A program made the translations under genes and the position numbers. Below the pieces are notes generated by a model. It saw only the letters and a program-made list of their open reading frames with translations. It was not told the DNA's origin and made no database searches. A stretch of 64,000 nucleotides of DNA, taken from contig NZ_CP011120.1 of assembly GCF_001628715.1 (NCBI RefSeq), forward strand, positions 186,001 to 250,000. Reading direction: 5' to 3'. Of the stretch, positions 1 through 64,000 are shown piece after piece. Each line of letters opens with the position of its first letter. Position 1 is the first letter of the stretch. This DNA is from Acetobacter oryzifermentans. GTDB lineage: Bacteria; Pseudomonadota; Alphaproteobacteria; Acetobacterales; Acetobacteraceae.

Positions 1-230
1 CGCGCACAGGCAGTATCTGCTGGACCGTGAGTAGAGGGCTGGGGCGCTGTCTCGGCTCAGGTGCCCGGACATCGAAGGCAGTGACACAACAGCCCGAATA
101 CAAGGAGCGACACGCCCAAAGCTAGTGCGATCTCATCAGAACTCTGAAATTGCTCGGAATTCCCGCCTTGTAGGAATTCGCAATTTTCCATAAAAATCTC
201 AAAAGGGATGATTTTGAGAAAATAATTCGC

Positions 231-422
231 ATGGCAGCTGACATCATGACCATTGATGAAGTCGCCGACTATCTTAGAATCAACAGGAAAACCGCTTACC
301 GTTTTGCTGCCGACAGCGAGTTGCCCGGCTCCAGGGTTGGCGGCACCTAGCGGTTTCGGCGCATGGATATTGAGGGCTGGATCGAGCGTGAAGCCAGTCC
401 GAAGAAGGATAAAGAGAGATGA
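231..422 (+). pseudogene. Excisionase-like HTH protein with nonsense stop
   Basis: Reading from ATG at 231, the frame encodes a 63-codon helix-turn-helix protein of the excisionase/MerR-like type (IDEVADYLRINRKTAYR, then RFRRMDIEGWIER). It is interrupted by an in-frame TAG at 348-350 (codon 40), exactly where this family normally has Trp before the RFRR segment (GG-x-W-RF), so a TGG to TAG change explains it. The real stop (TGA 420-422) overlaps the hsdM start in an ATGA, suggesting translational coupling and a small DNA-binding regulator of the restriction operon. A sequencing error is possible. The 230 bases before it hold no gene I can support. Confidence 0.65.
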
Positions 423-1966
423 CCGGCCAGGAACAACGTGCAGCGCTACAACGGAAAATCTGGGACATCGCGAACGATGTGCGCGGTTCGGTTGATGGCT
501 GGGACTTCAAACAGTATGTCCTTGGCACGCTCTTCTATCGGTTCATCAGCGAGAATTTCGCCGCATATATCGAGGCGGATGACGAGAGCATCGACTATGC
601 TGCTTTATCCGATGATGTCATCACTGATGACATTAAGGACGACGCTATCAAGACCAAGGGCTATTTCATTTACCCCAGCCAGCTGTTCGCCAATGTGGCG
701 GACGACGCCAACACGAATGACAGCCTGAACACTGATCTGGCGCAGATCTTTGCGGCTATTGAATCCTCGGCCAATGGCTATCCGTCTGAGCAGGACATCA
801 GGGGCCTGTTCGCCGATTTCGACACGACCAGCACGCGCCTAGGCAATACCGTCACGGAAAAAAATAGCCGATTAGCCAAGGTGCTTAAGCGCGTTGCGGA
901 ACTGGATTTCGGAGATTTCCACAACAGCCAGATTGACCTGTTCGGCGATGCCTATGAGTTCCTGATCTCGAATTATGCCGCCAATGCGGGCAAGTCTGGT
1001 GGAGAGTTCTTCACACCGCAGCATGTCTCAAAGCTCATCGCGCAGCTTGCCATGCACGGGCAGAAAAAGGTCAACAAGATTTACGACCCGGCCTGTGGGT
1101 CCGGCTCATTGCTGCTGCAAGCCAAGAAGCAGTTCGATGAACACATCATTGAAGAGGGTTTTTTCGGGCAGGAGATCAACCACACGACCTATAACCTCGC
1201 CCGCATGAACATGTTCCTGCACAACATTAATTATGACAAGTTCAATATACAGCGCGGTGATACGCTTACCCAGCCGCATTTTCAGGACGACAAGCCCTTT
1301 GATGCCATCGTTTCCAACCCACCCTATTCGGTGAAGTGGATCGGTTCGGACGATCCGACCCTGATCAACGATGACCGCTTTGCTCCGGCGGGCGTGCTGG
1401 CACCCAAATCAAAGGCCGATTTCGCCTTTGTACTCCATGCGCTCAGCTATCTCTCGGCCAAGGGCCGCGCGGCGATTGTATGCTTCCCTGGGATCTTCTA
1501 TCGCGACGGTGCGGAGAAGAAGATCCGGCAATATCTGGTTGATAACAACTATGTCGAAACGGTGATCGCGCTCGCCTCCAACCTTTTCTACGGCACGACC
1601 ATCGCGGTGACGATCCTGGTCCTCGCTAAAAATAAAACCGACACGGCCATCCAATTTATCGACGCAAGTGGCGAAGAGTTTTTCAAGAAGGCTACCAACA
1701 CCAATCTGATGACGGACCATCACATCGCGCGGGTGATGGAGATTTTTGATCGTAAGGAAGATGTTGATCATGTCGCCGCCTCGGTGCCGTATGAGACCAT
1801 CGTGGAGCGCGGCTATAACCTCTCGGTCAGCTCCTATGTCGAGCCGCGCGACACGCGCGAGGTTGTGAACATTGATGAGCTAAATGAAGAAATAAGCGCC
1901 ACTGTTGAGAAGATTGACCGACTGCGCGCCGATATCGACGCCATCATTGCGGAGATCAACGCATGA
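419..1966 (+). CDS. hsdM: Type I restriction-modification methyltransferase subunit HsdM
   Basis: N6-adenine methyltransferase subunit of a type I restriction-modification complex; with HsdS it modifies both strands of a split target and with HsdR it forms the endonuclease. The 515-residue length is normal. An N-terminal helical HsdM domain is followed by the SAM-binding motif [11 protein letters not shown] at about residue 222 and the catalytic motif IV NPPY at about residue 300. The C-terminal end is coiled-coil-like ([20 protein letters not shown]), as expected for contact with HsdS. ATG overlaps the stop of the upstream HTH gene, and the 3' end overlaps hsdS by 4 bases, so this is one operon. 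Confidence 0.95.
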
Positions 1967-3162
1967 GCGCGGCGGGCTTTCTGGAGAAGCTGCTCGGTGG
2001 GGCTGAGGTGGCTTGGGAGCCTTTGGGGGAAATCGCTTCAGTACAAAGAGGAGCCTCACCCCGGCCAATTTCAAAATTTATAACGAGCGATGAAAATGGT
2101 GTCCCGTGGATTAAAATCGGCGACACTGCGCCAAAGTCAAAGTATGTTACTAAAACTGCCGAAAAAATTACGCCAGATGGAGCGAAGAAGTCACGACTTC
2201 TCAGTAAAGGCGATTTTATTATCTCCAATTCTATGAGTTTTGGACGGCCTTACATTCTGGGTATCGATGGAGCAATCCACGATGGCTGGGCCTCTGTCAG
2301 CGAATTTAAAAGCAAACTAAACTCAGATTTCTTGTACCATTATCTATCATCTCATTCTGTTCAGAATTATTGGCTCACGAAAATCAACAGCGGGTCCGTA
2401 AGCAATCTAAATTCTAAGCTTATTCAATCTTTGCTTATCCCCATCCCATGCCCGAATAATCCAGAAAAATCGCTGGCGATACAGGGGGAAATTGTCCGGA
2501 TTCTCGACAGCTTCACCGAGCTTACCACCGAGCTTACCACCGAGCTTACCCAGCGTAAAAAGCAATACAACCACTACCGCGAACAACTTCTGACCTTCGA
2601 TGAAGATGAGGTAAAGTGGAAGACAATAGGTGAAGTTTTTGATATGCGTGCAGGCAGGCACATCAATGCAAAAGATATTCAAAGTGAGCCCGACGATCAG
2701 CATCAAATTAGATGTTACGGGGGAAATGGTATTCGTGGTTACGTCCAAGAGAAAAGCCATGATGGCGATCACCTCTTAATAGGTCGCCAAGGTGCGTGGT
2801 GTGGAAATGTTCAGCGGGAAAAGGGGCAGTTCTATGCAACCGAGCACGCTATTGTTGTCACCGCTGATAAAGGTATGGATGTGGATTGGGCTTTTCACAT
2901 GCTTTCATTTATGAACCTTAATCAATACGCCTCTACATCGGGCATTCCGGGGCTTGCCGTAGGAAACATTAAAAAGCTGGCTATTCCAGTTCCACCTTTG
3001 CGCGAACAAGTTCGAGTTTCCGCAATCCTTGATAAGTTCGACACTTTGACAACTTCGATCAGCGAAGGCTTGCCCCGCGAAATCGAGCTGCGCGAAAAGC
3101 AATATGCTTGGTACCGCGATCAGCTGCTGAGCTTTCCCAAGCCTGATGTAGAGTCGGCGTAA
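1963..3162 (+). CDS. hsdS: Type I restriction specificity subunit HsdS
   Basis: DNA-recognition subunit of the type I complex. At 399 residues it has the usual layout of two target-recognition domains, each followed by a conserved helical spacer: the first ends near residue 208 ([14 protein letters not shown]) and the second at the C-terminus ([17 protein letters not shown]). The central spacer holds three perfect tandem TELT units (residues 185-196). In the EcoR124 family the number of TAEL units sets the distance between the two half-sites, so the copy number here likely defines the spacer of the target. The recognition sequence cannot be read from the gene. The ATGA overlap with hsdM indicates co-translation. 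Confidence 0.93.
2515..2550 (+). repeat. Three perfect 12-bp tandem repeats in hsdS
   Basis: The unit ACCGAGCTTACC occurs three times head to tail (2515-2526, 2527-2538, 2539-2550), in frame, encoding TELT x3 in the helical linker of HsdS. Slippage by one unit keeps the frame and would alter linker length by four residues, which in EcoR124-type enzymes changes the recognised spacer by one base. Confidence 0.95.
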
Positions 3163-4323
3163 TTGGGACAGACGCTAACCAAAATCGCTGAAACGCTGCG
3201 AGACGCCTCCAAAAAGGTGCAGTTGATTTATGCGTTCAATGCCACCGGCAAAACGCGCCTTTCGCGCGAGTTCAGAAAGCTGATCGACCCGAAGATCGAG
3301 GAGCAGGACGACGGTCGTCGCCCCAAGGTATTATATTATAACGCCTTCACCGAAGACCTGTTCTATTGGGATAATGATCTCGATGGCGACATTAACCGGA
3401 AACTCCGCATCCAGCCGAACGCCTTTACCAAGTCAGCCTTTGAAGATCTCGGGCTCGACTTCAATGTCATCACCGTTTTTCAGCAGTATACTCAACGAAA
3501 CCTGATGCCTCACTTCAATCAGGAGTACATGATTAATGGCAAGGACGGTAAAGAGGTTACCATTCCGGCATTTTCCGAAGTGACCTTCTCGCTCGAACGT
3601 GGCACCGATACGAGCACTGGCAATCTGAAAATCTCCAAGGGCGAAGAGAGTAACTTCATCTGGAGCATTTTCTACTGCCTCTTGGATCAGGTGATCAGCA
3701 CGCGCAACATACTCGAAGTTGAGGATCGCGAGACGGACCAGTTCAATGATCTGAAATATATCTTCATCGATGATCCGGTGAGCTCACTCGACGAAAACCA
3801 CCTCATTCAGCTTGCCGTCGATATCGCGGTTCTGATCAGGAGAAGTGACAACACGAATGGCCTGAAATTCATCATCACAACGCACAGCCCACTTTTTTTC
3901 AACGTGCTGTACAACGAGTTAAAGAAACCAGCGAGTTACATGCTGAAACGGTTTGATGATGAAACGTTCGAGCTAGAAAAGACGGACGGCGATTCAAACA
4001 AGAGCTTTTCTTATCATCTTTACCTGAAGAAAACGCTGGAGGAGGCAATCGAAGCGGACAAGATTGAGCGCTACCACTTCACCCTGCTACGCAATCTCTA
4101 TGAAAAGACATCGAATTTTCTGGGCTATGAAAAATGGTCCGACCTGCTGCCAGGCGACCAGAAGCTTTACCTGCAGCGCATCATTAATTTTACGAGTCAT
4201 AGCTCGCTCTCCAACGAAGTCATCGCCGAGCTAACATCGCCAGAAAAGCAGACGGTGAAGCTCCTGCTGGAGCATTTGAGCAAAAATTACAAATACTATC
4301 AGAAAGAGGCCCAAAATGCCTGA
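3163..4323 (+). CDS. prrC: PrrC-type anticodon nuclease
   Basis: Homologue of the E. coli PrrC anticodon nuclease, a suicide-type phage defence that cleaves tRNA-Lys when the linked type I enzyme is disabled by a phage. The 386 residues contain an ABC-like NTPase (P-loop AFNATGKT at 24-31, signature SKGEES at 158-163, Walker [11 protein letters not shown] at 201-210) and the C-terminal nuclease domain. The catalytic triad known as Arg320, Glu324 and His356 in E. coli aligns with R310, E314 and H346 (LLRNLYEK and [11 protein letters not shown]), with identical spacing. The start is TTG directly after the hsdS stop: the N-terminus [12 protein letters not shown] matches the family's start. It lies between hsdS and hsdR and overlaps hsdR by 8 bases, so it is in the operon. 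Confidence 0.93.
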
Positions 4324-7300
4324 GCAGACGACGCCCATTGCTGAGACCAATCGCTTTATCGTTCTCGATAAATATGTGCGCGCCTGGGAGGCGGCTGACA
4401 GCTATCAGTCTGAGACCGACCTAGAGTGCGAGCTTGTTCAGGACCTGCAAAATCAGGGTTATGAGTATCGGCCTGACCTGAAATTAACCAAAGCCCTGCT
4501 GGTGAATGCTCGCGTTCAGCTGCAAGCTCTCAACGATGTTCAATTTACAGATAAGGAATGGGCGCGCTTCGTTGAGACCTATCTGGATCGACCCAGCGAC
4601 ACTGCCACTGACAAGACTCGCAAGATCCACGACGACTACATCTTTGACTTCGTTTTTGATGATGGCCGTATACAGAACATCTATCTGGTCAATAAGGCCA
4701 ATGTTTGCCGCAACAAGGTTCAGGTCATCAAGCAGTTCGAGCAAGCGGGCACTCATGCGAACCGCTACGATGTGACCATTCTGGTAAACGGGCTGCCGTT
4801 GGTGCAAGTCGAGCTGAAAAAGCGTGGCGTTGCCATTCGGGAAGCGTTCAACCAGATCCACCGCTACAGCAAAGAAAGCTTCAACTCGGACAATTCGCTC
4901 TTTAAATACCTTCAGATCTTCGTAATCTCGAACGGTACGGATACGCGCTATTTCGCCAACACGACCAAGCGCGACAAGAACAGCTTTGACTTCACGATGA
5001 ATTGGGCGCAGGCCGATAACAGCCTGATCCGGGACCTGAAGGATTTTACGGCGACCTTCTTTGAAAAGCGCACGTTGTTGAACGTGTTGCTGAACTATTC
5101 CGTTTTCGACGTCAGTGACACGCTGCTGGTGATGCGCCCCTATCAGATCGCGGCGACTGAGCGAATCTTACGAAAGATTAAAAGCTCGTTCGAAGGCACG
5201 ACGCTTAGTAAACCGGAAAGCGGCGGATACATCTGGCACACTACGGGCTCAGGCAAAACGCTGACCAGCTTCAAGGCGGCCCGCCTTGCCACGCAGCTCG
5301 ACTTCATCGACAAGGTCTTTTTCGTGGTCGACCGCAAGGACCTCGATTACCAGACGATGAAGGAGTATCAGCGTTTCTCCCCGGATAGCGTCAATGGATC
5401 GGACAGCACCGCCGGATTGAAGCGGAACCTCTCCAAGGATGACAACAAGATCATCGTCACGACTATCCAGAAGCTTAACAATCTGATGAAGAGCGAGGGC
5501 GACCTGCCGGTCTATACCCAGCGCGTCGTCTTCATTTTCGACGAGTGCCATCGCAGCCAGTTTGGTGAGGCACAGAAGAACCTCAAGCGGAAGTTCAAAC
5601 ATTTCTGCCAGTTCGGCTTCACCGGCACGCCGATCTTTCCGGAAAATGCTTCGGGTGCGGAGACGACGGCCAGCGTATTCGGGAGCGAACTTCATTCCTA
5701 TGTGATCACCGACGCGATCCGCGACGAGAAGGTGCTGAAATTCAAGGTCGACTACAACAATGTGCGCCCTCAGTTTAAAGCGATCGAAACCGAACAGGAT
5801 GAAAAGAAGCTGACCGCCGCCGAAAACCGGCAAGCTCTTCAGCATCCCAAACGAATCGCTGAAATCTCCCAGTACATTCTTGATAACTTCCGCCGCAAGA
5901 CGCATCGTCTCTATGGAGACAATAAAGGCTTCAACGCCATGTTCGCGGTGAGTAGCGTTGATGCTGCCAAGCTCTATTATGAAAAGCTGAATGCGCTGCA
6001 GGACGGTAGCGATAAGCCGTTGAAGATCGCGACCATCTTTTCATTCGCCGCCAACGAAGAACAGGATGCCATTGGCGATATTCCTGACGAGAGTTTTGAA
6101 GTTTCGGCGCTGAATAGCAGCGCCAAGGAATTTCTTAACACTGCAATTGCGGACTACAACGCCTGTTTCCGAACGAATTTCAGCGTCGATAGTAAGGGCT
6201 TCCAGAATTATTACCGGGATCTGGCAAAACGGGTGAAGTCCAAGGAAGTCGACCTACTCATTGTGGTTGGTATGTTCCTGACCGGCTTCGACGCGCCAAC
6301 CCTGAATACACTATTCGTAGACAAAAATCTGCGTTTTCACGGCCTTATACAAGCCTACTCCCGTACCAACCGCATTTATGATGCGACCAAGTCCTTTGGC
6401 AATATTGTTACCTTCCGCGACCTGGAAGAGGCGACCGTCAAGGCAATCACACTCTTTGGCAACGCCAATACCAAGAATGTCGTTCTGGAGAAGAGCTACT
6501 CAGAATACATGGAAGGTTTTACGGACCAGACGACAGGCGAAGCGCGGCGAGGCTTTATCGATGTCGTCCGTGAGTTGAAAGAGCGTTTCCCGGATCCCAC
6601 CGCCATCGAGAAGGAAGCGGACAAAAAGGCCTTTGCAAAGCTGTTCGGCGAGTATCTCCGTGTTGAGAATATCCTTCAGAATTATGATGAGTTCTCCAAC
6701 CTGCGAGAGTTTCAGGAGATCGACGAGAGTGACCCCGAAGCGGTGAGAGCGTTCAAGGAGCAGCATCATTTGAGTGATGATGACGTTGACGAGCTCAAGA
6801 GCATCGAAATGCCTGCTGACCGAAAGGTCCAGGACTACCGTTCGACCTACAATGACATTCGGGATTGGCTTCGCCGCGAAAAGGCTAGTGCCGAGCAGGT
6901 TGAGTCAACGATCGACTGGGATGATGTCGTCTTTGAGGTCGACCTTTTGAAATCTCAGGAAATAAATCTGGATTACATTCTTGAGCTAATCTTCGAGTAC
7001 AACAAAAAAACGAAGAGCAAGTCAGAACTCGTTGACGAAGTTCGTCGTGTCATTCGCGCCAGCATTGGTAACCGCGCGAAAGAAAGCCTTATCGTCGATT
7101 TCATCAATCAGACAAACCTAGATGAACTGGGGGACAAGGCGGGGGTGATTGAGGCTTTTTTTGCTTTCGCACAAGCCGAACAATGCCGGGAAGCGGAAGA
7201 ACTGATAACCGATGAAAAATTGAACGCGGAGGCCGCCAAGCGCTACATTGCGACGTCGATCAAGCGCGAATATGCGAGCGAAAACGGCACAGAGTTGAAC

Positions 7301-7417
7301 TCGATCCTTCCCAAAATGAGCCCGCTTAATCCACAATACCTGACCAAAAAAAGAGATGTGTTCCAGCGCATCTCTGCGTTCGTTGAAAAGTTCAAGGGTG
7401 TGGGTGGGAAAATTTAG
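4316..7417 (+). CDS. hsdR: Type I restriction endonuclease subunit HsdR
   Basis: Motor and nuclease subunit of the type I complex (1033 residues, normal length). The N-terminal PD-(D/E)xK nuclease is seen as D152 (YDVTIL) followed by E166-x-K168 (QVELKKRG). The SF2 helicase follows: Walker A TTGSGKT near residue 308, DECH near 408, the FTGTP motif III, and motif [10 protein letters not shown] near residue 680. The C-terminal third is helical and mediates assembly. It starts inside the end of prrC (8-base overlap). About 160 bases separate its stop from the opposing integrase; they contain only a weak TTATGGT/ACCATAA inverted repeat. Confidence 0.95.
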
Positions 7418-7578
7418 GCATGTTTATGATCAATGGTCGCGAACCACTGCATACCACTTATGGTTTTCCACCCGGCTCCACCATAAACAATGTCGGCTTT
7501 CCGGAAATCGCAAGTGTCAGTTGAATAACTACTTTTTGCCTATCGCGACCGTTTACCAACAGTCCACCCCCCAAGCCG

Positions 7579-9201
7579 TCATAGACTACGTCTTAAATTG
7601 AGCGTCGGATACCTAACGGCTTCCACTGTCTGTCTGAGATTCTCGGTCGCAATGCCTGAAAGGTAAGTCGTAGCCCCCTGACTTTTGTGACTGGATTCAT
7701 GGCCGAGCAGAGCATCAATCCAGAGTTCTCTGAGGTCTCCGGTCTGATTGCGCAGACGGGTGGATACCGTGTGTCGGAAACTGTGGAACGTAATGGCAGC
7801 GGGAAGGCCAATCGTTGTTTTGAACTTCGAGAAATTCCGGCCAAAGTCGGTACCACGCGGCCCGCTTTGGGGTGTTTTCAGTTCCGAGAACAGGAATTTC
7901 TCGCCGTCTTTCCTGAAGTCCAGAATGCCCCAGTCCAGCAAAGCGCTGTGAATGGGTACATTACGGGTGCCTGCTTCTGTCTTGGGTGTCCATTTATCTT
8001 CGGGGTGCGGGCGGATAAGGAAACACGGAATGCCATCGACCTCCTGAATATCCTCATTCCGTAGATTACAGATTTCTCCCAGCCTCATCCCGCTATAAGC
8101 GGCGACCAGTGTAATCCCTGCAAAAGTTGCCTGCGAAATGGTGCTGCATGTCCATGCCGACGACGAAAGAAGGGCGAGTTCATCGTCTGTCCATGCTCTG
8201 CGAGGATTCCGTTTGGTCAGGTCAAAGTCCCAGTTGCTCCACGGGTTCTTTTCAGCAATCTCGCGGCGGATAAGCTGGTTCCACAAGGCTGAAAGACGCA
8301 TGAAGTGGTTCTTCACGCTCTTGCCGCTCAATGTCGGCAGGTCAAATTCCTGCGCCCGCTCGACTTCAGCGTTTAAATCCATCTCCTGCTTGCCTTTGGC
8401 GTAGGAGGCGGGGAGGGAGAAGAGCAGGTCCCGAAACTCCCCGGCAAGACGTCCGGTAATCTCCTGAACGGGTTTATCGCCAAAAGCCTGAATAAATAGC
8501 GACACGGTGCGGGTGGTTTCTTTCTTGGTGGCCTCACTCTTCTGGTTGTCTGCCAGCACGGCAAGCTGAAAGGCTTCCGTCAGGCGCGGAGAGGTTGGGA
8601 CAACAGGAGACGGTGTAGGAGATGCCAATTGATGGGAAGGTGGTACTGCACCCGGGGCCTGAGACAAAGCTGGGCCAGTCTGAAACAGTTTGACCAGTGT
8701 GTCATGCAACCGTTCGATTTTTTCGATCTTGCTGGCAAGACTGGCCTTGTCCTGCATTTTTCCGGTGATCATGTCCTGACGCAGCGTGATGATATGCTGT
8801 TTCAGCCGTTCCAAAGCGTCTGTAGAGTAAGTGAGGAAGGCTCTGGTTTTGAGCAGGTCTTCATAACGGGTCATGCTGGCTGTGTAACGCTCAATCTTGA
8901 GCTGTTCTGTGGTATTCCGTTCGGTGGTCTCGATCACCTCTTCCTGTCTTTTGATGATGTCTTCATACAGCGCCAGAAGGTCGTCTTTGGTGATGGGCTT
9001 GTCCTGAGCTGAGTCAGTCATAGTGCGGGCCGTCCTGAAAAGCGCGCTGGTCTGGGCATGGAGGGCCATGGCCGAGAGGCGGGCTTCTGATTTGTTCCCT
9101 GTTTTGAGGGAAATCCAGAATTCAGTTTTGCCGAAGAGGGGGCGCAAGGCAACGGGAACGACGCGACGGAAATGATAGTGGGTGCCTACGAGAGCCAGCA
9201 T
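7579..9201 (-). CDS. Tyrosine recombinase / phage-type integrase (left element)
   Basis: Site-specific integrase of about 540 residues. The N-terminus (HYHFRRVVPVALR) is the DUF6538-like fold seen in many proteobacterial island integrases; a long helical region and SAM-like core-binding domain follow. The catalytic residues are present: Arg in AAYSGMRLGEI, Lys in TKTEAGTRNVPIH, HxxR in FHSFRHTVSTRL, His in LGHESSH and Tyr in ATTYLS. I chose ATG at 9201 because GGAG lies about 10 bases upstream and the start aligns with the second integrase in this window; a GTG at 9255 would add 18 residues. It ends facing hsdR and begins about 95 bases from a tRNA-Leu 3'-end copy, so it probably mobilises the DNA to its left, including the hsd operon. 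Confidence 0.9.
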   Translation of the reverse strand: MLALVGTHYHFRRVVPVALRPLFGKTEFWISLKTGNKSEARLSAMALHAQTSALFRTARTMTDSAQDKPITKDDLLALYEDIIKRQEEVIETTERNTTEQLKIERYTASMTRYEDLLKTRAFLTYSTDALERLKQHIITLRQDMITGKMQDKASLASKIEKIERLHDTLVKLFQTGPALSQAPGAVPPSHQLASPTPSPVVPTSPRLTEAFQLAVLADNQKSEATKKETTRTVSLFIQAFGDKPVQEITGRLAGEFRDLLFSLPASYAKGKQEMDLNAEVERAQEFDLPTLSGKSVKNHFMRLSALWNQLIRREIAEKNPWSNWDFDLTKRNPRRAWTDDELALLSSSAWTCSTISQATFAGITLVAAYSGMRLGEICNLRNEDIQEVDGIPCFLIRPHPEDKWTPKTEAGTRNVPIHSALLDWGILDFRKDGEKFLFSELKTPQSGPRGTDFGRNFSKFKTTIGLPAAITFHSFRHTVSTRLRNQTGDLRELWIDALLGHESSHKSQGATTYLSGIATENLRQTVEAVRYPTLNLRRSL

Positions 9202-9295
9202 TGAGAACTTCTCCAGTTTGGAGAAGGACTGTGGAGAAGCGGGTTTACACTTCACCGCTTTCAGTGTTTCTCAATAAAATCAACATGTTAAGGTA

Positions 9296-9318
9296 TGCGA
9301 ACTGCGGGACTCGAACCC
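9296..9318. repeat. att core repeat (distal copy of tRNA-Leu 3' end)
   Basis: 23 bases identical to 26694-26716, covering the acceptor 3' strand and most of the T arm of tRNA-Leu on the minus strand. The rest of the tRNA is absent here, as expected for the far attachment site of an element integrated at a tRNA. It also lies about 95 bases in front of the left integrase gene, so it may be shared by two tandem elements. Confidence 0.85.
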
Positions 9319-9387
9319 ACTGAAGTAAATCGTACAATCCATAACGTATTGTTTTAAAACAACATTCTGAACGCTTGTGTGAAAGTG

Positions 9388-9404
9388 TGTGTAAGACTTT
9401 GTGT
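9388..9404. repeat. Arm-type integrase site candidate (left end)
   Basis: TGTGTAAGACTTTGTGT lies about 70 bp inside the left att core and matches 26611-26627 at 16 of 17 positions, in the same orientation. A further CTTGTGTG lies just upstream. Paired arm sites flanking the core are usual for tyrosine integrases; the assignment is inferred from position. Confidence 0.5.
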
Positions 9405-9602
9405 GGAATCGGTCAAGGCTTTTGATTGTGACTAACGAGGAGCGATATCAAGCGTTGAATGTGGCAATATGCCACCCTTCGATGTGGCGTATCTGGCTAG
9501 AAAATAGCAATTTACTTTTAGACCTGCGTTGCACGCACATGTAGTAATACAAGGTCTTCTTTCTGGGTGGCCAATTGTTACAGTGTGTGCTCTATCGAAT
9601 GC

Positions 9603-10529
9603 ATGGCTATTCGAATCGTTGAGTTTTTTGGTTACACTCCAGGGAGTTCCGCAGGGAAAGCGTTCGCTGATCGCAAGCACTGTCCCTTCGTTGATGATTC
9701 TTGCCTAAAGCCTAGACATGGAGCGTGTACTCTTCAGGCTCTTAAAGATGTCGAAGCGGTTATTTGTTGTCCGAACAGACTTTACGCGAACAAATTTCGT
9801 CTTCTGAACGATATTGGCCAAATAGCTTTTGGCGAAGACATCCAGATCATAACTGCAAAAGAAGTTAAAATCCGACTAGCTTCAGGGGCGATGACCGGAC
9901 ACGAAGTGGTGGCATTTGGAAAATACTGGGGGGGCGAACTTCCTCTTCCCAAAGGAAGCAAAAGTGACACAAAAAAGGTCTCTGGTTCCTATTATATGGA
10001 CTGGATTTTAGCGAAAGTCAGCACGGATGGAACAGTAAACGAACTTACAGCCATAGAAGTCCAGACAATTGATACAACTGGAAATTATTCAGCTCAGTCC
10101 GAGGCCTTTTTCCAAGGATTGCCCTTCGTCGACGCACAAGGGCGTAACCCAGGATACAGTAATTCAGGCTTTAACTGGGAAAACGTCAATAAGCGCATTC
10201 TTCCTCAGGTTATTTACAAGGGACATGCTTTAAGACGAGAGCCAAAATGCACTAAAGGTCTTTTCTTCTGTTGTCCAAGAGCTGTTTTTGAGCGTATCCG
10301 GGATCGCTTGGGTAATTCGCTCCATGAGTATCATCCATCATCTGGAACTATCACTTTTGTCAGTTATTCTCTTGACGAAGATGCCATTCCCAATCGCCCT
10401 TATCCCCTTTCCTTAGTAGAGACCTTCACGACGACGGTGGATCAGGTTTGTCTTGCGTTCAGTTCACCGCAAAATCTCCCACCAGCGTCTGTTTACGAAC
10501 AGGCGATCAATGCCAGCTTACGCAAATAA
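9603..10529 (+). CDS. NotI-family type II restriction endonuclease
   Basis: Similar over its whole length to NotI, the 8-base cutter (GCGGCCGC). Recognisable shared segments are IVEFFG at the N-terminus; the cysteine-rich metal site C27, C34, C42 and C55/C56 (HCPF, SCLK, ACTLQ, CCPNRL), as in NotI's Cys4 iron-binding fold; the block from VVAF through GGELPL; and the PD-(D/E)xK-like core with E112, D133 (MDWILAKV) and E152-x-Q154 (AIEVQTID). Numbering is from ATG 9603 (308 residues), which fits the NotI start; GTG 9567 would add 12 residues. It converges on the C5 methyltransferase gene with a 12-base 3' overlap, forming an RM pair. The exact specificity is not certain. Confidence 0.85.
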   Translation: MAIRIVEFFGYTPGSSAGKAFADRKHCPFVDDSCLKPRHGACTLQALKDVEAVICCPNRLYANKFRLLNDIGQIAFGEDIQIITAKEVKIRLASGAMTGHEVVAFGKYWGGELPLPKGSKSDTKKVSGSYYMDWILAKVSTDGTVNELTAIEVQTIDTTGNYSAQSEAFFQGLPFVDAQGRNPGYSNSGFNWENVNKRILPQVIYKGHALRREPKCTKGLFFCCPRAVFERIRDRLGNSLHEYHPSSGTITFVSYSLDEDAIPNRPYPLSLVETFTTTVDQVCLAFSSPQNLPPASVYEQAINASLRK

Positions 10530-11675
10530 ACGTAACTCCGGAAACTTTTCTGGTTTTTTGGTTTTTGTGATGCGTTTCGTTGTAGCTTCGAAGGGGAGTG
10601 CTTCAGCGATCGCTTTCCCCATCAATGGAGGAACCGCGTTTCCTACCTGAACAAATTGCTCCGTCCGGTTTCCACTAAATACAAATGTATCCGGGAATGA
10701 TTGCAGTCTGGAGGCCTCCCTTACGGTGAAACTACGGTTCTGCTCAGGATGAATGTAGGCACCCCAATGAAGATCGCATTTGGTCAAAATGGTGCAGGAA
10801 AGATCATCCTTCCTTGGGCGTCCATACCGTTTCGTATGATCGCTTCTCTTCGCTCTTTTCATTCCGGCTGGCAGTAGTTCAAACGGAATATCTCTCCATG
10901 ATCCGCCTTCAGGAATGTGCATCATCCGTTGTACATTAACAGCCGACAGTCTTGGAGCGGAATGATTGGCCACCCGCACAACTTTTCCTCTCAGAATGCT
11001 CTGGTAGGTATTTTTCGGCTTGCTCCGATAGCGGAGGCCTTCGGCGGATTCACCATTTTCGAGGACAGGAAGATCAGAAATCGCATCCCATATGGTTACA
11101 TACGGCAATAGGTCTGGACCATGTGTTGGCTTAGGAAATCGAATTAGCTGATCCGTCCGGGTGGCTATAAACACCATTCGACGGCGTGCTTGCGGAACCC
11201 CATAGTCTTCCGCTTTAAGCACTTGCATCTCTACCCGATAACCAAGTTTACCCATCCCACGTCGTATTTCTTCGACAATGGCACCGTTTGCGATACTGGT
11301 GATGCCGGATACATTCTCCATCACCAACCACTTAGGTTTTAGACCAGAAACAATTCGCAGATATTCCCGAAACAGACCGGCTCTGGGATCGTGGACTCCC
11401 CTTTGATGGTTATAGACGGAATATCCTTGGCAGGGAGGACCTCCCACCAGAACATCAAGTTCACCAGGGCGCAGGCCTGTGCGGAAGAGTAGAGTCTCTG
11501 CACTTACATCTTGGATCGGACCGCCCAGAAAAATAGCTTCAGGGTGTGTCCGGACAAATGTCTCCCCGGCCTTTATATCGATATCCTGGCCAGCAAGCAC
11601 CCTAAAGCCCGCCTGTCGGAAGCCCTCACTTAGCCCCCCGGCTCCACAAAAGAGATCAATTACTGTCCCACGCAT
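10518..11675 (-). CDS. DNA (cytosine-5) methyltransferase of type II RM system
   Basis: C5-cytosine methyltransferase of 385 residues. Motif I (IDLFCGAGGLSEGF, residues 6-19), the catalytic Pro-Cys motif IV (GGPPCQGYS, Cys82), motif VI ENV at 119-121 and motif VIII QARRRM are present. A target-recognition region lies between about residues 200 and 310, and the C-terminal motifs IX-X include REASRLQSFPD and QVGNAVPP. Its tail-to-tail arrangement with the NotI-like endonuclease makes it the cognate protective enzyme. The start ATGCGTGGG at 11675 places motif I right at the N-terminus, as is usual. About 240 bases without a gene follow before the next fragment. Confidence 0.93.
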   Translation of the reverse strand: MRGTVIDLFCGAGGLSEGFRQAGFRVLAGQDIDIKAGETFVRTHPEAIFLGGPIQDVSAETLLFRTGLRPGELDVLVGGPPCQGYSVYNHQRGVHDPRAGLFREYLRIVSGLKPKWLVMENVSGITSIANGAIVEEIRRGMGKLGYRVEMQVLKAEDYGVPQARRRMVFIATRTDQLIRFPKPTHGPDLLPYVTIWDAISDLPVLENGESAEGLRYRSKPKNTYQSILRGKVVRVANHSAPRLSAVNVQRMMHIPEGGSWRDIPFELLPAGMKRAKRSDHTKRYGRPRKDDLSCTILTKCDLHWGAYIHPEQNRSFTVREASRLQSFPDTFVFSGNRTEQFVQVGNAVPPLMGKAIAEALPFEATTKRITKTKKPEKFPELRLFA

Positions 11676-11913
11676 AGCGTCACTTCATCCCGGTCTTATA
11701 TGGGGGTATTAGCCCTATGAATCTTACACATTTACCGGCAATCATGCATAGATGCAAAATAGGAACACAACAAGAACTTTTTAGTCAAAAATTCCGAGCC
11801 TGCGGGCTGTTTGAGTAATCTTGGACGAGCCTTCAGGAGAGGTCATTGTAAGCTTTTATTCATTAATACAAAATCTTAAGTTGGCTGGTCAGTGTCTTTG
11901 CGACTGCATACAC

Positions 11914-12196
11914 TCAGGTATGTTCTGATTTGACAGAGTTCTCATTAAGAATACGGTAAATGTGAGTTTTTGAAATCCCCGTTTGTCGCATGATTTCAGC
12001 GACACCAAGACCCTGAGCCTTCAGGTCTCTCACTCGATCATGGTCATAAGATTGTTTACGGCCCTTATAGACACCTTCCGCCTTGGCTTTGGCGATACCT
12101 TCAAGCTGTCGCTCCCTTCTCAATTCAGTCTCAAATTGAGCAAAGACACCAAGCAGATTCAGGAACATTTTTCCTACAGCGTTGGATGTATCTATG
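11914..12196 (-). pseudogene. C-terminal part of serine resolvase split by IS66 element
   Basis: The frame from TSNAVGKMFLNLLGVF through the helix-turn-helix tail (GLGVAEIMRQTGISKTHIYR) is the C-terminal half of a Pin/resolvase-type serine recombinase, with the E-helix and DNA-binding domain. Its N-terminal half is at 14699-14987. Removing the insertion and one 8-bp target copy restores a continuous 187-residue protein (QQPID joined to TSNAVGK). This fragment lacks the catalytic serine and cannot act alone. Confidence 0.9.
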
Positions 12197-12223
12197 GTAA
12201 CGGGCCGTTCTGGGCCGCCTTGA

Positions 12224-13834
12224 TTATGCGGCCTGTCTGTGCGGTGTATTCAGGGGTTGCCAATTCCATGGCAATAGTTCGTGGAGCCGATTGATCTTGT
12301 GCTCGTTGATACGGGCCAGGACGTCGGCGAGGTAATCGTGCGGGTTGATGCCTGAGAGTTTTGCGCTTTCGATAAGCGTCATGGCATCAGCGATGTTGTC
12401 GCCCCCGGCGTCTGAACCGGCAAACAGATAGTTTTTCCGCCCGATGCATACCGGTCGTATGGCCCGTTCGGCAGGATTGTTGTCGATGGCAACACGACCA
12501 TCTTCGAGGAAGAGGGTAAAGGCTGCCCACCGGTTGAGCGCATAACGGATTGCTTTTGCCAGTTCCCCCTTGCCTGGGATACGGGCGAGCTGTGTTTCGC
12601 ACCATGCGTGGAATGCTGTGACACGAGGGCGGCTTTTTTCCTGTCGGACAGCCAGACGATACGGAGCAGGAGACCCGGTGAGCTGCCGCTCGATATCGTA
12701 GAGTTCCCCGATCTGCTCGAGTGCTTCCCTTGCGATTGTCGAATCACTGCCCTTCCAGACATCATGGAAGGCCCTGCGGAGATGAGCCCAGCAGGCCGCT
12801 TCGCGCACATGCACGGTTCCCGTTGCATCGGGTTTATACAGATCCCTGAACCCCGCGTAGGCGTCAGCCTGCAGAATGCCCCGGAACTGTGCCAGATGGG
12901 TCTGGGGATTGATCCCCTTGCGATCGGGAGAGAACCAGTAGGCCACGGCGGGCGGATCACTCCCGCCCCAGGGGCGGGGATCGCGCAGATAGGTCCAGAT
13001 CCGCCCTTCCTTCACACCACGTGGTTTACCAGCCTGGCGCAGACGGGAATCAAGAACCTGGATGGGTGTATCATCGGCATGCAGCAGGTCTGCCCCAACG
13101 ACATCCTGACGGATCAGATCTGTGAGAGGACGCAGAACGGCAACGGCCTGACCACACCAGTCGATCAGGGTTGAACGGGGAATGTCCACACCCTGACGGG
13201 AAAAGATCTCATTCTGACGATAAAGCGGAATGTGATCATCGAATTTTGAGACCAGGATATGGGCCAGCAGCCCGGGGCCAGCCATGCCCCGTGGGACAGG
13301 GCGCGACGGTGCTTCAGGCTGTACCATTGTTTCGCAATGACGGCAGGATTTCTTCAGCCGTGCCGTTTCGACAACTTTCAGTTTTGCCGCAATAAAGTCC
13401 AGTATTTCGGTGACATCTTCGCCAACGAGGCGTAGGCGACCGCCACAGGTGGGACAGGCCTCGCCCGGGTCGAGAACAATACGCTCCCGTGGTGTCGTGT
13501 CGGAAACCTTTGGTTTGCCGCGCCGTCTGGGGGAAGAGACCACACCATCGCTGTCATCGTGCTCCCTGATGTCAGGAGAAGGATCGGCTGCCGCGATGGC
13601 GATTTTCACATCTTCAAGAAGCAGTTCGAGCTGTTCAATCTCACGGTCTATCTTTTCTGAACTGGCCCCGAATTTCTGTTTCTGAAGACGCGCGATCCGG
13701 ATTTTGAGAGACTGGACAAGAGCTTCATACGCACGGGCTGAAGCGGAAAGCCGAGCCACTTCAGTCTGAAGGGAAACAATCATTTCCCTCAGGATATCTG
13801 GATCATCAGGCAGGACCGCGGGCGCATGCGTCAT
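12224..13834 (-). CDS. tnpC: IS66-family transposase TnpC
   Basis: The 536-residue transposase of the IS66 element. An N-terminal leucine-rich coiled coil (IVSLQTEVARLSASARAYEAL) precedes a Cys-rich zinc-binding region (CPTCGG, CRHCE at about residues 110-170). The DDE catalytic core follows: DLLHADDTPIQVL, DAYAGF, and EDGRVAIDNNPAERAIRP with the family's final acidic residue. The C-terminal IS66 domain is YLADVLARI. The full length suggests a functional enzyme. It is transcribed after tnpB with a 63-base gap. Confidence 0.94.
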   Translation of the reverse strand: MTHAPAVLPDDPDILREMIVSLQTEVARLSASARAYEALVQSLKIRIARLQKQKFGASSEKIDREIEQLELLLEDVKIAIAAADPSPDIREHDDSDGVVSSPRRRGKPKVSDTTPRERIVLDPGEACPTCGGRLRLVGEDVTEILDFIAAKLKVVETARLKKSCRHCETMVQPEAPSRPVPRGMAGPGLLAHILVSKFDDHIPLYRQNEIFSRQGVDIPRSTLIDWCGQAVAVLRPLTDLIRQDVVGADLLHADDTPIQVLDSRLRQAGKPRGVKEGRIWTYLRDPRPWGGSDPPAVAYWFSPDRKGINPQTHLAQFRGILQADAYAGFRDLYKPDATGTVHVREAACWAHLRRAFHDVWKGSDSTIAREALEQIGELYDIERQLTGSPAPYRLAVRQEKSRPRVTAFHAWCETQLARIPGKGELAKAIRYALNRWAAFTLFLEDGRVAIDNNPAERAIRPVCIGRKNYLFAGSDAGGDNIADAMTLIESAKLSGINPHDYLADVLARINEHKINRLHELLPWNWQPLNTPHRQAA

Positions 13835-13897
13835 TATGAAAAAATAGCAGAAAACCCAATAAAAGACAAAAGGTTCTGCACGATCACGCCATAAAAA

Positions 13898-14245
13898 TCA
13901 GGCCACGCGAGACGGTGGCGCAGACCAGGAAGGTCGTCTCCACTCCATGCCTTCCCACAGCATGGCCATCTGTGCGGCTGTCAGGCGTGCAACGCCATCT
14001 GCCGGCGAGGGCCATGGAAAACGTCCTTTCTCAAGCACCTTGTAATAAAGGCAGAACCCCTGACCGTCCCACATCAGAAGCTTGATCCTGTCCCCACGGC
14101 GACCACGAAAGGCAAAGAGCGCTCCCGATGTCGGGTTCTGACGCAGCACGTCCTGTGCCAGTGCAGCCAGACCCGATATCCCCTTGCGCATATCCGTAAC
14201 CCCGCAGGCCAGATAGACGCGCACACCGTTGCCCACGCCAATCAT
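13898..14245 (-). CDS. tnpB: IS66 accessory protein TnpB
   Basis: The 115-residue IS66 Orf2-type accessory protein (VYLACGVTDMRKGISGLAALAQ, then FAFRGRRGDRIKLLMWDGQGFCLYYKVLEKGRF). Its exact role in transposition is not established, but it is required in studied IS66 members. The start overlaps the tnpA stop by 4 bases (ATGA), showing translational coupling. Confidence 0.93.
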   Translation of the reverse strand: MIGVGNGVRVYLACGVTDMRKGISGLAALAQDVLRQNPTSGALFAFRGRRGDRIKLLMWDGQGFCLYYKVLEKGRFPWPSPADGVARLTAAQMAMLWEGMEWRRPSWSAPPSRVA

Positions 14246-14601
14246 GCTGTCTCGGCAATCCGGATGATCTTCGCCAGAAACTCTTCTGCAGGATGTCCAC
14301 TCACCCTGATACTGCGGCCATTACGCAGCATAATGGCCAGCCCTTCATTATCATCGCCAGAGACCAGAGCAGGTGTCTTCACTGCAGCGACAGGAACAAA
14401 CGCCACAGACTGATCCGGGGAAGACAGTCTGTGGCGGAAAGACGTCCGCCATTGGTAAAGATGTTGACGGGTCAGGTCATGCCGACGGGCCACATCCGAT
14501 ACACTTGCCCCGTCCACACCAACTTCAGCCAGTATCGCAAGCTTGCGTTCATCCGACCAGCGGCGACGGCGTTCAACGCCAATCAGGATTTCTTGAGCCA
14601 T
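14242..14601 (-). CDS. tnpA: IS66 accessory protein TnpA (HTH)
   Basis: The 119-residue IS66 Orf1, with an IS3-like N-terminal helix-turn-helix (RRRWSDERKLAILAEVG, then SVSDVARRHDLTRQHLYQWR) followed by a variable linker and a short conserved C-terminal segment. First gene of the IS operon, starting about 100 bases inside the right terminal repeat, where the IS promoter should lie. Confidence 0.92.
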   Translation of the reverse strand: MAQEILIGVERRRRWSDERKLAILAEVGVDGASVSDVARRHDLTRQHLYQWRTSFRHRLSSPDQSVAFVPVAAVKTPALVSGDDNEGLAIMLRNGRSIRVSGHPAEEFLAKIIRIAETA

Positions 14602-14698
14602 AGCTACCTCCCAAACAACGTCAATAACGACGTCGTTAACGACGGTAACTTACCAGTCACAATCCTCACTCATAAGGCGGTCTCAAGCGGCCGCTTAC

Positions 14699-14987
14699 TA
14701 TCTATGGGTTGCTGAGTGCAAATCAATGATATTTTTTTATCTTCCAGGTATCTGACAATGTCCTGCAAATCGCTGATTGATCTGGCGAGCCTGTCGATAC
14801 GAGTAACAACCAAGGAATCACCGGCCCTTAAAAACTGAAGCAAAGTATCCAGTTCTTGCCTTCCTTCCCGGCTGGTTCCAGAGACCTTTTCGCCCCGGAT
14901 AATTTCACATCCTGCTTTTTGGAGTGCTGTTTCCTGTATGGTCAGGTTTTGGTCAGATGTGCTTACTCGTGCGTATCCGTATTTCAT
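14699..14987 (-). pseudogene. N-terminal catalytic part of serine resolvase split by IS66
   Basis: Encodes the first 96 residues of a resolvase/invertase, including the catalytic serine (YARVSTSDQNL, Ser10) and the RIDRLARS segment, then runs into the insertion sequence, where it gains nine foreign residues (SKRPLETAL). The start has a good ribosome-binding site (AAGGAACG). The remainder of the gene is at 11914-12196. The gene may once have resolved multimers of an episomal form of the element. Confidence 0.9.
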
Positions 14988-15129
14988 ACCTTTCGTTCCT
15001 TATGGGTTATAGGGATGGCGGGACTAACCGTTCCCTAATTCCATTATAGATCCTAAAGGCACATAATACCGGGGTAGGGGGCTATGTCCCTTTAGGGACT
15101 ACCTAAAAGAAACATATAAAATAATTTCC

Positions 15130-16284
15130 TTAAATACTTTTAGTTAAAAACTGAAAAATTTTATAAAGGCTTTCATTCACATTATTTAATTCCTCTTTAA
15201 CTGTCGATATATCAGAAACATCGCAGGCTGAACAAATTTTACTATTTAATGAATCTCTGTATCGATTAATATTCGTCAGCAATTTTTCATTTTCCTTGGT
15301 AAATTTATCATTTTTGTTTGTGAAAATAGCTATACAGATTACTGCTCCAAGAAAAACAAATGTAAAATTATCTATTATTTGGATAGATTTAGAGCACACC
15401 ATAGACGCCTTCAAATTATCAACGTCAGCAAAAGCCATCTCACGGCAGGAATAAAATACGAAATCAAAAAAGCTTATATCTCCGGTCACTTGGAATTCTT
15501 GAGGAGAAGCCTTCCAAAGGTCGTAGTTCATTATTGACATAGAAAATATAATGCAGAACAGAAGATAAATAAATATAGATATGTTAAATATCAGTCTAAT
15601 ATTCTGATCCTTATATTTGTTAATGACATTTGAGAGAAATGAATAAACTCCACTGGTCATAATTGCTCCACCAAAGGTAGAGCTAACTATTTTTTTATGG
15701 TTAATTATTATTATTTCGCCTTCTGTTTCTTTATACTCGTCTTCGAACATTTTTGTACCTTCCAACCTATTGGTCCAGAAAGAAAGAAGTCGATCAAAGG
15801 TTTTATAAAAGAACGGGGTTTTTATCGAATCTATAATTGCTCTAATGTATGAAACGGCCAGGAACAAAAAAGCAAAAACCATGGATATAATAGATGTATA
15901 TTTATTATTGTGAGTAAATGCGAAAGCTATAGATAAACAGAAAAACAAACAGTTAATAATTCTATATTTTAGGCCATCTAAAAATGATACAATGCCACCA
16001 AATGCTGAAAAAAGGAAAAAATACCAATCATTTTTATGTATTATTTTTAGTATATTAAAAATAAAAATAAATGGGAAAAATAAAAACTTCAACACAAGTA
16101 AAGATAGTTCTATCGTTCCATATTTTAGGCTATAAAAAACGGAAATAAAAACTAGAAATATAAATTTATACTCAAAGGCGCCAGATACTATTGGAATGTT
16201 TTTTGATATAATAAAATAATCGATGCTGAAAAAAAGTACGTTTATTATTTCATAAATCCAAGCAAGACCTATAACGTAATACAT
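15130..16284 (-). CDS. AT-rich multi-pass membrane protein with channel-like C-terminus
   Basis: I do not recognise a named family. The 384 residues include about four to five hydrophobic N-terminal spans (between 1 and 152), a hydrophilic stretch at 158-202, then two spans (about 231-252 and 303-322) that bracket the segment FFDFVFYSCREMAFADVDN. This TM, re-entrant-like loop, TM order resembles a two-TM ion-channel pore module, but without the TVGYGD filter. A coiled-coil tail with two Cys (SKICSACDVSDI) follows. The codons are strongly AT-rich, unlike the neighbours, suggesting separate acquisition. It stands alone between two recombinase genes in a defence-rich region; a role as a membrane effector is inference only. 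Confidence 0.7.
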   Translation of the reverse strand: MYYVIGLAWIYEIINVLFFSIDYFIISKNIPIVSGAFEYKFIFLVFISVFYSLKYGTIELSLLVLKFLFFPFIFIFNILKIIHKNDWYFFLFSAFGGIVSFLDGLKYRIINCLFFCLSIAFAFTHNNKYTSIISMVFAFLFLAVSYIRAIIDSIKTPFFYKTFDRLLSFWTNRLEGTKMFEDEYKETEGEIIIINHKKIVSSTFGGAIMTSGVYSFLSNVINKYKDQNIRLIFNISIFIYLLFCIIFSMSIMNYDLWKASPQEFQVTGDISFFDFVFYSCREMAFADVDNLKASMVCSKSIQIIDNFTFVFLGAVICIAIFTNKNDKFTKENEKLLTNINRYRDSLNSKICSACDVSDISTVKEELNNVNESLYKIFQFLTKSI

Positions 16285-16450
16285 AAAAAATCCTAATAAG
16301 ATATAAATTATTTTCTAGAAATACACAATATCATGATTTTAGCTACAATTTCATCAGGTAATGGAAAATATTTTGTCCCAAAATCACCTGTTTTTGGAAT
16401 ATGCATTATTTGCATGTCATGTGTTTAATAATGCATAGCTGATACAGAGG

Positions 16451-17026
16451 TTATGGGACGGCTTTCAGGCTGTTCATGGCTCTCCATGCTGTCATACGTG
16501 ATACCTGAAGCAGTTCACTGACTTCACGCGAGGAGAGTCCTCTTTGCTTCATGGCGCGTGCCAGAGCCGTTTTTTCAGGCGATAGAGTGGAACGTCTTCC
16601 GGGGCGTTTTCCCTTGGCTCTGGCGACATCCAGGCCAGCCATGATCCGCTCACGAATAATGTTGCGTTCAAACTCCGCGAAACCAGCGAGAAGCAGAAGG
16701 AACAGGCGACCACCAGCGCCTGAGGTATCAATCCCGAGGTTAAGAATACGCACAGCAATCTGCCGTTTTTTCAGTATGTCTATTAAAGAAAGAACATCCA
16801 CGGCATTACGGCCAAGCCTGTCGAGTTTCGCAACCGTCAGCGTGTCACCTGCCTTCTGTCGATGAACCAAACGGCTGAGTTCTGGTCTCTGCTTCCACGA
16901 TGTTGCGCCTGAAAGCGTCTCCGTAATGATGAGGTTGGATGGTATCCCTTCCTTCTGGAGATCGATGGTCTGGCTGTCGGTGCTCTGTTTTGTCGTGCTG
17001 ACTCTGGCATATCCATATCGTGTCAT
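16451..17026 (-). CDS. Serine recombinase (resolvase/invertase family)
   Basis: A complete 191-residue small serine recombinase. The catalytic Ser10 lies in YARVSTTKQS; KLDRLGRNAVDVL and the FLLLLAGFAEFERNIIRER E-helix are intact, and the C-terminal helix-turn-helix is SSREVSELLQVSRMTAWR. It probably resolves dimers or inverts a segment of the element. A good ribosome-binding site (GGGAGAGG) precedes ATG 17026. It is only distantly similar to the resolvase disrupted by IS66. The 166 bases downstream hold nothing I can identify. Confidence 0.93.
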   Translation of the reverse strand: MTRYGYARVSTTKQSTDSQTIDLQKEGIPSNLIITETLSGATSWKQRPELSRLVHRQKAGDTLTVAKLDRLGRNAVDVLSLIDILKKRQIAVRILNLGIDTSGAGGRLFLLLLAGFAEFERNIIRERIMAGLDVARAKGKRPGRRSTLSPEKTALARAMKQRGLSSREVSELLQVSRMTAWRAMNSLKAVP

Positions 17027-17171
17027 TGTTCCTCTCCCTTATTGATACATGATTTTGGTATCCGTTCTCGTGTTTGGATGCTTAGGGAGAAGTGTAACAA
17101 AAACAGGTGTTTAAGGGATAACATCCGGTGGATTTTTCCGGGATTTCCGGGGGTGTTCATAGGATGGAGAC

Positions 17172-17216
17172 ATGACAATGACGATGAAATCCCGCCAGTT
17201 TCCGCCTGTTTGGTAG
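17172..17216 (+). CDS. Possible 14-codon leader peptide
   Basis: ATG at 17172 has a strong ribosome-binding site (GGATGGAGAC) and encodes MTMTMKSRQFPPVW, stopping 6 bases before the next gene, which itself has no clear ribosome-binding site. Translation re-initiation or attenuation is possible, but the peptide may be chance. Confidence 0.3.
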   Translation: MTMTMKSRQFPPVW

Positions 17217-17222
17217 CTTCTT

Positions 17223-17870
17223 ATGGATATTGAAGTCATAGGCCAGAAATACTGGCTCTACGGAATCCGGGGAACTGTAAAAGATGTCCAAAAATGGACT
17301 TCAACGTCTGTACAGTCCAGCGGTGGCTCCCTTCAGAGAGTAGCTGACGGCGTTTATCATATGAACGCTCCACAGATTTCCAGCACGACGAATCAACATC
17401 AGGAGTTCTGGATTGTTTCGGCAAGTGGGCGAGAGTGGAAGGTTGCAGGTAATTATGATGTCAGGGCAGGACAGACTGCCTTTGTGATCTGGGGAAACAT
17501 TAAGGGGAATAACAGCGGGTATAATCTCGTAATTAAGAATGATACTACAGGGAGCACGTGGACTAACGCGGATAGTCTTCATGGAAAAATCAATCGCTCT
17601 GGTACTGGAAATCTCACATTTCGCTATTTGATAGCCATGGTGATTGGGGTCTTATTCATCACGATTACAAGTCACCCCAGATATTATCATGATGGAGCAA
17701 TGTATGTGGGGGACATTGTTGTACCTTGCATCATGTGGATTCTATTTATGATGGTTATCGGATTTTTCCATTTAGTTCGTAAAATTAGAGCAAATCAGAA
17801 AAAAGCATTGAGCGAAATTCTCAATGTAATCGACAAAAATCCTCAATTCGTTAAATCATTGGAAGCCTAA
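17223..17870 (+). CDS. Unknown membrane-anchored protein
   Basis: No family recognised. The 215 residues fall into a beta-rich N-terminal domain (about 1-130, with GREWKVAGNYDVRAGQTAFVIWG) and two transmembrane helices (about 137-153 and 165-188), followed by a basic tail. The first 20 residues show no signal peptide, so the N-terminal domain is probably cytoplasmic. It overlaps the next gene by one base (TAATG) and is followed by two lipoprotein genes, forming a three-gene envelope cassette within the mobile element. A plasmid-type entry-exclusion or stability role is conceivable but not shown. Confidence 0.7.
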   Translation: MDIEVIGQKYWLYGIRGTVKDVQKWTSTSVQSSGGSLQRVADGVYHMNAPQISSTTNQHQEFWIVSASGREWKVAGNYDVRAGQTAFVIWGNIKGNNSGYNLVIKNDTTGSTWTNADSLHGKINRSGTGNLTFRYLIAMVIGVLFITITSHPRYYHDGAMYVGDIVVPCIMWILFMMVIGFFHLVRKIRANQKKALSEILNVIDKNPQFVKSLEA

Positions 17871-18280
17871 TGAAGAAAATCATGCCCATGGCTCTTATTG
17901 CCATGCCTTTGCTGTTGTGTGCCTGTTCGACTGCATCAGGAGGCACACAGGCTCTCAAGACAGCCACGCCAGAAAGTCTCAATCAGACCATTCATGATGG
18001 GGTCACGACTTCTGACCAGATAAAGGCTCTGTATGGCGCACCTGAAGATGTCAGCTACACGGATAACGGAAGTGAGGTCTGGCATTACCTGTATGAGCAG
18101 ACAGGCAACAAGATTGCTGATGCGTCTTTGTTAGACCCTACCGGGATATCCACATTCCTTGGTAGTAAAAGCAAGAGTCACAATAGATCACTGATCCTGC
18201 TTATCAAGAACGGAATAGTTGTTAAGCACACCTTTAACGACGCAAAGAAAACAGTTGGAACCGGAATTTTCAGGCAATAA
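17870..18280 (+). CDS. BamE/SmpA-like lipoprotein
   Basis: The 136-residue lipoprotein has a signal peptide ending in the lipobox LLCAC (Cys19). The mature part has the BamE/SmpA-like pattern in which a short helical region (DGVTTSDQIKALYGAPEDV) precedes a beta strand (SEVWHYLYE). Such small lipoproteins occur on plasmids and islands as well as in the Bam complex; here the setting within a mobile element argues against the housekeeping BamE. It is coupled to the gene before it (stop and start overlap by one base). Confidence 0.75.
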   Translation: MKKIMPMALIAMPLLLCACSTASGGTQALKTATPESLNQTIHDGVTTSDQIKALYGAPEDVSYTDNGSEVWHYLYEQTGNKIADASLLDPTGISTFLGSKSKSHNRSLILLIKNGIVVKHTFNDAKKTVGTGIFRQ

Positions 18281-18281
18281 G

Positions 18282-18620
18282 ATGATAAAGTATATAAAAT
18301 ACTCAGGTTTTGTATGTGCATTAAGTTTGCTGACGGCTTGTAGCGGTGGGGAGCCATCCAAAGATGAGATCGCGGATTATTTTATTCAAAAAAATCTGAA
18401 TCTGGCGTTTATGTTTCAACACCCATCGACTGAACAACGCGCTAAATTTATTGAACAAATAAAGAAAGAGTTAGATATACAAAGCTACGACTGTAAGGCT
18501 GTTGAAGGGTTTCAGAAAGTCTGGGATTGTAAAATAAACATCATGGCCGAAAACCAGCCCCAAACCGCCACTGTTCGTTTCAATCGTGATGAAAGCGGAA
18601 AAATACACGGGCAAGAGTAA
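18282..18620 (+). CDS. Small lipoprotein of unknown function
   Basis: Starting at ATG 18282, one base after the previous stop, this encodes about 112 residues with a lipoprotein signal peptide (lipobox LLTAC, then SGG). The mature domain has two Cys (SYDCKAVEG, VWDCKI), probably a disulfide, and a pattern of strands resembling periplasmic plasmid lipoproteins. A longer frame upstream overlaps the previous gene and would bury the signal peptide, so I reject it. It is the last gene of the cassette. Confidence 0.75.
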   Translation: MIKYIKYSGFVCALSLLTACSGGEPSKDEIADYFIQKNLNLAFMFQHPSTEQRAKFIEQIKKELDIQSYDCKAVEGFQKVWDCKINIMAENQPQTATVRFNRDESGKIHGQE

Positions 18621-18673
18621 CGCTATAGAGATATTTTTATAAAGTCACAGGATAAAAATTTTATCCTGTGATT

Positions 18674-19101
18674 TTAATCAGAAGGTAGGGATTCATCATG
18701 AGAAGATGCTGTAATCGTGCCTTTCCTGATATCTTCGGCCATTTTGTTAAGCATCGCACTTGTTTGAACTGACAGTCTGTCAGGAATGTTTATCTCCGCA
18801 TTCTTTATCTTGGTGATAAGATCAATAAAGTGATTCACGGAATGCATATCCATAGATTGTTTTCCAGTTTTCATGGCAACAATGGATTTCTCGCTGTTCC
18901 TGTCATTTTTAATCTTTTCACGGATAGCCAGTTCCAACCACTCACCAATGGTTATTCCAGATTTTTTGCATGGCTTGATGCACCAGCCCTGACATCTTGG
19001 GAAACACCTCTTATAATCCATGGAGTATGAGAAGTTTTGTCTAAGGCTTCTTTGTCCTGTTTTGAATCTTTTTGTATTTGAATGCCTTGTATGTTTTTAT
19101 C
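18674..19101 (-). pseudogene. Decayed ribbon-helix-helix-like plasmid gene
   Basis: The C-terminal frame (SGITIGEWLELAIREKIKND, then a helical tail) looks like a real RHH-type DNA-binding protein, but its upstream codons in that frame are Cys/Trp/Arg-rich and implausible. The next frame reads naturally (TPWIIRGVSQDVRAGASSHAK) and joins it if the A6 run (18962-18967 on plus as T6) were seven bases. That upstream frame has no ATG, GTG or TTG before a stop at 19102-19104. I infer a one-base deletion plus loss of the start. Confidence 0.5.
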
Positions 19102-19342
19102 CTATAAATTTTCTTAAAGAGAATTATAAAATACAAAACATGATTTCATATTTTTTGTATGATTTCGTGTAGTGCGTATCAACACTCAGGGACTACATAT
19201 GGTCAATTTTGTAGTGAAAACATGGAAAATTTATATAACTCAGAAGCAAATGCCGGATATTGTATGATGGAATCCATCTGAGGCACTACATATTGTATTT
19301 ACAGGTGATCAAAAAATAATCACAAAAAACTAAATAAAAACA

Positions 19343-19356
19343 TTGTAATATTACAA
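19343..19356. promoter_or_regulatory. 14-bp perfect palindrome upstream of 205-codon gene
   Basis: TTGTAATATTACAA is a perfect palindrome 55 bases before the next start, followed by a -10-like TATAGTATAAG. The roughly 310 bases between 19102 and 19411 are very AT-rich and hold no gene; a 9-mer ACTACATAT occurs twice (19192-19200, 19285-19293). It may be an operator. Confidence 0.35.
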
Positions 19357-19411
19357 AAAATATAGTATAAGAATTTTTACCGGCACAAGAGACCGGGAAT
19401 ATTTGGAATTT

Positions 19412-20029
19412 ATGAAAAAGGAAAATGTTACACGCATTCAGTCAATGATTGACCGGATTAAAGCTCCTGATTTTGATCTGTCAAAGTCTGATAATTATAT
19501 TAAAGAAATTAGCGAAATATGTCCTCTTCCAGAAGCAGTTGAGATTCTTCGATCACTTCGGGACAAGGCAATTTATGAAAAAAAAGATCAACCAACAAAA
19601 GCCACTCTGAACTGTCTGACACATATTGTTGGCTGGACAGTATTTCCGGCAGAAGTGCAGGCGCATTTACGTAATGTTTTATATGAATTGAACAAGCTTG
19701 ATGATGATTGTTCTATTCTGGTTAAGGATTTGATGGAGCGTGGACGGTATCAGGTTCGATCAACATCCACAGGACAAAAATATATAGAATTCTGTCCAAG
19801 AACGGAGGCTGACTCAGAAAAAATATCAAAAGCCAAGAGCCTCCAGATACGTATGAAAAAGTTATCTGGCATTATCGTCGGTTATGATGATTCATTAAGA
19901 AAACTTCCAAATCCAGAATATGGATATATTTTTTCTGATCGTCCCAAAGCTTCTCCTAACCTGATTATTACGAATGAAGACCCTATGGAATTTCTTTCCC
20001 GCTGGATTAGCGAGAATGGAAGATTTTAA
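19412..20029 (+). CDS. Unknown protein, mobile-element backbone
   Basis: I do not recognise this 205-residue protein. It is mostly helical in its first half (SMIDRIKAPDF, LPEAVEILRSLRDKAIYEKK), mixed in the second, with no membrane spans or signal peptide. ATG 19412 is preferred over TTG 19403 because GGA lies a few bases upstream. Its stop overlaps the ATG of the next small gene (TAATG), and both precede the oriT, so a role in maintenance or mobilisation is plausible but unproven. Confidence 0.65.
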   Translation: MKKENVTRIQSMIDRIKAPDFDLSKSDNYIKEISEICPLPEAVEILRSLRDKAIYEKKDQPTKATLNCLTHIVGWTVFPAEVQAHLRNVLYELNKLDDDCSILVKDLMERGRYQVRSTSTGQKYIEFCPRTEADSEKISKAKSLQIRMKKLSGIIVGYDDSLRKLPNPEYGYIFSDRPKASPNLIITNEDPMEFLSRWISENGRF

Positions 20030-20214
20030 TGGGACGTAAACCCATATTTGAGAAACCCATGACACAGGTAGAACGTAACAGGCATTATCTGGATAAGTTG
20101 AAATCACGGGCCAAAAAGAATATCTCCGGAATTGAGCTGGTAGAGAATAAGAAGGATGCCGATAATAATATATTAAATTCATATCGGTATAACCCTGGTG
20201 TGTTAAGTTATTGA
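20029..20214 (+). CDS. Small basic protein next to oriT
   Basis: 61 residues, rich in Lys/Arg (MGRKPIFEKPMTQVERNRHYLDKLKSR is the first stretch, split here by function: a basic start and a helix). The pattern GRKP..EKPMT..ER..RY/HY.KL is common to short plasmid proteins thought to bind DNA. It is translationally coupled to the gene before it and lies just before the oriT. No named family. Confidence 0.6.
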   Translation: MGRKPIFEKPMTQVERNRHYLDKLKSRAKKNISGIELVENKKDADNNILNSYRYNPGVLSY

Positions 20215-20267
20215 ATAATACGAATTCCTGAAATCTGTTATAATATGAAACCTGTATTATAATAGTA

Positions 20268-20345
20268 TTGCCAGGCGTGGACTACGTTGACCCGTTCCAC
20301 GGTTCACTCCGTCCAGACTGGCAAGGGGCTCTGCCCCGTTGACCC
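20268..20345. other. Putative origin of transfer (oriT)
   Basis: Directly upstream of mobC. Nested inverted repeats: TTGCCAG (20268-20274) with CTGGCAA (20318-20324), and inside them CGTGGA (20276-20281) with TCCACG (20296-20301). These are followed at once by a GGGGC/GCCCC hairpin (20325-20337). CGTTGACCC is repeated directly (20285-20293, 20337-20345). Position and architecture fit a relaxase nicking region; the nic site itself is not located. Confidence 0.6.
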
Positions 20346-20370
20346 CATTTGAATGCAGGAATTTTACACA

Positions 20371-20745
20371 ATGAAAAATAAAATATTAAATAAAGGAAAA
20401 GCAGGAAGACCCAATATGAGACGAATGGAAACACGCTTGTCCATTCGTGCGAACCGTGAAGAGCTGGAGGCATGGAAGCAAACTGGACGTGAAGCCGGGT
20501 TTCATAATCTCGCCAGTTATTTCCGGTCTTTGATGTCTTCCAGATATTTTGTGAATGACGAAAAAAAACATCTTTTGGCAGAGTTGAATGAAGCCACCAA
20601 TCAGGTTGCACGATGTGGGAATAACCTGAACCAGATAGCCTATCATCTGAACGCTGGTGGACATGAGGACGCATCACGAGCAGTTTCTGAATGTCGTGAC
20701 ATTATCAAGACCATGAAGCGTATTATCATGGATATTCGAAGATGA
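20371..20745 (+). CDS. mobC: MobC-like mobilisation accessory protein
   Basis: About 124 residues. An N-terminal ribbon-helix-helix region (RRMETRLSIRANREELEAWKQTGREAG) is followed by the MobC signature EATNQVARCGNNLNQIAYHLNAG, which in this family helps the relaxase open oriT. I use ATG 20371 because AGGA lies 10 bases upstream; ATG 20353 would add six residues. The 3' end overlaps the relaxase start by four bases (ATGA), so the two proteins are made together. Confidence 0.88.
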   Translation: MKNKILNKGKAGRPNMRRMETRLSIRANREELEAWKQTGREAGFHNLASYFRSLMSSRYFVNDEKKHLLAELNEATNQVARCGNNLNQIAYHLNAGGHEDASRAVSECRDIIKTMKRIIMDIRR

Positions 20746-21755
20746 TTATCAGCTCAGAGCCTCTTATTGCCTCTCGTGGGGGTGGGGAGACCTGTGATCA
20801 TGTTTTTCGTGGCTCTGGAAATGAGTCCATAGACGTGATTCAGGGATCAGAGTTTGATGTTATGCAGACTTTTGATGAAGCCAGAGACAACCACGACAAA
20901 TATGCGGTGTGCCATTTCAAGATCAATCCCAAGCGAAATATTACGCATGAGCAGATGTTACAAAGTGTCAGTATGTTGGCTGTGGAATTTGGCTTTGAGC
21001 CGGATACCTGCACAATAGTCAGACATAGGAAGGTCAAGGCGGGTGAACCTGATGCGGATGAGCACTATCATCTCTATGCGTCATGGCGGAATAGTAATGG
21101 CAAATGCCTGGACAGTAGTTACATGAGAGTCAGGCAGGAAAAGATTTCACGTACGTCTGAATTCCTGTTTGGTCATGACATCGTAAAGGGACGCCATCAG
21201 GTTGCAGTCATTCGCCAGCTCCGAGACGAAGGTAAGGCTGATATTGCGGATCATATAGAGGCTCACACACCAGACCTGTATGAACCAGTGCAATCTGCTT
21301 TTACAGCCATCCAGCATCAATCAGCCTTGCGTCAGGGGGTTAATCTTGGAAAGCTGAGACGGTCCATCAGAGACCTACGTATAACCTCAGAATCATTTTC
21401 GAAAATGGTTGAGGGATTAAGTTCTCTGGGCGTGAGTATCCAGAAAGGAGAAAAAGCCAATACCTACATTATCGTGAATAACAAAAATAATAAGTTTCTT
21501 GGTTCTGCCAATCGTCTGTTTGAAATGAAGAAAGGGGAGTTTGCCAACCAGTATGAAGCCTTACAACAGGGAAAGGATACGAGCTTTGCGCTTTCTGAAG
21601 ATGAGAGGCCTGTAAAAGCTTCAGAGATGAGTGGTGATGAGGATTTCTCTCCTGTAACTCCGGCTATTAGATTGCGCCAATGCCGTCTGTGGCTAATAAG
21701 GGCATTCCATCCAGAAGTGGAGCTTCTGACATCAGGGCCGATCATTTTGCGATGA
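20742..21755 (+). CDS. mobA: Relaxase MobA (MOBP-like)
   Basis: A DNA-nicking relaxase. The N-terminal domain shows the pattern of a MobA/VirD2-type enzyme, with a HIS-rich metal motif in the DEHYHLYASWR segment (residues about 107-117) and a conserved acidic/helical region (ITHEQMLQSVSMLAVEFGFE). The C-terminal end after about residue 310 (RLRQCRLWLIRAFHPEVELL) looks unlike the rest, and the following frame reads more naturally, so the gene may be frameshifted near 21671-21700. It is coupled to mobC. It would nick the adjacent oriT and allow transfer by a helper conjugation system. Confidence 0.8.
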   Translation: MIISSEPLIASRGGGETCDHVFRGSGNESIDVIQGSEFDVMQTFDEARDNHDKYAVCHFKINPKRNITHEQMLQSVSMLAVEFGFEPDTCTIVRHRKVKAGEPDADEHYHLYASWRNSNGKCLDSSYMRVRQEKISRTSEFLFGHDIVKGRHQVAVIRQLRDEGKADIADHIEAHTPDLYEPVQSAFTAIQHQSALRQGVNLGKLRRSIRDLRITSESFSKMVEGLSSLGVSIQKGEKANTYIIVNNKNNKFLGSANRLFEMKKGEFANQYEALQQGKDTSFALSEDERPVKASEMSGDEDFSPVTPAIRLRQCRLWLIRAFHPEVELLTSGPIILR

Positions 21756-22468
21756 CTGATGGCATGTCGCGTGAACAGAAGGCTTCCATTGCTTTCCAGA
21801 ATGAAGAAGCTAACCGGAAAGCATCTGTCGAAAAAGAGGCACTCGCGAACCAGAAAAAGTTTGCAGATGATCTGTTACAGATGATGTCTGACTTTGATAA
21901 GAAATGGAAACATGTTCCCAAAGAGCCCTTTTCTGATCCAAACAGTCGAAACTCTGTGCTGATAAGAGAAAAGCATGAGAGCATCCTGAAGCCATTGAGA
22001 GTCAGATATCATGCGGAACAGCAGAAATGGTTTAATGGCTCATCCACACGCAAGGCTTTGCAGGAATTCAACGACGCTTTGAAGAGGCTCAGATATGACA
22101 GAGATGATTTCAAGGAATTAGATATTCTGAATAATGACGACCATTTTCATTACTCTCTGAACTGGATGGCAGATTTCTACGTAGCTGGTCGTGAAAGAAA
22201 GCATAAGGAATGGCAAGATGATAACTCTGTTAAAAGCTACCTGAAGGCAAAGAAGGATTTTGATGAGCTATATGTCTACATTCAAAAAACAGGAAATGTA
22301 GAACTCCTTAGGGACGCTCTCAGAAATCCTGTTCATGCATTGCAAAAAATTCGGGATGCAAAAAAAATTAAGGAGACCACAATGGAGAGAGGTATAAGCA
22401 AAGAGAAAATCATATCAATGGGGAAAAAGAAAATTGTTAATAATGGTATTATATATGTATATACATAG
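21680..22468 (+). CDS. Helical mobilisation protein or frameshifted MobA C-terminus
   Basis: A charged, mostly helical protein of up to 262 residues (EEANRKASVEKEALANQKKFADDLL). Its early part (GASDIRADHFAMTDGMSREQK) resembles the middle segment of longer MobA proteins, and ATG 21680 has no ribosome-binding site, which favours a continuation of mobA after a frameshift. Against that, an internal ATG at 21752 overlaps the mobA stop in an ATGA and would give a normally coupled 238-residue gene. I cannot decide between these. Confidence 0.6.
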   Translation: MPSVANKGIPSRSGASDIRADHFAMTDGMSREQKASIAFQNEEANRKASVEKEALANQKKFADDLLQMMSDFDKKWKHVPKEPFSDPNSRNSVLIREKHESILKPLRVRYHAEQQKWFNGSSTRKALQEFNDALKRLRYDRDDFKELDILNNDDHFHYSLNWMADFYVAGRERKHKEWQDDNSVKSYLKAKKDFDELYVYIQKTGNVELLRDALRNPVHALQKIRDAKKIKETTMERGISKEKIISMGKKKIVNNGIIYVYT

Positions 22469-22514
22469 AGTTTTTAATTTATTCTTGATTTTAATATATA
22501 ATAATGGTAGATAT

Positions 22515-22550
22515 AAAAAAGCCCTTGAGAGATTGGCGTCTCTAAAGGGC
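22515..22550 (-). terminator. Intrinsic terminator on minus strand
   Basis: GCCCTTGAGAGA (22521-22532) pairs with TCTCTAAAGGGC (22539-22550) with one mismatch and a 6-base loop. On the minus strand it is followed by six T (22520-22515). No minus-strand protein gene lies upstream, so it most likely ends a small RNA. Confidence 0.7.
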
Positions 22551-22613
22551 GGGATTGCAGGGAGGAGGAAAAGAACGCCCCCGCAAGAGGTTTTATTAGG
22601 TTAGATTGTAGAT
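22515..22613 (-). ncRNA. Putative antisense RNA in leader of primase gene
   Basis: An extended -10 element (TGCTATAAT on minus, 22628-22620) and a strong terminator (22550-22515) define a transcript of about 95-100 bases opposite the leader of the primase gene. It contains a second possible stem (TTGCGGGGG with CTCCCTGCAA, imperfect) before the terminator. Small counter-transcribed RNAs of this size control replication genes on ColE2- and other plasmids. No protein frame explains the signals. This is inferred from the signals alone. Confidence 0.45.
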
Positions 22614-22619
22614 AGAGTA

Positions 22620-22628
22620 ATTATAGCA
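22620..22628 (-). promoter_or_regulatory. Extended -10 promoter for antisense RNA
   Basis: Reads TGCTATAAT on the minus strand, a perfect extended -10. No good -35 is present at 17 bases, which extended -10 promoters tolerate. A start near 22613 is expected. Confidence 0.45.
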
Positions 22629-22721
22629 CAAAGTCAACAATAAAAATAGAATTTCTTTCTTTTCCTTCTCATGGTTTTCAAATGAAGACTTTCTGTGATC
22701 CTAATTTTTGGGAAACAGAAG

Positions 22722-24470
22722 ATGGAACAGACATGTAAAAAAGTTATTAAAGAAAATGATATTCCTGACGAAAACGAAGGGCCAGATGAGGAAAAGTTTC
22801 TATCTGAAAGCTTTCTACCCCCTGACATTTCAACATTTTGGGATGTTTCAAGATTCCCGAAAAATCGGGATGGTTCTCAGTGCTATGTAAGCATTTTAGG
22901 ATTCTGGAAAGATTTCTGGCGTCCAAAATATTATGATCCGGCCACTCAGGAACAAAAGCCAGGTAACAGAATCTTCAGAAGGTATTTTCCTGCGACAGAA
23001 GAAGGAATGCAGGGAATCAGGGGCTTGATAGAGAGCAATAAATTTGAGGCTTTGTATCGTTCTCAGGCATTCTTTCCGAAGATTAGAAAGACCCAGAGGA
23101 AAGAGGATATTTCAGCCATATCTCATGCATGGCTTGATCTGGATATCAATAAGCTTGGTGAAAGACGTAAGCTTATCAGGGGAGACAGGGCAAAAGGTAT
23201 TTTTGACAGGTGGGTTGATAATGATCACTATCGTTCTGAACTCTTTCAGGAATGGCAATCTCTGGATGATGCAGGAAAAGCTGAATGGCTTATTTCTCAT
23301 TGTGTGAATAACGAAATACCGGAGCCTACGGAAGTTGTGTTGTCTGGTGGTGGTGCCTACCTGTTATGGCAATTCACAGATACCGTGTTTATCAGAAGGC
23401 GACGCAGGAAGGCCGGGCAGAAAAATTCACCTTGCTCTTATATTGATGTCATTGAGGACATTCACAGGAATCTGCGTAATCGTCTGGATTATCTGATGGC
23501 AGATATCACACCGTGTTCTGCTCAGACTGTTTTGAGGATTCCGGGGTCAATCAATTATAAATATTCTCCTTTGGGACATTCATGCAGGTCAGTGTGGTTT
23601 AACGTAGATAATCGTTATAGCTCGGATGATTTCAAACAGCGTGTGCTGGGTATTGCACCTTATGCAGGAACTGAACGATATCAGCAGGCAAAAGAGATTG
23701 ATGCTATTCGTGCAAAGGCAAGAAAGCAGGGAGAGAAGAGCTACAGGGACAATGCCCAGAAATGGAGCCAGAAGGCATCTCTGAAGGCTGACAATCCTGA
23801 TAATGGGAATATCGTCCAGTTTCCTGTTAAAGCCTCTAAAAACTCACCCTATAAGCAATCAAGGCGTATCATTGGTGATCTGAAGGAACTGGCAAAGCTG
23901 AGATGGGGTGGAAGTGTCATGGAAGGCTACAGGGATATGTTCTGTCATATCGCTGTTTCCATGGCGTCAGCACATTTCCAGAATAATCCTAATGAGCTGT
24001 TGCCCTATGTGAAAGCCCAGATGGAAGATATTATTCCCTCTGATTATCTGGCTCAGCATTTTGAAAGCGATAATATCACGAGCCTGAATAAACTGATGAC
24101 TGCATGTGATGTGTCTGATGTGAAGCCGGGTTTCTGTTCATGGCGTTATGCCTACAGCATTGATCGGATCATTGAAAAACTTGCGATCACCGAAGATGAA
24201 ATGAAGCATCTGGATTGTCTGGTTTCCAAGAGCATCAAGAAAGAAAGGCGGAAACAGACTGACAAGGTTTATCAAGCCAAAAAGCGCAGGAATGCAGGGT
24301 CTGTCAGAAGAGAACACTATGAAGGGGAGGTATTGTCCAAAACAAAACCATGGGAAAAACTTGGAATATGTCGCAGGACATGGGAAAGACGACAAAAGAA
24401 ATCCCAGAGAGCTTCTGTTGATAGTGACGTTAAAAGCTCTGAATCAAACCTTCTGGCAAATGTTGGATGA
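22722..24470 (+). CDS. Archaeo-eukaryotic-type primase / replication protein
   Basis: About 582 residues. The three sequence marks of the AEP (prim-pol) fold are visible: the metal-binding DxD in AWLDLDINKLG (about residue 143), the strand-turn VVLSGGGAYLLWQF (about residue 207), and VLRIPGSINYKY (about residue 272). A helical middle and a basic C-terminus follow, ending in a probable helix-turn-helix (LGICRRTWERRQKK). ATG 22722 follows GGGA; a GTG at 22695 would extend it by nine residues. It most likely primes or initiates replication of the excised element. A putative antisense RNA lies in its leader, and 385 bases without a gene follow it. Confidence 0.8.
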   Translation: MEQTCKKVIKENDIPDENEGPDEEKFLSESFLPPDISTFWDVSRFPKNRDGSQCYVSILGFWKDFWRPKYYDPATQEQKPGNRIFRRYFPATEEGMQGIRGLIESNKFEALYRSQAFFPKIRKTQRKEDISAISHAWLDLDINKLGERRKLIRGDRAKGIFDRWVDNDHYRSELFQEWQSLDDAGKAEWLISHCVNNEIPEPTEVVLSGGGAYLLWQFTDTVFIRRRRRKAGQKNSPCSYIDVIEDIHRNLRNRLDYLMADITPCSAQTVLRIPGSINYKYSPLGHSCRSVWFNVDNRYSSDDFKQRVLGIAPYAGTERYQQAKEIDAIRAKARKQGEKSYRDNAQKWSQKASLKADNPDNGNIVQFPVKASKNSPYKQSRRIIGDLKELAKLRWGGSVMEGYRDMFCHIAVSMASAHFQNNPNELLPYVKAQMEDIIPSDYLAQHFESDNITSLNKLMTACDVSDVKPGFCSWRYAYSIDRIIEKLAITEDEMKHLDCLVSKSIKKERRKQTDKVYQAKKRRNAGSVRREHYEGEVLSKTKPWEKLGICRRTWERRQKKSQRASVDSDVKSSESNLLANVG

Positions 24471-24644
24471 CTGAAATTTTCTCACCATGATTTGCTATAG
24501 GTTCTTATTCTGTTTTCATGTGTCGCAAGTCCATCGCAAATAATATATAGGTTCGTAGGTGGGGGTGTAGGGGGATAAGTTTTCATAGACCAAAGATTTG
24601 TTATCATGTTTCCAATTTATTGATCTTCAGAATTCAGAAATTAA

Positions 24645-24697
24645 GGGAGAAGAGAAAGGGAGGGGGTAGGTCCAGGATGCCCCTTCCTGCTTCTCCC
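24645..24697. repeat. Long interrupted inverted repeat
   Basis: GGGAGAAG (24645-24652) and CTTCTCCC (24690-24697) are perfect inverted copies, with further G-rich and C-rich arms inside (GGGAGGGG opposite CCCCTTCC, imperfect). This lies in the gene-free stretch 24471-24855 between the primase and the integrase. It could be a terminator-like or origin structure. The sequence TATAGGTTC also occurs twice nearby. Confidence 0.45.
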
Positions 24698-24855
24698 ATG
24701 GATAAGATGCCGGCAACTCACATGAGAAAAAATTATAAAAAATAAAAAAGTTTATCCCTGAATCTTATCGTCATCTTACAGCTCAAATCCTGTGGATTAT
24801 TGGCATTATGATTGTTGTGGGTGAGATGGCACTTAAAACCCTATGGAAATGAATT

Positions 24856-26576
24856 TTAAGCCTCTCCCATAAGTGTCCTGATATCCCAGAAATCCGGATA
24901 CTGCATGGACTCAGCCACCTGAACGATATTTTCAAGATCGATACCATCCAGATATCGCTTTACGCCTTCTGAGTGATGTCCGTATTCATGGCCGAGAAAA
25001 TCATCAATCCAGAGTTCTCTGATGCCGGTGTCGCCTCCTGGCGTATTTCTGAGCTTGGTGGAGACATTATGACGAAAGCTGTGAAAAACAATAGTAGAGG
25101 ACTTAATGCCAAGCCGGTTTTTGAATGTTGAGAATTTTCCTCCAAAGCCCACGCTTCGTTTTTTATCCCTTCCGCTGAATGTCAGTTCGTTAAAGAGGTA
25201 ATAATTGGCACTCTTGGCCCATTCCAGAATCCCAGCTTCAATCAGTTTGTGGTGGATAGGAATAACCCTTTCACCGGCCTCAGTCTTGGGGTTCCACGCC
25301 TCCGCTGGTCTGTTACGTCGTGGCAGATGCTCACAGATATTGAAACACCAGACGCCTTTGATGTTGATGACATCCAGCTTCCGCAACCGACATATTTCTT
25401 CCAGCCTCATCCCTGTATACGACCCAATGCCGACAATCATACCAAATGTTCTTTGGGAAATCTGGCCGGGAGGCCATGGGGTGTCGATGAGTTTCCGCAG
25501 GTCGTCCTCAGGCCACGCTTTATAGCCATCGCCCTTCAGTTTTCGGCCAAAAGACCAGTCTTTGAAGACATTGGAGCCTCGGTTCACCAGTTCCTTTTTT
25601 TCATGAAAGGTCCATAGGATCGACATCTTGGAGAAATGGTTTTTGATGGTTTTGGTTTTGAGAAGGGCTTTTATGCGGTTCCGCTTTGCATATTTAATAA
25701 GTTCATCAACCGTAAGTTCCTTGGTTTTACCCTTTCCATAGGTACCGGGAATCTGGGTCATCATTTCGATATATTTATTGGCGTGCTTACTGGAATAAGT
25801 GCGGATAGGTTCATCGCCATTGATTTCAATCCATCTGCGATAGACGTTAGTCATCATAGCCAGTTCGCTGTTTGGCTTGGTTTTAATCTCTGGTGACGTC
25901 ATGAAGGTAGAGACTGCTTCCGAGAACAGGGGAGAGGGTTTCACTTCCAGTTGTTGGAAGACAGGAGCCAATGTTTCCCGTAACAGTGCAGACTGATTTT
26001 CAAAGACCTTGATGGTTTCCTGATGGCCTTGGACTCTGGACGCAAGGATTTCACCTGAACGGATCAGCTTTTCCATTGCGGGTTCGGCTGTATCCTTGAG
26101 ATAGCCGGTGAGCGCGGTCATGCGGTCTGTCTCTCTGACATGGGACAGGAGATGTTCAGCGTTGATGGTCTTGTATTGGGAGATCAGCGACGCAATTTCG
26201 AGCTCATATGACCGGATTATGGCCTCTAGGAAATTCCTGGCATTATCATTGTCAAGATATGACCGTACGCATTCTGTCAGGCTGTCTCTTGTTTCCTGAG
26301 CTCCGCTGGTTTCCGGGGAAGGATGGAGCGTCTGAGAAGGTCAGCATAATCCTGCTTTTCCTCATCCGATATAATCCACGGTTCATGAGCCATCGCGTGT
26401 TCGATCTTTGCAAAAAGTGCCTGTGTTCGTTCGTATGCTGTTCCAGCACGGATTAGTGCGATTTTCCTTGATCTGGTGAACAGCGAAAAGCAGATTTCAT
26501 TCTTTTTAAGAGTATCACGGAATCGTGATGGAACTCGTGTCCTGAAATAGAAACCTGTTGCCCGGCACTGGAGCAT
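24856..26576 (-). pseudogene. Tyrosine recombinase / integrase, frameshifted
   Basis: Two frames together encode one integrase. The N-terminal piece begins at ATG 26576 (MLQCRATGFYFRTRVPSRFR), which aligns residue for residue with the start of the left integrase. It stops at 26277. The rest lies in the next frame, which is open from at least 26340 to 24856. The switch probably falls near AELRKQE joining TRDSLTECVRSYL. The catalytic residues are intact: Arg in SYTGMRLEEI, Lys in PKTEAGERVIPIH, HxxR in FHSFRHNVSTKL, His in LGHEYGH and Tyr in VKRYLDG. A one-base change has split the gene unless a -1 ribosomal frameshift is used. It adjoins the tRNA-Leu target. Confidence 0.8.
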
Positions 26577-26610
26577 GTTTCTGCCTTGTTCATCGTCCCC
26601 CGCCAAAGCC

Positions 26611-26627
26611 TGTGTAAGACCTTGTGT
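26611..26627. repeat. Arm-type integrase site candidate (right end)
   Basis: TGTGTAAGACCTTGTGT lies about 67 bp inside the right att core and matches 9388-9404 at 16 of 17 bases. TTGTGTAAG overlaps it as a second partial copy. It lies between the integrase gene and the tRNA. Confidence 0.5.
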
Positions 26628-26690
26628 AAGAGTTTGCGGGGTCTATGTTTCTGGAAATCCAGAATAATGAACAAAAACAATGAGTTATGG

Positions 26691-26777
26691 TGGTGCGAAC
26701 TGCGGGACTCGAACCCGCACGCCTTTTACAGGCTGGAGATTTTAAGTCTCCTGCGTCTACCATTCCGCCAAGTTCGC
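26691..26777 (-). tRNA. tRNA-Leu(TAA)
   Basis: 87 bases including the encoded CCA. The acceptor stem GCGAACT pairs with AGTTCGC, and the anticodon arm GGAGA-CTTAAAA-TCTCC gives anticodon TAA. A long variable arm is present, as required for a leucine tRNA, and the T arm has GGTTCGAGTC. It is intact and serves as the integration target of the adjoining element, whose integration regenerates the 3' end. Confidence 0.96.
26694..26716. repeat. att core repeat (within tRNA-Leu 3' end)
   Basis: 23 bases identical to 9296-9318, spanning the discriminator base, acceptor 3' strand and part of the T arm of the tRNA-Leu gene. This is the integrase-proximal attachment site. Confidence 0.85.
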
Positions 26778-26849
26778 GCAGATGCAATGATGCATCTCTG
26801 ATGATTGAAAGCGTTTTAGCATGGTCGGAGAGAACTGCAACAGTATGTT

Positions 26850-27566
26850 TTATCGAGCAGCGTGTAAAATTGGTCCAAAGTGTTGTAGCCAATTTTCGGC
26901 TTGCTGTCTGTGAGGGGTGAATGTGTCAACCATTTTCCAGAACTGGGCACTATGGTTCATATGTTGTAGATGGCTTAATTCATGGGCAATCAAATAATGG
27001 CGTACAAAAAATGGTGCCATTATTAAACGCCATGACAACATTATACGTCCAGAAGATGAACAACTTCCCCAACGGCTCGATGTGTCACGAATATCTAACC
27101 GTGTAGGACGTAATCCAACAGCTTGGGCCACGCAGTGCATTTCTTGAGTAAGAATTTTGGTTGCATGTTGCTTAAGAAAGTCTTCCACGCGTCGCGCAAG
27201 AAAAGACGGATCTCCGCTTACAAAAAGGCAATCATTTTCTAGCCACGCACCACCTTTGCGATGAAGGGCATGGCAAATTGTGTAGTATTTATCTTGAATA
27301 GGAATATGGGAACCAATAGCAAAATGTGGTGTTTGCACTAATTTTTCAAGGCGTATTGTAATCCATTGCGCTTGTTTATGTACAAAATCCAAGGCCTGTG
27401 TGTAAGGGAACCCTTTAGGCAAAGTAACAAGAATAGCCTGTTCTTTTGCAGAAATTCGTAAGATACAGCGTTTGGCTTTTGTTGAAACGCGCCAAATTAT
27501 TTTTGCAGAACCATATCCTTGCAGCATAACATGCTCTGGCCAAGATGAATGTTCTTTGCAATTCAA
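26850..27566 (-). CDS. YgjP-like zinc metalloprotease (DUF45 family)
   Basis: 238 residues. The zinc-binding HELSHLQHMNHSAQFW motif (about residues 192-207, H-E-x-x-H with a downstream conserved N-H) and the upstream RWGSCSSSGRIMLSWRLIMAP block identify the YgjP/SprT-like family of small cytoplasmic metalloproteases. Family members often sit near restriction or housekeeping loci, and their substrates are poorly known. This is the first chromosomal gene beyond the tRNA-Leu integration point. Its 3' end is about 70 bases from the tRNA, and its start is 28 bases from the end of the next gene. Confidence 0.88.
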   Translation of the reverse strand: MNCKEHSSWPEHVMLQGYGSAKIIWRVSTKAKRCILRISAKEQAILVTLPKGFPYTQALDFVHKQAQWITIRLEKLVQTPHFAIGSHIPIQDKYYTICHALHRKGGAWLENDCLFVSGDPSFLARRVEDFLKQHATKILTQEMHCVAQAVGLRPTRLDIRDTSSRWGSCSSSGRIMLSWRLIMAPFFVRHYLIAHELSHLQHMNHSAQFWKMVDTFTPHRQQAENWLQHFGPILHAAR

Positions 27567-27593
27567 GAAAACATCTTTCCGGGTAAAGGTTTT

Positions 27594-28049
27594 TTAGAGA
27601 GATTCCTCAGCAGGAAGGCCGGGCCAACGGACAATGTAATCTTCCAGTGCCCCTGCGCGTCTTTCACTTATACAGCGTCCTGCAGCAGATTCACCCGCGA
27701 TGATAACAGATTGGGCAGTATGCGTTAGCAATGGGTGCCACTGTGGTAGGCCACGCCCTTCCGAAAGGCGGCGATATGCACAATCAGGCGGTAACCAATC
27801 AAGTTCAGGAATCATCTCTGGTGTTAGAGTAATGCAGTCTTGCACTTTGCGATGGCGTTGCGCGTAATCTGTGCATTGGCATGTTTTAACATCCAAAAGA
27901 CGGCACGCAACAGATGTGTAATGCAGTTCTTCCGTGTCATCATCACGCAGTTTGTGCAAGCAGCAGCGTCCGCATCCATCACACAGGCTTTCCCATTGCT
28001 CTGTGGTCATTTCTGTAAGTGGGGTTGTTTCCCAAAAAGGTGCCGTCAT
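27594..28049 (-). CDS. UPF0260 (YcgN-like) Cys-cluster protein
   Basis: 151 residues with the conserved Cys arrangement of the UPF0260/YkgJ-related proteins (CDGCGRCCLHKL, then CRLLD and CQCTDY, then DCAYR). These likely bind a zinc or iron atom; their function is unknown. Its start overlaps the stop of the small permease gene by four bases, so it is translated with that cassette. Confidence 0.9.
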   Translation of the reverse strand: MTAPFWETTPLTEMTTEQWESLCDGCGRCCLHKLRDDDTEELHYTSVACRLLDVKTCQCTDYAQRHRKVQDCITLTPEMIPELDWLPPDCAYRRLSEGRGLPQWHPLLTHTAQSVIIAGESAAGRCISERRAGALEDYIVRWPGLPAEESL

Positions 28050-28483
28050 TGTGCAATGCCAAAAAAGAGGGAGAGGAAGAAGCTTACGATTAAAGGTTTC
28101 TTAAGAAGAGGCCAGATGATGAGCTGTAGGCATGCGCTTTGGTTTGCCCCCAGTTCACGTGCTGTAGGTCCCCATGCTTCTGGTAGGGTTTCAAGTTTGG
28201 CAAGCGGCCATAGTGCAAGCAAAGGTAAGCTTAAGGCACCCTGTAAAAAAGGAGTATAAGGTGTGTTGATGACAACAGGCAAAAAAATACTAAGAACCGA
28301 TGCTGGAATAAACAACATAAAGAATGAGATATAAAAAATGCGCCCAGCATGTATGGCAAATGCCAGCATAAGCAGAACAAACACAAGAAATATGCTTGTT
28401 ATACTTATGCAGACAAATCCCCATAAAAAAGAATAAGGCAATGGGATTTGCATCAGAGAAGGAATCACTTGCGGAGCGCCCAT
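28046..28483 (-). CDS. Half-size ABC permease-like membrane protein
   Basis: 145 residues with about four hydrophobic spans and a recognisable EAA-type loop (TARELGANQSACLQLIIWPLLKKP), the part of ABC permeases that docks on the ATPase. It ends about 21 residues after that loop (LIVSFFLSLFFGIAQ), whereas full permeases are near 260-300 residues and continue with one or two more helices. It overlaps the binding-protein gene by 19 bases and UPF0260 by 4. It looks like a reduced or decayed permease, yet the tight overlaps suggest it is still translated. Confidence 0.7.
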   Translation of the reverse strand: MGAPQVIPSLMQIPLPYSFLWGFVCISITSIFLVFVLLMLAFAIHAGRIFYISFFMLFIPASVLSIFLPVVINTPYTPFLQGALSLPLLALWPLAKLETLPEAWGPTARELGANQSACLQLIIWPLLKKPLIVSFFLSLFFGIAQ

Positions 28484-29577
28484 TGTTCAAAGTGTTCTGC
28501 AATGATGTTTAAATGATTTATCCAGAAGATATCATCAACAACAAGGGGCGCAGCCAAGTGGCGTAAGGTGGTATCCACGGCCATATCTCTCATGGATGGT
28601 AGAGATGGCCATGCGTTAGAAAATGCTTGCTGCTGCTGTGCCTGATCAAGCCATGATACAAAACTGAGCGCGGTAGCAGTGGTGGCAGAACTATGTGGCA
28701 CTCCCCAGCCGTAACGCACCTGTAAGCGTTGTTGCCAACAGATGCCAAAACGCTTGGTATCTCCATCGGCTGTGTTCAGCATTTCCCCGGTAGGCGCAAG
28801 CCCCATAAGGGCGCCACCGCTTTTTAAAATCTGCCCGGCTTCTTCCGGGGTGGACCACCAGACAATATAAGGCCGTAGCTGATCCAGTTTCCGGAAGGCC
28901 CGTATTAACCCATCTTGGGTGTTGAGTGTGCGGTAAACCATTTCGGATGGTACGCCATCAGCCAGTAGGGCAATTTCTAGCGTGGTGCGTGGGTCACGCC
29001 GTAGGCTGCGCCGTCCCGGATGGCGGGCAACGTCCCAAAAGTCCGCCCAGTTGGGGGCGGTGTCAAAACGTGAGCTATCCCACGCAATAGCGTAATCAAT
29101 GCTGGTGGAATAATTGGGTTGTGCTGCATCTTCAGGCAAAGGAGCAAGCAGGCCAGCGCTGCCTCCTATCGCCAGACTGCTATTTTCCATCATGACCGCA
29201 GCCCAATGTTTGGGGCTGTTTTTTTCCTGTTGCTGGAGAGCGGTTAGAGATCCGTCCCATCCAGAGGTGATGATGCGGTGATGTGTCTGACGTGTGTATC
29301 CGGCAAAAAGGATTTTTTTCTGTATGTCACAAATCCTGCCCGAGAATGTCAGAACCCGTAAGGCGGCGTCTGCATGTGCAATTGTGTGTTTATGCGCAGG
29401 ACGCGCCTGAACCATTTGAGGGGCAAGAGAGATTACGCCGCCGCCCAACCCAGCCAGCAGGGCTTTCCGTCGGGAAATGGTCCCGGCAGAAGGCGCTTGT
29501 TTCTGAGGGTGGGGGGACGGTGTCCCGCTGGAGCGACCGTGCAGGAAAGAAAAAGAAAACAGGGTGACCTCGCGCAT
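28465..29577 (-). CDS. ABC-type extracellular solute-binding protein (Tat signal)
   Basis: About 370 residues from ATG 29577; a TTG 29658 start would overlap the ATPase gene. The N-terminus has a twin-arginine signal (SRRKALLAGLGGGVISLAPQ), so the folded protein is exported. The rest follows the PotD/iron-type binding-protein fold (IDYAIAWDSSRFD, WADFWDVARHPGRRSLRRDP, then FVSWLDQAQQQQAFSNAWPS). The ligand is not evident; polyamine and iron binding proteins are the nearest in layout. It sits between a degenerate ATPase (36 bases upstream) and a shortened permease. Confidence 0.82.
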   Translation of the reverse strand: MREVTLFSFSFLHGRSSGTPSPHPQKQAPSAGTISRRKALLAGLGGGVISLAPQMVQARPAHKHTIAHADAALRVLTFSGRICDIQKKILFAGYTRQTHHRIITSGWDGSLTALQQQEKNSPKHWAAVMMENSSLAIGGSAGLLAPLPEDAAQPNYSTSIDYAIAWDSSRFDTAPNWADFWDVARHPGRRSLRRDPRTTLEIALLADGVPSEMVYRTLNTQDGLIRAFRKLDQLRPYIVWWSTPEEAGQILKSGGALMGLAPTGEMLNTADGDTKRFGICWQQRLQVRYGWGVPHSSATTATALSFVSWLDQAQQQQAFSNAWPSLPSMRDMAVDTTLRHLAAPLVVDDIFWINHLNIIAEHFEQWALRK

Positions 29578-29612
29578 ATAGTGCCGCCAAATGAAGGCAG
29601 ATGAGTTTAGCC

Positions 29613-30728
29613 TTATTTTGCATCCATCGGAAAGGCGATAGCGTTCTGTGGTTGCCAAGCCAATATGGCCTTGTTGCCGGGGCGGAGTTCACGCGGCAAA
29701 TGGACCAGGGGGCGGTGAGCTATAATTTCCGTGCCATCCAAGGTGCGAAACCGCATGGCAATGGCGTGGCCAATGTGATGGGCGGAAACAAGAGTGCAGG
29801 CAATATCTGTTTTATCTTCTATCTCCATGCCACCGGAGCGAGGAAACAGAACGGAAAGGCGGTCAGGCAGAATGCAAATGCTGGCCAGATCATTTTCTTC
29901 TAGATTGTAATCGGCCACAGCTTCCACTGTCTCGCCCGATGGCAGGCGCAATTCGGCAATGTCATCCTCTATAAGTAATACCTTGCCGCTGATAACATTG
30001 GCATCCCCAAACTGTGCTGCCACGCTTAGGCAAGTAGGGCGGTTTAGTAGGGTGGCAACATCTCCTATCTGTAACAGGGTGCCATTTTGCATAACGCCAA
30101 TCTGATCTGCCGCTATCATACAGTCCTGCTTCTGGCGTGAAAGCAGCAGAATGCTCAGTCCTATGGCATGGCGTAACCGATCCAAAAATGTGATTGCACG
30201 CCGGATGGTGGGGTGATCCATGTTTTCGAAAGGCTGATTCAGAACCACAACATCGGGCTGCATGATCAGGGCGCGCGCTAGCTGCGTCCGAAATATCTGT
30301 TCTGCATTGAGTATGCGGGCCGGTTGGGCACGCAGGGCTTCCAAGCCAGTCAGGGCCAGTATTTCAGCCCCGCGATGTGCGATTTCAGACTTGTGAAACG
30401 TGCCACTGGCGCGCAGGGGCAGGAAAATATTGTCCAGAACGGAAATGTGCGGAAACAAGGGCGCGTGCGGGCCTATTGTTGCCAGTTTTTTATGGCCAGA
30501 TGTGTTTAAGTTATATGGTGTGCCGTTAATTTCTATCTGCCCAACCGTAAAGGGGCGTCTGCCAGCCAATGTTTCTGCCAAACAGGTTAGATCCGCATTG
30601 TCTTGCCCGATTCCCAGTATGGCTGTGCAACTTCCCGCCGGTAGAGAAAGCGTGAGGGGTTCTGCGTTGTGAAAGAACGCTAGATTGTGAACCGCCAGTG
30701 CTGTGGATGAGCCATGCGTGGTATGCAT
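29613..30728 (-). CDS. Degenerate ABC ATP-binding protein (catalytic motifs lost)
   Basis: 371 residues with the fold of a PotA/FbpC-like ABC ATPase and a C-terminal TOBE domain, but every catalytic motif is altered. Walker A has no GKS/T (residues 39-48 read GIGQDNADLT), the Q-loop Gln is gone (TIGPHAPLFPH), the signature is LNAEQ (140-144) instead of LSGGQ, Walker B ends NQ (N164, Q165 in VVLNQPFENMD) instead of DE, and the H-loop has no His (LLLSRQK). It is very unlikely to hydrolyse ATP. The frame is intact over full length, so it is not ordinary decay. It heads the cassette with the binding protein, permease and UPF0260. Confidence 0.85.
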   Translation of the reverse strand: MHTTHGSSTALAVHNLAFFHNAEPLTLSLPAGSCTAILGIGQDNADLTCLAETLAGRRPFTVGQIEINGTPYNLNTSGHKKLATIGPHAPLFPHISVLDNIFLPLRASGTFHKSEIAHRGAEILALTGLEALRAQPARILNAEQIFRTQLARALIMQPDVVVLNQPFENMDHPTIRRAITFLDRLRHAIGLSILLLSRQKQDCMIAADQIGVMQNGTLLQIGDVATLLNRPTCLSVAAQFGDANVISGKVLLIEDDIAELRLPSGETVEAVADYNLEENDLASICILPDRLSVLFPRSGGMEIEDKTDIACTLVSAHHIGHAIAMRFRTLDGTEIIAHRPLVHLPRELRPGNKAILAWQPQNAIAFPMDAK

Positions 30729-30801
30729 GCAACTATGTCCCTTTCCGTGGGTTAGAAGTAAAGTGCACTATATTTCAGGCAGGTAAACGGAGGTTTCTTT
30801 C

Positions 30802-31104
30802 ATGTCTTCAGATAAAATCAAAGAAGTAAAAGCAGCAGGTGAAGCCGCAGCCGACACGGCGCGGGACGAATTGGAAGCCGTAAAAGCGCATCTTGAACGC
30901 CTTGTGACCCAGCATCTGGTGCCAGCGCTGGGCCGTGCAGGGGATAAAGCCGGCACGCTGAAGGAGCAGGCGGTTGCCAATGCGCGCGAACTGGCCGATC
31001 ATGCACAAAGCGATCTTGCTAAGCGTAATCGTGGTCAGTCTTCCTGGTTGTCCATTGCCATTTCCGGCGTGGTGGGCTTTATCCTTGGGCGTCTGTCACG
31101 CTGA
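30802..31104 (+). CDS. DUF883-type (ElaB/YqjD-like) membrane protein
   Basis: 100 residues with a long amphipathic helical region (KAAGEAAADTARDELEAVKAHLERLV) and a single C-terminal transmembrane helix with GxxxGRL ending (ISGVVGFILGRLSR). This is the ElaB/YqjD family; E. coli members bind ribosomes at the inner membrane in stationary phase. A strong ribosome-binding site (GGAGG) precedes ATG 30802. It pairs with the next gene, 39 bases on. Confidence 0.87.
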   Translation: MSSDKIKEVKAAGEAAADTARDELEAVKAHLERLVTQHLVPALGRAGDKAGTLKEQAVANARELADHAQSDLAKRNRGQSSWLSIAISGVVGFILGRLSR

Positions 31105-31143
31105 CGCTTGTGCGTCATCTGAACAAAGGTAGCCTCGGAGCCC

Positions 31144-31569
31144 ATGCGTATCTTTGATCTTGGTAAATCCGCCCTGAATGCTCAGTCTAATCTGATGCAA
31201 CAGATGGCCATACGATACGGCAAGCAAGCCGTATTGTTGGCAATGGCGGCAGTATTTGGACTATTTGCCCTGATTACAGGGCATGGGCTCCTTTGGGTGC
31301 TTCTGGTTTTTGTCGGGCATTTTGGCCCGGTAGGTGCGGCGTTTACAGTATTCGGGCTGGATGTGTTTGTGGCTCTGGTTTGTGTGCTGTTTGGCCGTCG
31401 TTCTTACCTGACAGTGCAGGAAGTGGAAGCCCGCATTGCCCGTGACCGCAATATCACCATGATGCGCGACTCCATGACCATGGCAGCCGTAACGGCAACC
31501 GTTGCAACAGCCATGGGCCGTGGTGGATCTCGCAAAGTGTGGGACGTTGTGCGGCGGAAAAAGGACTGA
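31144..31569 (+). CDS. Two-TM membrane protein, holin-superfamily III-like
   Basis: 141 residues with two transmembrane helices (about 28-50 and 58-83) and a basic C-terminus (MGRGGSRKVWDVVRRKKD). The layout matches the phage-holin-superfamily III/YqjE-like proteins that often follow a DUF883 gene. Function unknown; probably acts with the previous protein at the membrane. Confidence 0.75.
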   Translation: MRIFDLGKSALNAQSNLMQQMAIRYGKQAVLLAMAAVFGLFALITGHGLLWVLLVFVGHFGPVGAAFTVFGLDVFVALVCVLFGRRSYLTVQEVEARIARDRNITMMRDSMTMAAVTATVATAMGRGGSRKVWDVVRRKKD

Positions 31570-31658
31570 AATCGTCCAGTCTGGACGAAACCATAGGTTC
31601 CATTCCAAATTTGCATTGGCGCGCAGGATTTTTTCTGTAAATGATGGCGCTGTCTTTC

Positions 31659-31687
31659 GTGAGTGTGCAAATTGTTTGCACGCTCAC
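31659..31687. promoter_or_regulatory. Probable MarR operator
   Basis: A near-perfect palindrome with two 13-base arms (12 of 13 matched) and a 3-base centre: GTGAGTGTGCAAA on the left and TTTGCACGCTCAC on the right, 15 bases before the marR start. It lies just after a candidate promoter (TTGGCG about 16 bases from TAAATG). This fits autoregulation by the MarR protein. Confidence 0.6.
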
Positions 31688-31702
31688 TAGTGTGGGTAGG
31701 GA

Positions 31703-32197
31703 ATGGAACCGAATCATCATCCCGTTATGGCCAATGAGCCCCGCCGTTTCTTTGGATATCGGCTGGCGCGTCTTGCTGCTGTGTGGCGGCGGGAGATTGA
31801 TGCCGATCTGCGGGCCTTCGGCCTGACAGACGCCACATGGCGGCCCATTTATTACCTCAACTTCTCCAAAACACCCATGCGCCAGACAGATCTGGCCCGC
31901 TCCCTCTCCTTGGAAGCCCCTTCACTGGTGCGGCTTTTGGATGTGCTGGAAAAGCGTGGCTACGTGGTGCGTGAAACGGATGAAGAAGATCGCCGCTCCA
32001 AACTGGTAAGTATTACGGAAGAAGGGCGCAGTGTTGCTGCTCTTGTCAGCCGCGTGGCGGATGAAGTGACAGCCCGCCTAACGGAAGATGTTTCCACCAC
32101 GGAGCTGGAAGAATGCTGCGGCGTTCTTGACCGGGTTGAGCAAGCCGCCCAAAACCACCGGGATACCATTGGTGGTGATAAAAGAGGCATGCGGTAA
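31703..32197 (+). CDS. MarR-family transcriptional regulator
   Basis: 164 residues of a MarR winged-helix regulator: a helical N-terminus, the recognition region TDLARSLSLEAPSLVRLLDVLEKRGYV (helix-turn-helix), and the wing with the conserved ETDEEDRRSKLVSITEEG. A long C-terminal helix would form the dimer. The palindrome right before the gene is its likely operator. It leads the efflux genes that follow and probably represses them until a phenolic or aromatic acid binds, as in other MarR/HlyD systems. Confidence 0.92.
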   Translation: MEPNHHPVMANEPRRFFGYRLARLAAVWRREIDADLRAFGLTDATWRPIYYLNFSKTPMRQTDLARSLSLEAPSLVRLLDVLEKRGYVVRETDEEDRRSKLVSITEEGRSVAALVSRVADEVTARLTEDVSTTELEECCGVLDRVEQAAQNHRDTIGGDKRGMR

Positions 32198-32219
32198 TGC
32201 CAGTTTCCAGAACAGTGCC

Positions 32220-32414
32220 ATGCTAGCTGAATTCAATATATTTGGTGTTTTTATTGCACCTATTGTCGTGTACGCCCTAGCGGCGCTGCCGATTACAATG
32301 TGTGTTCGCTTCGTGTTGTGGTGGAGCGGCCTTCTGGGCTGGTTCTGGCATATCGCGTTGTTCGAAGTATCGTTATACGTCAGTATTCTTTGCCTGCTGA
32401 TCCTCTACGTCTGA
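32220..32414 (+). CDS. DUF1656 membrane protein (AaeX-like)
   Basis: 64 residues with two transmembrane helices, starting at ATG 32220; it is shorter than the usual open-frame cut-off. The N-terminal EFNIFGVFIAPIVVYALAAL is typical of DUF1656 proteins, which stand between FUSC pump and HlyD genes in aromatic-acid efflux operons (aaeX in E. coli). Here it follows marR by 22 bases. No FUSC gene is present between them. Confidence 0.88.
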   Translation: MLAEFNIFGVFIAPIVVYALAALPITMCVRFVLWWSGLLGWFWHIALFEVSLYVSILCLLILYV

Positions 32415-32440
32415 CCCGAAAAGGCTTTTGAGTCTCCGCA

Positions 32441-33352
32441 ATGCCCCTTCTGCGCACCCTGATACGAGTTGTTCTGACCCTTGCGGTCGTCTCACTGGCC
32501 ATCGTTCTGGGGATTACCCTGTGGAACGTGTATATGATTGCACCCTGGACCCGCGATGGCCGTGTGCGTGTTTACGTTGTGGACGTGGCCCCCGAAGTTT
32601 CTGGCACAGTGGTGCAGATTCCCATCGTGGATAACCAGTTTGTGCATAAGGGTGACCCACTGTTTGTGCTTGATCCGGTGCGTTTCCGTCTTGCTATTCG
32701 TGAGGCACAGGCCCGGCTTGATGGCGCATTGGAAGATTTGAAGCTGAAACGCAATGATGCCCGCCGTCGTATGGGCTTGGGTGGCATTGTGTCGGCCGAA
32801 GAACAGGAAGTCTTTAACTCTAATGTGGCCACACAGATTGCATCTGTGGATGCAGCGCGTGCCGCTTTGGATGTGGCCAAACTGAACTTGCAGCGTTCGG
32901 TTCTGTATTCTCCGGTAAATGGTTACATCACCAACCTGAACCTGCGGGTGGGCGATTACGCCTCTGCCGGGCAGGCACGTATGGCCGTTATCGATTCCGA
33001 CTCCTACTGGGTTTACGGGTATTTCGAAGAAACAAAGATGTGGGGCGTACACGTGGGTGATGAAGCCCGCGTTAAGCTGATGGGCTATAAGCCTATCCTT
33101 ACAGGCCATGTTGTCAGCATTGCGCGCGGTATTAACGATACCAACGGCACACCAGATAAGCTGGGGCTGCAGGATGTGAACCCAATCTTTACCTGGGTGC
33201 GTCTGGCACAGCGTATTCCTGTTCGTATTCACATTGACCACGTGCCCGATAGTGTCACGCTGGCAGCAGGTATGACGGCAACTGTGAGCGTAGGCCCTGA
33301 ACCCAGAGGCCGCCGCGGAAAGTTGACGACCTGGCTGCAAGATCATCTGTAA
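32441..33352 (+). CDS. HlyD-family membrane fusion protein (AaeA/EmrA-like)
   Basis: 303-residue periplasmic adaptor of a tripartite efflux system. One N-terminal transmembrane helix (about 8-28) is followed by a biotinyl-lipoyl half (APEVSGTVVQIPIVDNQFVHKGDPLF), a helical hairpin (about 80-150), the second lipoyl half (VNGYITNLNLRVGDYA) and beta-barrel domains. The lipoyl motifs and NGTPDKLGLQDVNP are characteristic of the AaeA subgroup. It couples the inner pump to the outer channel encoded next. Confidence 0.93.
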   Translation: MPLLRTLIRVVLTLAVVSLAIVLGITLWNVYMIAPWTRDGRVRVYVVDVAPEVSGTVVQIPIVDNQFVHKGDPLFVLDPVRFRLAIREAQARLDGALEDLKLKRNDARRRMGLGGIVSAEEQEVFNSNVATQIASVDAARAALDVAKLNLQRSVLYSPVNGYITNLNLRVGDYASAGQARMAVIDSDSYWVYGYFEETKMWGVHVGDEARVKLMGYKPILTGHVVSIARGINDTNGTPDKLGLQDVNPIFTWVRLAQRIPVRIHIDHVPDSVTLAAGMTATVSVGPEPRGRRGKLTTWLQDHL

Positions 33353-33361
33353 GCGCAGGAC

Positions 33362-34888
33362 ATGAGACAGAACATGAAGGGTCGTCGTCGCCTTGGGCTG
33401 TTTCTGGCAACATCCATGTTGTTGTCAGCCTGTACCGTAGGGCCAAATTATCAGCCAGACCGCATGAAGGTTCCGGCAGCGTTCAAGGAGACGGAGGAAG
33501 AGCATCCGGCTACGCCTGAAGAGATCGAACGCACCAACAAGGAAATGACAGAGTGGTGGTCTTTGTTCAAAGATCCCATTCTCACACGCTTGGTGGATGA
33601 TGCCATTAAGGGCAACTACGATCTGCAGATTGCCGGACAGCGTATTCTGGCCGAACGGGCCATTCGTGATCGGTCTGCCGCACAGTGGTATCCACAAATG
33701 GATGCCAATATGGGCGGTGGTGATGTGCGCTATTCCATCAACATCGATAACTGGCCAATTCGCCCGGGTAATCCGGCTAACCAGCCAGAAGCTTCTATGT
33801 TGACATATGGTGTGATGGCATCGTGGGAGCTGGATATGTTCGGGCGTATCCGCCGAGATGTGGAAGCGCATGAACATCAGGTTGAAGCCAATATTGAAGG
33901 CCGCCGCGCGTTGCTGATGGGTCTGCTATCCGAGCTTGCGTCCGACTATATGTTGCTGCGCGTAACACAGCTTCAGATCAAGATCGCCACGGATAACATT
34001 CGCGTTGCTAAGGATGCGTTGGATCTTACTAACAAGCTGTATCTGGAAGGTGTGGGTAACACCTTGCAGATTGCACAGGCACAGGCCGAAATGGATGCGC
34101 AGATTGCTGCGCGTGAACCGCTAAAAACACGTGTTTCGCAGGTAACACACGCCATTGCCGTGCTGCTGGGTAAAATGCCGGGTGAACTGGAAGAGGAATT
34201 GAAGATTCCGCGGCCTCTGCCAATTGTTCCAGAATTTCCTGCTACACTGCCGTCTATCGTTATTGCTAACCGTCCAGATATCCGTATGGCGGAGCGGCAA
34301 TATGCCGTAGCCACGGCTCAGATTGGTGTGGCTGTTGCCAACCTGTATCCACATTTTGTCGTGCCGCTTACATTCAACCCGAATGCATCGGCCATGTATC
34401 AGGCGTTTCAGGCAAATGCCATGAGCTGGCAGTTCCTGCTGATGGCCAGCATGCCATTGATGCACGGCGGCAAGATGACGGCAGAAGTTCGTGCAGCACA
34501 GGCTGCGGCAGAAGCTGCGCGTCTCACGTATCGTCAGACTGTTTTGCAGGGCTTCAAGGAAGTAGAAGATGCCATGGCGGCATGGCATGATGATATTGAA
34601 TATGCCGAACAGTTGCATAAAGCCGCAGAAGATAGCGCAACTGCCAGTGAGCGTGCGCGTAAACTCTACGGTGCTGGTTTGGTAGGGTTTCTGGAAGTGC
34701 TGACAACCGAACGCACCACCTTGAATGCCCAGAACATGGAGGCTCTTGCTAAGTTGGAGCGTCTGCGTGATGCGGTAAATCTATACACGGCGCTGGGTGC
34801 CGGGTGGAAAGGTGTTGCTCTTACCAACACCACTTTGCCCGTTTCTCTTGAAACGCAGAACTTCCTTGCCCGCGCCTTCAAACAATAA
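33362..34888 (+). CDS. NodT-family outer membrane efflux lipoprotein
   Basis: 508-residue TolC-like outer membrane channel of the NodT group, with a lipoprotein signal (lipobox LLSAC, then TVGPNYQPD) and two repeats of the channel domain (helices around AVATAQIGVAVANLYP and QTVLQGFKEVEDAMAAW). ATG 33374 is an alternative start. Completes a tripartite efflux system with the HlyD protein; probable substrates are aromatic acids or acetate-type stress compounds, by analogy only. Confidence 0.93.
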   Translation: MRQNMKGRRRLGLFLATSMLLSACTVGPNYQPDRMKVPAAFKETEEEHPATPEEIERTNKEMTEWWSLFKDPILTRLVDDAIKGNYDLQIAGQRILAERAIRDRSAAQWYPQMDANMGGGDVRYSINIDNWPIRPGNPANQPEASMLTYGVMASWELDMFGRIRRDVEAHEHQVEANIEGRRALLMGLLSELASDYMLLRVTQLQIKIATDNIRVAKDALDLTNKLYLEGVGNTLQIAQAQAEMDAQIAAREPLKTRVSQVTHAIAVLLGKMPGELEEELKIPRPLPIVPEFPATLPSIVIANRPDIRMAERQYAVATAQIGVAVANLYPHFVVPLTFNPNASAMYQAFQANAMSWQFLLMASMPLMHGGKMTAEVRAAQAAAEAARLTYRQTVLQGFKEVEDAMAAWHDDIEYAEQLHKAAEDSATASERARKLYGAGLVGFLEVLTTERTTLNAQNMEALAKLERLRDAVNLYTALGAGWKGVALTNTTLPVSLETQNFLARAFKQ

Positions 34889-35189
34889 GCCGCAGCAGGG
34901 CGGGTTAGCATCGCCTTACGTCAAGCGTATTCTGCTGGTTGCCCTATTGATGACCGGTGGCTTTACGCTGATGTGTTTTACGGGGTGGTGGGCTGTGGCG
35001 TACAGCCATCCGCAAGATAGCTGGGGTATGCTGGTTTTCCGGTGGTTGTTTCCTGTTATAGGTGCAGCGATGGTTGGAGGTAGCTTTGTGCTTCTCAACC
35101 GTCCTGTAGGCAATGTATGGGAAGAATTTGAAGCATCCTCAGATGATGAGGATGCAGATGGAATCGTATCCAATATGGATGGGCGCTAG
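34866..35189 (+). CDS. Small two-TM membrane protein
   Basis: About 107 residues with two transmembrane helices (KRILLVALLMTGGFTLMCFTG and VFRWLFPVIGAAMVGGSFVLL) and an acidic tail (EASSDDEDADG). The start is unclear: TTG 34866, which I use, overlaps the NodT gene and keeps the first helix intact; ATG 34950 would cut that helix. It may be the last gene of the efflux operon. Function unknown. Confidence 0.55.
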   Translation: MPAPSNNKPQQGGLASPYVKRILLVALLMTGGFTLMCFTGWWAVAYSHPQDSWGMLVFRWLFPVIGAAMVGGSFVLLNRPVGNVWEEFEASSDDEDADGIVSNMDGR

Positions 35190-35195
35190 GCAGAA

Positions 35196-35906
35196 TTAGT
35201 TGCCTGCAAGTCGTTTAAAGGCAGGGGTTTGCGCTTGTGTCGTTAGAAACGAGATCATGGCTTTACGTGCCAAAGCTGCATCTTGCCCAAGGTGAATAAG
35301 CCCACCAATCTGCGTTGGGTGGCGCACGATATCACACATTAACTTACCGATTTGCAGGCCCCCTTCAGGGGAAAGAACAGAGCCTGCAATGGGGGGCAGG
35401 GAACGGTCTGCCGGATCGCAGACAACCCGTAGAACAGCAAAAGGCAGCCCGGCTTCTTCTGCTGCTTTTGCAAGAAAACCGCTTTCCATATCTAATGCGG
35501 GGCAATGAGACTGTGCAAAAAGCTGCGCCTTATGGGCTGCATCCATTACCACGGTATCACTATGCAGCAGCGTTCCGCCCTGCACACCCGCCTGATCTCC
35601 ACCTAAAATATGGCGTAAAGTGGCATCGCATACGGCGTTTGTGTCCCAGCAGGAAACCTTTTCTGGAATAACAATGCTGCCAGCAGATAATGCCGGGTTC
35701 AGCCCCGCAGCCAAGCCAAAGGAGAGCAGACAATCAGCCCCGCTGGCAACCAATCTGGCAGCTTCGCGCTTTGCTCCGGTATGTGTCGCGCCACTAGCGG
35801 CAATGGCAGCATGCGGGAAAATAGAGCGGATAAGGCGTGCTTCCGCTTTTAACCCCACCAGAATGCCGGGGCGAGATGGCGAAGGCTGGGCAGAGGCTGA
35901 TGTCAT
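35196..35906 (-). CDS. hpnG: Hopanoid-associated phosphorylase HpnG
   Basis: 236 residues of the nucleoside-phosphorylase-like HpnG, which cleaves adenosylhopane to give ribosylhopane during extended hopanoid synthesis. It has the nucleosidase pattern SFGLAAGLNPALSAGSIVIP and the purine-phosphorylase-like ALDMESGFLAKAAEEAGLPFAVLRVVCD with the catalytic Glu and Asp. ATG 35906 starts 4 bases after the shc stop. An upstream frame to 35951 would overlap shc and is rejected. Last gene of the hpn operon. Confidence 0.9.
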   Translation of the reverse strand: MTSASAQPSPSRPGILVGLKAEARLIRSIFPHAAIAASGATHTGAKREAARLVASGADCLLSFGLAAGLNPALSAGSIVIPEKVSCWDTNAVCDATLRHILGGDQAGVQGGTLLHSDTVVMDAAHKAQLFAQSHCPALDMESGFLAKAAEEAGLPFAVLRVVCDPADRSLPPIAGSVLSPEGGLQIGKLMCDIVRHPTQIGGLIHLGQDAALARKAMISFLTTQAQTPAFKRLAGN

Positions 35907-35910
35907 TGAT

Positions 35911-37881
35911 TTAGAACCCAAAGGAAACGCGGCGGGTATTGCTGCTTTCAAGATTGCGATAGCGGGCTAATGCCATAAGCGGGAAGAACTGCTTGTAGCC
36001 GTGGTAACGCAGGTAAAATACCTTGGGGAAGCCAACAGCATTATAGGGGTCTTCATGCCATTCCCCGTTCGCATCCTGCTGGTCGGCCAGCCATGCAATG
36101 CCGCGCGTTACGGCTGGATCATCCCGCCGGCCTGCGGCCATCAGGCCCAGAACAGCCCATGCTGTTTGTGATGGCAGGCTTTCACCATACGTGCCGTGTG
36201 GGCCGCCTTCATAAGATTCGCAACCCTCGCCCCAGCCGCCATCTGTTCGCTGGACAGAGCGGAGCCATTCCACAGCTTTCACCACGGCTGGGTCATCGTG
36301 GGAAATGCCAGCAGCATTTAAGGCGCACAGCGCAGACCATGTGCCGTAAATGTAGTTTGTGCCCCACCGCCCAAACCAGGAACCGTCTTTTTCCTGCTCC
36401 TTGCGCAGATATTCCAGTCCACGCTTGATAACGGGCTCATCTTCTGGGTTTTTCAATTGGGCCAGAAAGGAAATACAGCGTGCGGTGACATCTGCTGTGG
36501 GTGGGTCGAGCAATGCACCATGATCGGCAAAAGGAATGTGGTTGAGAACATTCTTGTTGTTGTCGATATCAAAAGCACCCCAGCCACCATCTGTGCTTTG
36601 CATGCCCACAATCCATGCGCGTGCACGCGCAATGGCTTCAGCATTTGCTGGGTCGCCCTCACGGTGCAACAGCATACCCACTACGGCTGTATCATCCACA
36701 TCGGGGTAATAGTCGTTCCCGTATTGGAAAGCCCAGCCACCGGGGGCCAGATTGGGGTTACGAACGGCCCAATCTCCCTTTACATTCAGGATCTGCTTAC
36801 TGCGGAGCCATGCAGAGGTTTTTTTCAACTCGCCAAGCGTTTTTTCTGGCGCAATTCCATTGGGGCCAGAGGCTGCCTCAATCATGGCATGGCCAGAAAG
36901 TCCGGTGTCCCAAATAGGGGAAACGCAGGGCTGACAGTAGGCTTCATCGTCTTTTTCAACGATAAGGGTCTGCACGGCTTCCCATGCCGTTTTTGCACGC
37001 GGGTCTTTATCCGGCACGCCCATGGCCCGATACATCATCACCACGTTGGCCATGGCAGGGTAAATAGCCCCCAAGCCATCTTTGCCATTTAAGCGAGGTT
37101 CGATAAAATCAAGGGCGGCTTGAATGGCTTTTTTGTGCGTTTTTTCGGGAATAAACGGTACGATGGGCCGCAAAACGCTATCCAGCCCTTTAAAAACATA
37201 CCCCCATGCCGAGCGATAAGGGCCTCGAATCCAGTCCTGCACTTTTTCTGGCGGAGTAACAAACAACTCACGCACATGGATCTGGCGCGGATTTGCCGCC
37301 ACAGGGCGGAGGGCTGCCAGCACCAGAAGCGGCGCAATAACTGTGCGGGACCAGTAAGACATGTTCCACACGGAAAAGAATGCCTTGGCAGGCAGCAGCA
37401 TCAACTCTACGGGCATAATCGGAGTTGCACGCCACGGCACTTCACCAAACAAAGCAAGCTGGGAGCGTGTAAACACGTTTGAGCGTTCCGCCCCACCATG
37501 ATCCAGAATGGCTTCTCGTGCACGCTGCATATGGGGGGCATTCACATCATCCCCCACGGCTTTGAGCGCAAAGTAAGCTTTTACAGTGGCGGAAAGGTCA
37601 AACTTGCCATTGTGGTAAAGGGGCCAGCCCCCGTGCTCTTCACTTTGGATACGGCGCAGGTAGATGGCAATTTTCTGCTCCAGCGCATCGTCAATCCTGT
37701 CCATGAAGTGTTCGAGCAGGATATATTCGGCAGGAATGGTGGCATCGGCTTCCAGCTCATAAACCCAATGCCCATCATTTTGCTGGGCCTGACTGAGAGC
37801 GGTATGCGCACTCAGAACCGCACGATCCAGAACATCTGAAGAAAGGCGTGATTCGGAAAGAGCACTCCCATCGGCGGCCAT
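35911..37881 (-). CDS. shc: Squalene-hopene cyclase
   Basis: 656-residue cyclase that turns squalene into hopene and hopanol, the central step of hopanoid synthesis, on the membrane surface. The DxDD motif that protonates squalene is DVDDTA (about residues 394-397). Several QW repeats are seen (QNDGHWVYELEAD, KDGSWFGRWG, RTDGGWGEG, NGEWHEDP). Length is normal. It lies between hpnE and hpnG in the operon. Also called hpnF. Confidence 0.97.
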   Translation of the reverse strand: MAADGSALSESRLSSDVLDRAVLSAHTALSQAQQNDGHWVYELEADATIPAEYILLEHFMDRIDDALEQKIAIYLRRIQSEEHGGWPLYHNGKFDLSATVKAYFALKAVGDDVNAPHMQRAREAILDHGGAERSNVFTRSQLALFGEVPWRATPIMPVELMLLPAKAFFSVWNMSYWSRTVIAPLLVLAALRPVAANPRQIHVRELFVTPPEKVQDWIRGPYRSAWGYVFKGLDSVLRPIVPFIPEKTHKKAIQAALDFIEPRLNGKDGLGAIYPAMANVVMMYRAMGVPDKDPRAKTAWEAVQTLIVEKDDEAYCQPCVSPIWDTGLSGHAMIEAASGPNGIAPEKTLGELKKTSAWLRSKQILNVKGDWAVRNPNLAPGGWAFQYGNDYYPDVDDTAVVGMLLHREGDPANAEAIARARAWIVGMQSTDGGWGAFDIDNNKNVLNHIPFADHGALLDPPTADVTARCISFLAQLKNPEDEPVIKRGLEYLRKEQEKDGSWFGRWGTNYIYGTWSALCALNAAGISHDDPAVVKAVEWLRSVQRTDGGWGEGCESYEGGPHGTYGESLPSQTAWAVLGLMAAGRRDDPAVTRGIAWLADQQDANGEWHEDPYNAVGFPKVFYLRYHGYKQFFPLMALARYRNLESSNTRRVSFGF

Positions 37882-37946
37882 GTCAGAAAATCCTTTCTGC
37901 TTGCAAGCGTAAAGCTGTTTAGAGCGCAGTGCGTTTTAAGGGGATA

Positions 37947-39248
37947 TTACCGAGGGTGCTTGAGGCCCAAAGTATGAACAGCTTGCACGCCAGACCGCAT
38001 GGCCCCTTCAAGGGTTGCGGGCAAGCCGGTGTTTGTCCAGTCTCCGGCCAGAGCCAGATTTACCAAAGGTGTAGCAGGGCCACAGCGTAGGCGGTTTTGT
38101 TCAGGTGTGGCTGCAAAGGTTGCGCGTTTTTCCCACACAACACGTTGGGCCGCCGGTGTGGCCGGAAGAGGTTGCTCCAGCACGGCATCACAAGCCTGGC
38201 AGACTTCCTGCCAGATGGTGCGGGCCAGATCATCCTGATTCTGGTCTGCATAGCGGTTGGCGGCGCTTACGGTAACAGACAGAATGTTTTCGCGCAGGAA
38301 AACCCATTCCGTTACGCCGCCAATAACGCCCATAAACCCACATTGCGCAAAAGAGCCTTGTGGAATGGGGCGTTCATCCAGCTTGAAATGCAGGTTTAGA
38401 ATGCTTTCAAATTCCGTTGGGGCGGTTATGCCAGCAATCTTGTTGGCTAAGAGACTCTGCGCCACAGGAGCAGGTACAGCCATGATGATGGAATCATCAG
38501 GCCCCAAGGTAATGTCTTCTTCGGGTGTATGCAGGGTTGTAATGCGGCCGCGCGCTTCTTCCACACCGGTAATACGGCTTTGGGTGCGCACTTCTACGTT
38601 CATGTCCTGCAAATGCTTTAGGGCCGGATCCACCAAGGTTTCGGAAAGGCCAACCTTGGCAAACCACGGCATACAGGCCGTCCCCCCCAAGGAAAGAGAT
38701 TCGCGAATAACAGCACCCAGCAATGCGGCGCTTCCGGTATCGGTAAGCGTATTAAGGGCGGAAATAGCAAACGGCTCTAAAAGCCGCCGGGCGAAGGCAC
38801 CGGGCAATAGGCAATCTGCAACTGTTTCGTTTTCACCTGCGTTCATCAAGCGGTACAGGCTGCGCAAATCAGGCAGGCGCATATCCGGCACACGCCGATG
38901 TGGCTGAAATACCCACCACGGCATACGCCCGCGGGAAAGGTTTAATGTCCAGCGCGCATCTTCGGCCAGATCTACAAAGGGGAAAAGTGGCGCGTGGGGG
39001 CCGGTTAAGGTGTCCAGCGCGCCGGTAAGCCCCAGATAACGGAAAACAGTTTTGTTGGCAGAAAGCAGCAGATGGTTACCGTTATCAATGCGGCAACCAA
39101 GCTGACGATCCATATAAGAGCGCGCCCGCCCGCCACAGGCGCGGCCTGCTTCGTGCACGATAATGCGTGGGCCAGAGCCCGCCGCTTCTACCGCAGCGGC
39201 CAAACCGGCCATGCCCGCGCCAATAATATGCAAAGTGCCTGTCATCAC
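37947..39248 (-). CDS. hpnE: Hydroxysqualene/squalene oxidoreductase HpnE
   Basis: 433-residue FAD-dependent amine-oxidase-like enzyme, HpnE, which converts hydroxysqualene to squalene. The FAD-binding GxGxxG is LHIIGAGMAGLAAAVEAAG at the N-terminus, and the C-terminal FAD motif is NLALAGDWTNTGLPATLEGAMRSG. With HpnC and HpnD it replaces classical squalene synthase in bacteria. It lies 18 bases after hpnD. Confidence 0.95.
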   Translation of the reverse strand: MMTGTLHIIGAGMAGLAAAVEAAGSGPRIIVHEAGRACGGRARSYMDRQLGCRIDNGNHLLLSANKTVFRYLGLTGALDTLTGPHAPLFPFVDLAEDARWTLNLSRGRMPWWVFQPHRRVPDMRLPDLRSLYRLMNAGENETVADCLLPGAFARRLLEPFAISALNTLTDTGSAALLGAVIRESLSLGGTACMPWFAKVGLSETLVDPALKHLQDMNVEVRTQSRITGVEEARGRITTLHTPEEDITLGPDDSIIMAVPAPVAQSLLANKIAGITAPTEFESILNLHFKLDERPIPQGSFAQCGFMGVIGGVTEWVFLRENILSVTVSAANRYADQNQDDLARTIWQEVCQACDAVLEQPLPATPAAQRVVWEKRATFAATPEQNRLRCGPATPLVNLALAGDWTNTGLPATLEGAMRSGVQAVHTLGLKHPR

Positions 39249-39266
39249 CGTTTCCTTATCGTGCGA

Positions 39267-40166
39267 TCAGGGAAGATAAGAGCAGGCGAGCGCGTAAACC
39301 TTGCCTACGGTGGAGCTTTCGGGCCGCTGGCGCAGTACATCAGGCCCCCATCCACGTTTGCGCAGGTTTTTCAGCACCGTTTCATAGCTGGCACCCATAA
39401 TGCGGGCTGGCAGCATGGTGCGGGGGCGGCAAAGCTTCATGGTGGCAAATGCCGTTGTGAAGTGATCCTGCGCACGAGCGGCTATAATTTTGGTAACTTC
39501 CTGCAAGCCGGGGGCGGTAAGTGCCTTTACCGGATCATGCGGCACGTTAAACCGATCTAGCAGATCGGATGGCAGATACAGGCGGCCACGTGCGGCATCT
39601 TCGGGCAGATCACGCAGGATGTTGGTTAACTGCAGGGCACGGCCCAGATGATAGGCAACCTTATTGCCTTCATCAGAGCACTCACCAAAGATACGCACAG
39701 ACAAACGGCCAACGGCTGCGGCTACGCGATCACAGTAAAGATCCAGCGTTTTTTCATCCGGCGCCACAATCGGGGTGGCGGTATCCATCAGCATGCCATC
39801 GATGATGGCATCAAAATCTGCCTGTTGCAGCGCAAAGAACGGAATGGCGGCTAGCAGAACGCGTTCCAGCGGTTCGTGCGGGGTTTCAAGCCTGTCCTGA
39901 TACAGGTGGGCAATCTTTTTGTGCCATTCCTCCAATGCCTGTGTGCGTTCTGCCAACGGGGCCAGGCCATCGGCAATATCGTCCACCACACGGCAGAAAG
40001 CGTAAATGGCATACATGCCGTAGCGGCGCATGGGGGGCAGGATACGCATGCCAGCAGCAAAGGAGGTTCCCGCCTGTTTGACCGTACTTTCCACCCAGGC
40101 AAGATCAGCAGGATCACACCCAAGGGGGGTCGGCTCGTCATGCATCTGGATGTCTGGGGTTGTCAC
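39267..40166 (-). CDS. hpnD: Presqualene diphosphate synthase HpnD
   Basis: 299-residue member of the trans-isoprenyl diphosphate synthase (squalene/phytoene) family that joins two farnesyl diphosphates to presqualene diphosphate. The two Asp-rich metal-binding motifs are visible: CRVVDDIADG (about 59-68) and ILRDLPEDAARGRLYLP (about 177-193). Two enzymes of this family stand side by side here (HpnC and HpnD), the hallmark of the HpnCDE route. Confidence 0.95.
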   Translation of the reverse strand: MTTPDIQMHDEPTPLGCDPADLAWVESTVKQAGTSFAAGMRILPPMRRYGMYAIYAFCRVVDDIADGLAPLAERTQALEEWHKKIAHLYQDRLETPHEPLERVLLAAIPFFALQQADFDAIIDGMLMDTATPIVAPDEKTLDLYCDRVAAAVGRLSVRIFGECSDEGNKVAYHLGRALQLTNILRDLPEDAARGRLYLPSDLLDRFNVPHDPVKALTAPGLQEVTKIIAARAQDHFTTAFATMKLCRPRTMLPARIMGASYETVLKNLRKRGWGPDVLRQRPESSTVGKVYALACSYLP

Positions 40167-40243
40167 GCGCTTCTCACTTGTTGTTCGATTGTCAAAGTTA
40201 TTTGGTCAGGCTCTTTTTACAGAAGTTCTGCCATTCGGAAAGG

Positions 40244-41104
40244 TCATGCCCATGCCCGCAGGGCCGCAATAGCTGCATGCATGCCGTCTGCCCGACGCAA
40301 GGCCACACGCCCTGCCAGTGGGTCTTCACGCCGCAGGCGGCGGGTAAGGCAGTGTGCCAGTTCTACAATAGCAGCACATTCCATACGGAACCGGCGGTCA
40401 CGGATATGGGCAGCTAAGGCGGAAGCCTGCTGGTTGAGGGCATCTACCCCGTCCAGCATGGTGTTGAAAACACGCCGCAGAGCAGGAGAGCTGCTACCAG
40501 CCAGCAGATCCTGTTGCGATGTGCCGCAACGTTGCATCATATCTGCGGGGATGTAGCAGCGCTTCAGGCGCTTGAGATCACCAGAGCAATCCTGAAGGTG
40601 GTTTAGAATCTGTAGTGATGTGCACAGTGCATCGGAGGGCGCAAAGGCGGCGGAAGATTCTTCGTGCAGGCCAATCAGATAACGGCCCACAGGGTTGGCG
40701 GAATACCGGCAGTATTGCAGCAGATCATCCCATGTCTGATAGACATGCCCGCGCGAATCGTTGCGGAAGGCAATCAGCAGATCCGTTGCCGTTTCAAACG
40801 GAACATGCGTTTGCAGAAGAGACCGGCGCAACGTTGCTGCACTTTGGGCATCGGGCCGGTTGATCGGGTCCCGCTTGCCGAGCAAAACATCTTCCATTGC
40901 ATTCAGGCGTGTAATCTTGTCATCGGGGGCAAGGGTTTCACTATCTGCAATGTCATCAATAACACGCGCGTAATCATAGTAGGCATGCACGTGCGGGCGC
41001 AGCTTTTTGCTGATTAGCAGGGAACCGACGGGAAAGTTTTCATCCGAAGCTCCCTTGCCGGATGAAACGTCTGCTGTTCCCCATACGCTGGTTGTGTTGG
41101 TCAT
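40244..41104 (-). CDS. hpnC: Hydroxysqualene synthase HpnC
   Basis: 286-residue paralogue of HpnD, which converts presqualene diphosphate to hydroxysqualene. The first Asp motif is RVIDDIADSE (about 49-58), and the second is reduced to LQDCSGDLKRLKRCYIP. The active-site pattern of the family is recognisable but weaker than in HpnD, as usual for HpnC. A gap of 77 bases separates it from hpnD. Confidence 0.93.
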   Translation of the reverse strand: MTNTTSVWGTADVSSGKGASDENFPVGSLLISKKLRPHVHAYYDYARVIDDIADSETLAPDDKITRLNAMEDVLLGKRDPINRPDAQSAATLRRSLLQTHVPFETATDLLIAFRNDSRGHVYQTWDDLLQYCRYSANPVGRYLIGLHEESSAAFAPSDALCTSLQILNHLQDCSGDLKRLKRCYIPADMMQRCGTSQQDLLAGSSSPALRRVFNTMLDGVDALNQQASALAAHIRDRRFRMECAAIVELAHCLTRRLRREDPLAGRVALRRADGMHAAIAALRAWA

Positions 41105-41216
41105 GCCTGGCTCAATATGATTGCGCGATAAGGGCAGCCCCGTGATTTACATGAGGCTGCCGGGAATGCCTATCCCTTAACTGCGGCCCTGCCCAGAGGG
41201 AGGCTTCAGATATATT

Positions 41217-42413
41217 TCAGGCGCGCCGGCTTTTTTGTTCCAGCGTGCGCCCATCATTGGGTATGGCTTCGGTATAGGCGCGGTCTTTCCAGACCACACC
41301 TTTACCCCGGTGGTGGTTAAGGGCGGACCCGATAGTGGCGGCTGTATAAAACAGCGCAATAAACGGCAACGCCAATGCCCAGAAAGGCGAAAGGCGAAAG
41401 CGCCGCAGCGTAGGTATAAAGGAGCAGAGAGAAATGGCAAACGTGGCTGCTCCAACCCATTGTGCAGGCCCATGTGCCAGAAAAGCAAGTGCAGCAGGGG
41501 CAAGCCACACCAAAATCATGGCTAATACGGTTAACACCAATAGCGCGGGTGAAAAGCGTAACTGCACGTAAGCCGTGCGCGCAATCATACGCCAGATATC
41601 GCCAGCCGTTGGATAGGGACGAACAGATTTGGCCAAGCAGGAATGGCCTAGATACAAGTGGCCGCCAGCTTGTTTGACGCAGCTTGCCAGTGTGCAATCA
41701 TCTATCAGGGCGCCACGCAGGGCTTCAATGCCGCCAATCTGGCGGAGCATATCGCGGCGCAGTAAAATGGTGCCCCCTGCGGCTCCGGCCGTTTTATCTT
41801 TGGGGTTATTTACCTTGGCGAACGGATAAAGCAGGGTAAAAAAGAATACAAAAGCTGGCACCAAAGCGCGCTCAGCAAGGCTTTCGCACTGAAGTTCCAC
41901 CATTTCGGAAACCATGTGCAAACGATCTGTTTGTGCCTTGGCCACCAAGGTAGAAACATGTGCCGGAGCATGCAGAATATCTGCATCTGTAAACAGTATG
42001 TAACCGCTGCCATCTGCACATTGGCGCTCCGCCTCTGCCACCCCTTGGGCAACGGCCCATAATTTACCGCTCCAGCCAGCAGAAGGCTCTGCCCCATCTA
42101 CAACGGTCAGGCGGTTGAGAGGGTCGGGCAAAGCCCGTGCGAGATCCCCTGTGTTATCCGTACTGCGATCATTTACCAAAATAACGGAAAGGCGGCCCAT
42201 GTAATCCTGCGCCAGCAAAGAAGAGAGGGCTGGCTGAATGGATTCAGCTTCATCCCGGGCAGGCACAACCACCGTAACATCCGGCGCAATATCCATGCGC
42301 GTCCGGCCTGCGTCTGCGGGTTGCAGAATGGGGCCAGCCTGCCAGAATTTTCCATGAAAAAATATCAGCCCAATCCAGATAATGGCGCATAAGATAGCCA
42401 GAGCCAGTATCAC
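41217..42413 (-). CDS. hpnB: Glycosyltransferase HpnB
   Basis: 398-residue family 2 glycosyltransferase of hopanoid loci. It has an N-terminal hydrophobic anchor, the nucleotide-sugar motif VVPARDEAESIQPAL, NDRSTDNTGDLA, the FTDADILHAP DxD motif, and three C-terminal transmembrane helices (about 310-375). Its role in hopanoid side-chain modification is inferred from the conserved cluster. It starts 10 bases after hpnA. Confidence 0.92.
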   Translation of the reverse strand: MILALAILCAIIWIGLIFFHGKFWQAGPILQPADAGRTRMDIAPDVTVVVPARDEAESIQPALSSLLAQDYMGRLSVILVNDRSTDNTGDLARALPDPLNRLTVVDGAEPSAGWSGKLWAVAQGVAEAERQCADGSGYILFTDADILHAPAHVSTLVAKAQTDRLHMVSEMVELQCESLAERALVPAFVFFFTLLYPFAKVNNPKDKTAGAAGGTILLRRDMLRQIGGIEALRGALIDDCTLASCVKQAGGHLYLGHSCLAKSVRPYPTAGDIWRMIARTAYVQLRFSPALLVLTVLAMILVWLAPAALAFLAHGPAQWVGAATFAISLCSFIPTLRRFRLSPFWALALPFIALFYTAATIGSALNHHRGKGVVWKDRAYTEAIPNDGRTLEQKSRRA

Positions 42414-42423
42414 TGCTGCTCTC

Positions 42424-43419
42424 CTATTTCAGCATGCCATTATTGCGGAACCAGGTAATGGCATCTTCCACCGCCTTGCGTGCTGGACGCGGGTTATACC
42501 CTAGTGCACGTTTGGCTTTATCGGATGAGAAGAACATTTTTTTGCGGGACATGGCCAACATCTCACGCGTTACACGTGGGTTGATGCCAAAGGAGCGGGA
42601 AAGCCATTCGGACACAATTGCCACAGGCCAGATGACTTCCTGCGGCAGCCTGATTTTTGGTGGCGGCACGTGGGCAATTTCTGAAACCATAGCGAACAGA
42701 TCGCCCAGCAGGTAGTTTTCTCCGCCCAGAATATATTTTTCGCCAACGGTGCCACGTTCCAGCGCTAGCGCATGGCCTTCAGCCACGTCATCTACATGTA
42801 CAATATTCACGCCTGTATCTACATAGGCGGGCATGCGGCCTGCGGCGCAATCCAGAATCATCTGCCCGGTGGGGGTGGGTTTGATGTCTCGCGGGCCAAC
42901 GGGTGTGGAAGGGTTTACGATAACCGCCGGTAGCCCCTGATCACGCACTAATTGCAGCACTTCCTGTTCGGCCCGGTATTTAGAGCGCTTGTAAATGCCA
43001 ATAACGGCATGTTCCTGTACGGGGGTGTTTTCATCGGCAATGGAACCATCACCAATCAGGCCCAATGCCGCAACAGAGGAACAATACACAATTTTTTCAA
43101 CACCAGCCGCTTTTGCGGCCAGCATAAGCTGGCGGGTGCCCTCTACGTTTGCTGTCATCATAGGGGCAGGGTCTGGCACCCATAGCCGGTAATCGGCAGC
43201 AACGTGGAATACGTAGCGGCACCCTTCTACCGCACGCGCAAAGGTTTCTGGGCGAGAAAGATCACCGTCCACCAAATCGGCAGGAATATCCGCAATATTG
43301 CGTCTATCGCTGCCTTCGCGCACCATTAGCCGCAGGGAATGCCCCCGTTCCAGCAAAGTGCGGGCTACGGCGGAACCAACAAAGCCTGTTGCGCCGGTTA
43401 CGAGGGTATGGGCAGTCAT
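42424..43419 (-). CDS. hpnA: Hopanoid-associated sugar epimerase HpnA
   Basis: 331-residue extended short-chain dehydrogenase. The NAD-binding TGATGFVGSAVA is at the N-terminus, and the catalytic YxxxK is YKRSKYRAE (about residue 155). It is called HpnA because of the cluster; its substrate is not certain (dihydroflavonol-reductase-like). A much longer frame upstream has no good start; ATG 43419 has the fold at residue 5. This is the first gene of the hpnABCDE-shc-hpnG operon. Confidence 0.93.
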   Translation of the reverse strand: MTAHTLVTGATGFVGSAVARTLLERGHSLRLMVREGSDRRNIADIPADLVDGDLSRPETFARAVEGCRYVFHVAADYRLWVPDPAPMMTANVEGTRQLMLAAKAAGVEKIVYCSSVAALGLIGDGSIADENTPVQEHAVIGIYKRSKYRAEQEVLQLVRDQGLPAVIVNPSTPVGPRDIKPTPTGQMILDCAAGRMPAYVDTGVNIVHVDDVAEGHALALERGTVGEKYILGGENYLLGDLFAMVSEIAHVPPPKIRLPQEVIWPVAIVSEWLSRSFGINPRVTREMLAMSRKKMFFSSDKAKRALGYNPRPARKAVEDAITWFRNNGMLK

Positions 43420-43557
43420 GAGAATATACGCTCCCCCAGAGGTACGATACGTAAATAAAAGTGGTAAGGACGTTAATCCCGAACGGCAGGTCTGTTTCTT
43501 TATCCTGCTGTCCGAGGTGGCGCCAGACCCCGTGGTGGTGTAAGGGGACGAACCAAT

Positions 43558-43572
43558 CACACACACACACAC
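43558..43572. repeat. Short (CA)7 dinucleotide tract
   Basis: Fifteen bases of alternating C and A in the 200-base region between the divergent hpnA and hpnL-like genes, which must contain the promoters of both. Dinucleotide tracts can vary in length. Confidence 0.8.
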
Positions 43573-43641
43573 TGATGCGCCGCTTGCTTTTTACCACATG
43601 GCAAAGGGCCTTGGGTGTGCTGGACAAACAGAGCTGGGGCC

Positions 43642-44706
43642 TTGAAGAAGCTTACGGTTTTTCTTACTTTTCTCGGGCTTGTGGCCGTTACGGCAGCAAT
43701 GGCATGGAGCGGTTTCGATTCCGTTTTGCATGCCGTTATGCGTATAGGTCTGGGCGGCTTTCTTGTAATGGTATGCTGCCAGTTGCTGGTAGATGGCGTT
43801 CTGGGGCTGGCTTGGCATGCCGCTTTTCCCGAACTGGGCTATTTTAGGCTGCTATCCGCCCGCATGGTGCGCGATGCCGCAGCAACGTGCCTGCCTTTTT
43901 CCCAGCTCGGTGGCATTGTTATCGGGATTCGGGCCACATGCTCATCGCATGGCTTTTATAAAGGCGATAAGCGGGAAGTGGCGTTGCCAGAGGCAGCTTG
44001 CGCCAATCTGGTAGATATCACCACGGAAGTGATGGGGCAGGTAGCGTTTGTGCTGCTGGCCGTTGCTTTTTTGGTGGCGCATCAGCGTTCCAGCCCGTTT
44101 GTTGTGCCCGTAGTGTGCGGTGCGGTGTTCCTTATTGCAGGTACAGCCGGGTTTATCTGGACCCAGCGGCATGGTGGTAATCTATTCCGCAAATTTGGTG
44201 GAACATTTACCCGCAGCCTTGCCTCCCAATGGCACGAAAACCTGACTCAAGGCGCTGATGATCTGCAAGAGCAGATGGAAGCGGCATGGAGCCGCCCGTG
44301 GCATATCTGCCGCTCTGCGCTGTACCATTTTATAGGGTGGCTGGGCAGCGCAGCTATGCTTTGGCTAACGGCGCGTTTTCTGGGTGCGCATCTTTCCTTC
44401 CCCAATGCCGTTGCTGTGGAAGGCGTAACCTGCGCCATTATGTCTTTAGGGTTTCTGGTGCCCGGTAGCTTGGGTGTGCAGGAAGGCGCCTATATGGCGC
44501 TAGGCCATGCTTTTGGTATCGATCCTTCTGTCTCACTTGGGCTTTCTTTGCTGCGGCGTGGGCGTGAGATCATCATCGGCATTCCTGTTCTGTTGGCATG
44601 GCAGTTCATGGAAATGCACGGTTTACGGAACAATAATAAAACTGATGAGGACAAGGCAGCGTATCCTCCCGCTTCTTCGGTGGTGAAGGATACTCACCTT
44701 GGCTGA
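43642..44706 (+). CDS. hpnL: HpnL-like flippase-domain membrane protein
   Basis: About 354 residues with roughly eight hydrophobic spans. The fold is that of the lysylphosphatidylglycerol-synthase transmembrane/UPF0104 family; members next to hopanoid genes are called HpnL and are thought to move hopanoids or lipids across the membrane. Visible marks are PFSQLGGIVIG and the VPGSLGVQEGAY segment near the C-terminus. I prefer TTG 43642 (KKLTVFLTFLG); GTG 43615 would add nine residues. The 3' end overlaps tyrC by 8 bases. It diverges from hpnA. Confidence 0.83.
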   Translation: MKKLTVFLTFLGLVAVTAAMAWSGFDSVLHAVMRIGLGGFLVMVCCQLLVDGVLGLAWHAAFPELGYFRLLSARMVRDAAATCLPFSQLGGIVIGIRATCSSHGFYKGDKREVALPEAACANLVDITTEVMGQVAFVLLAVAFLVAHQRSSPFVVPVVCGAVFLIAGTAGFIWTQRHGGNLFRKFGGTFTRSLASQWHENLTQGADDLQEQMEAAWSRPWHICRSALYHFIGWLGSAAMLWLTARFLGAHLSFPNAVAVEGVTCAIMSLGFLVPGSLGVQEGAYMALGHAFGIDPSVSLGLSLLRRGREIIIGIPVLLAWQFMEMHGLRNNNKTDEDKAAYPPASSVVKDTHLG

Positions 44707-45595
44707 GGATACTGTGCCTGTTTTTGATACGCTGGCTGTTATTGGGCCAGGGCTTATCGGATCTTCCGTGTTGCGGCGTGCACAGGCGGAGGGAAATCTG
44801 GTCCGCAAACTTATAGCAGTGGATCAGAGCCCGGATGTGTGTGCCCGTGTGGCAGATCTAGGTATTGCGGATGAAGTGACAACAGATGCCGCAGCCGCAG
44901 CCGCGCAGGCTGATTGCGTGATGCTGTGTGTGCCAGTAGGCGCTATGGGCGCAGTAGCTGCACAGGTTGTTTCGGCCATGAAGCCCGGCGCAATATTGAC
45001 AGATGTGGGCTCTACCAAGGTGTCTGTGATTGAGGCTATCAGGCCTTCACTACGGGCAGATGTGCCATATGTGCCCACGCATCCTATGGCAGGCACAGAG
45101 TTTTCTGGCCCAGATGCCGGGCTGGCAGATTTATTTGAGAATCGCTGGTGCCTGATGACGCCATTAGACTGCACTACGGCAGAGGCGTTGGAAAAAATGC
45201 GCACCTTGTGGGAACGCTGCGGTGCCCGCTTGCGGGAAATGACACCCGCGCATCATGATCGTGTTTGCGCCATTGTTAGCCATTTGCCGCATTTGCTGGC
45301 CTTTACCATTTGCGGCACGGCAGATGATCTGGCGAGTGAAACCCGGTCTGAGGTGTTGGATTTTGCTGCATCCGGCTTTCGGGATTTTACACGTATTGCA
45401 GCTTCAGACCCCATTATGTGGCGGGATATTTTTCTTTCCAACCGTGAAGCTCTGCTGGAAATGCTGGGTCGGTTTATGGAAGATGCGCAGGCTATGGCGC
45501 GCGCTATCCGATGGGAAGATTCCGATTACATTGTGGATCGGATTGAACGGGGCCGCAAAATTCGCAAAAGTCTGATCGAGAACAAACAGGCCTAA
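44699..45595 (+). CDS. tyrC: Cyclohexadienyl/prephenate dehydrogenase TyrC
   Basis: 298-residue dehydrogenase of tyrosine synthesis, acting on prephenate and/or arogenate. The NAD(P)-binding motif is VIGPGLIGSSVLRRA. The catalytic His lies in THPMAGTEFSGPDA, and SHLPHLLAFTI and FRDFTRIAASDP are characteristic. TTG start at 44699, supported by AAGGA 9 bases upstream; it lies inside the end of the hpnL-like gene, so the two are co-transcribed. Confidence 0.93.
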   Translation: MAEDTVPVFDTLAVIGPGLIGSSVLRRAQAEGNLVRKLIAVDQSPDVCARVADLGIADEVTTDAAAAAAQADCVMLCVPVGAMGAVAAQVVSAMKPGAILTDVGSTKVSVIEAIRPSLRADVPYVPTHPMAGTEFSGPDAGLADLFENRWCLMTPLDCTTAEALEKMRTLWERCGARLREMTPAHHDRVCAIVSHLPHLLAFTICGTADDLASETRSEVLDFAASGFRDFTRIAASDPIMWRDIFLSNREALLEMLGRFMEDAQAMARAIRWEDSDYIVDRIERGRKIRKSLIENKQA

Positions 45596-45619
45596 AGGCC
45601 AGACCTGCTTGCTTAAAAA

Positions 45620-46246
45620 TCAGGTCGGCTGCCCGTAGGCCTTGATGTGTAGCGCATCCAGCCGTTTGTGGTTGCGGTCTGTCATGGGGCTGAGTTCTAG
45701 CACTTTCTGCCAGGCTTTCAGTGCGGCTGTGCCATCATTACGGTGTTCTTCAACACTGGTCAGAAGGCTCCAGCTTTCCGCATCTAGCGGATCGCGCTGC
45801 AAGGCTTCACCTATATCAGCGATGGCTCCTTTAAGATCTCCCGCCACAAGGCGCATTTGAGCGCGTGTGCGCCACAGAATGGCTTGGTCGGGCTGTAGGG
45901 CCAGTGCATCGCTTATGTCTTCCACCGCATCATCTGGTTTATCGGTTGTCAGATCTTTTTCTGCCCGACGAACCAAAAGTTGTGTGGTGGGGGAAAGCTT
46001 GGCCGAACGGAGGGCCTCCAGTTGTTCTTGCAGAGTGTGCGCTTCCTCTGGTGTTTTGGCGTGAGCCAATGCCGTGGAAAGCTGCTTTATTTGTTCTGCA
46101 ATGCTGCTGGAATGCTGTGATGTGGCATGTGCTGGTGGTGTGGTGGTTTGCGTCCATCCTGTAGCCGGAAGGCCCATATGTATTGCGCAGATGCCGGCAA
46201 ACAAAAACCCGCTCCTCCGGCAAGCGGAAGAACGGGTTTTACGCAT
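45620..46246 (-). CDS. Periplasmic TPR-repeat protein
   Basis: About 208 residues from ATG 46246, with a signal peptide (CRRSGFLFAGICAIHMG, then ATGWTQT). A coiled region (AEQIKQLSTALAHAKTPEEAHTLQEQL) is followed by about three tetratricopeptide repeats (DAVEDISDALALQPDQAILW, GAIADIGEALQRDP and the third ending VLELSP). No known partner. It lies 46 bases after rpmJ on the same strand and may be co-transcribed. Confidence 0.8.
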   Translation of the reverse strand: MRKTRSSACRRSGFLFAGICAIHMGLPATGWTQTTTPPAHATSQHSSSIAEQIKQLSTALAHAKTPEEAHTLQEQLEALRSAKLSPTTQLLVRRAEKDLTTDKPDDAVEDISDALALQPDQAILWRTRAQMRLVAGDLKGAIADIGEALQRDPLDAESWSLLTSVEEHRNDGTAALKAWQKVLELSPMTDRNHKRLDALHIKAYGQPT

Positions 46247-46292
46247 GACATGCGTGTTCAACCAGCCAAAAAGGGCCGGATGATGCATGAGA

Positions 46293-46418
46293 TTAGCCCT
46301 GACGAGCTTTCATGCGAGGGTTCTTCTTGTTGATAACATAAACCCGGCCGCGACGACGCACTACACGGCAGTCTTTATCGCGCACTTTGGCCGACTTCAG
46401 GCTGTTTCTGATTTTCAT
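46293..46418 (-). CDS. rpmJ: Ribosomal protein L36
   Basis: A 41-residue gene, too short for ordinary frame lists. The sequence [18 protein letters not shown], then [17 protein letters not shown], is the alphaproteobacterial L36 with a single Cys and no CxxC zinc motif. GGAGA lies about 12 bases before ATG 46418. Structural protein of the 50S subunit. Confidence 0.96.
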
Positions 46419-46529
46419 GGCCCGTTTTCTCCGCCGATGCTGATGGACGTACAAAATAAGTTGGCTCGGCACATACCGGGTGCGTGCGTGAGAGTCAATA
46501 TTTCTCGCATTTCTGGGCGCATTTTCTCA

Positions 46530-47489
46530 TCATTCAGGTGGATTTTCTGCTTTGCGAGAGGATGTTGCAGGTGGGGCCAGTGCCGCAAAAGTTGTGGCTA
46601 GTGTTTGAAAATCTGCTGCGCGGGGAGATCTTGGCCGCCACGCTAGCCCAATGGTGCGCCGCGCCAGATCGCTGGTAAGGGGGCGTGCTATAAGATTACG
46701 GCCTCGCAGAATGCCTGCATGAATGGCCAGTTCGGGCATAATGGCAATGCCCAACCCCAGTTCCACCATTTCTGCCATGGAGTGGAGAGACATAGCGGTA
46801 AAGGTGGAGTCGCTTTCCCCTTCAGATCCGCTCCGGCTTGGGCTTTGGCGGCAAATGGCCAGAGTTTGATCGCGCAGGCAGTGCCCATCCTCCATCATGA
46901 TCATGTTGTGTTCGGATAATTGAGAGGCTGGTACGGCAGGTAGGGCAGAAAATGGGTGGTCTGGTGGCATAATCACCCGGAAGGGGTCTTGCCATAATGG
47001 GTGTGTTTCTGTGCCATCGCACAGGCAGGGCATGGCCACCACCAGTGTATCTAACTGGCCGAGGGAGAGTTTTTCCAGCAGGTGTTCGGTCGTGTCTTCC
47101 GTAATGGACAACAGAAGGCGCGGAAAGTGCTCGCGCAAGTTAAGCACCAATTGTGGAATCAGAAATGGCCCAATGGTGGGAATAATGCCGACTCGTAGCG
47201 GCCCAGTTAGCGGTGTGCGGGCAGCGGCAGCCAATTGCGGCACGGCTTCCAGTGCCGCCAGTGCTTGCCGGGCCTTGAGTGCAATTTCGTGGCCCAAAGG
47301 GGTGAACACCACTTTTTTGCCCACGGTGCGGTCTAGCAAAGGGGCATCAAGCTGGCGTTCCAGCGCCATAATACCGGCGGAAAGGGTGGATTGTGTGACT
47401 GCACAAGCAGCGGCAGCCCGCCCAAAATGGCGCAGTTCTGAAAGGGTGATCAGATAGCGTAATTGCTGGGCAGAAGGCAGCGGCAGCAC
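46530..47489 (-). CDS. oxyR: Peroxide sensor OxyR
   Basis: LysR-type activator of about 319 residues. It has an N-terminal helix-turn-helix (FGRAAAACAVTQSTLSAGIMALE) and a C-terminal sensing domain with the redox Cys pair in EDGHCLRDQTLAIC (about residues 204 and 213, matching C199 and C208 in E. coli OxyR). I choose GTG 47489 with AGGA nine bases upstream; a TTG at 47525 would add 12 residues. It is divergent from ahpC, which it likely activates under peroxide stress. Confidence 0.94.
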   Translation of the reverse strand: MLPLPSAQQLRYLITLSELRHFGRAAAACAVTQSTLSAGIMALERQLDAPLLDRTVGKKVVFTPLGHEIALKARQALAALEAVPQLAAAARTPLTGPLRVGIIPTIGPFLIPQLVLNLREHFPRLLLSITEDTTEHLLEKLSLGQLDTLVVAMPCLCDGTETHPLWQDPFRVIMPPDHPFSALPAVPASQLSEHNMIMMEDGHCLRDQTLAICRQSPSRSGSEGESDSTFTAMSLHSMAEMVELGLGIAIMPELAIHAGILRGRNLIARPLTSDLARRTIGLAWRPRSPRAADFQTLATTFAALAPPATSSRKAENPPE

Positions 47490-47550
47490 GGTATGATTTC
47501 CTGATGCAATGTATCTAAGGGGCAAATCTTCGGCATTTCATCGAATAGTT

Positions 47551-47578
47551 CAATGATTTTGATATAAAATATTCATTG
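47551..47578. promoter_or_regulatory. Candidate OxyR-binding region
   Basis: In the 180-base oxyR-ahpC gap, CAATGA (47551-47556) and TCATTG (47573-47578) form a 6-base inverted repeat around an AT-rich centre, next to ATAGTT. It resembles the spacing of LysR-type sites, but I cannot align it to a proven consensus. Confidence 0.3.
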
Positions 47579-47669
47579 GCTTAAATGAAAAAGCCGCGCC
47601 ATACAGGACAACACAGCCGGTGGCACGTTGGTGCTGCATGGTGTGTGCCAAGCTATAAGGAGCAAGATT

Positions 47670-48212
47670 ATGCTGACAGTTGGCGATAAATTTCCAAGTT
47701 TTGATCTGACCGCCGTTCCTGGTGGCCCGGAAGGCCTGAAGGGCGAATTCGTTCAGATTTCTGACAAGAGCGATGCCGGTAAGTGGAAGATCGTATTCTT
47801 CTGGCCGATGGACTTCACGTTCGTCTGCCCGACAGAAATTGTGGCTTTCGGTAAGCTGGCTAAAGACTTCGCTGATCGCGATGCCGTTGTGTACGGTGTG
47901 TCCATCGACAGCCAGTTCGTGCACCTTAACTGGCGCCTGCATCATGATGACCTGAAGGATCTGCCGATCCCGATGCTGGCTGACATCAAACGTGAGCTGA
48001 CAGAAGGCACAGGCGTGCTGGCTAAAGAAGCCGGCGTTGCCCTGCGCGCCACTTTTGTTGTGGACCCACATGGCGTGATTCGCCACGTATCCGTCAACGA
48101 TCTGTCCGTTGGTCGTAACCCACAGGAAATCCTGCGTATTCTGGATGGCCTGCAGAGCGACGAACTGTGCCCATGTAACTGGAAGAAGGGTGACGACTTT
48201 ATTAAAGTCTGA
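47670..48212 (+). CDS. ahpC: Alkyl hydroperoxide reductase AhpC
   Basis: 180-residue peroxiredoxin that reduces peroxides. The peroxidatic Cys53 is in DFTFVCPTE. A CPC motif near the C-terminus (C167 and C169, ELCPCNWKKGDDF) matches the three-cysteine mycobacterial AhpC. A strong AAGGAG site precedes ATG 47670; the upstream frame to 47628 is rejected. It is divergent from oxyR and followed by ahpD, its likely reductant. Confidence 0.96.
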   Translation: MLTVGDKFPSFDLTAVPGGPEGLKGEFVQISDKSDAGKWKIVFFWPMDFTFVCPTEIVAFGKLAKDFADRDAVVYGVSIDSQFVHLNWRLHHDDLKDLPIPMLADIKRELTEGTGVLAKEAGVALRATFVVDPHGVIRHVSVNDLSVGRNPQEILRILDGLQSDELCPCNWKKGDDFIKV

Positions 48213-48254
48213 GCCTGAAAATTTCATCCGGCCTGCGGGGCGGATGAGGCGGTG

Positions 48255-48274
48255 CGGGTGGCATATGCCACCCG
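48255..48274. repeat. 20-bp perfect palindrome between ahpC and ahpD
   Basis: CGGGTGGCATATGCCACCCG is a perfect palindrome 43 bases after ahpC, followed by CTTCTTCC. It could form a stem that partly terminates or stabilises the ahpC transcript, giving more AhpC than AhpD. The gap of 203 bases has no gene. Confidence 0.6.
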
Positions 48275-48415
48275 TTGCCTTCTTCCATAAAGGGGGAGGC
48301 GGTAGCCTTGATGTGGTTACCAACTGCGCCAAATAGTGGGGCAGTTTACGCGGCAAAAACCGCGCGGGCGCTATGCGTCTGATTTTTCCGAACAACCTGA
48401 ATATTGGAAAATGCT

Positions 48416-48943
48416 ATGTCCATTGATGCAATCAAGGATCGTATTCCCGATTATGCCAAGGATCTGCGGCTGAATCTCAGCTCTTTGGTTAATGATGTGA
48501 CACTCACACCGCAGCAGTTGGCTGGCACATTTGTGGCGTCTGCACTCGCCGCGCGGAATGATGAAGTTACATCAGCTATTGTGGCGCAGTTTGCTTCAAC
48601 ACTTTCACCAGAAGCTCTTACGGCAGCCAAATCTGCTAATGCTATTATGGCCATGAACAACATTTACTACCGCTTTGTGCATATGGCAGGTGGTGAATAT
48701 TCCCAGATGCCTGCGCAGTTGCGCATGAGCGTGATTGCCAAGCCGGGCGTAGAAAAAGCTGATTTTGAGCTGTGGTGTCTGGCTGTTTCCGTAATCAATG
48801 GATGTGATCTGTGTGTGACCAGCCATGAAAAAATTGTGCGCGAGGCATTAGGGGCATCTGCCGTGCAAACAGCAGCACGTATTGCCGCAACTGTGCATGC
48901 CGTTGCAGTTACCCTACAAGGTTCCAGTGCTTTAGGTGATTGA
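48416..48943 (+). CDS. ahpD: Alkylhydroperoxidase AhpD
   Basis: 175 residues from ATG 48416. The AhpD CxxC motif is C130 and C133 ([12 protein letters not shown]), with H137 and E118, exactly the numbers used in Mycobacterium tuberculosis AhpD, where it reduces AhpC with help from lipoamide. The AhpC CPC tail and AhpD occurring together make a functional pair likely. It follows ahpC on the same strand. Confidence 0.96.
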
Positions 48944-49040
48944 AGCTGAAAAGCCTTGCTTCCGGCTGCTTGGCAGCCGGACAAAAGCAGGCCGCACCAC
49001 TTTGTATTCCAAAAAGAAATAAGTTTTTAAGGAAATAAAG

Positions 49041-49117
<77 letters not shown>

Positions 49118-49267
49118 AGTTTCAACGCGCTTTCGTGCGTTGGTATGTCGCGCTTTATAGCGATGTTTTCGCGTTTGGCAACAGGGTTTTCATAAAAAAA
49201 TTCATTTCAGGAAGAATTTCTCGTGCTACGCGCAAAGAAAGTGGCAATTTCTTTTGAAAGGAATGGC

Positions 49268-49876
49268 TTATTTGGCCTTTTCAAATGCTCCGGCAATAGA
49301 AAGCAACACCTTGTCCGCCACCAAGGGCTCATAGGTTTTTATGCCATAGGCGCTGCGCTTCAGTTCTCCCGTAGCCTGAAAGCCCACAGTATAGGTTTTG
49401 TTCATGGGGTTTTGCCCTGCGCCTATAAAACGTGCGTGCAGGGTAAGTGGCTGTGTAATGCCATGTAGCGTAAATTGCCCTTCAATATCAGCCGTGTCTG
49501 TTCCGGTTGGTGTGATTTTGGAGGAAACAAATTCAGCCTTGGGGTAGTGGGCCACATCAAGCCATTCAGAGGTTTTGAGCTCGTTAGTCAGCTTGGTGCT
49601 GGGGGTTAGGACGCTGTCAGTGGGAATAGAGACATTGAGCCGCGATGCTTCCGGTTGAGCAGGATCAAGCGCAAGCGTGCCCGATGCGTTTGAGAAAAAG
49701 CCGGAATAATTGGTAAAGCCCAGATGGAGTACAGAAAACACCACCTGCGTATGGTTGGGATCTACAGCGTAGTTTCCTTGTTCAACAGCGGAAAAGGCTG
49801 GAGCAGCTTGAGCCGTGGAGAGAACAAAAGTTAATCCCGCAATCATAAGGACAGGGCGCGAGAAAAAAGTGCTCAT
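49268..49876 (-). CDS. YceI-family periplasmic protein
   Basis: 202 residues with a signal peptide (PVLMIAGLTFVLSTAQA) and the YceI lipocalin-like domain (YAVDPNHTQVVFSVLHLGFTN, then FTLHGITQPLTL). YceI proteins bind a polyisoprenoid in a hydrophobic tunnel; the physiological role is unclear. The 82 bases before the next gene are short and uneventful. Confidence 0.92.
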   Translation of the reverse strand: MSTFFSRPVLMIAGLTFVLSTAQAAPAFSAVEQGNYAVDPNHTQVVFSVLHLGFTNYSGFFSNASGTLALDPAQPEASRLNVSIPTDSVLTPSTKLTNELKTSEWLDVAHYPKAEFVSSKITPTGTDTADIEGQFTLHGITQPLTLHARFIGAGQNPMNKTYTVGFQATGELKRSAYGIKTYEPLVADKVLLSIAGAFEKAK

Positions 49877-49958
49877 AAGCTTGTTCCTTTAAAAACGAGG
49901 GCTTTGAGAGGGATAGCTCCTGAGCAAACAGAAAGTTGCCAGTAAGTTTTTACGGCCT

Positions 49959-50777
49959 TTAACCGAAGCGGAAACCAGATAGCGCTTTACCCAAAACGGT
50001 ATCGCTATAAGTGCGAATCCCTTCATCCTGCCCGGCAGCGCCTGCTGCCACCATAAGTGGCAGCAAATGTTCCTCCCGCGGATGGCAAATACGTGCGCCG
50101 GGGGCAGCGGCCCAGTGCACAAGCTGGGTATCGCGCTTAACTGGCGGGGCTGTAACTGCTTTTTCCAGCCATGTATCAAATTCTTGTGCAGCCTGATTGG
50201 TGGCTGGGGAACCGTTCATGAAGTGGCGCAGGTTATGATAGCTCATGCCTGTGCCAATAATCAGCACATTCTGGGCACGTAAAGGCTCCAGCGCGGCCCC
50301 TAGAGCAATGTGGGCGGCAGGGTCCATGCTTTTTAGCAGGGAGAGTTCCACAATCGGGATATCAGCTTTTTCAAACGCCAGCATGAAGGGAATAAAGACA
50401 CCGTGGTCAAACCCGCGTTTGTCATCTGTGGCGCATGGCATGCCGGCTGCGTGCAAAAGGTTGCAAACACTTTGAGCCAGTTCAGGGCTGCCCGGCGCTG
50501 GGTATTGTAGCTGATAGGTATGTGGCGGAAAGCCAAAGTAATCATAAATCAGGGATGGATTGGGCGCGGCCGTAATGGTGGGAATGTCTTCTTCCCAATG
50601 GCCGGAAACCACCACAATGGCATCGGGTTTACGGGGGAGGGTGCTTTGCGTGCTGCGGAGATACGCCGCCATTTTATCCCACGTATTGGGCCAATCCATA
50701 AAAAAGCATGGGCCACCACCATGAGGAAGAAAGAGAACGGGTTGGCGCGAGGGAAGGGAAGACCCCGTAATGGGCAT
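49959..50777 (-). CDS. Class III extradiol ring-cleavage dioxygenase (YgiD-like)
   Basis: 272 residues from ATG 50777 (GGAG 11 bases upstream). Metal ligands are probably the His in LPHGGGP, the His in VVSGHWEE and the Asp/His in KRGFDHGVFIPF, the pattern of the YgiD/DODA group that opens aromatic rings such as DOPA. The actual substrate is not predictable. A terminator (50880-50914) lies between its start and the ppa gene. Confidence 0.9.
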   Translation of the reverse strand: MPITGSSLPSRQPVLFLPHGGGPCFFMDWPNTWDKMAAYLRSTQSTLPRKPDAIVVVSGHWEEDIPTITAAPNPSLIYDYFGFPPHTYQLQYPAPGSPELAQSVCNLLHAAGMPCATDDKRGFDHGVFIPFMLAFEKADIPIVELSLLKSMDPAAHIALGAALEPLRAQNVLIIGTGMSYHNLRHFMNGSPATNQAAQEFDTWLEKAVTAPPVKRDTQLVHWAAAPGARICHPREEHLLPLMVAAGAAGQDEGIRTYSDTVLGKALSGFRFG

Positions 50778-50879
50778 GCTATTTTTCTCCAATATCCGTG
50801 CTTCATATTGGAGGCGAAGGGGGTGCTTGATAAGCTGTTATTCTAGGAAAACTGTTTTTGCATAGGGTATGAGGCAAGA

Positions 50880-50914
50880 AAAAAGCTGCGGGGCAGAAGC
50901 CGCCGCAGCTTTTT
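50880..50914 (-). terminator. Intrinsic terminator after ppa
   Basis: AAAAAGCTGCGG (50880-50891) and CCGCAGCTTTTT (50903-50914) form a 12-base perfect stem. On the minus strand it is followed by TTTTTTCTTG, suiting termination of ppa 22 bases after its stop. Confidence 0.85.
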
Positions 50915-50936
50915 GTAAGCAGAGTGCAAAGGCGGT

Positions 50937-51464
50937 TTATTTGCCTTTTGCAGCTTCCAGAGCTTTCACAATGAACTCGCCTGCTTCTTCCTTTGTGCCC
51001 CAACCGGTCACTTTCACCCATTTGCCTTTTTCAAGGTCTTTGTAGCGGGTGAAAAAGTGCTCAATGGCCTGCACGGTAATTTCCGGCAGATCGTCCACGC
51101 TCTGCACCTTGGTAAACTGTGGGTGCACTTTATCGTGCGGCACGCAGATGATTTTTTCGTCCTGACCGGATTCGTCTTCCATCTTCAGAACGCCAATTGG
51201 GCGGGCGCGAATCACACAACCGGGCACAACATTGTGCGGCGTCAGCACCAGAGCGTCCGTCGGGTCGCCATCAGCGGCCAGCGTGTTGGGGATAAAGCCG
51301 TAAGCCGTAGGGTAAGCCATGGGCGTGAACAGGAAACGGTCCACCACAAGGGCGCCGCTTTCCTTGTCGATTTCGTATTTGACAGAAGAACCCTGCGGAA
51401 TTTCGATCACGACGTTAATATCAAACGGCACATCTTTGCCGGGGGAAAGTTTTGAAACGTCCAT
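50937..51464 (-). CDS. ppa: Inorganic pyrophosphatase
   Basis: 175-residue family I soluble pyrophosphatase, which hydrolyses PPi to two phosphates. The metal-binding Asp-rich segment DGDPTDALVLTP is intact, as are KYEIDKESGALVVDRFLF and VKVTGWG. Start ATG 51464. Standard length and cytoplasmic. Confidence 0.97.
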   Translation of the reverse strand: MDVSKLSPGKDVPFDINVVIEIPQGSSVKYEIDKESGALVVDRFLFTPMAYPTAYGFIPNTLAADGDPTDALVLTPHNVVPGCVIRARPIGVLKMEDESGQDEKIICVPHDKVHPQFTKVQSVDDLPEITVQAIEHFFTRYKDLEKGKWVKVTGWGTKEEAGEFIVKALEAAKGK

Positions 51465-51620
51465 TGAAGACTGCTCCAGAGCTGAAAAATTAAAGGCGGC
51501 AAACCCTATCTGGCAGATGCCCGCTTGCCAAGAGTAATGCGTTTTTCATGCCAACTGGCAGTTTTCAGCACAGAAACCCTTGCCAAATCGCTCAGGTTGC
51601 GTAATCAGGAACCCGCCTGC

Positions 51621-51694
51621 GCGCCCGTAGCTCAATTGGTTAGAGCGGGCCGCTCATAACGGCTTGGTTGCGGGTTCAAGTCCTGCCGGGCGCA
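51621..51694 (+). tRNA. tRNA with CAT anticodon (probably Ile2)
   Basis: 74 bases, CCA not encoded. The acceptor GCGCCCG pairs with CGGGCGC and the anticodon arm GCCG-CTCATAA-CGGC gives CAT. Around the anticodon and T arm (CTTGGTTGCGGGTTCAAGTCC) it resembles tRNA-Ile2, which becomes AUA-specific after lysidine modification, more than elongator or initiator Met, but this is a judgement by eye. Confidence 0.85.
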
Positions 51695-51773
51695 GGCGAT
51701 AACAGCTTGCTGCGCCGATGTGGTCGCACCCGCCCTTTAATCTTACCCATCCGCATTACGGGAGTTCATTATC

Positions 51774-53453
51774 ATGGCATCCTATCAATACGTTTATGTC
51801 ATGAAGGATCTGACAAAGTCCTATCCCGGCGGGCGTGAAGTGTTTAAAGGCATCACGCTATCCTTCATGCCGGGTGCCAAAATTGGTATCTTGGGTGTGA
51901 ACGGTGCAGGTAAGTCCACACTGCTGAAAATCATGGCCGGCATCGATAAGGAATTCGGTGGTGAGGCATGGGCCGCAGAAGGGGTGCGTGTTGGCTATCT
52001 GGAGCAGGAACCGCAGCTAAACCCTAAGCTGACCGTGGGCGAAAACGTGGCTCTGGGCTTTGGTAATCTTAAAAAGGCCGTAGATCGGTTTAACGAGATT
52101 TCCGCCCGCTTTGCCGAACCCATGGAAGATGAGGAAATGAATGCCCTGCTGGCTGAACAGGCCGAATTGCAGGAAAAGATTGATGCCGGTGATGGTTGGG
52201 AGCTGGACCGCAAGCTAGATATTGCGCTGGATGCCCTGCGCTGCCCACCCGCAGATAGCCCGGTAGATAAGCTTTCTGGTGGTGAGCGCCGCCGCGTGGC
52301 GCTGTGCCGTCTGCTGCTGGAAAAGCCCGACCTGCTGCTGTTGGACGAACCAACCAACCATCTGGATGCCGAAAGTGTTGCATGGCTTGAGCGCACGCTG
52401 AAGGATTACGATGGCACCGTTATGGTTATTACCCATGACCGTTACTTCCTGGACAACGTGACCAACTGGATTCTGGAAATCGAGCGTGGCCGCGGTATTC
52501 CGTTCGAAGGCAACTATTCCTCTTGGCTGGAGCAGAAGCGCAAGCGTCTGGCACAGGAAGAAAAGGAAGAAAGTTCCCGCCAGCGTGCACTGGCTGCGGA
52601 ACAGGAATGGATTAACGCTAGCCCCAAAGCACGCCAGACCAAAAGCAAGGCCCGTATTACCAAATATGAGGAAATGTTGGCGGCCAGTGCTGAAAAAGTT
52701 AGCGGCGTTGCGGACATTGTTATTCCACCTGGCCCACGCCTTGGTGGCACTGTTATTGAGGCCGAAAACCTCACCAAAGGCTTTGGTGAACGCCTGCTGA
52801 TTGATAACCTTAACTTCAAGCTGCCGCCGGGTGGTATTGTGGGTGTTATTGGGCCGAACGGTGCTGGTAAATCTACCCTGTTCAAAATGATTATCGGGCA
52901 GGAAAAGCCGGATGCGGGTGCGCTGAAAATTGGTGAAACCGTAAAGCTTGGTTACGTAGATCAGTCTCGTGATGATCTTGATGCAGATAAAACCGTATGG
53001 GAAGAAATTTCCGGCGGCACGGATGTTATCTATCTGGGCAAGCGGGCTGTGCCTTCACGCGCTTATGTTGGGGCCTTTAACTTTAAAGGTTCTGATCAGC
53101 AGAAAAAGGTTGGCGTGCTTTCTGGTGGTGAACGCAACCGCGTGCATCTGGCCAAGATGCTACGGCAGGAAAGCAATGTGATCCTGTTGGATGAGCCTAC
53201 CAACGATTTGGACGTGGACACCCTGCGTGCGCTGGAAGATGCGCTGGCAGAATTCCCCGGTTGCGCAGTGGTGATCTCGCATGATCGCTGGTTCCTGGAC
53301 CGTCTGGCAACGCATATTCTGGCCTTTGAGGGCGATTCCCACGTGGAATGGTTTGAAGGGAACTTCCAGGCATATGAAGAAGACAAACGCCGCCGTCTGG
53401 GGCCAGATGCGACAGAACCTGGCCGTATCCAGTACAAACCTCTGGCCCGCTAA
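51774..53453 (+). CDS. ettA: Energy-dependent translational throttle protein EttA
   Basis: 559-residue ABC-F protein with two ATPase domains and no membrane part. The Walker A motifs are GVNGAGKST (about residue 42) and GPNGAGKST (about residue 361), the signatures LSGGERRRV and LSGGERNRV, and the Walker B motifs [12 protein letters not shown] and [12 protein letters not shown]. The toeprint-like linker arm (about 240-320) and the final [15 protein letters not shown] match EttA, which controls entry into elongation according to ATP levels. It starts 79 bases after the tRNA. Confidence 0.95.
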
Positions 53454-53462
53454 GTAGGGTTA

Positions 53463-53492
53463 ATAGGAGCCCTTAATTTATTGGGCTCCTAT
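53463..53492 (+). terminator. Hairpin after ettA
   Basis: ATAGGAGCCC (53463-53472) and GGGCTCCTAT (53483-53492) form a perfect 10-base stem with an AT-rich loop, ten bases after the ettA stop. The T-run is weak (CTTG), so efficiency is uncertain. Confidence 0.65.
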
Positions 53493-53576
53493 CTTGATGA
53501 AGGCACCATGTATTACCGGCAGCATGCGGAATTAGAGGAAGGGCTTTTGCCTTTCCTTTGCTGCAAGGCGTGAATT

Positions 53577-54080
53577 GTGGATTCGCGTTCTGTTAGAACT
53601 CCGCGCCTGCTGCTTAAGCCCGTAACATGGCGGGATATGGAAGATATGGTGCGTCTAAAAGCAGATGGCGGTGCCTTTGGACGCATGTTGGGTGGCGTGC
53701 GTAGCCGCCAGCAGGCGGAACTGGAAATGGCGGATGATATCGCTTTCTGGGCCTGCCATCGGGTAGGTATTTTTACCATTCATGAAAAAGGCCGCTTTGT
53801 CGGCATGACCGGTATTCATGATCGGCCCGATGGGCGTGGCTTTGCCTTACGCTTTGCGCTTTTTCCGTGGGCCAGCGGTCGAGGTATTGCGCGAGAAGCC
53901 GCAAGTGCCGCGCTTAACTTTGCGCATGATGCCGGAATTAATAAAGTGATAGCCGTTGCAGCAGAAAGCAACGTGGCGTCCCGCACCATTTTGGGTGGTA
54001 TTGGTATGCGGGTGGAAGAAACGTTTCAAAGAGATGGCCAAACAATGCTGGTTTATGAAAGTGTTTGGCCCAAGCCATAA
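53577..54080 (+). CDS. GNAT-family acetyltransferase
   Basis: 167 residues of a RimJ/RimL-like acetyltransferase: RTPRLLLKPVTWRDMEDMV at the N-terminus, the acetyl-CoA-binding segment WASGRGIAREAASAALNFA (about 99-117), and a late AAESNVASRTILGGIGM, as in protein N-acetyltransferases. GTG start at 53577 with AAGG nine bases upstream. Substrate unknown. It ends at a bidirectional terminator facing the mlaC-like gene. Confidence 0.88.
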   Translation: MDSRSVRTPRLLLKPVTWRDMEDMVRLKADGGAFGRMLGGVRSRQQAELEMADDIAFWACHRVGIFTIHEKGRFVGMTGIHDRPDGRGFALRFALFPWASGRGIAREAASAALNFAHDAGINKVIAVAAESNVASRTILGGIGMRVEETFQRDGQTMLVYESVWPKP

Positions 54081-54110
54081 AAAAGGCGCTCCCAGAGGGA
54101 ACGCCTTTTT
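54080..54110. terminator. Bidirectional terminator between convergent genes
   Basis: A stem built of AAAAAGGCG and CGCCTTTTT with an inner TCCC/GGGA pair, so T-runs lie on both sides. It separates the acetyltransferase from the mlaC-like gene and can serve both. Confidence 0.85.
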
Positions 54111-54137
54111 CTACAAACCAAAAACTCTATTTGTGCG

Positions 54138-54761
54138 TTAGTTGGCCGCTGTGTGGTGGCTTAACTGGCGCTGCAATGCATCCAGAAGGGCACCTACGTT
54201 ACCGCCATTACGTGCGATGTAGGAGGAATAGTCATTCCGCTGCGTTAGGCGCAGGCTTGCACCTTCACCAATTACGTCCACCACTTTGGGGCTGCCAGAG
54301 GCTTCGCTAACAATCCACTGCATGGCGGCCGCAGGCTGTTGTGGGCGCATCAGCGTGCTGTCCACGGCGTATTCATCTGGGCCAGAGCTGGTTACATTCC
54401 CCAGCGTAAAGTTTACGCCACGGTATTCACCCAGCTTGTCCGTAATGGCGTTCACCAGAACCTGATGGAACAGGCCCAGATAACGCTGTTGCTGGTCTGG
54501 TGAGGCTGTTTTCCAGTAACGGCCCAGGCAGTAGCGGCCGATTCCATCAATATCGACGTTTTTCTGCACCAGCGGCAGAACTTTCTCTTTCTTTTCGCTC
54601 AGCGGAATAGGGCTGTTGACGATAGCGACAAGCTGGTTGCCAAATACCTGAATAAATTGTTTTGCGTTTTCCGCAGCACGAGCGGGAGCGGAAAAAAGGC
54701 CACCAGCGCAAAGCAGGGCAAAGGCACCCAGAATAACACGGCGGCTTGAAAGAAATTTCAT
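54138..54761 (-). CDS. MlaC/Ttg2D-like lipid-binding protein (HpnM type)
   Basis: 207 residues with a signal peptide (RRVILGAFALLCAGGLFSAPARA) and the MlaC fold (AKQFIQVFGNQLVAIVNSP, then DIDGIGRYCLGRYWKTASPDQQQRY). MlaC shuttles phospholipids across the periplasm; hopanoid-associated versions are called HpnM. It follows the mlaA-like gene by 27 bases, so the pair is probably an operon. Confidence 0.9.
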   Translation of the reverse strand: MKFLSSRRVILGAFALLCAGGLFSAPARAAENAKQFIQVFGNQLVAIVNSPIPLSEKKEKVLPLVQKNVDIDGIGRYCLGRYWKTASPDQQQRYLGLFHQVLVNAITDKLGEYRGVNFTLGNVTSSGPDEYAVDSTLMRPQQPAAAMQWIVSEASGSPKVVDVIGEGASLRLTQRNDYSSYIARNGGNVGALLDALQRQLSHHTAAN

Positions 54762-54788
54762 GTCTGTGTACCCTTTTGGCTGTTTTTC

Positions 54789-55637
54789 TTAATGGTACCA
54801 GTCTGGCACGGTCGCGCGGTTATCATTCTTGATGGCTTCAGCCTGCGCCCGACGCTGCTGCTGATAGGCGCTACGAATCGTAGCATAAGGATCCAGCGCG
54901 TCACGCTCCAACGCGTCTAGTTCATCCAAATGCTCAGAACGGGCATGCACAACCCCAAACAGGTTATAAGCCCAGTTAAAGCTAACCAACCCGTACCCGC
55001 GTGGCACATAGTCCCATGGGGAAAGGCCTTGGTCAATGGCGTAGCCAATACCATCACGGATAGAAGATGGCCCCATTGGCAGGAACAGATATGGCCCCGC
55101 AGGAATGCCCCAGTTAGCCAGTGTCATACCGGCATCGTTATCATGGTGCGGGAATCCGGCCATTTTGGCCACGTCAATCAAACCGCCCAAGCCCACTGTC
55201 ATGTTCACGCACCAGCGCACAAACATATCACCTGCGCGGCGTGGCTTGCCTGCCCCCACATCGTTAAAGAAAACGGAGGGTTCGTTCATGGTTCTGACAA
55301 GGTTGCCCAATGAATTACGTACCGGGCGTGGCACGGCCCACACGTAAGCTTTGGCCATGGGGCGCAGGCCCCATTTATCGAACTTCATGGTTAAGTTGAA
55401 CATCTTGCGGTTCAACGGTTCGTAGGGGTCGTTCGCCGCCTTGTATTCAGCCAGAGCATCCGGGTCTTTGGGTACGGGTGCCTTAATAGCACTGCATCCT
55501 GCCGTACCCAGCAAAGTGGCGGCCAGGCAGAATGTGCCCAAACGAAAACGGCGCTGTGCCGAGGAACCTTCCCGCGTCTGACTTTTTTTTGCCTGCGCGC
55601 GAGGGCGGAGCCTTGAGCCGTTCCGTCCTGAAATCAT
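54789..55637 (-). CDS. mlaA: MlaA/VacJ-like outer membrane lipoprotein
   Basis: About 282 residues from ATG 55637 (AGGTGG five bases upstream); the longer frame starts with TTG and is less likely. A lipoprotein signal ends in the lipobox LLGTAGC. The MlaA domain shows NDPYEPLNRKMFNLTMKFDKW, PSVFFNDVGAGKPR and NWGIPAGPYLFLPMGPSSIRDG. With MlaC it removes or moves phospholipids at the outer membrane. It precedes mlaC. Confidence 0.93.
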   Translation of the reverse strand: MISGRNGSRLRPRAQAKKSQTREGSSAQRRFRLGTFCLAATLLGTAGCSAIKAPVPKDPDALAEYKAANDPYEPLNRKMFNLTMKFDKWGLRPMAKAYVWAVPRPVRNSLGNLVRTMNEPSVFFNDVGAGKPRRAGDMFVRWCVNMTVGLGGLIDVAKMAGFPHHDNDAGMTLANWGIPAGPYLFLPMGPSSIRDGIGYAIDQGLSPWDYVPRGYGLVSFNWAYNLFGVVHARSEHLDELDALERDALDPYATIRSAYQQQRRAQAEAIKNDNRATVPDWYH

Positions 55638-55881
55638 TGCCACCTTTACCTTTGCTCTGTGACGACCGTCTGGCCCATGCTGAATGCAGGCCAATTGCTG
55701 TCGCTTTCTCTACCACGAGAAACCAGCGGCGCAATGGCAGGGCTTACTTGCATAACAAACAGGGGCGTAAAATAGACCTGTGTGTGCGATCTTTGACAGG
55801 AGAGTGAGAGATTTTTGTGCAATCTGTTGCCAGAAAGTCGCACTTCCTATCTTGCTTCAAAAAGAAAAGAGAATCCTGAAA

Positions 55882-56709
55882 TCAGAGGCCACGATCCCGC
55901 TTGATGATATCCCACGCAGCGTTAATGCGTGAAATTTTGACGGATGCGGCTTCAATTTCAACGGCGCTTGCATTGCGGGCCAACAGAATATCCGGGTGGT
56001 ACTGCCGCACCAGTTTCTTCCACAAGGCACGCAGTTCTTCATTTGAAAGATCTGGCGAGGCACCCATAACAGTATAGGCATCATCTTCGGCCATGGCTGG
56101 GGTGGAACGCCCGTGGGCTGCACGTTCCCACGCGCCACGGCTTAAACCAAACAGGGCATGTACCCGTTTGAGAAAACGCTCTTCTTCAGGAGCCAAGGGT
56201 TCATCCGCAGCCAGATCGGCGCGCGCAATGGTAAACAGAATTCCCATCAGGTCTTCCAACGGGCGTTTATCTGTTGCGTAAACTTGCCCCAGTTCACGCG
56301 CGAAGGCTTCGTAATCATCCGTGCGTTGGCGTGCCATATCAAACAGGCGTCCAACTTCACGCATGTTTTCATCTGGCACGCGAAAACGAGATTTAAAGGC
56401 GTTGATTTCTCGCCGGTTAACGGGCGCATCACACTTAGCCAGTTTGGCGCTAAGGATAACGCAGGAAAGCCCGTAAAGCTGTTCCTTCTTGCCAAGGGCC
56501 GCAGCCAGTTTGGCAGCCACAAAGGTAGCAGCCCCGTTAGGGTCTGGCCTTGCGCGCGCAGCCCATTTATCGCTCCAGCCACCTGTTGGAGGCTGGAGAA
56601 TCGCACCTGTATCTGCTGCGTGGCCGAGTGCTGTGCCAACCGCTGCGCCAACCGGCCCGCCTACGGCAAAACCGGCTACGCCACCAAAAATTTTACCCCA
56701 GATCGCCAT
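55882..56709 (-). CDS. DjlA-like co-chaperone (TerB + J domain)
   Basis: 275 residues. An N-terminal hydrophobic glycine-rich anchor (KIFGGVAGFAVGGPVGAAVG), a central TerB-like helical domain (about 60-180), and a C-terminal J domain with the HPD motif (LVRQYHPDILLARNA) that activates DnaK. This is the DjlA layout; J-domain Hsp70 partners of this type help at the inner membrane. Confidence 0.9.
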   Translation of the reverse strand: MAIWGKIFGGVAGFAVGGPVGAAVGTALGHAADTGAILQPPTGGWSDKWAARARPDPNGAATFVAAKLAAALGKKEQLYGLSCVILSAKLAKCDAPVNRREINAFKSRFRVPDENMREVGRLFDMARQRTDDYEAFARELGQVYATDKRPLEDLMGILFTIARADLAADEPLAPEEERFLKRVHALFGLSRGAWERAAHGRSTPAMAEDDAYTVMGASPDLSNEELRALWKKLVRQYHPDILLARNASAVEIEAASVKISRINAAWDIIKRDRGL

Positions 56710-56788
56710 AGCAATAGTTTATCACGTTCTGGCAGCCTGCCCAAACATCCCTGATGCTTTAAGCGGACACAGCAGTTCTGCGTTGCTT

Positions 56789-57034
56789 TCAGGCAGAGGG
56801 AATTGCATGAGTGGTAAGCTGCTGTTTCAGCCATTCCAGTGCATAAACCCGTAAGGCAGAGGCTAGTGATTGCTCGGGTGAGCGTGCGGCATCCACTTTG
56901 GTAACCATCTGCGGCAGTGTTTGTGCCTGTTGGTTGGCTATATCTTCCAGCACATCCCAAAAGGTGGGTTCTAACGCCACGCTGGTATCATGGCCTGCCA
57001 GAATCAGGCTGCGTTTGCGTAAATGGCGGCTCAA
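56789..57034 (-). CDS. Ribbon-helix-helix domain protein (RHH_4 type)
   Basis: About 81 residues from TTG 57034, which sits in a TTGA overlap with the queG stop and has GGGAG seven bases before it. The RHH_4-type pattern is HLRKRSLILAGHDTSVALEP, then FWDVLEDIANQQ. These alphaproteobacterial proteins resemble transcription regulators. An ATG at 57067 lies within queG. It is co-translated with queG. Confidence 0.8.
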   Translation of the reverse strand: MSRHLRKRSLILAGHDTSVALEPTFWDVLEDIANQQAQTLPQMVTKVDAARSPEQSLASALRVYALEWLKQQLTTHAIPSA

Positions 57035-58131
57035 GCTGCATCTCCCGTCAGGCGCTGCGTGGCCCAATCTGCTGCTTCCGCCACAACCGCATCTGGGTCT
57101 TGCCGCAATGCTTGTGCATAAGGCAGCAAATCCGGATGGCCAGAATTGCCAATGGCTATCAGCACGTTGCGGATGAACCGGTTGCGTCCGATACGTTTGA
57201 TAGGAGAGCCAGAAAACATGGCACGGAAAGCCGCATCATCCAGTTGGCTGAGTGTGGCCAGTTCTGGTGCTATCAAATCTGGCCTTGGTTGCAGCTTGAT
57301 GTGGCGAGATATCTGGGCAAAGCGGTTCCACGGGCATACGGCCAAGCAATCATCGCAACCATAAATATGTGTGCCAATGGCTTTGCGGAGTGGCAGTGGA
57401 ATAGGCCCTGCATGTTCAATGGTCAGGTAGGAAATGCACTTGCGTGCATCCATTTGATAAGGGGCCGGAAAAGCCTGCGTAGGGCATGCGTTCAGGCAAC
57501 GGGTGCAGCTTCCACAACTGCCCCCAGAATGGGCAGAGGCTGGAAGTTCCAGCGTTGTGTAGATTTCGCCCAGAAAGAGCCAGCTTCCGTGCTGGCGAGA
57601 CACCAGATTGGTGTGCTTGCCTTGCCAGCCTAGCCCGGCCTGTGTGGCCAGAGGTTTTTCCGCCACCGGGGCTGTATCAACAAACACTTTCACATCTGGG
57701 GCTGTATCCAGCACCATGCGGGCTTCGCGCACGATAAACTGGGCCAGATGCTTTAGCATACCCTTAACAACATCGTGATAATCACGGTGGCGTGCATACA
57801 CGGAAATATTTCCGCATGTGCGATTGTGGAGTGTGCTTAGCGGATTCTCTGCCGGTGTGTAGTTCAGGCCTAACGCAATAACGCTGCGGGCTTCTGGCCA
57901 TAAGGCCGTGGGTTGGCTGCGCTGTTCCGTGCGGTCTGCCAACCAACCCATTTCACCATGATACCCTTCGGCTAAAAAATCTTTCAGCCGTGCGCGCACT
58001 TCTGGCCCCAGATGGGCGGGACAGAAGCCTATGGCATCAAACCCAAGTTCCAGCGCCTTTATGCGTATTTTTTCCGCCAGTCTTGCTGCTGGTGCAACAG
58101 GTTGTAGCGCAGGCGCGGAAGGGGTGATCAT
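57031..58131 (-). CDS. queG: Epoxyqueuosine reductase QueG
   Basis: 366-residue iron-sulphur, cobalamin-dependent enzyme that reduces epoxyqueuosine to queuosine in tRNA. Two 4Fe-4S motifs, CGSCTRCLNACP and CDDCLAVCP, are present (about residues 186 and 235), along with the C-terminal HEAT-like repeat. It is downstream of queA and tgt in the same direction, completing a queuosine operon. Confidence 0.95.
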   Translation of the reverse strand: MITPSAPALQPVAPAARLAEKIRIKALELGFDAIGFCPAHLGPEVRARLKDFLAEGYHGEMGWLADRTEQRSQPTALWPEARSVIALGLNYTPAENPLSTLHNRTCGNISVYARHRDYHDVVKGMLKHLAQFIVREARMVLDTAPDVKVFVDTAPVAEKPLATQAGLGWQGKHTNLVSRQHGSWLFLGEIYTTLELPASAHSGGSCGSCTRCLNACPTQAFPAPYQMDARKCISYLTIEHAGPIPLPLRKAIGTHIYGCDDCLAVCPWNRFAQISRHIKLQPRPDLIAPELATLSQLDDAAFRAMFSGSPIKRIGRNRFIRNVLIAIGNSGHPDLLPYAQALRQDPDAVVAEAADWATQRLTGDAA

Positions 58132-58143
58132 AGAAAGACTTAT

Positions 58144-59304
58144 TCAGGGAACAGGTGGAATAGCGGGTTGCGGCATTTCATCTTCCGTCCAATCCTCTGC
58201 TGCCCATTCTGCACGTAAAGCGGTGGCCAGTGCATCCAGCCGTTTTTCAACAATAGCCTGCCGAATCTGGCGCATCAGGCGCTGATAATAGGCAATATTA
58301 TGCCATGTTAGCAGCATGGGGCCGAGTATTTCATTGGCGCGGAACAAATGGTGCAGATAAGCGCGGCTATGGCGTGAACATGCCAGACAGTCACAGTGTG
58401 GAGAAATAGGGCGTGCATCTGTGGCATGGCGGGCATTACGCAGGTTTAGCGTGCCGCGCTCGGTATAGGCGCGGGCAGTGCGGCCTGCGCGGGTAGGCAT
58501 CACGCAGTCAAACATATCCACGCCACGTTGCACGCTGCCAAGCAGATCATCGGGGGTTCCTACGCCCATAAGGTAACGTGGTTTGTCCTGCGGCATGATG
58601 GGGGTGGTGGTGTCCAGCGTGGCGAACATGAGTTCTTGCCCTTCGCCTACCGCTAGGCCACCAATGGCGTAGCCTTCGAACCCGATATCGGTGAGCGCTT
58701 TTACGCTTTCCGCTCGTAGATCCGCTTCTGTACCACCTTGTACAATACCGAACTGACCATACCCTTCACGCTGTACATAGGCTTGGCGGGAGCGTGCAGC
58801 CCAGCGCATGGAAAGCCGCATGGAAGCTGCAATGGCTTCTGGCGGTGCGGGCAGGGCGGGGCATTCATCAAAACACATGGTGATGGTGGCATCCAGTGCG
58901 TGCTGGATGTCTGTTGAACTTTCCGGCGTGAGCCGATGTTCAGAACCATCGATGTGAGAGCGGAAGGTGACGCCATCCTGATCCAGCCGCCGCAGCGCAC
59001 CCAAGGACATCACCTGAAATCCCCCGGAATCTGTTAGAATCGGGCCGGACCAATCCATGAATTTATGGAGCCCACCCAAAGCGCGTATGCGTTCTGCCCC
59101 TGGCCGCAACATGAGGTGATAGGTGTTGCCCAGAACAATGCCTGCACCTGTAGAGCGCACGGCATCCATAGTCATGGCCTTTACCGTGCCCACTGTGCCA
59201 ACCGGCATGAAGGTAGGGGTGGCTACAGGGCCGTGGGCTGTGTGCAGCATACCAGCACGGGCAGCGCCATCTGTGCTTTCACACGTCCAGTTAAAGCGGG
59301 TCAT
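58144..59304 (-). CDS. tgt: Queuine tRNA-ribosyltransferase
   Basis: 386 residues. Catalytic Asp in [13 protein letters not shown], the [20 protein letters not shown] loop with the second Asp, and the zinc site ([16 protein letters not shown]). It exchanges guanine 34 for preQ1 in tRNAs with GUN anticodons, such as the tRNA-Asp(GTC) of this window. ATG 59304 is one base after the queA stop; a longer upstream frame overlaps queA and is rejected. Confidence 0.96.
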
Positions 59305-59305
59305 T

Positions 59306-60382
59306 TTACTGTTCCGAGGTGGGGGCGTGGATGGAATGGGCGCAGCGCAGCAGGCAGGCATCGCCGTAGGAATAAAAGCGGTAACCGCTGGCAACAGCAT
59401 GGGCATAAATCTGCCGCGCGCGTTCGACGCCCGCAAAGGCGGAAACCAACATGAACAGCGTAGAGCGTGGCAGGTGGAAGTTGGTGAGCAGCATATCCAC
59501 TGCGCGGAATTGATAGCCGGGCCGAATGAAAATGGAGGTTGTGCCATCAAATGGATGCACAATGCCGTTTTCATCGGTTGCGGTTTCCAGCAGGCGCAGG
59601 CTGGTGGTGCCAATGGCAATAATGCGCCCGCCAGCCTTACGGGTGGCGTTAATACGTTCTGCTGTTTCCGGGGTGATGATCCCGCGTTCTGAATGCATTT
59701 TGTGCTCAGAAATCTCGGCTTCCCGCACTGGCAAAAAGGTGCCAGCTCCTACATGCAAGGTGAGCGTACAGCGCTGAGCACCTGTGGCATCTACAGCTTT
59801 CAACAGGGCTGGCGTAAAATGCAGCCCAGCGGTGGGAGCAGCCACAGCACCTTTGTTACACTCAAAAATCGTGGCGTAATCGCTGGTGTCCTGCGCAGTC
59901 GGCCCTTCGGGGCGATGAATATAGGGGGGGAGTGCCAATGCACCGGCTTTTTGCAGGAATACATCAAAAGCATCCCCTTCCGCACTAAAGCGGAGCATTG
60001 CCCCCCCGCCGGGCTCTAACGCCAACACGCGTGCTATGTCCTGCACACCGGGGAATGCAATAGTGTCACCAACCTTGAGCCTGCGGGCATTGCGCACCAA
60101 CACATGCCAACTGCCATCTGGCTGAATCTGATCCAGCGTAATACCAATTTTGGCTTCTCCGCGCAGGCCATGCAACTGGGCACGAATAACGGCCGTATTG
60201 TTTGCCACCAGCAAATCTCCCCGCTTCAAAAGCGAGGGCAGATCACGGATATGCCGGTCAGCAAATATGCCAGGCTGTGTGGCATCCAGAAGGCGCGCGG
60301 CTTCTCGCGGGCGGGCGGGTTCCTGCGCGATCAGGCTTTCTGGAAGGTGAAAATCAAAATCTTCGGTGCGGTCACTGCTCAT
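59306..60382 (-). CDS. queA: S-adenosylmethionine:tRNA ribosyltransferase-isomerase QueA
   Basis: 358 residues. It builds the epoxyqueuosine ring on tRNA using the ribosyl part of SAM. Marks are [33 protein letters not shown] and [17 protein letters not shown]. It is the first gene of the queA-tgt-queG-RHH operon, with the start 170 bases from the divergent small gene. Confidence 0.96.
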
Positions 60383-60551
60383 GATGGCACCGTTTACGCA
60401 ATAGGCTGGGCCAAGACCAGAGGTAAAGGTGCAGTTCTGCAGGTGGCATGCAGCCTGTGGGGGTTGAAGAGAGGAAGCTTAGGGGCCAGATTCCTTTTGC
60501 AGTCATGCCGGAGGGTATTCCGGTGAACAGATATTTAAAGGATGACAATTT

Positions 60552-60764
60552 ATGTCTTACGCTCTTTTGGATGCCGCACGTGTTGCCAAGGCCGCTGAAG
60601 TTTCTTTGGGTGTGTTGAAAACCAGTGATGAAACCACAGAAGCGCACCAGCGTAAGGTTATTATGATTGAACGGATTGAAGCTCTGGCCAAAGCAGCAGC
60701 AGAATCCAAAGCAGGCGTTACGCTGACATCCGAAGAATTCTGGTTGATCAGCCGTAACTGGTAA
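60552..60764 (+). CDS. Small conserved-looking helical protein
   Basis: 70 residues, helical and charged (TTEAHQRKVIMIERIEALAKAAAESKAG) with no membrane segment. AAAGGATG sits before the ATG, a good ribosome-binding site. The next gene begins 19 bases on, so they may be co-transcribed. I do not recognise a family. Confidence 0.65.
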   Translation: MSYALLDAARVAKAAEVSLGVLKTSDETTEAHQRKVIMIERIEALAKAAAESKAGVTLTSEEFWLISRNW

Positions 60765-60783
60765 CAGCACGGGAGCTGCTTTT

Positions 60784-61284
60784 ATGGCATTTGTTCTTAC
60801 AAGCCCTGCCTTTGTAAATGGTGATACGCTGCCACAGGCGCAGGTTTATAACGGTATGGGGCAGCACGGGCAGAATCTTTCCCCCGCGCTGGAATGGAAA
60901 AATGCCCCAGCAGGCACCAAAAGCTTTGTGGTAACGGTGTATGACCCAGATGCCCCAACCGGTTCGGGCTGGTGGCACTGGGTGGTGGCGAATATTCCCG
61001 CCACTATTACAGAACTGCCAACAGGCGCAGGTTCTGCCGGAGATAAGCTGCCCAAAGGCGCTTTACAGGTGCGTACAGATTTTGGCGTGCCCGGTTATGG
61101 TGGCGCTGCTCCGCCACCAGGGCGCGTGCACCGTTATGTTTTTACAGTTTATGCGCTGGACCTTCCTACGCTGGATGTGCAGGCAGATTCCAGCCCGGCA
61201 TTGGTTGGTTTTATGGTGAACCACCACAAGTTGGCTTCTGCCAGCCTGACGGCTTTATATGGTAGTAGTGGTTCCCGCGATTAA
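60784..61284 (+). CDS. PEBP-family protein (YbhB/YbcL-like)
   Basis: 166 residues of the phosphatidylethanolamine-binding / Raf-kinase-inhibitor-like family. The marks are NLSPALEWKNAPAGTKSFVVTVYDPDAP and WWHWVVANIPA (the DPDAP and HW anion-site residues), then GVPGYGGAAPPPGRVHRY. No signal peptide, so cytoplasmic like YbhB. Function in bacteria unclear. It ends before a 32-bp palindrome. Confidence 0.92.
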   Translation: MAFVLTSPAFVNGDTLPQAQVYNGMGQHGQNLSPALEWKNAPAGTKSFVVTVYDPDAPTGSGWWHWVVANIPATITELPTGAGSAGDKLPKGALQVRTDFGVPGYGGAAPPPGRVHRYVFTVYALDLPTLDVQADSSPALVGFMVNHHKLASASLTALYGSSGSRD

Positions 61285-61291
61285 GCGTTTC

Positions 61292-61323
61292 TTCCCTGAA
61301 CCTTTATATAAAGGTTCAGGGAA
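61292..61323. terminator. 32-bp perfect palindrome terminator
   Basis: A 32-base perfect inverted repeat centred on TATATA (arms begin TTCCCTGAACC and end GGTTCAGGGAA) between the convergent PEBP gene and the 700-residue gene. It has only short T-runs but should form a very stable stem, serving both directions. Confidence 0.8.
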
Positions 61324-61348
61324 AGAGCATGGTAATGGCTGGAATTGC

Positions 61349-63451
61349 CTAGCGCGCATAGGCTTTAAGATCGTTTAAAACATCATCCGGCGTTACAAGC
61401 CCTGTGTGTTCATGCTGCGGCATAACCAGAAGGGGTGGCCCATCATTTAAGAATCGGATGGAAAGTTGCGCCCAGCGAGAAGCCACAAAGCGGCGAAATG
61501 TCTGAGCTAATACGCAGCGATCCATGTCTGTATGATACGGGTTGCTTGGTGAGCATACTGTATTCAAGTAATCGCTCATAAAGGCGGCAATAGCGGGCAC
61601 AAGTTCGGCTTCGCCAAAATAGGCCAAAGCCGTATTCATGCTCCACGGTGCGCCATATTGTTGGTGGCCGTTGTCATCAAACTGGGTCAGATCAAAGCCA
61701 TATGTTGCATGGGCTTTCATATCTCGCAGCAGGCTGACAAAATTGGCAGGAAAATAGCCTGCGCAATCTCCTATCAAAACGGGCACCCTAAACTGGGCGG
61801 CAATATCAGGTAGGATCAGATACCGTAATGCGGGTTCCAGCATAGCGGCATCCGATTTTGTTTCACCATGCCCAAAGCTGAGTCGCAATGTTGTGGAATG
61901 TTTTTCCAACCATTCTGAAAGAGTGGAGAGAAAGGTAAGCTGATCCACAGTTGGGTTTGCAACACCAAGGCAGATCTGGATTTGGCCCGCGGAACGGTCT
62001 TCTCGGCAGGCATGGATAAGGGAAAGCACAAGCCCCGGAACCAGATCAAAATGTTGCGCTGTACAGGCAAAGGCTAAGCAGGTAGAAGGCCGTTCTTCTG
62101 GTATACTAAAGTGCCATTGCCAGTTTGCTACACCCGTTACATCCGGTATAGCGCGGCTGGCCAAGCGCCCGCATTCCTGCGTGCTTAACCATGAAAACAC
62201 CCCTTGATCATACAGAGCCGGGGCCATGTTATCCTGCAAGGCCAGTTTGCGGGCAATGGCATAATGCGTATCTGCTTCTGCCTGTAGGCCAGCCAACCAG
62301 CTTGTATGGCCCATGCCCAGTTCTTCCCACCAACTCAGACCATTTAACCGGGCTTCCGCCGTTAAAAGGCGCAAACGGCTTTCTGTATCCAGTTTCTGGA
62401 ACGCTTGTTCAAACAGGGCGCTATAGATGCGCCGGATGTCCGGGCCATTGTTGGATGAAAGGCGCATAGGCACCAAAAGCGCCTCAAATGGTGTTTCAAA
62501 AGCTGGTAGCCCCATATTGCTTAAAGCACTAGGCACCAGCAAAAGAGCACATTCTCCGGCCTGTTGCCGTGCCACTAATGGGGCGAGTAGCGTGCCTATG
62601 TCGCGATCAGGATAACGCGTGGCAAGAGACTGCTCCATTAACGTGGCGGCGGTATCGTAGTTTTTGGTGCGTAAGGCCAGAATGGCGGCCATCCATTGCA
62701 GTTCGGGGCGTGCATCATGCTGGCGCGCAATGGTTAAAAACCCGTCTGCCAGTTCCCATTGTCCAAAAAGAGCGCACAAACGCGCCAATTGTACGCATGT
62801 GGCCGTATCACGCGGAGTAACGCTTAAGCGTAAAATCTGTTCGCGCAGATCATCCAATGTGGCCCACGGTGTTGTGGTGGGGCGTAGAGTGTTTGTTTGT
62901 AAAAGATGCAGGGCATCTTCCATTAACCCAGATAGAGCGTGGGAGGGGCAGATAGTAAATGTTACCTTCTCTGGGGTGGTATCGCTCCAGAGTGTTATGG
63001 CGTCTTTTGTGCGTTCGGCCTGAAGTTGCTCTGCAGGCCATTTGCGCCCATCCAGTTGCAAATGATGCTCTGCACAGGTGGCGCGCCCAACAAAGCGTGT
63101 ACCATTATACCATTCCTGTTCCGTAAGATCGCGCAGGACGGAAAGCAGCTCTGGCGGCAAAAGCAGAAAGTGCTCCCATGTAGCGCAAAGCGGCACAACA
63201 TCGAACACATTCTGGTCTCGGCTAGAAAGATAGCCCTTGCCTGCCCGGATAGACATAAGCGGGCGGCCTGCAAAATTTTCTATAGCTTCTGCTTTGGTAA
63301 ACGTTCCACCAGGATTTAACGCCGCAGATTGCTCATCTAACGTGGCTGGAGTTGTGCCACGCATAAAGGATTGTGCAAAGGAAACAGGATGCAGCCGCAA
63401 GCCCGTATACCCCACCAGTGCGCCATGCCAGGAGAGAAGATAGAACGGCAT
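61349..63451 (-). CDS. Large orphan protein with TPR-like region
   Basis: 700 residues, not recognised. There is no clear signal peptide (MPFYLLSWHGALVGYTG). A middle region (about 200-420) has helical repeats with a TPR-like feel (CVQLARLCALFGQWELADGFLTIARQ, TLMEQSLATRYPD), followed by a region (about 450-690) rich in acidic and aromatic residues that includes YFPANFVSLLRDMKA and SNPYHTDMDR, loosely like a glycosyltransferase domain. The start ATG 63451 is the first in frame. It is monocistronic by position. Confidence 0.7.
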   Translation of the reverse strand: MPFYLLSWHGALVGYTGLRLHPVSFAQSFMRGTTPATLDEQSAALNPGGTFTKAEAIENFAGRPLMSIRAGKGYLSSRDQNVFDVVPLCATWEHFLLLPPELLSVLRDLTEQEWYNGTRFVGRATCAEHHLQLDGRKWPAEQLQAERTKDAITLWSDTTPEKVTFTICPSHALSGLMEDALHLLQTNTLRPTTTPWATLDDLREQILRLSVTPRDTATCVQLARLCALFGQWELADGFLTIARQHDARPELQWMAAILALRTKNYDTAATLMEQSLATRYPDRDIGTLLAPLVARQQAGECALLLVPSALSNMGLPAFETPFEALLVPMRLSSNNGPDIRRIYSALFEQAFQKLDTESRLRLLTAEARLNGLSWWEELGMGHTSWLAGLQAEADTHYAIARKLALQDNMAPALYDQGVFSWLSTQECGRLASRAIPDVTGVANWQWHFSIPEERPSTCLAFACTAQHFDLVPGLVLSLIHACREDRSAGQIQICLGVANPTVDQLTFLSTLSEWLEKHSTTLRLSFGHGETKSDAAMLEPALRYLILPDIAAQFRVPVLIGDCAGYFPANFVSLLRDMKAHATYGFDLTQFDDNGHQQYGAPWSMNTALAYFGEAELVPAIAAFMSDYLNTVCSPSNPYHTDMDRCVLAQTFRRFVASRWAQLSIRFLNDGPPLLVMPQHEHTGLVTPDDVLNDLKAYAR

Positions 63452-63510
63452 GGGCTGATCCTATAAAACGATCGGGTAAGTGGGAATAATACAGGAAAAT
63501 TGCACGGCTT

Positions 63511-64000
63511 TTATGCCAAGGCATCAAGCAGGGCAGGAAGATACTGTTCTAGCTTGATGCGTACGGGCATAAGGTAGGCTTTGCCTTTTTCCTGCGCTAG
63601 TTCTTTAAGTACCGTTTGTGCAAACAGGATGTTGGCTTCCAGCGTGGGGGAAAAATCACGCGGGAAAACAATGTGATTTGTTGTTTCCCAGTAAGAGCGT
63701 GATTTGGGGCCAATAACTGGGGAAAGGCCCCAAAATACGCATTCGCCCTGCATCCATTCCCGGCACAGATCAAACAGCTTCAGGTCAAATACGGGCTGCG
63801 TGAAAAAGCCAATAGCTCCGGCTTCTTTTTTACGGGCCACATCTTCCAGCTCTTTCCATGGGGCGCGGCGGTATGGGTCAAACGCTGCATAGACTTTGAG
63901 GTGCGGAGCTTCACGCCGGTAGCGGCGGATAATGCTTTCCGTGCTGTTGGGGTATGTGCGGTGGCTGAGATCTGCCGGTGGGTCACCATGCACAACCAGA
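63511..64000 (-). CDS. metF: Methylenetetrahydrofolate reductase (partial, C-terminal end)
   Basis: The last 163 or so codons of a gene that runs off the right edge, with no start in view. The segment RREAPHLKVYAAFDPYRRA, GAIGFFTQPVFDLKLFDLC and the WGLSPVIGPKSR region fits the (beta/alpha)8 barrel of 5,10-methylenetetrahydrofolate reductase, which makes methyl-THF for methionine synthesis. FFTQ is the characteristic family segment. Confidence 0.75.
   Translation of the reverse strand, partial: LVVHGDPPADLSHRTYPNSTESIIRRYRREAPHLKVYAAFDPYRRAPWKELEDVARKKEAGAIGFFTQPVFDLKLFDLCREWMQGECVFWGLSPVIGPKSRSYWETTNHIVFPRDFSPTLEANILFAQTVLKELAQEKGKAYLMPVRIKLEQYLPALLDALA

Follow-up and report, generated by a model that had tools for sequence, protein, structure and literature searches.

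Background

A reading frame lying within a type I restriction operon of the acetic acid bacterium Acetobacter oryzifermentans raises the question of whether it encodes a PrrC anticodon nuclease, as an earlier interpretation of the bare nucleotides (the sequence-only reading) had proposed, and, if so, which tRNA the protein would cut and what would release it. The locus was examined in a window, by which is meant the whole stretch of DNA analysed (64,000 nucleotides; contig NZ_CP011120.1, positions 186,001 to 250,000, forward strand), and coordinates are given in window positions. Papers are cited by PMC number.

Gene content and operon structure

The prrC frame is open for 386 codons, begins directly after the hsdS stop codon (TAA, 3160-3162) and overlaps the start of hsdR (4316) by 8 bases (Table 1). 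Complete hsdM, hsdS and hsdR genes adjoin it in the order hsdM-hsdS-prrC-hsdR, and the operon was classed as type IC because HsdM matches TIGR00497 and HsdR matches both TIGR00348 and the EcoR124 C-terminal family. Gene order in the window and these family assignments bear out the placement of PrrC between hsdS and hsdR given in the sequence-only reading. The identification as PrrC itself is upheld by the PADLOC PrrC model, which matched at full length (residues 3-385, E 2e-140, 466 bits); Pfam returned AAA_13 only, and NCBIfam returned no match at 0.001. A chance open reading frame or a pseudogene was ruled out by the full-length profile match together with the intact frame. Translation of prrC is probably coupled to that of hsdS. 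Promoter-like and terminator-like sites were no more frequent than in shuffled sequence.

Table 1. Features of the prrC operon (window coordinates, strand and basis of assignment)
Feature	Coordinates	Strand	Basis or remark
hsdM, type I methyltransferase subunit, 515 aa	419..1966	+	TIGR00497, 650 bits against a cut-off of 243; N6_Mtase, HsdM_N
hsdS, specificity subunit, 399 aa	1963..3162	+	Methylase_S, two stretches; PADLOC Specificity_I, 1e-128
12-base tandem repeat, 3.1 copies, 100% match (TTEL/TELT repeat in centre of HsdS)	2514..2550	+	
prrC, predicted tRNA-Lys anticodon nuclease, 386 aa, TTG start	3163..4323	+	PADLOC PrrC, 2e-140; alignment with E. coli PrrC
TTG start codon, where the Komagataeibacter copy (99% identical) has ATG	3163..3165	+	
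Degenerate Walker A, residues 24-31 (AFNATGKT)	3232..3255	+	G29 and K30 invariant in 96 of 96 rows
Candidate 'PrrC box', 15 residues (58-72)	3334..3378	+	96-row alignment
Walker B and D-loop, residues 199-210	3757..3792	+	D203 and D204 invariant in 96 of 96 rows
H241, linchpin histidine of switch region, assigned by position	3883..3885	+	H in 96 of 96 rows
GDSNKSFSY, residues 276-284, predicted tRNA-Lys recognition peptide (D277 = E. coli D287)	3988..4014	+	
R310, catalytic triad	4090..4092	+	Aligns with E. coli R320
E314, catalytic triad	4102..4104	+	Aligns with E. coli E324
H346, catalytic triad	4198..4200	+	Aligns with E. coli H356
hsdR, type I restriction subunit, 1033 aa, EcoR124-type C-terminus	4316..7417	+	TIGR00348, EcoR124_C, SWI2_SNF2

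Conservation of this arrangement was assessed in the best 80 of 533 loci found with two N-terminal peptide patterns. Among these 80, hsdS lay upstream of prrC in 79, hsdR downstream in 79 and hsdM upstream in 74, and in all 8 cases of a missing neighbour prrC was located no more than 1.3 kb from a contig end. The 8-base prrC/hsdR overlap was present in 45 of the 79 with hsdR.

The number of repeats in HsdS alters the specificity of type IC enzymes; a different 12-base repeat from that in Table 1 is found in the hsdS gene of locus L004.

Catalytic and NTPase motifs

The predicted protein is 62% identical to the 396-aa E. coli PrrC (locus L015) by global alignment and 55% identical by tblastn. 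The triad is present as Arg-X3-Glu-X31-His (R310, E314, H346), and the spacing described in the sequence-only reading is confirmed by exact alignment with the E. coli residues, replacement of which abolishes the activity of E. coli PrrC (PMC3014915). The triad reads REH in all 96 aligned rows (94 distinct loci, L002 and L004 being duplicates of L019 and L025) and in all 80 loci that were found through the N-terminal patterns only (best 80 of 533), so the absence of the triad from close homologues, named beforehand as grounds for abandoning the identification, was not observed.

The ABC-type NTPase motifs are likewise retained as claimed: Walker A, the signature, Walker B and H241 were all aligned, and D210 aligns with E. 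coli D222. The 'PrrC box' is described as 15 residues long (PMC3014915); residues 58-72 are probably this box, an assignment of our own.

A structure model of the protein had a pLDDT of 70.1 and a pTM of 0.55, with residues 17-38 around Walker A below 50. In a fold search the top matches were Rad50/SMC heads, which by structure alone are weak matches since the best Z was 8.9 and Z values of 7 to 8 are typical of this tool for models with no clear match. The PDB matches cover residues 1-280. Among the fold matches listed, none to a nuclease domain stood out, which does not argue for a new fold. Searched by sequence, the PDB gave no match at 0.01 with a profile and chance-level E values of 0.19 and 0.35 with the single sequence. 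The model weakly supports a Rad50/SMC-like head and nothing further. PrrC has been assigned to the HEPN group (PMC3710099).

The ABC head and the triad are also found in RloC, a relative of PrrC (PMC2610378), and a protein of that kind would act as an effector of DNA-damage stress instead of guarding a restriction enzyme. This is highly improbable for the gene in the window, which encodes only 386 aa with no zinc-hook coiled-coil insert, compared with 658-897 aa for RloC (PMC2610378), and which is tightly linked to its operon, a linkage mostly absent in RloC. Identity with RloC itself was rejected on size and on the absent zinc-hook insert.

Start codon

The TTG start immediately after the hsdS stop was correctly described in the sequence-only reading, and none of the relatives compared shows TTG. 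At the aligned start position the best 80 of 533 loci carry ATG in 77 cases, GTG in 1 and no start codon in 2; the start is ATG in Zymomonas and in both E. coli copies, and TTG, seen in the host genome only, results from T in place of A at position 3163 relative to the Komagataeibacter copy. Among 95 relatives, nine, for the most part distant ones, lack a usable start codon where the first residue aligns. No in-frame start lies upstream of the TTG, where the hsdS stop abuts. TTG is a usable bacterial start codon. The private TTG probably lowers the dose of PrrC and could make prrC weakly expressed; it may also be a sequencing error.

The change from ATG to TTG might instead mark lost expression after transfer, leaving a decaying or silent prrC in an operon that performs plain type IC restriction. 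These start-codon counts, the lack of an upstream in-frame start and the presence of prrC in a single species out of 49 in the genus would agree with such a loss. Against it, the frame is intact, with 9 differences from the Komagataeibacter copy in 1161 bases and no stop or frameshift, and TTG can serve as a start; we consider a silent copy unlikely.

Predicted tRNA target

In E. coli PrrC, a peptide comprising residues 284-294 binds the anticodon stem-loop of tRNA-Lys and D287 contacts the modified wobble base (PMC3014915). Nine of these 11 residues, D287 included, are identical in the protein from the window, and the two N-terminal residues of the peptide differ (TD for KY); trimming of the E. 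coli peptide by one residue weakens it (PMC3014915). The D277 position holds D in 91 of 96 rows and in all of the best 80 of 533 loci; L008 has Asn there, and the distant loci L010-L013 have gaps. The Asn in L008 (genome G136) is a natural occurrence at the position aligned with D277; in E. coli, replacement of D287 by Asn is reported to reverse the effect of a missing wobble modification (PMC3014915).

Forty-seven tRNA matches were found in the host genome, and ARAGORN analysis of all 47 gave one tRNA-Lys(UUU) and one tRNA-Lys(CUU); the list has no tRNA-Ile(GAU) or tRNA-Ala(UGC) and may be incomplete. The anticodon loop of the host tRNA-Lys(UUU) (CTTTTAA) is identical to that of E. coli, and the stem differs. 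MnmA and MnmE, two enzyme families of wobble U modification, were detected over cut-off in the host; full modification of the wobble base also needs MnmG and MnmC. Patterns of both lysine isoacceptors were present in 18 of 18 family genomes queried, including 13 with a PrrC-like gene. E. coli has tRNA-Lys(UUU) and is not known to have a tRNA-Lys(CUU). In 28 long frames beyond position 14300, AAA accounts for 259 of 449 lysine codons.

From the 9/11 peptide match, D277 and the presence in the host of a tRNA-Lys(UUU) with an identical loop, the likely target of PrrC is tRNA-Lys(UUU). The statement in the sequence-only reading that the tRNA target is unknown was therefore too cautious, as the same three observations point to this tRNA. 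Cleavage of another tRNA, or of both lysine isoacceptors, would preserve the logic of the operon with a peptide that reads another anticodon. Such a change of substrate could be accommodated by the two differing peptide residues and by the host tRNA-Lys(CUU), an isoacceptor not known from E. coli; moreover, the peptide varies in sequence among PrrC proteins and their substrates may vary (PMC3014915). It is nevertheless quite unlikely, given that the nine core residues including the equivalent of D287 are identical and that the loop of tRNA-Lys(UUU) is the same as in E. coli.

Distribution and transfer of the operon

At least 8000 proteins match PrrC at E 0.001, and two matches in Acetobacter are named anticodon nuclease among the 120 matches listed. 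PrrC is thus widespread, with annotated copies already present in acetic acid bacteria, and the host gene is one more ordinary representative of this known defence family. At E 1e-20, relatives were present in 13 of 397 sampled family genomes, host included, the host being the one species, of 49 in its genus, with prrC. No match to PrrC was found in 50,697 phage records at E 1e-5. No paper was found that connects PrrC with Acetobacter, Acetobacteraceae or Zymomonas, or anticodon nuclease with Komagataeibacter, in a search whose scope took in little of the subscription literature.

The nearest named copy is that of Komagataeibacter saccharivorans, the start codon being among its nine differing prrC bases. 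DNA of the window was compared with this copy, a Zymomonas plasmid, Gluconobacter oxydans (L025) and two other family genomes. Similarity to these five relatives is contained between ~0.2 kb before the window start and ~7530, and in three of them it begins only at 118 to 305; the exceptions outside the operon are two weak matches of 193 and 403 bases, with 69-70% identity, near 7.6 kb and 5 kb upstream. Similarity is thus nearly confined to the operon, which moves for the most part as a block.

Resolvase-like and relaxase-like frames, named from sequence alone, lie upstream of the window; past hsdR, the opposite strand carries a tyrosine integrase. Farther downstream, a NotI-like restriction-domain gene and a convergent C5-cytosine methyltransferase gene (9567-11675) probably form a type II restriction system, and transposon-like genes (11914-14245; an IS66-like pair and a resolvase end, named from sequence) adjoin the defence genes.

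Apparent exchange of prrC relative to the hsd genes

The proteins of the operon differ in how closely they resemble those of individual relatives. Compared with Zymomonas pomaceae plasmid pZYMOP02, HsdM is 95.7%, HsdR 95.5% and PrrC 53.8% identical, and compared with plasmid pZZM405 of strain ZM4 the values are 97.5%, 95.5% and 75.4%. The drop in DNA identity covers hsdS and prrC against pomaceae and runs from midway through hsdS against ZM4, ending in both near the prrC/hsdR boundary. Against Komagataeibacter, DNA identity is ~0.4 in hsdS and 0.99-1.00 in prrC; since the ~0.4 falls in the hsdS target domains while prrC is 99-100% identical, hsdS has been swapped independently of prrC. The active plasmid type I system of ZM4 was considered as a sister of this operon and rejected, as it consists of hsdRp 025, hsdMp 026 and hsdSp 028 on pZM32, in contrast to the M-S-prrC-R order of pZZM405 (PMC8432527).

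Discordance in the opposite direction was also observed: L097 and L094 are 96% identical in PrrC and 81% in HsdR, and E. coli and Azotobacter are 85% identical in PrrC and 80.9% in HsdR. Pairwise distances were compared over 73 loci, L002, L004 and L016 having been excluded in advance because they repeat or nearly repeat other loci, and 23 of the remaining 96 loci dropped by length limits for one of the three genes. Spearman correlations were 0.84 for HsdM-HsdR, 0.62 for PrrC-HsdR and 0.64 for PrrC-HsdM. Of 84 pairs with PrrC above 80% identity, 20 had HsdR below 85%, many of the 20 being mild cases; among 55 pairs with both HsdM and HsdR above 90%, PrrC was below 70% in nine, all nine involving L172, a locus added with L171 and L173 after plasmid searches and chosen for looking discordant. 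PrrC generally changes faster than HsdR (median distance ratio 1.81, range 0.18 to 14.2), which could explain part of the 9/55 count and runs against the 20/84 count.

The simplest reading of these comparisons is that prrC behaves as an exchangeable cassette, passing between resident operons and having a partly separate history. In a Methylophaga plasmid (HsdR 82% identical) the prrC slot holds a RhuM/Fic-DOC gene, and restriction-modification loci have been described in which PrrC-like genes adjoin RhuM genes and RloC-like genes adjoin DOC genes (PMC3710099). A bolder extension, which we put forward tentatively as possible and on balance doubtful, is that the HsdM/HsdR core forms a fixed alarm socket for which prrC is a plug-in effector, and that AAA codons are selectively silenced in this host. 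A core ~95% identical would then work with PrrC proteins only about half identical to each other, and the slot would accept other killers such as the RhuM/Fic-DOC protein. Sensing would reside in the restriction enzyme, such that one phage antirestriction factor could trip any effector plugged in, and where tRNA-Lys(CUU) exists separately, as in this host, the effector would shut down AAA codons selectively instead of all lysine decoding.

Proposed mode of action

Taken together with what is known of E. coli PrrC, the gene very probably encodes a full-length PrrC in a type IC operon, a latent anticodon nuclease that would be held by Hsd and would cut tRNA-Lys(UUU) upon phage inhibition of the enzyme. 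Masking by Hsd, release, the wobble cut and the stop in translation are inferred from the E. coli protein. On the model of EcoprrI, PrrC would be held inactive by the Hsd complex (PMC3014915). A phage factor that disables the type IC enzyme while on DNA would release PrrC, with GTP hydrolysis and dTTP as co-effector, and the freed nuclease would cut tRNA-Lys(UUU) 5' of the wobble base, so that translation stops. AAA codons would stall, and decoding of AAG would probably survive at first via tRNA-Lys(CUU), as this isoacceptor does not have the wobble U that E. coli PrrC reads.

The sequence-only reading had also held that the activator must differ from that of the E. coli system, T4 Stp, which holds only in part. 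What Stp attacks is the type IC enzyme, not PrrC itself; unmodified DNA and dTTP also act as effectors (PMC3014915). With the type IC enzyme as the point of attack, another phage antirestriction factor directed against that enzyme could serve. No gene annotated stp was found in a 16-kb stretch of the T4 record that holds pseT and rnlA.

The operon is a complete and likely working restriction-guard system in acetic acid bacteria, with which vinegar fermentations suffer phage failures (PMC10893365). The mismatch between the histories of PrrC and HsdR suggests that the masking interface lies in shared residues, and silencing of PrrC by Hsd becomes testable through swaps of natural pairs. A host with two isoacceptors lets total lysine arrest by PrrC be distinguished from AAA-only arrest. 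The new points are modest: a TTG start seen in this genome alone, a host with two lysine isoacceptors and the apparent movement of prrC between operons.

Comparison with known systems

One of the closest known systems is E. coli PrrC with EcoprrI, compared here through two E. coli copies (L015 and L016, both with ATG starts) that are not the original prr strain. Shared features are the hsdM-hsdS-prrC-hsdR order, the 8-base prrC/hsdR overlap, the triad, the D287 equivalent, the GDSNKSFSY peptide and the NTPase motifs. The host protein lacks 16 residues ahead of Walker A and a further 8 behind it, and has a longer loop near residue 120; the 62% identity, the TTG start and the two tRNA-Lys isoacceptors of the host are further differences.

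The operon as a whole is shared with Komagataeibacter saccharivorans LMG 1582 (L019; PrrC 99%, HsdM 97% and HsdR 98% identical) and with Zymomonas mobilis plasmid pZZM405 (L014; PrrC 75%, HsdM 97%, HsdR 95%), both of which differ from the host in an ATG start, another HsdS and other surroundings.

A second, distant group of PrrC-like proteins in the family (L010-L013, from genomes G236, G046, G225 and G322) is 30-32% identical, has an R to H distance of 40 as opposed to 36, lacks the GDSN motif and has an hsdM-like gene downstream. PrrC before HsdM is also the order listed for PrrC170 of Klebsiella quasipneumoniae (PMC11555353).

PrrC170 resembles the host protein in being a type I linked PrrC; together with its type I operon it protects against phages T1 and T7, its target being tRNA-Lys (PMC11555353). 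It differs in being 35% identical to E. coli PrrC and in its gene order, listed as HsdR, HsdS, PrrC, HsdM (PMC11555353). RloC shares the ABC head and the R-E-H triad with PrrC, and is set apart by its zinc-hook insert and greater length, by a triad spaced as Arg-X3-Glu-X36-52-His and by rarely being linked to type I genes (PMC2610378).
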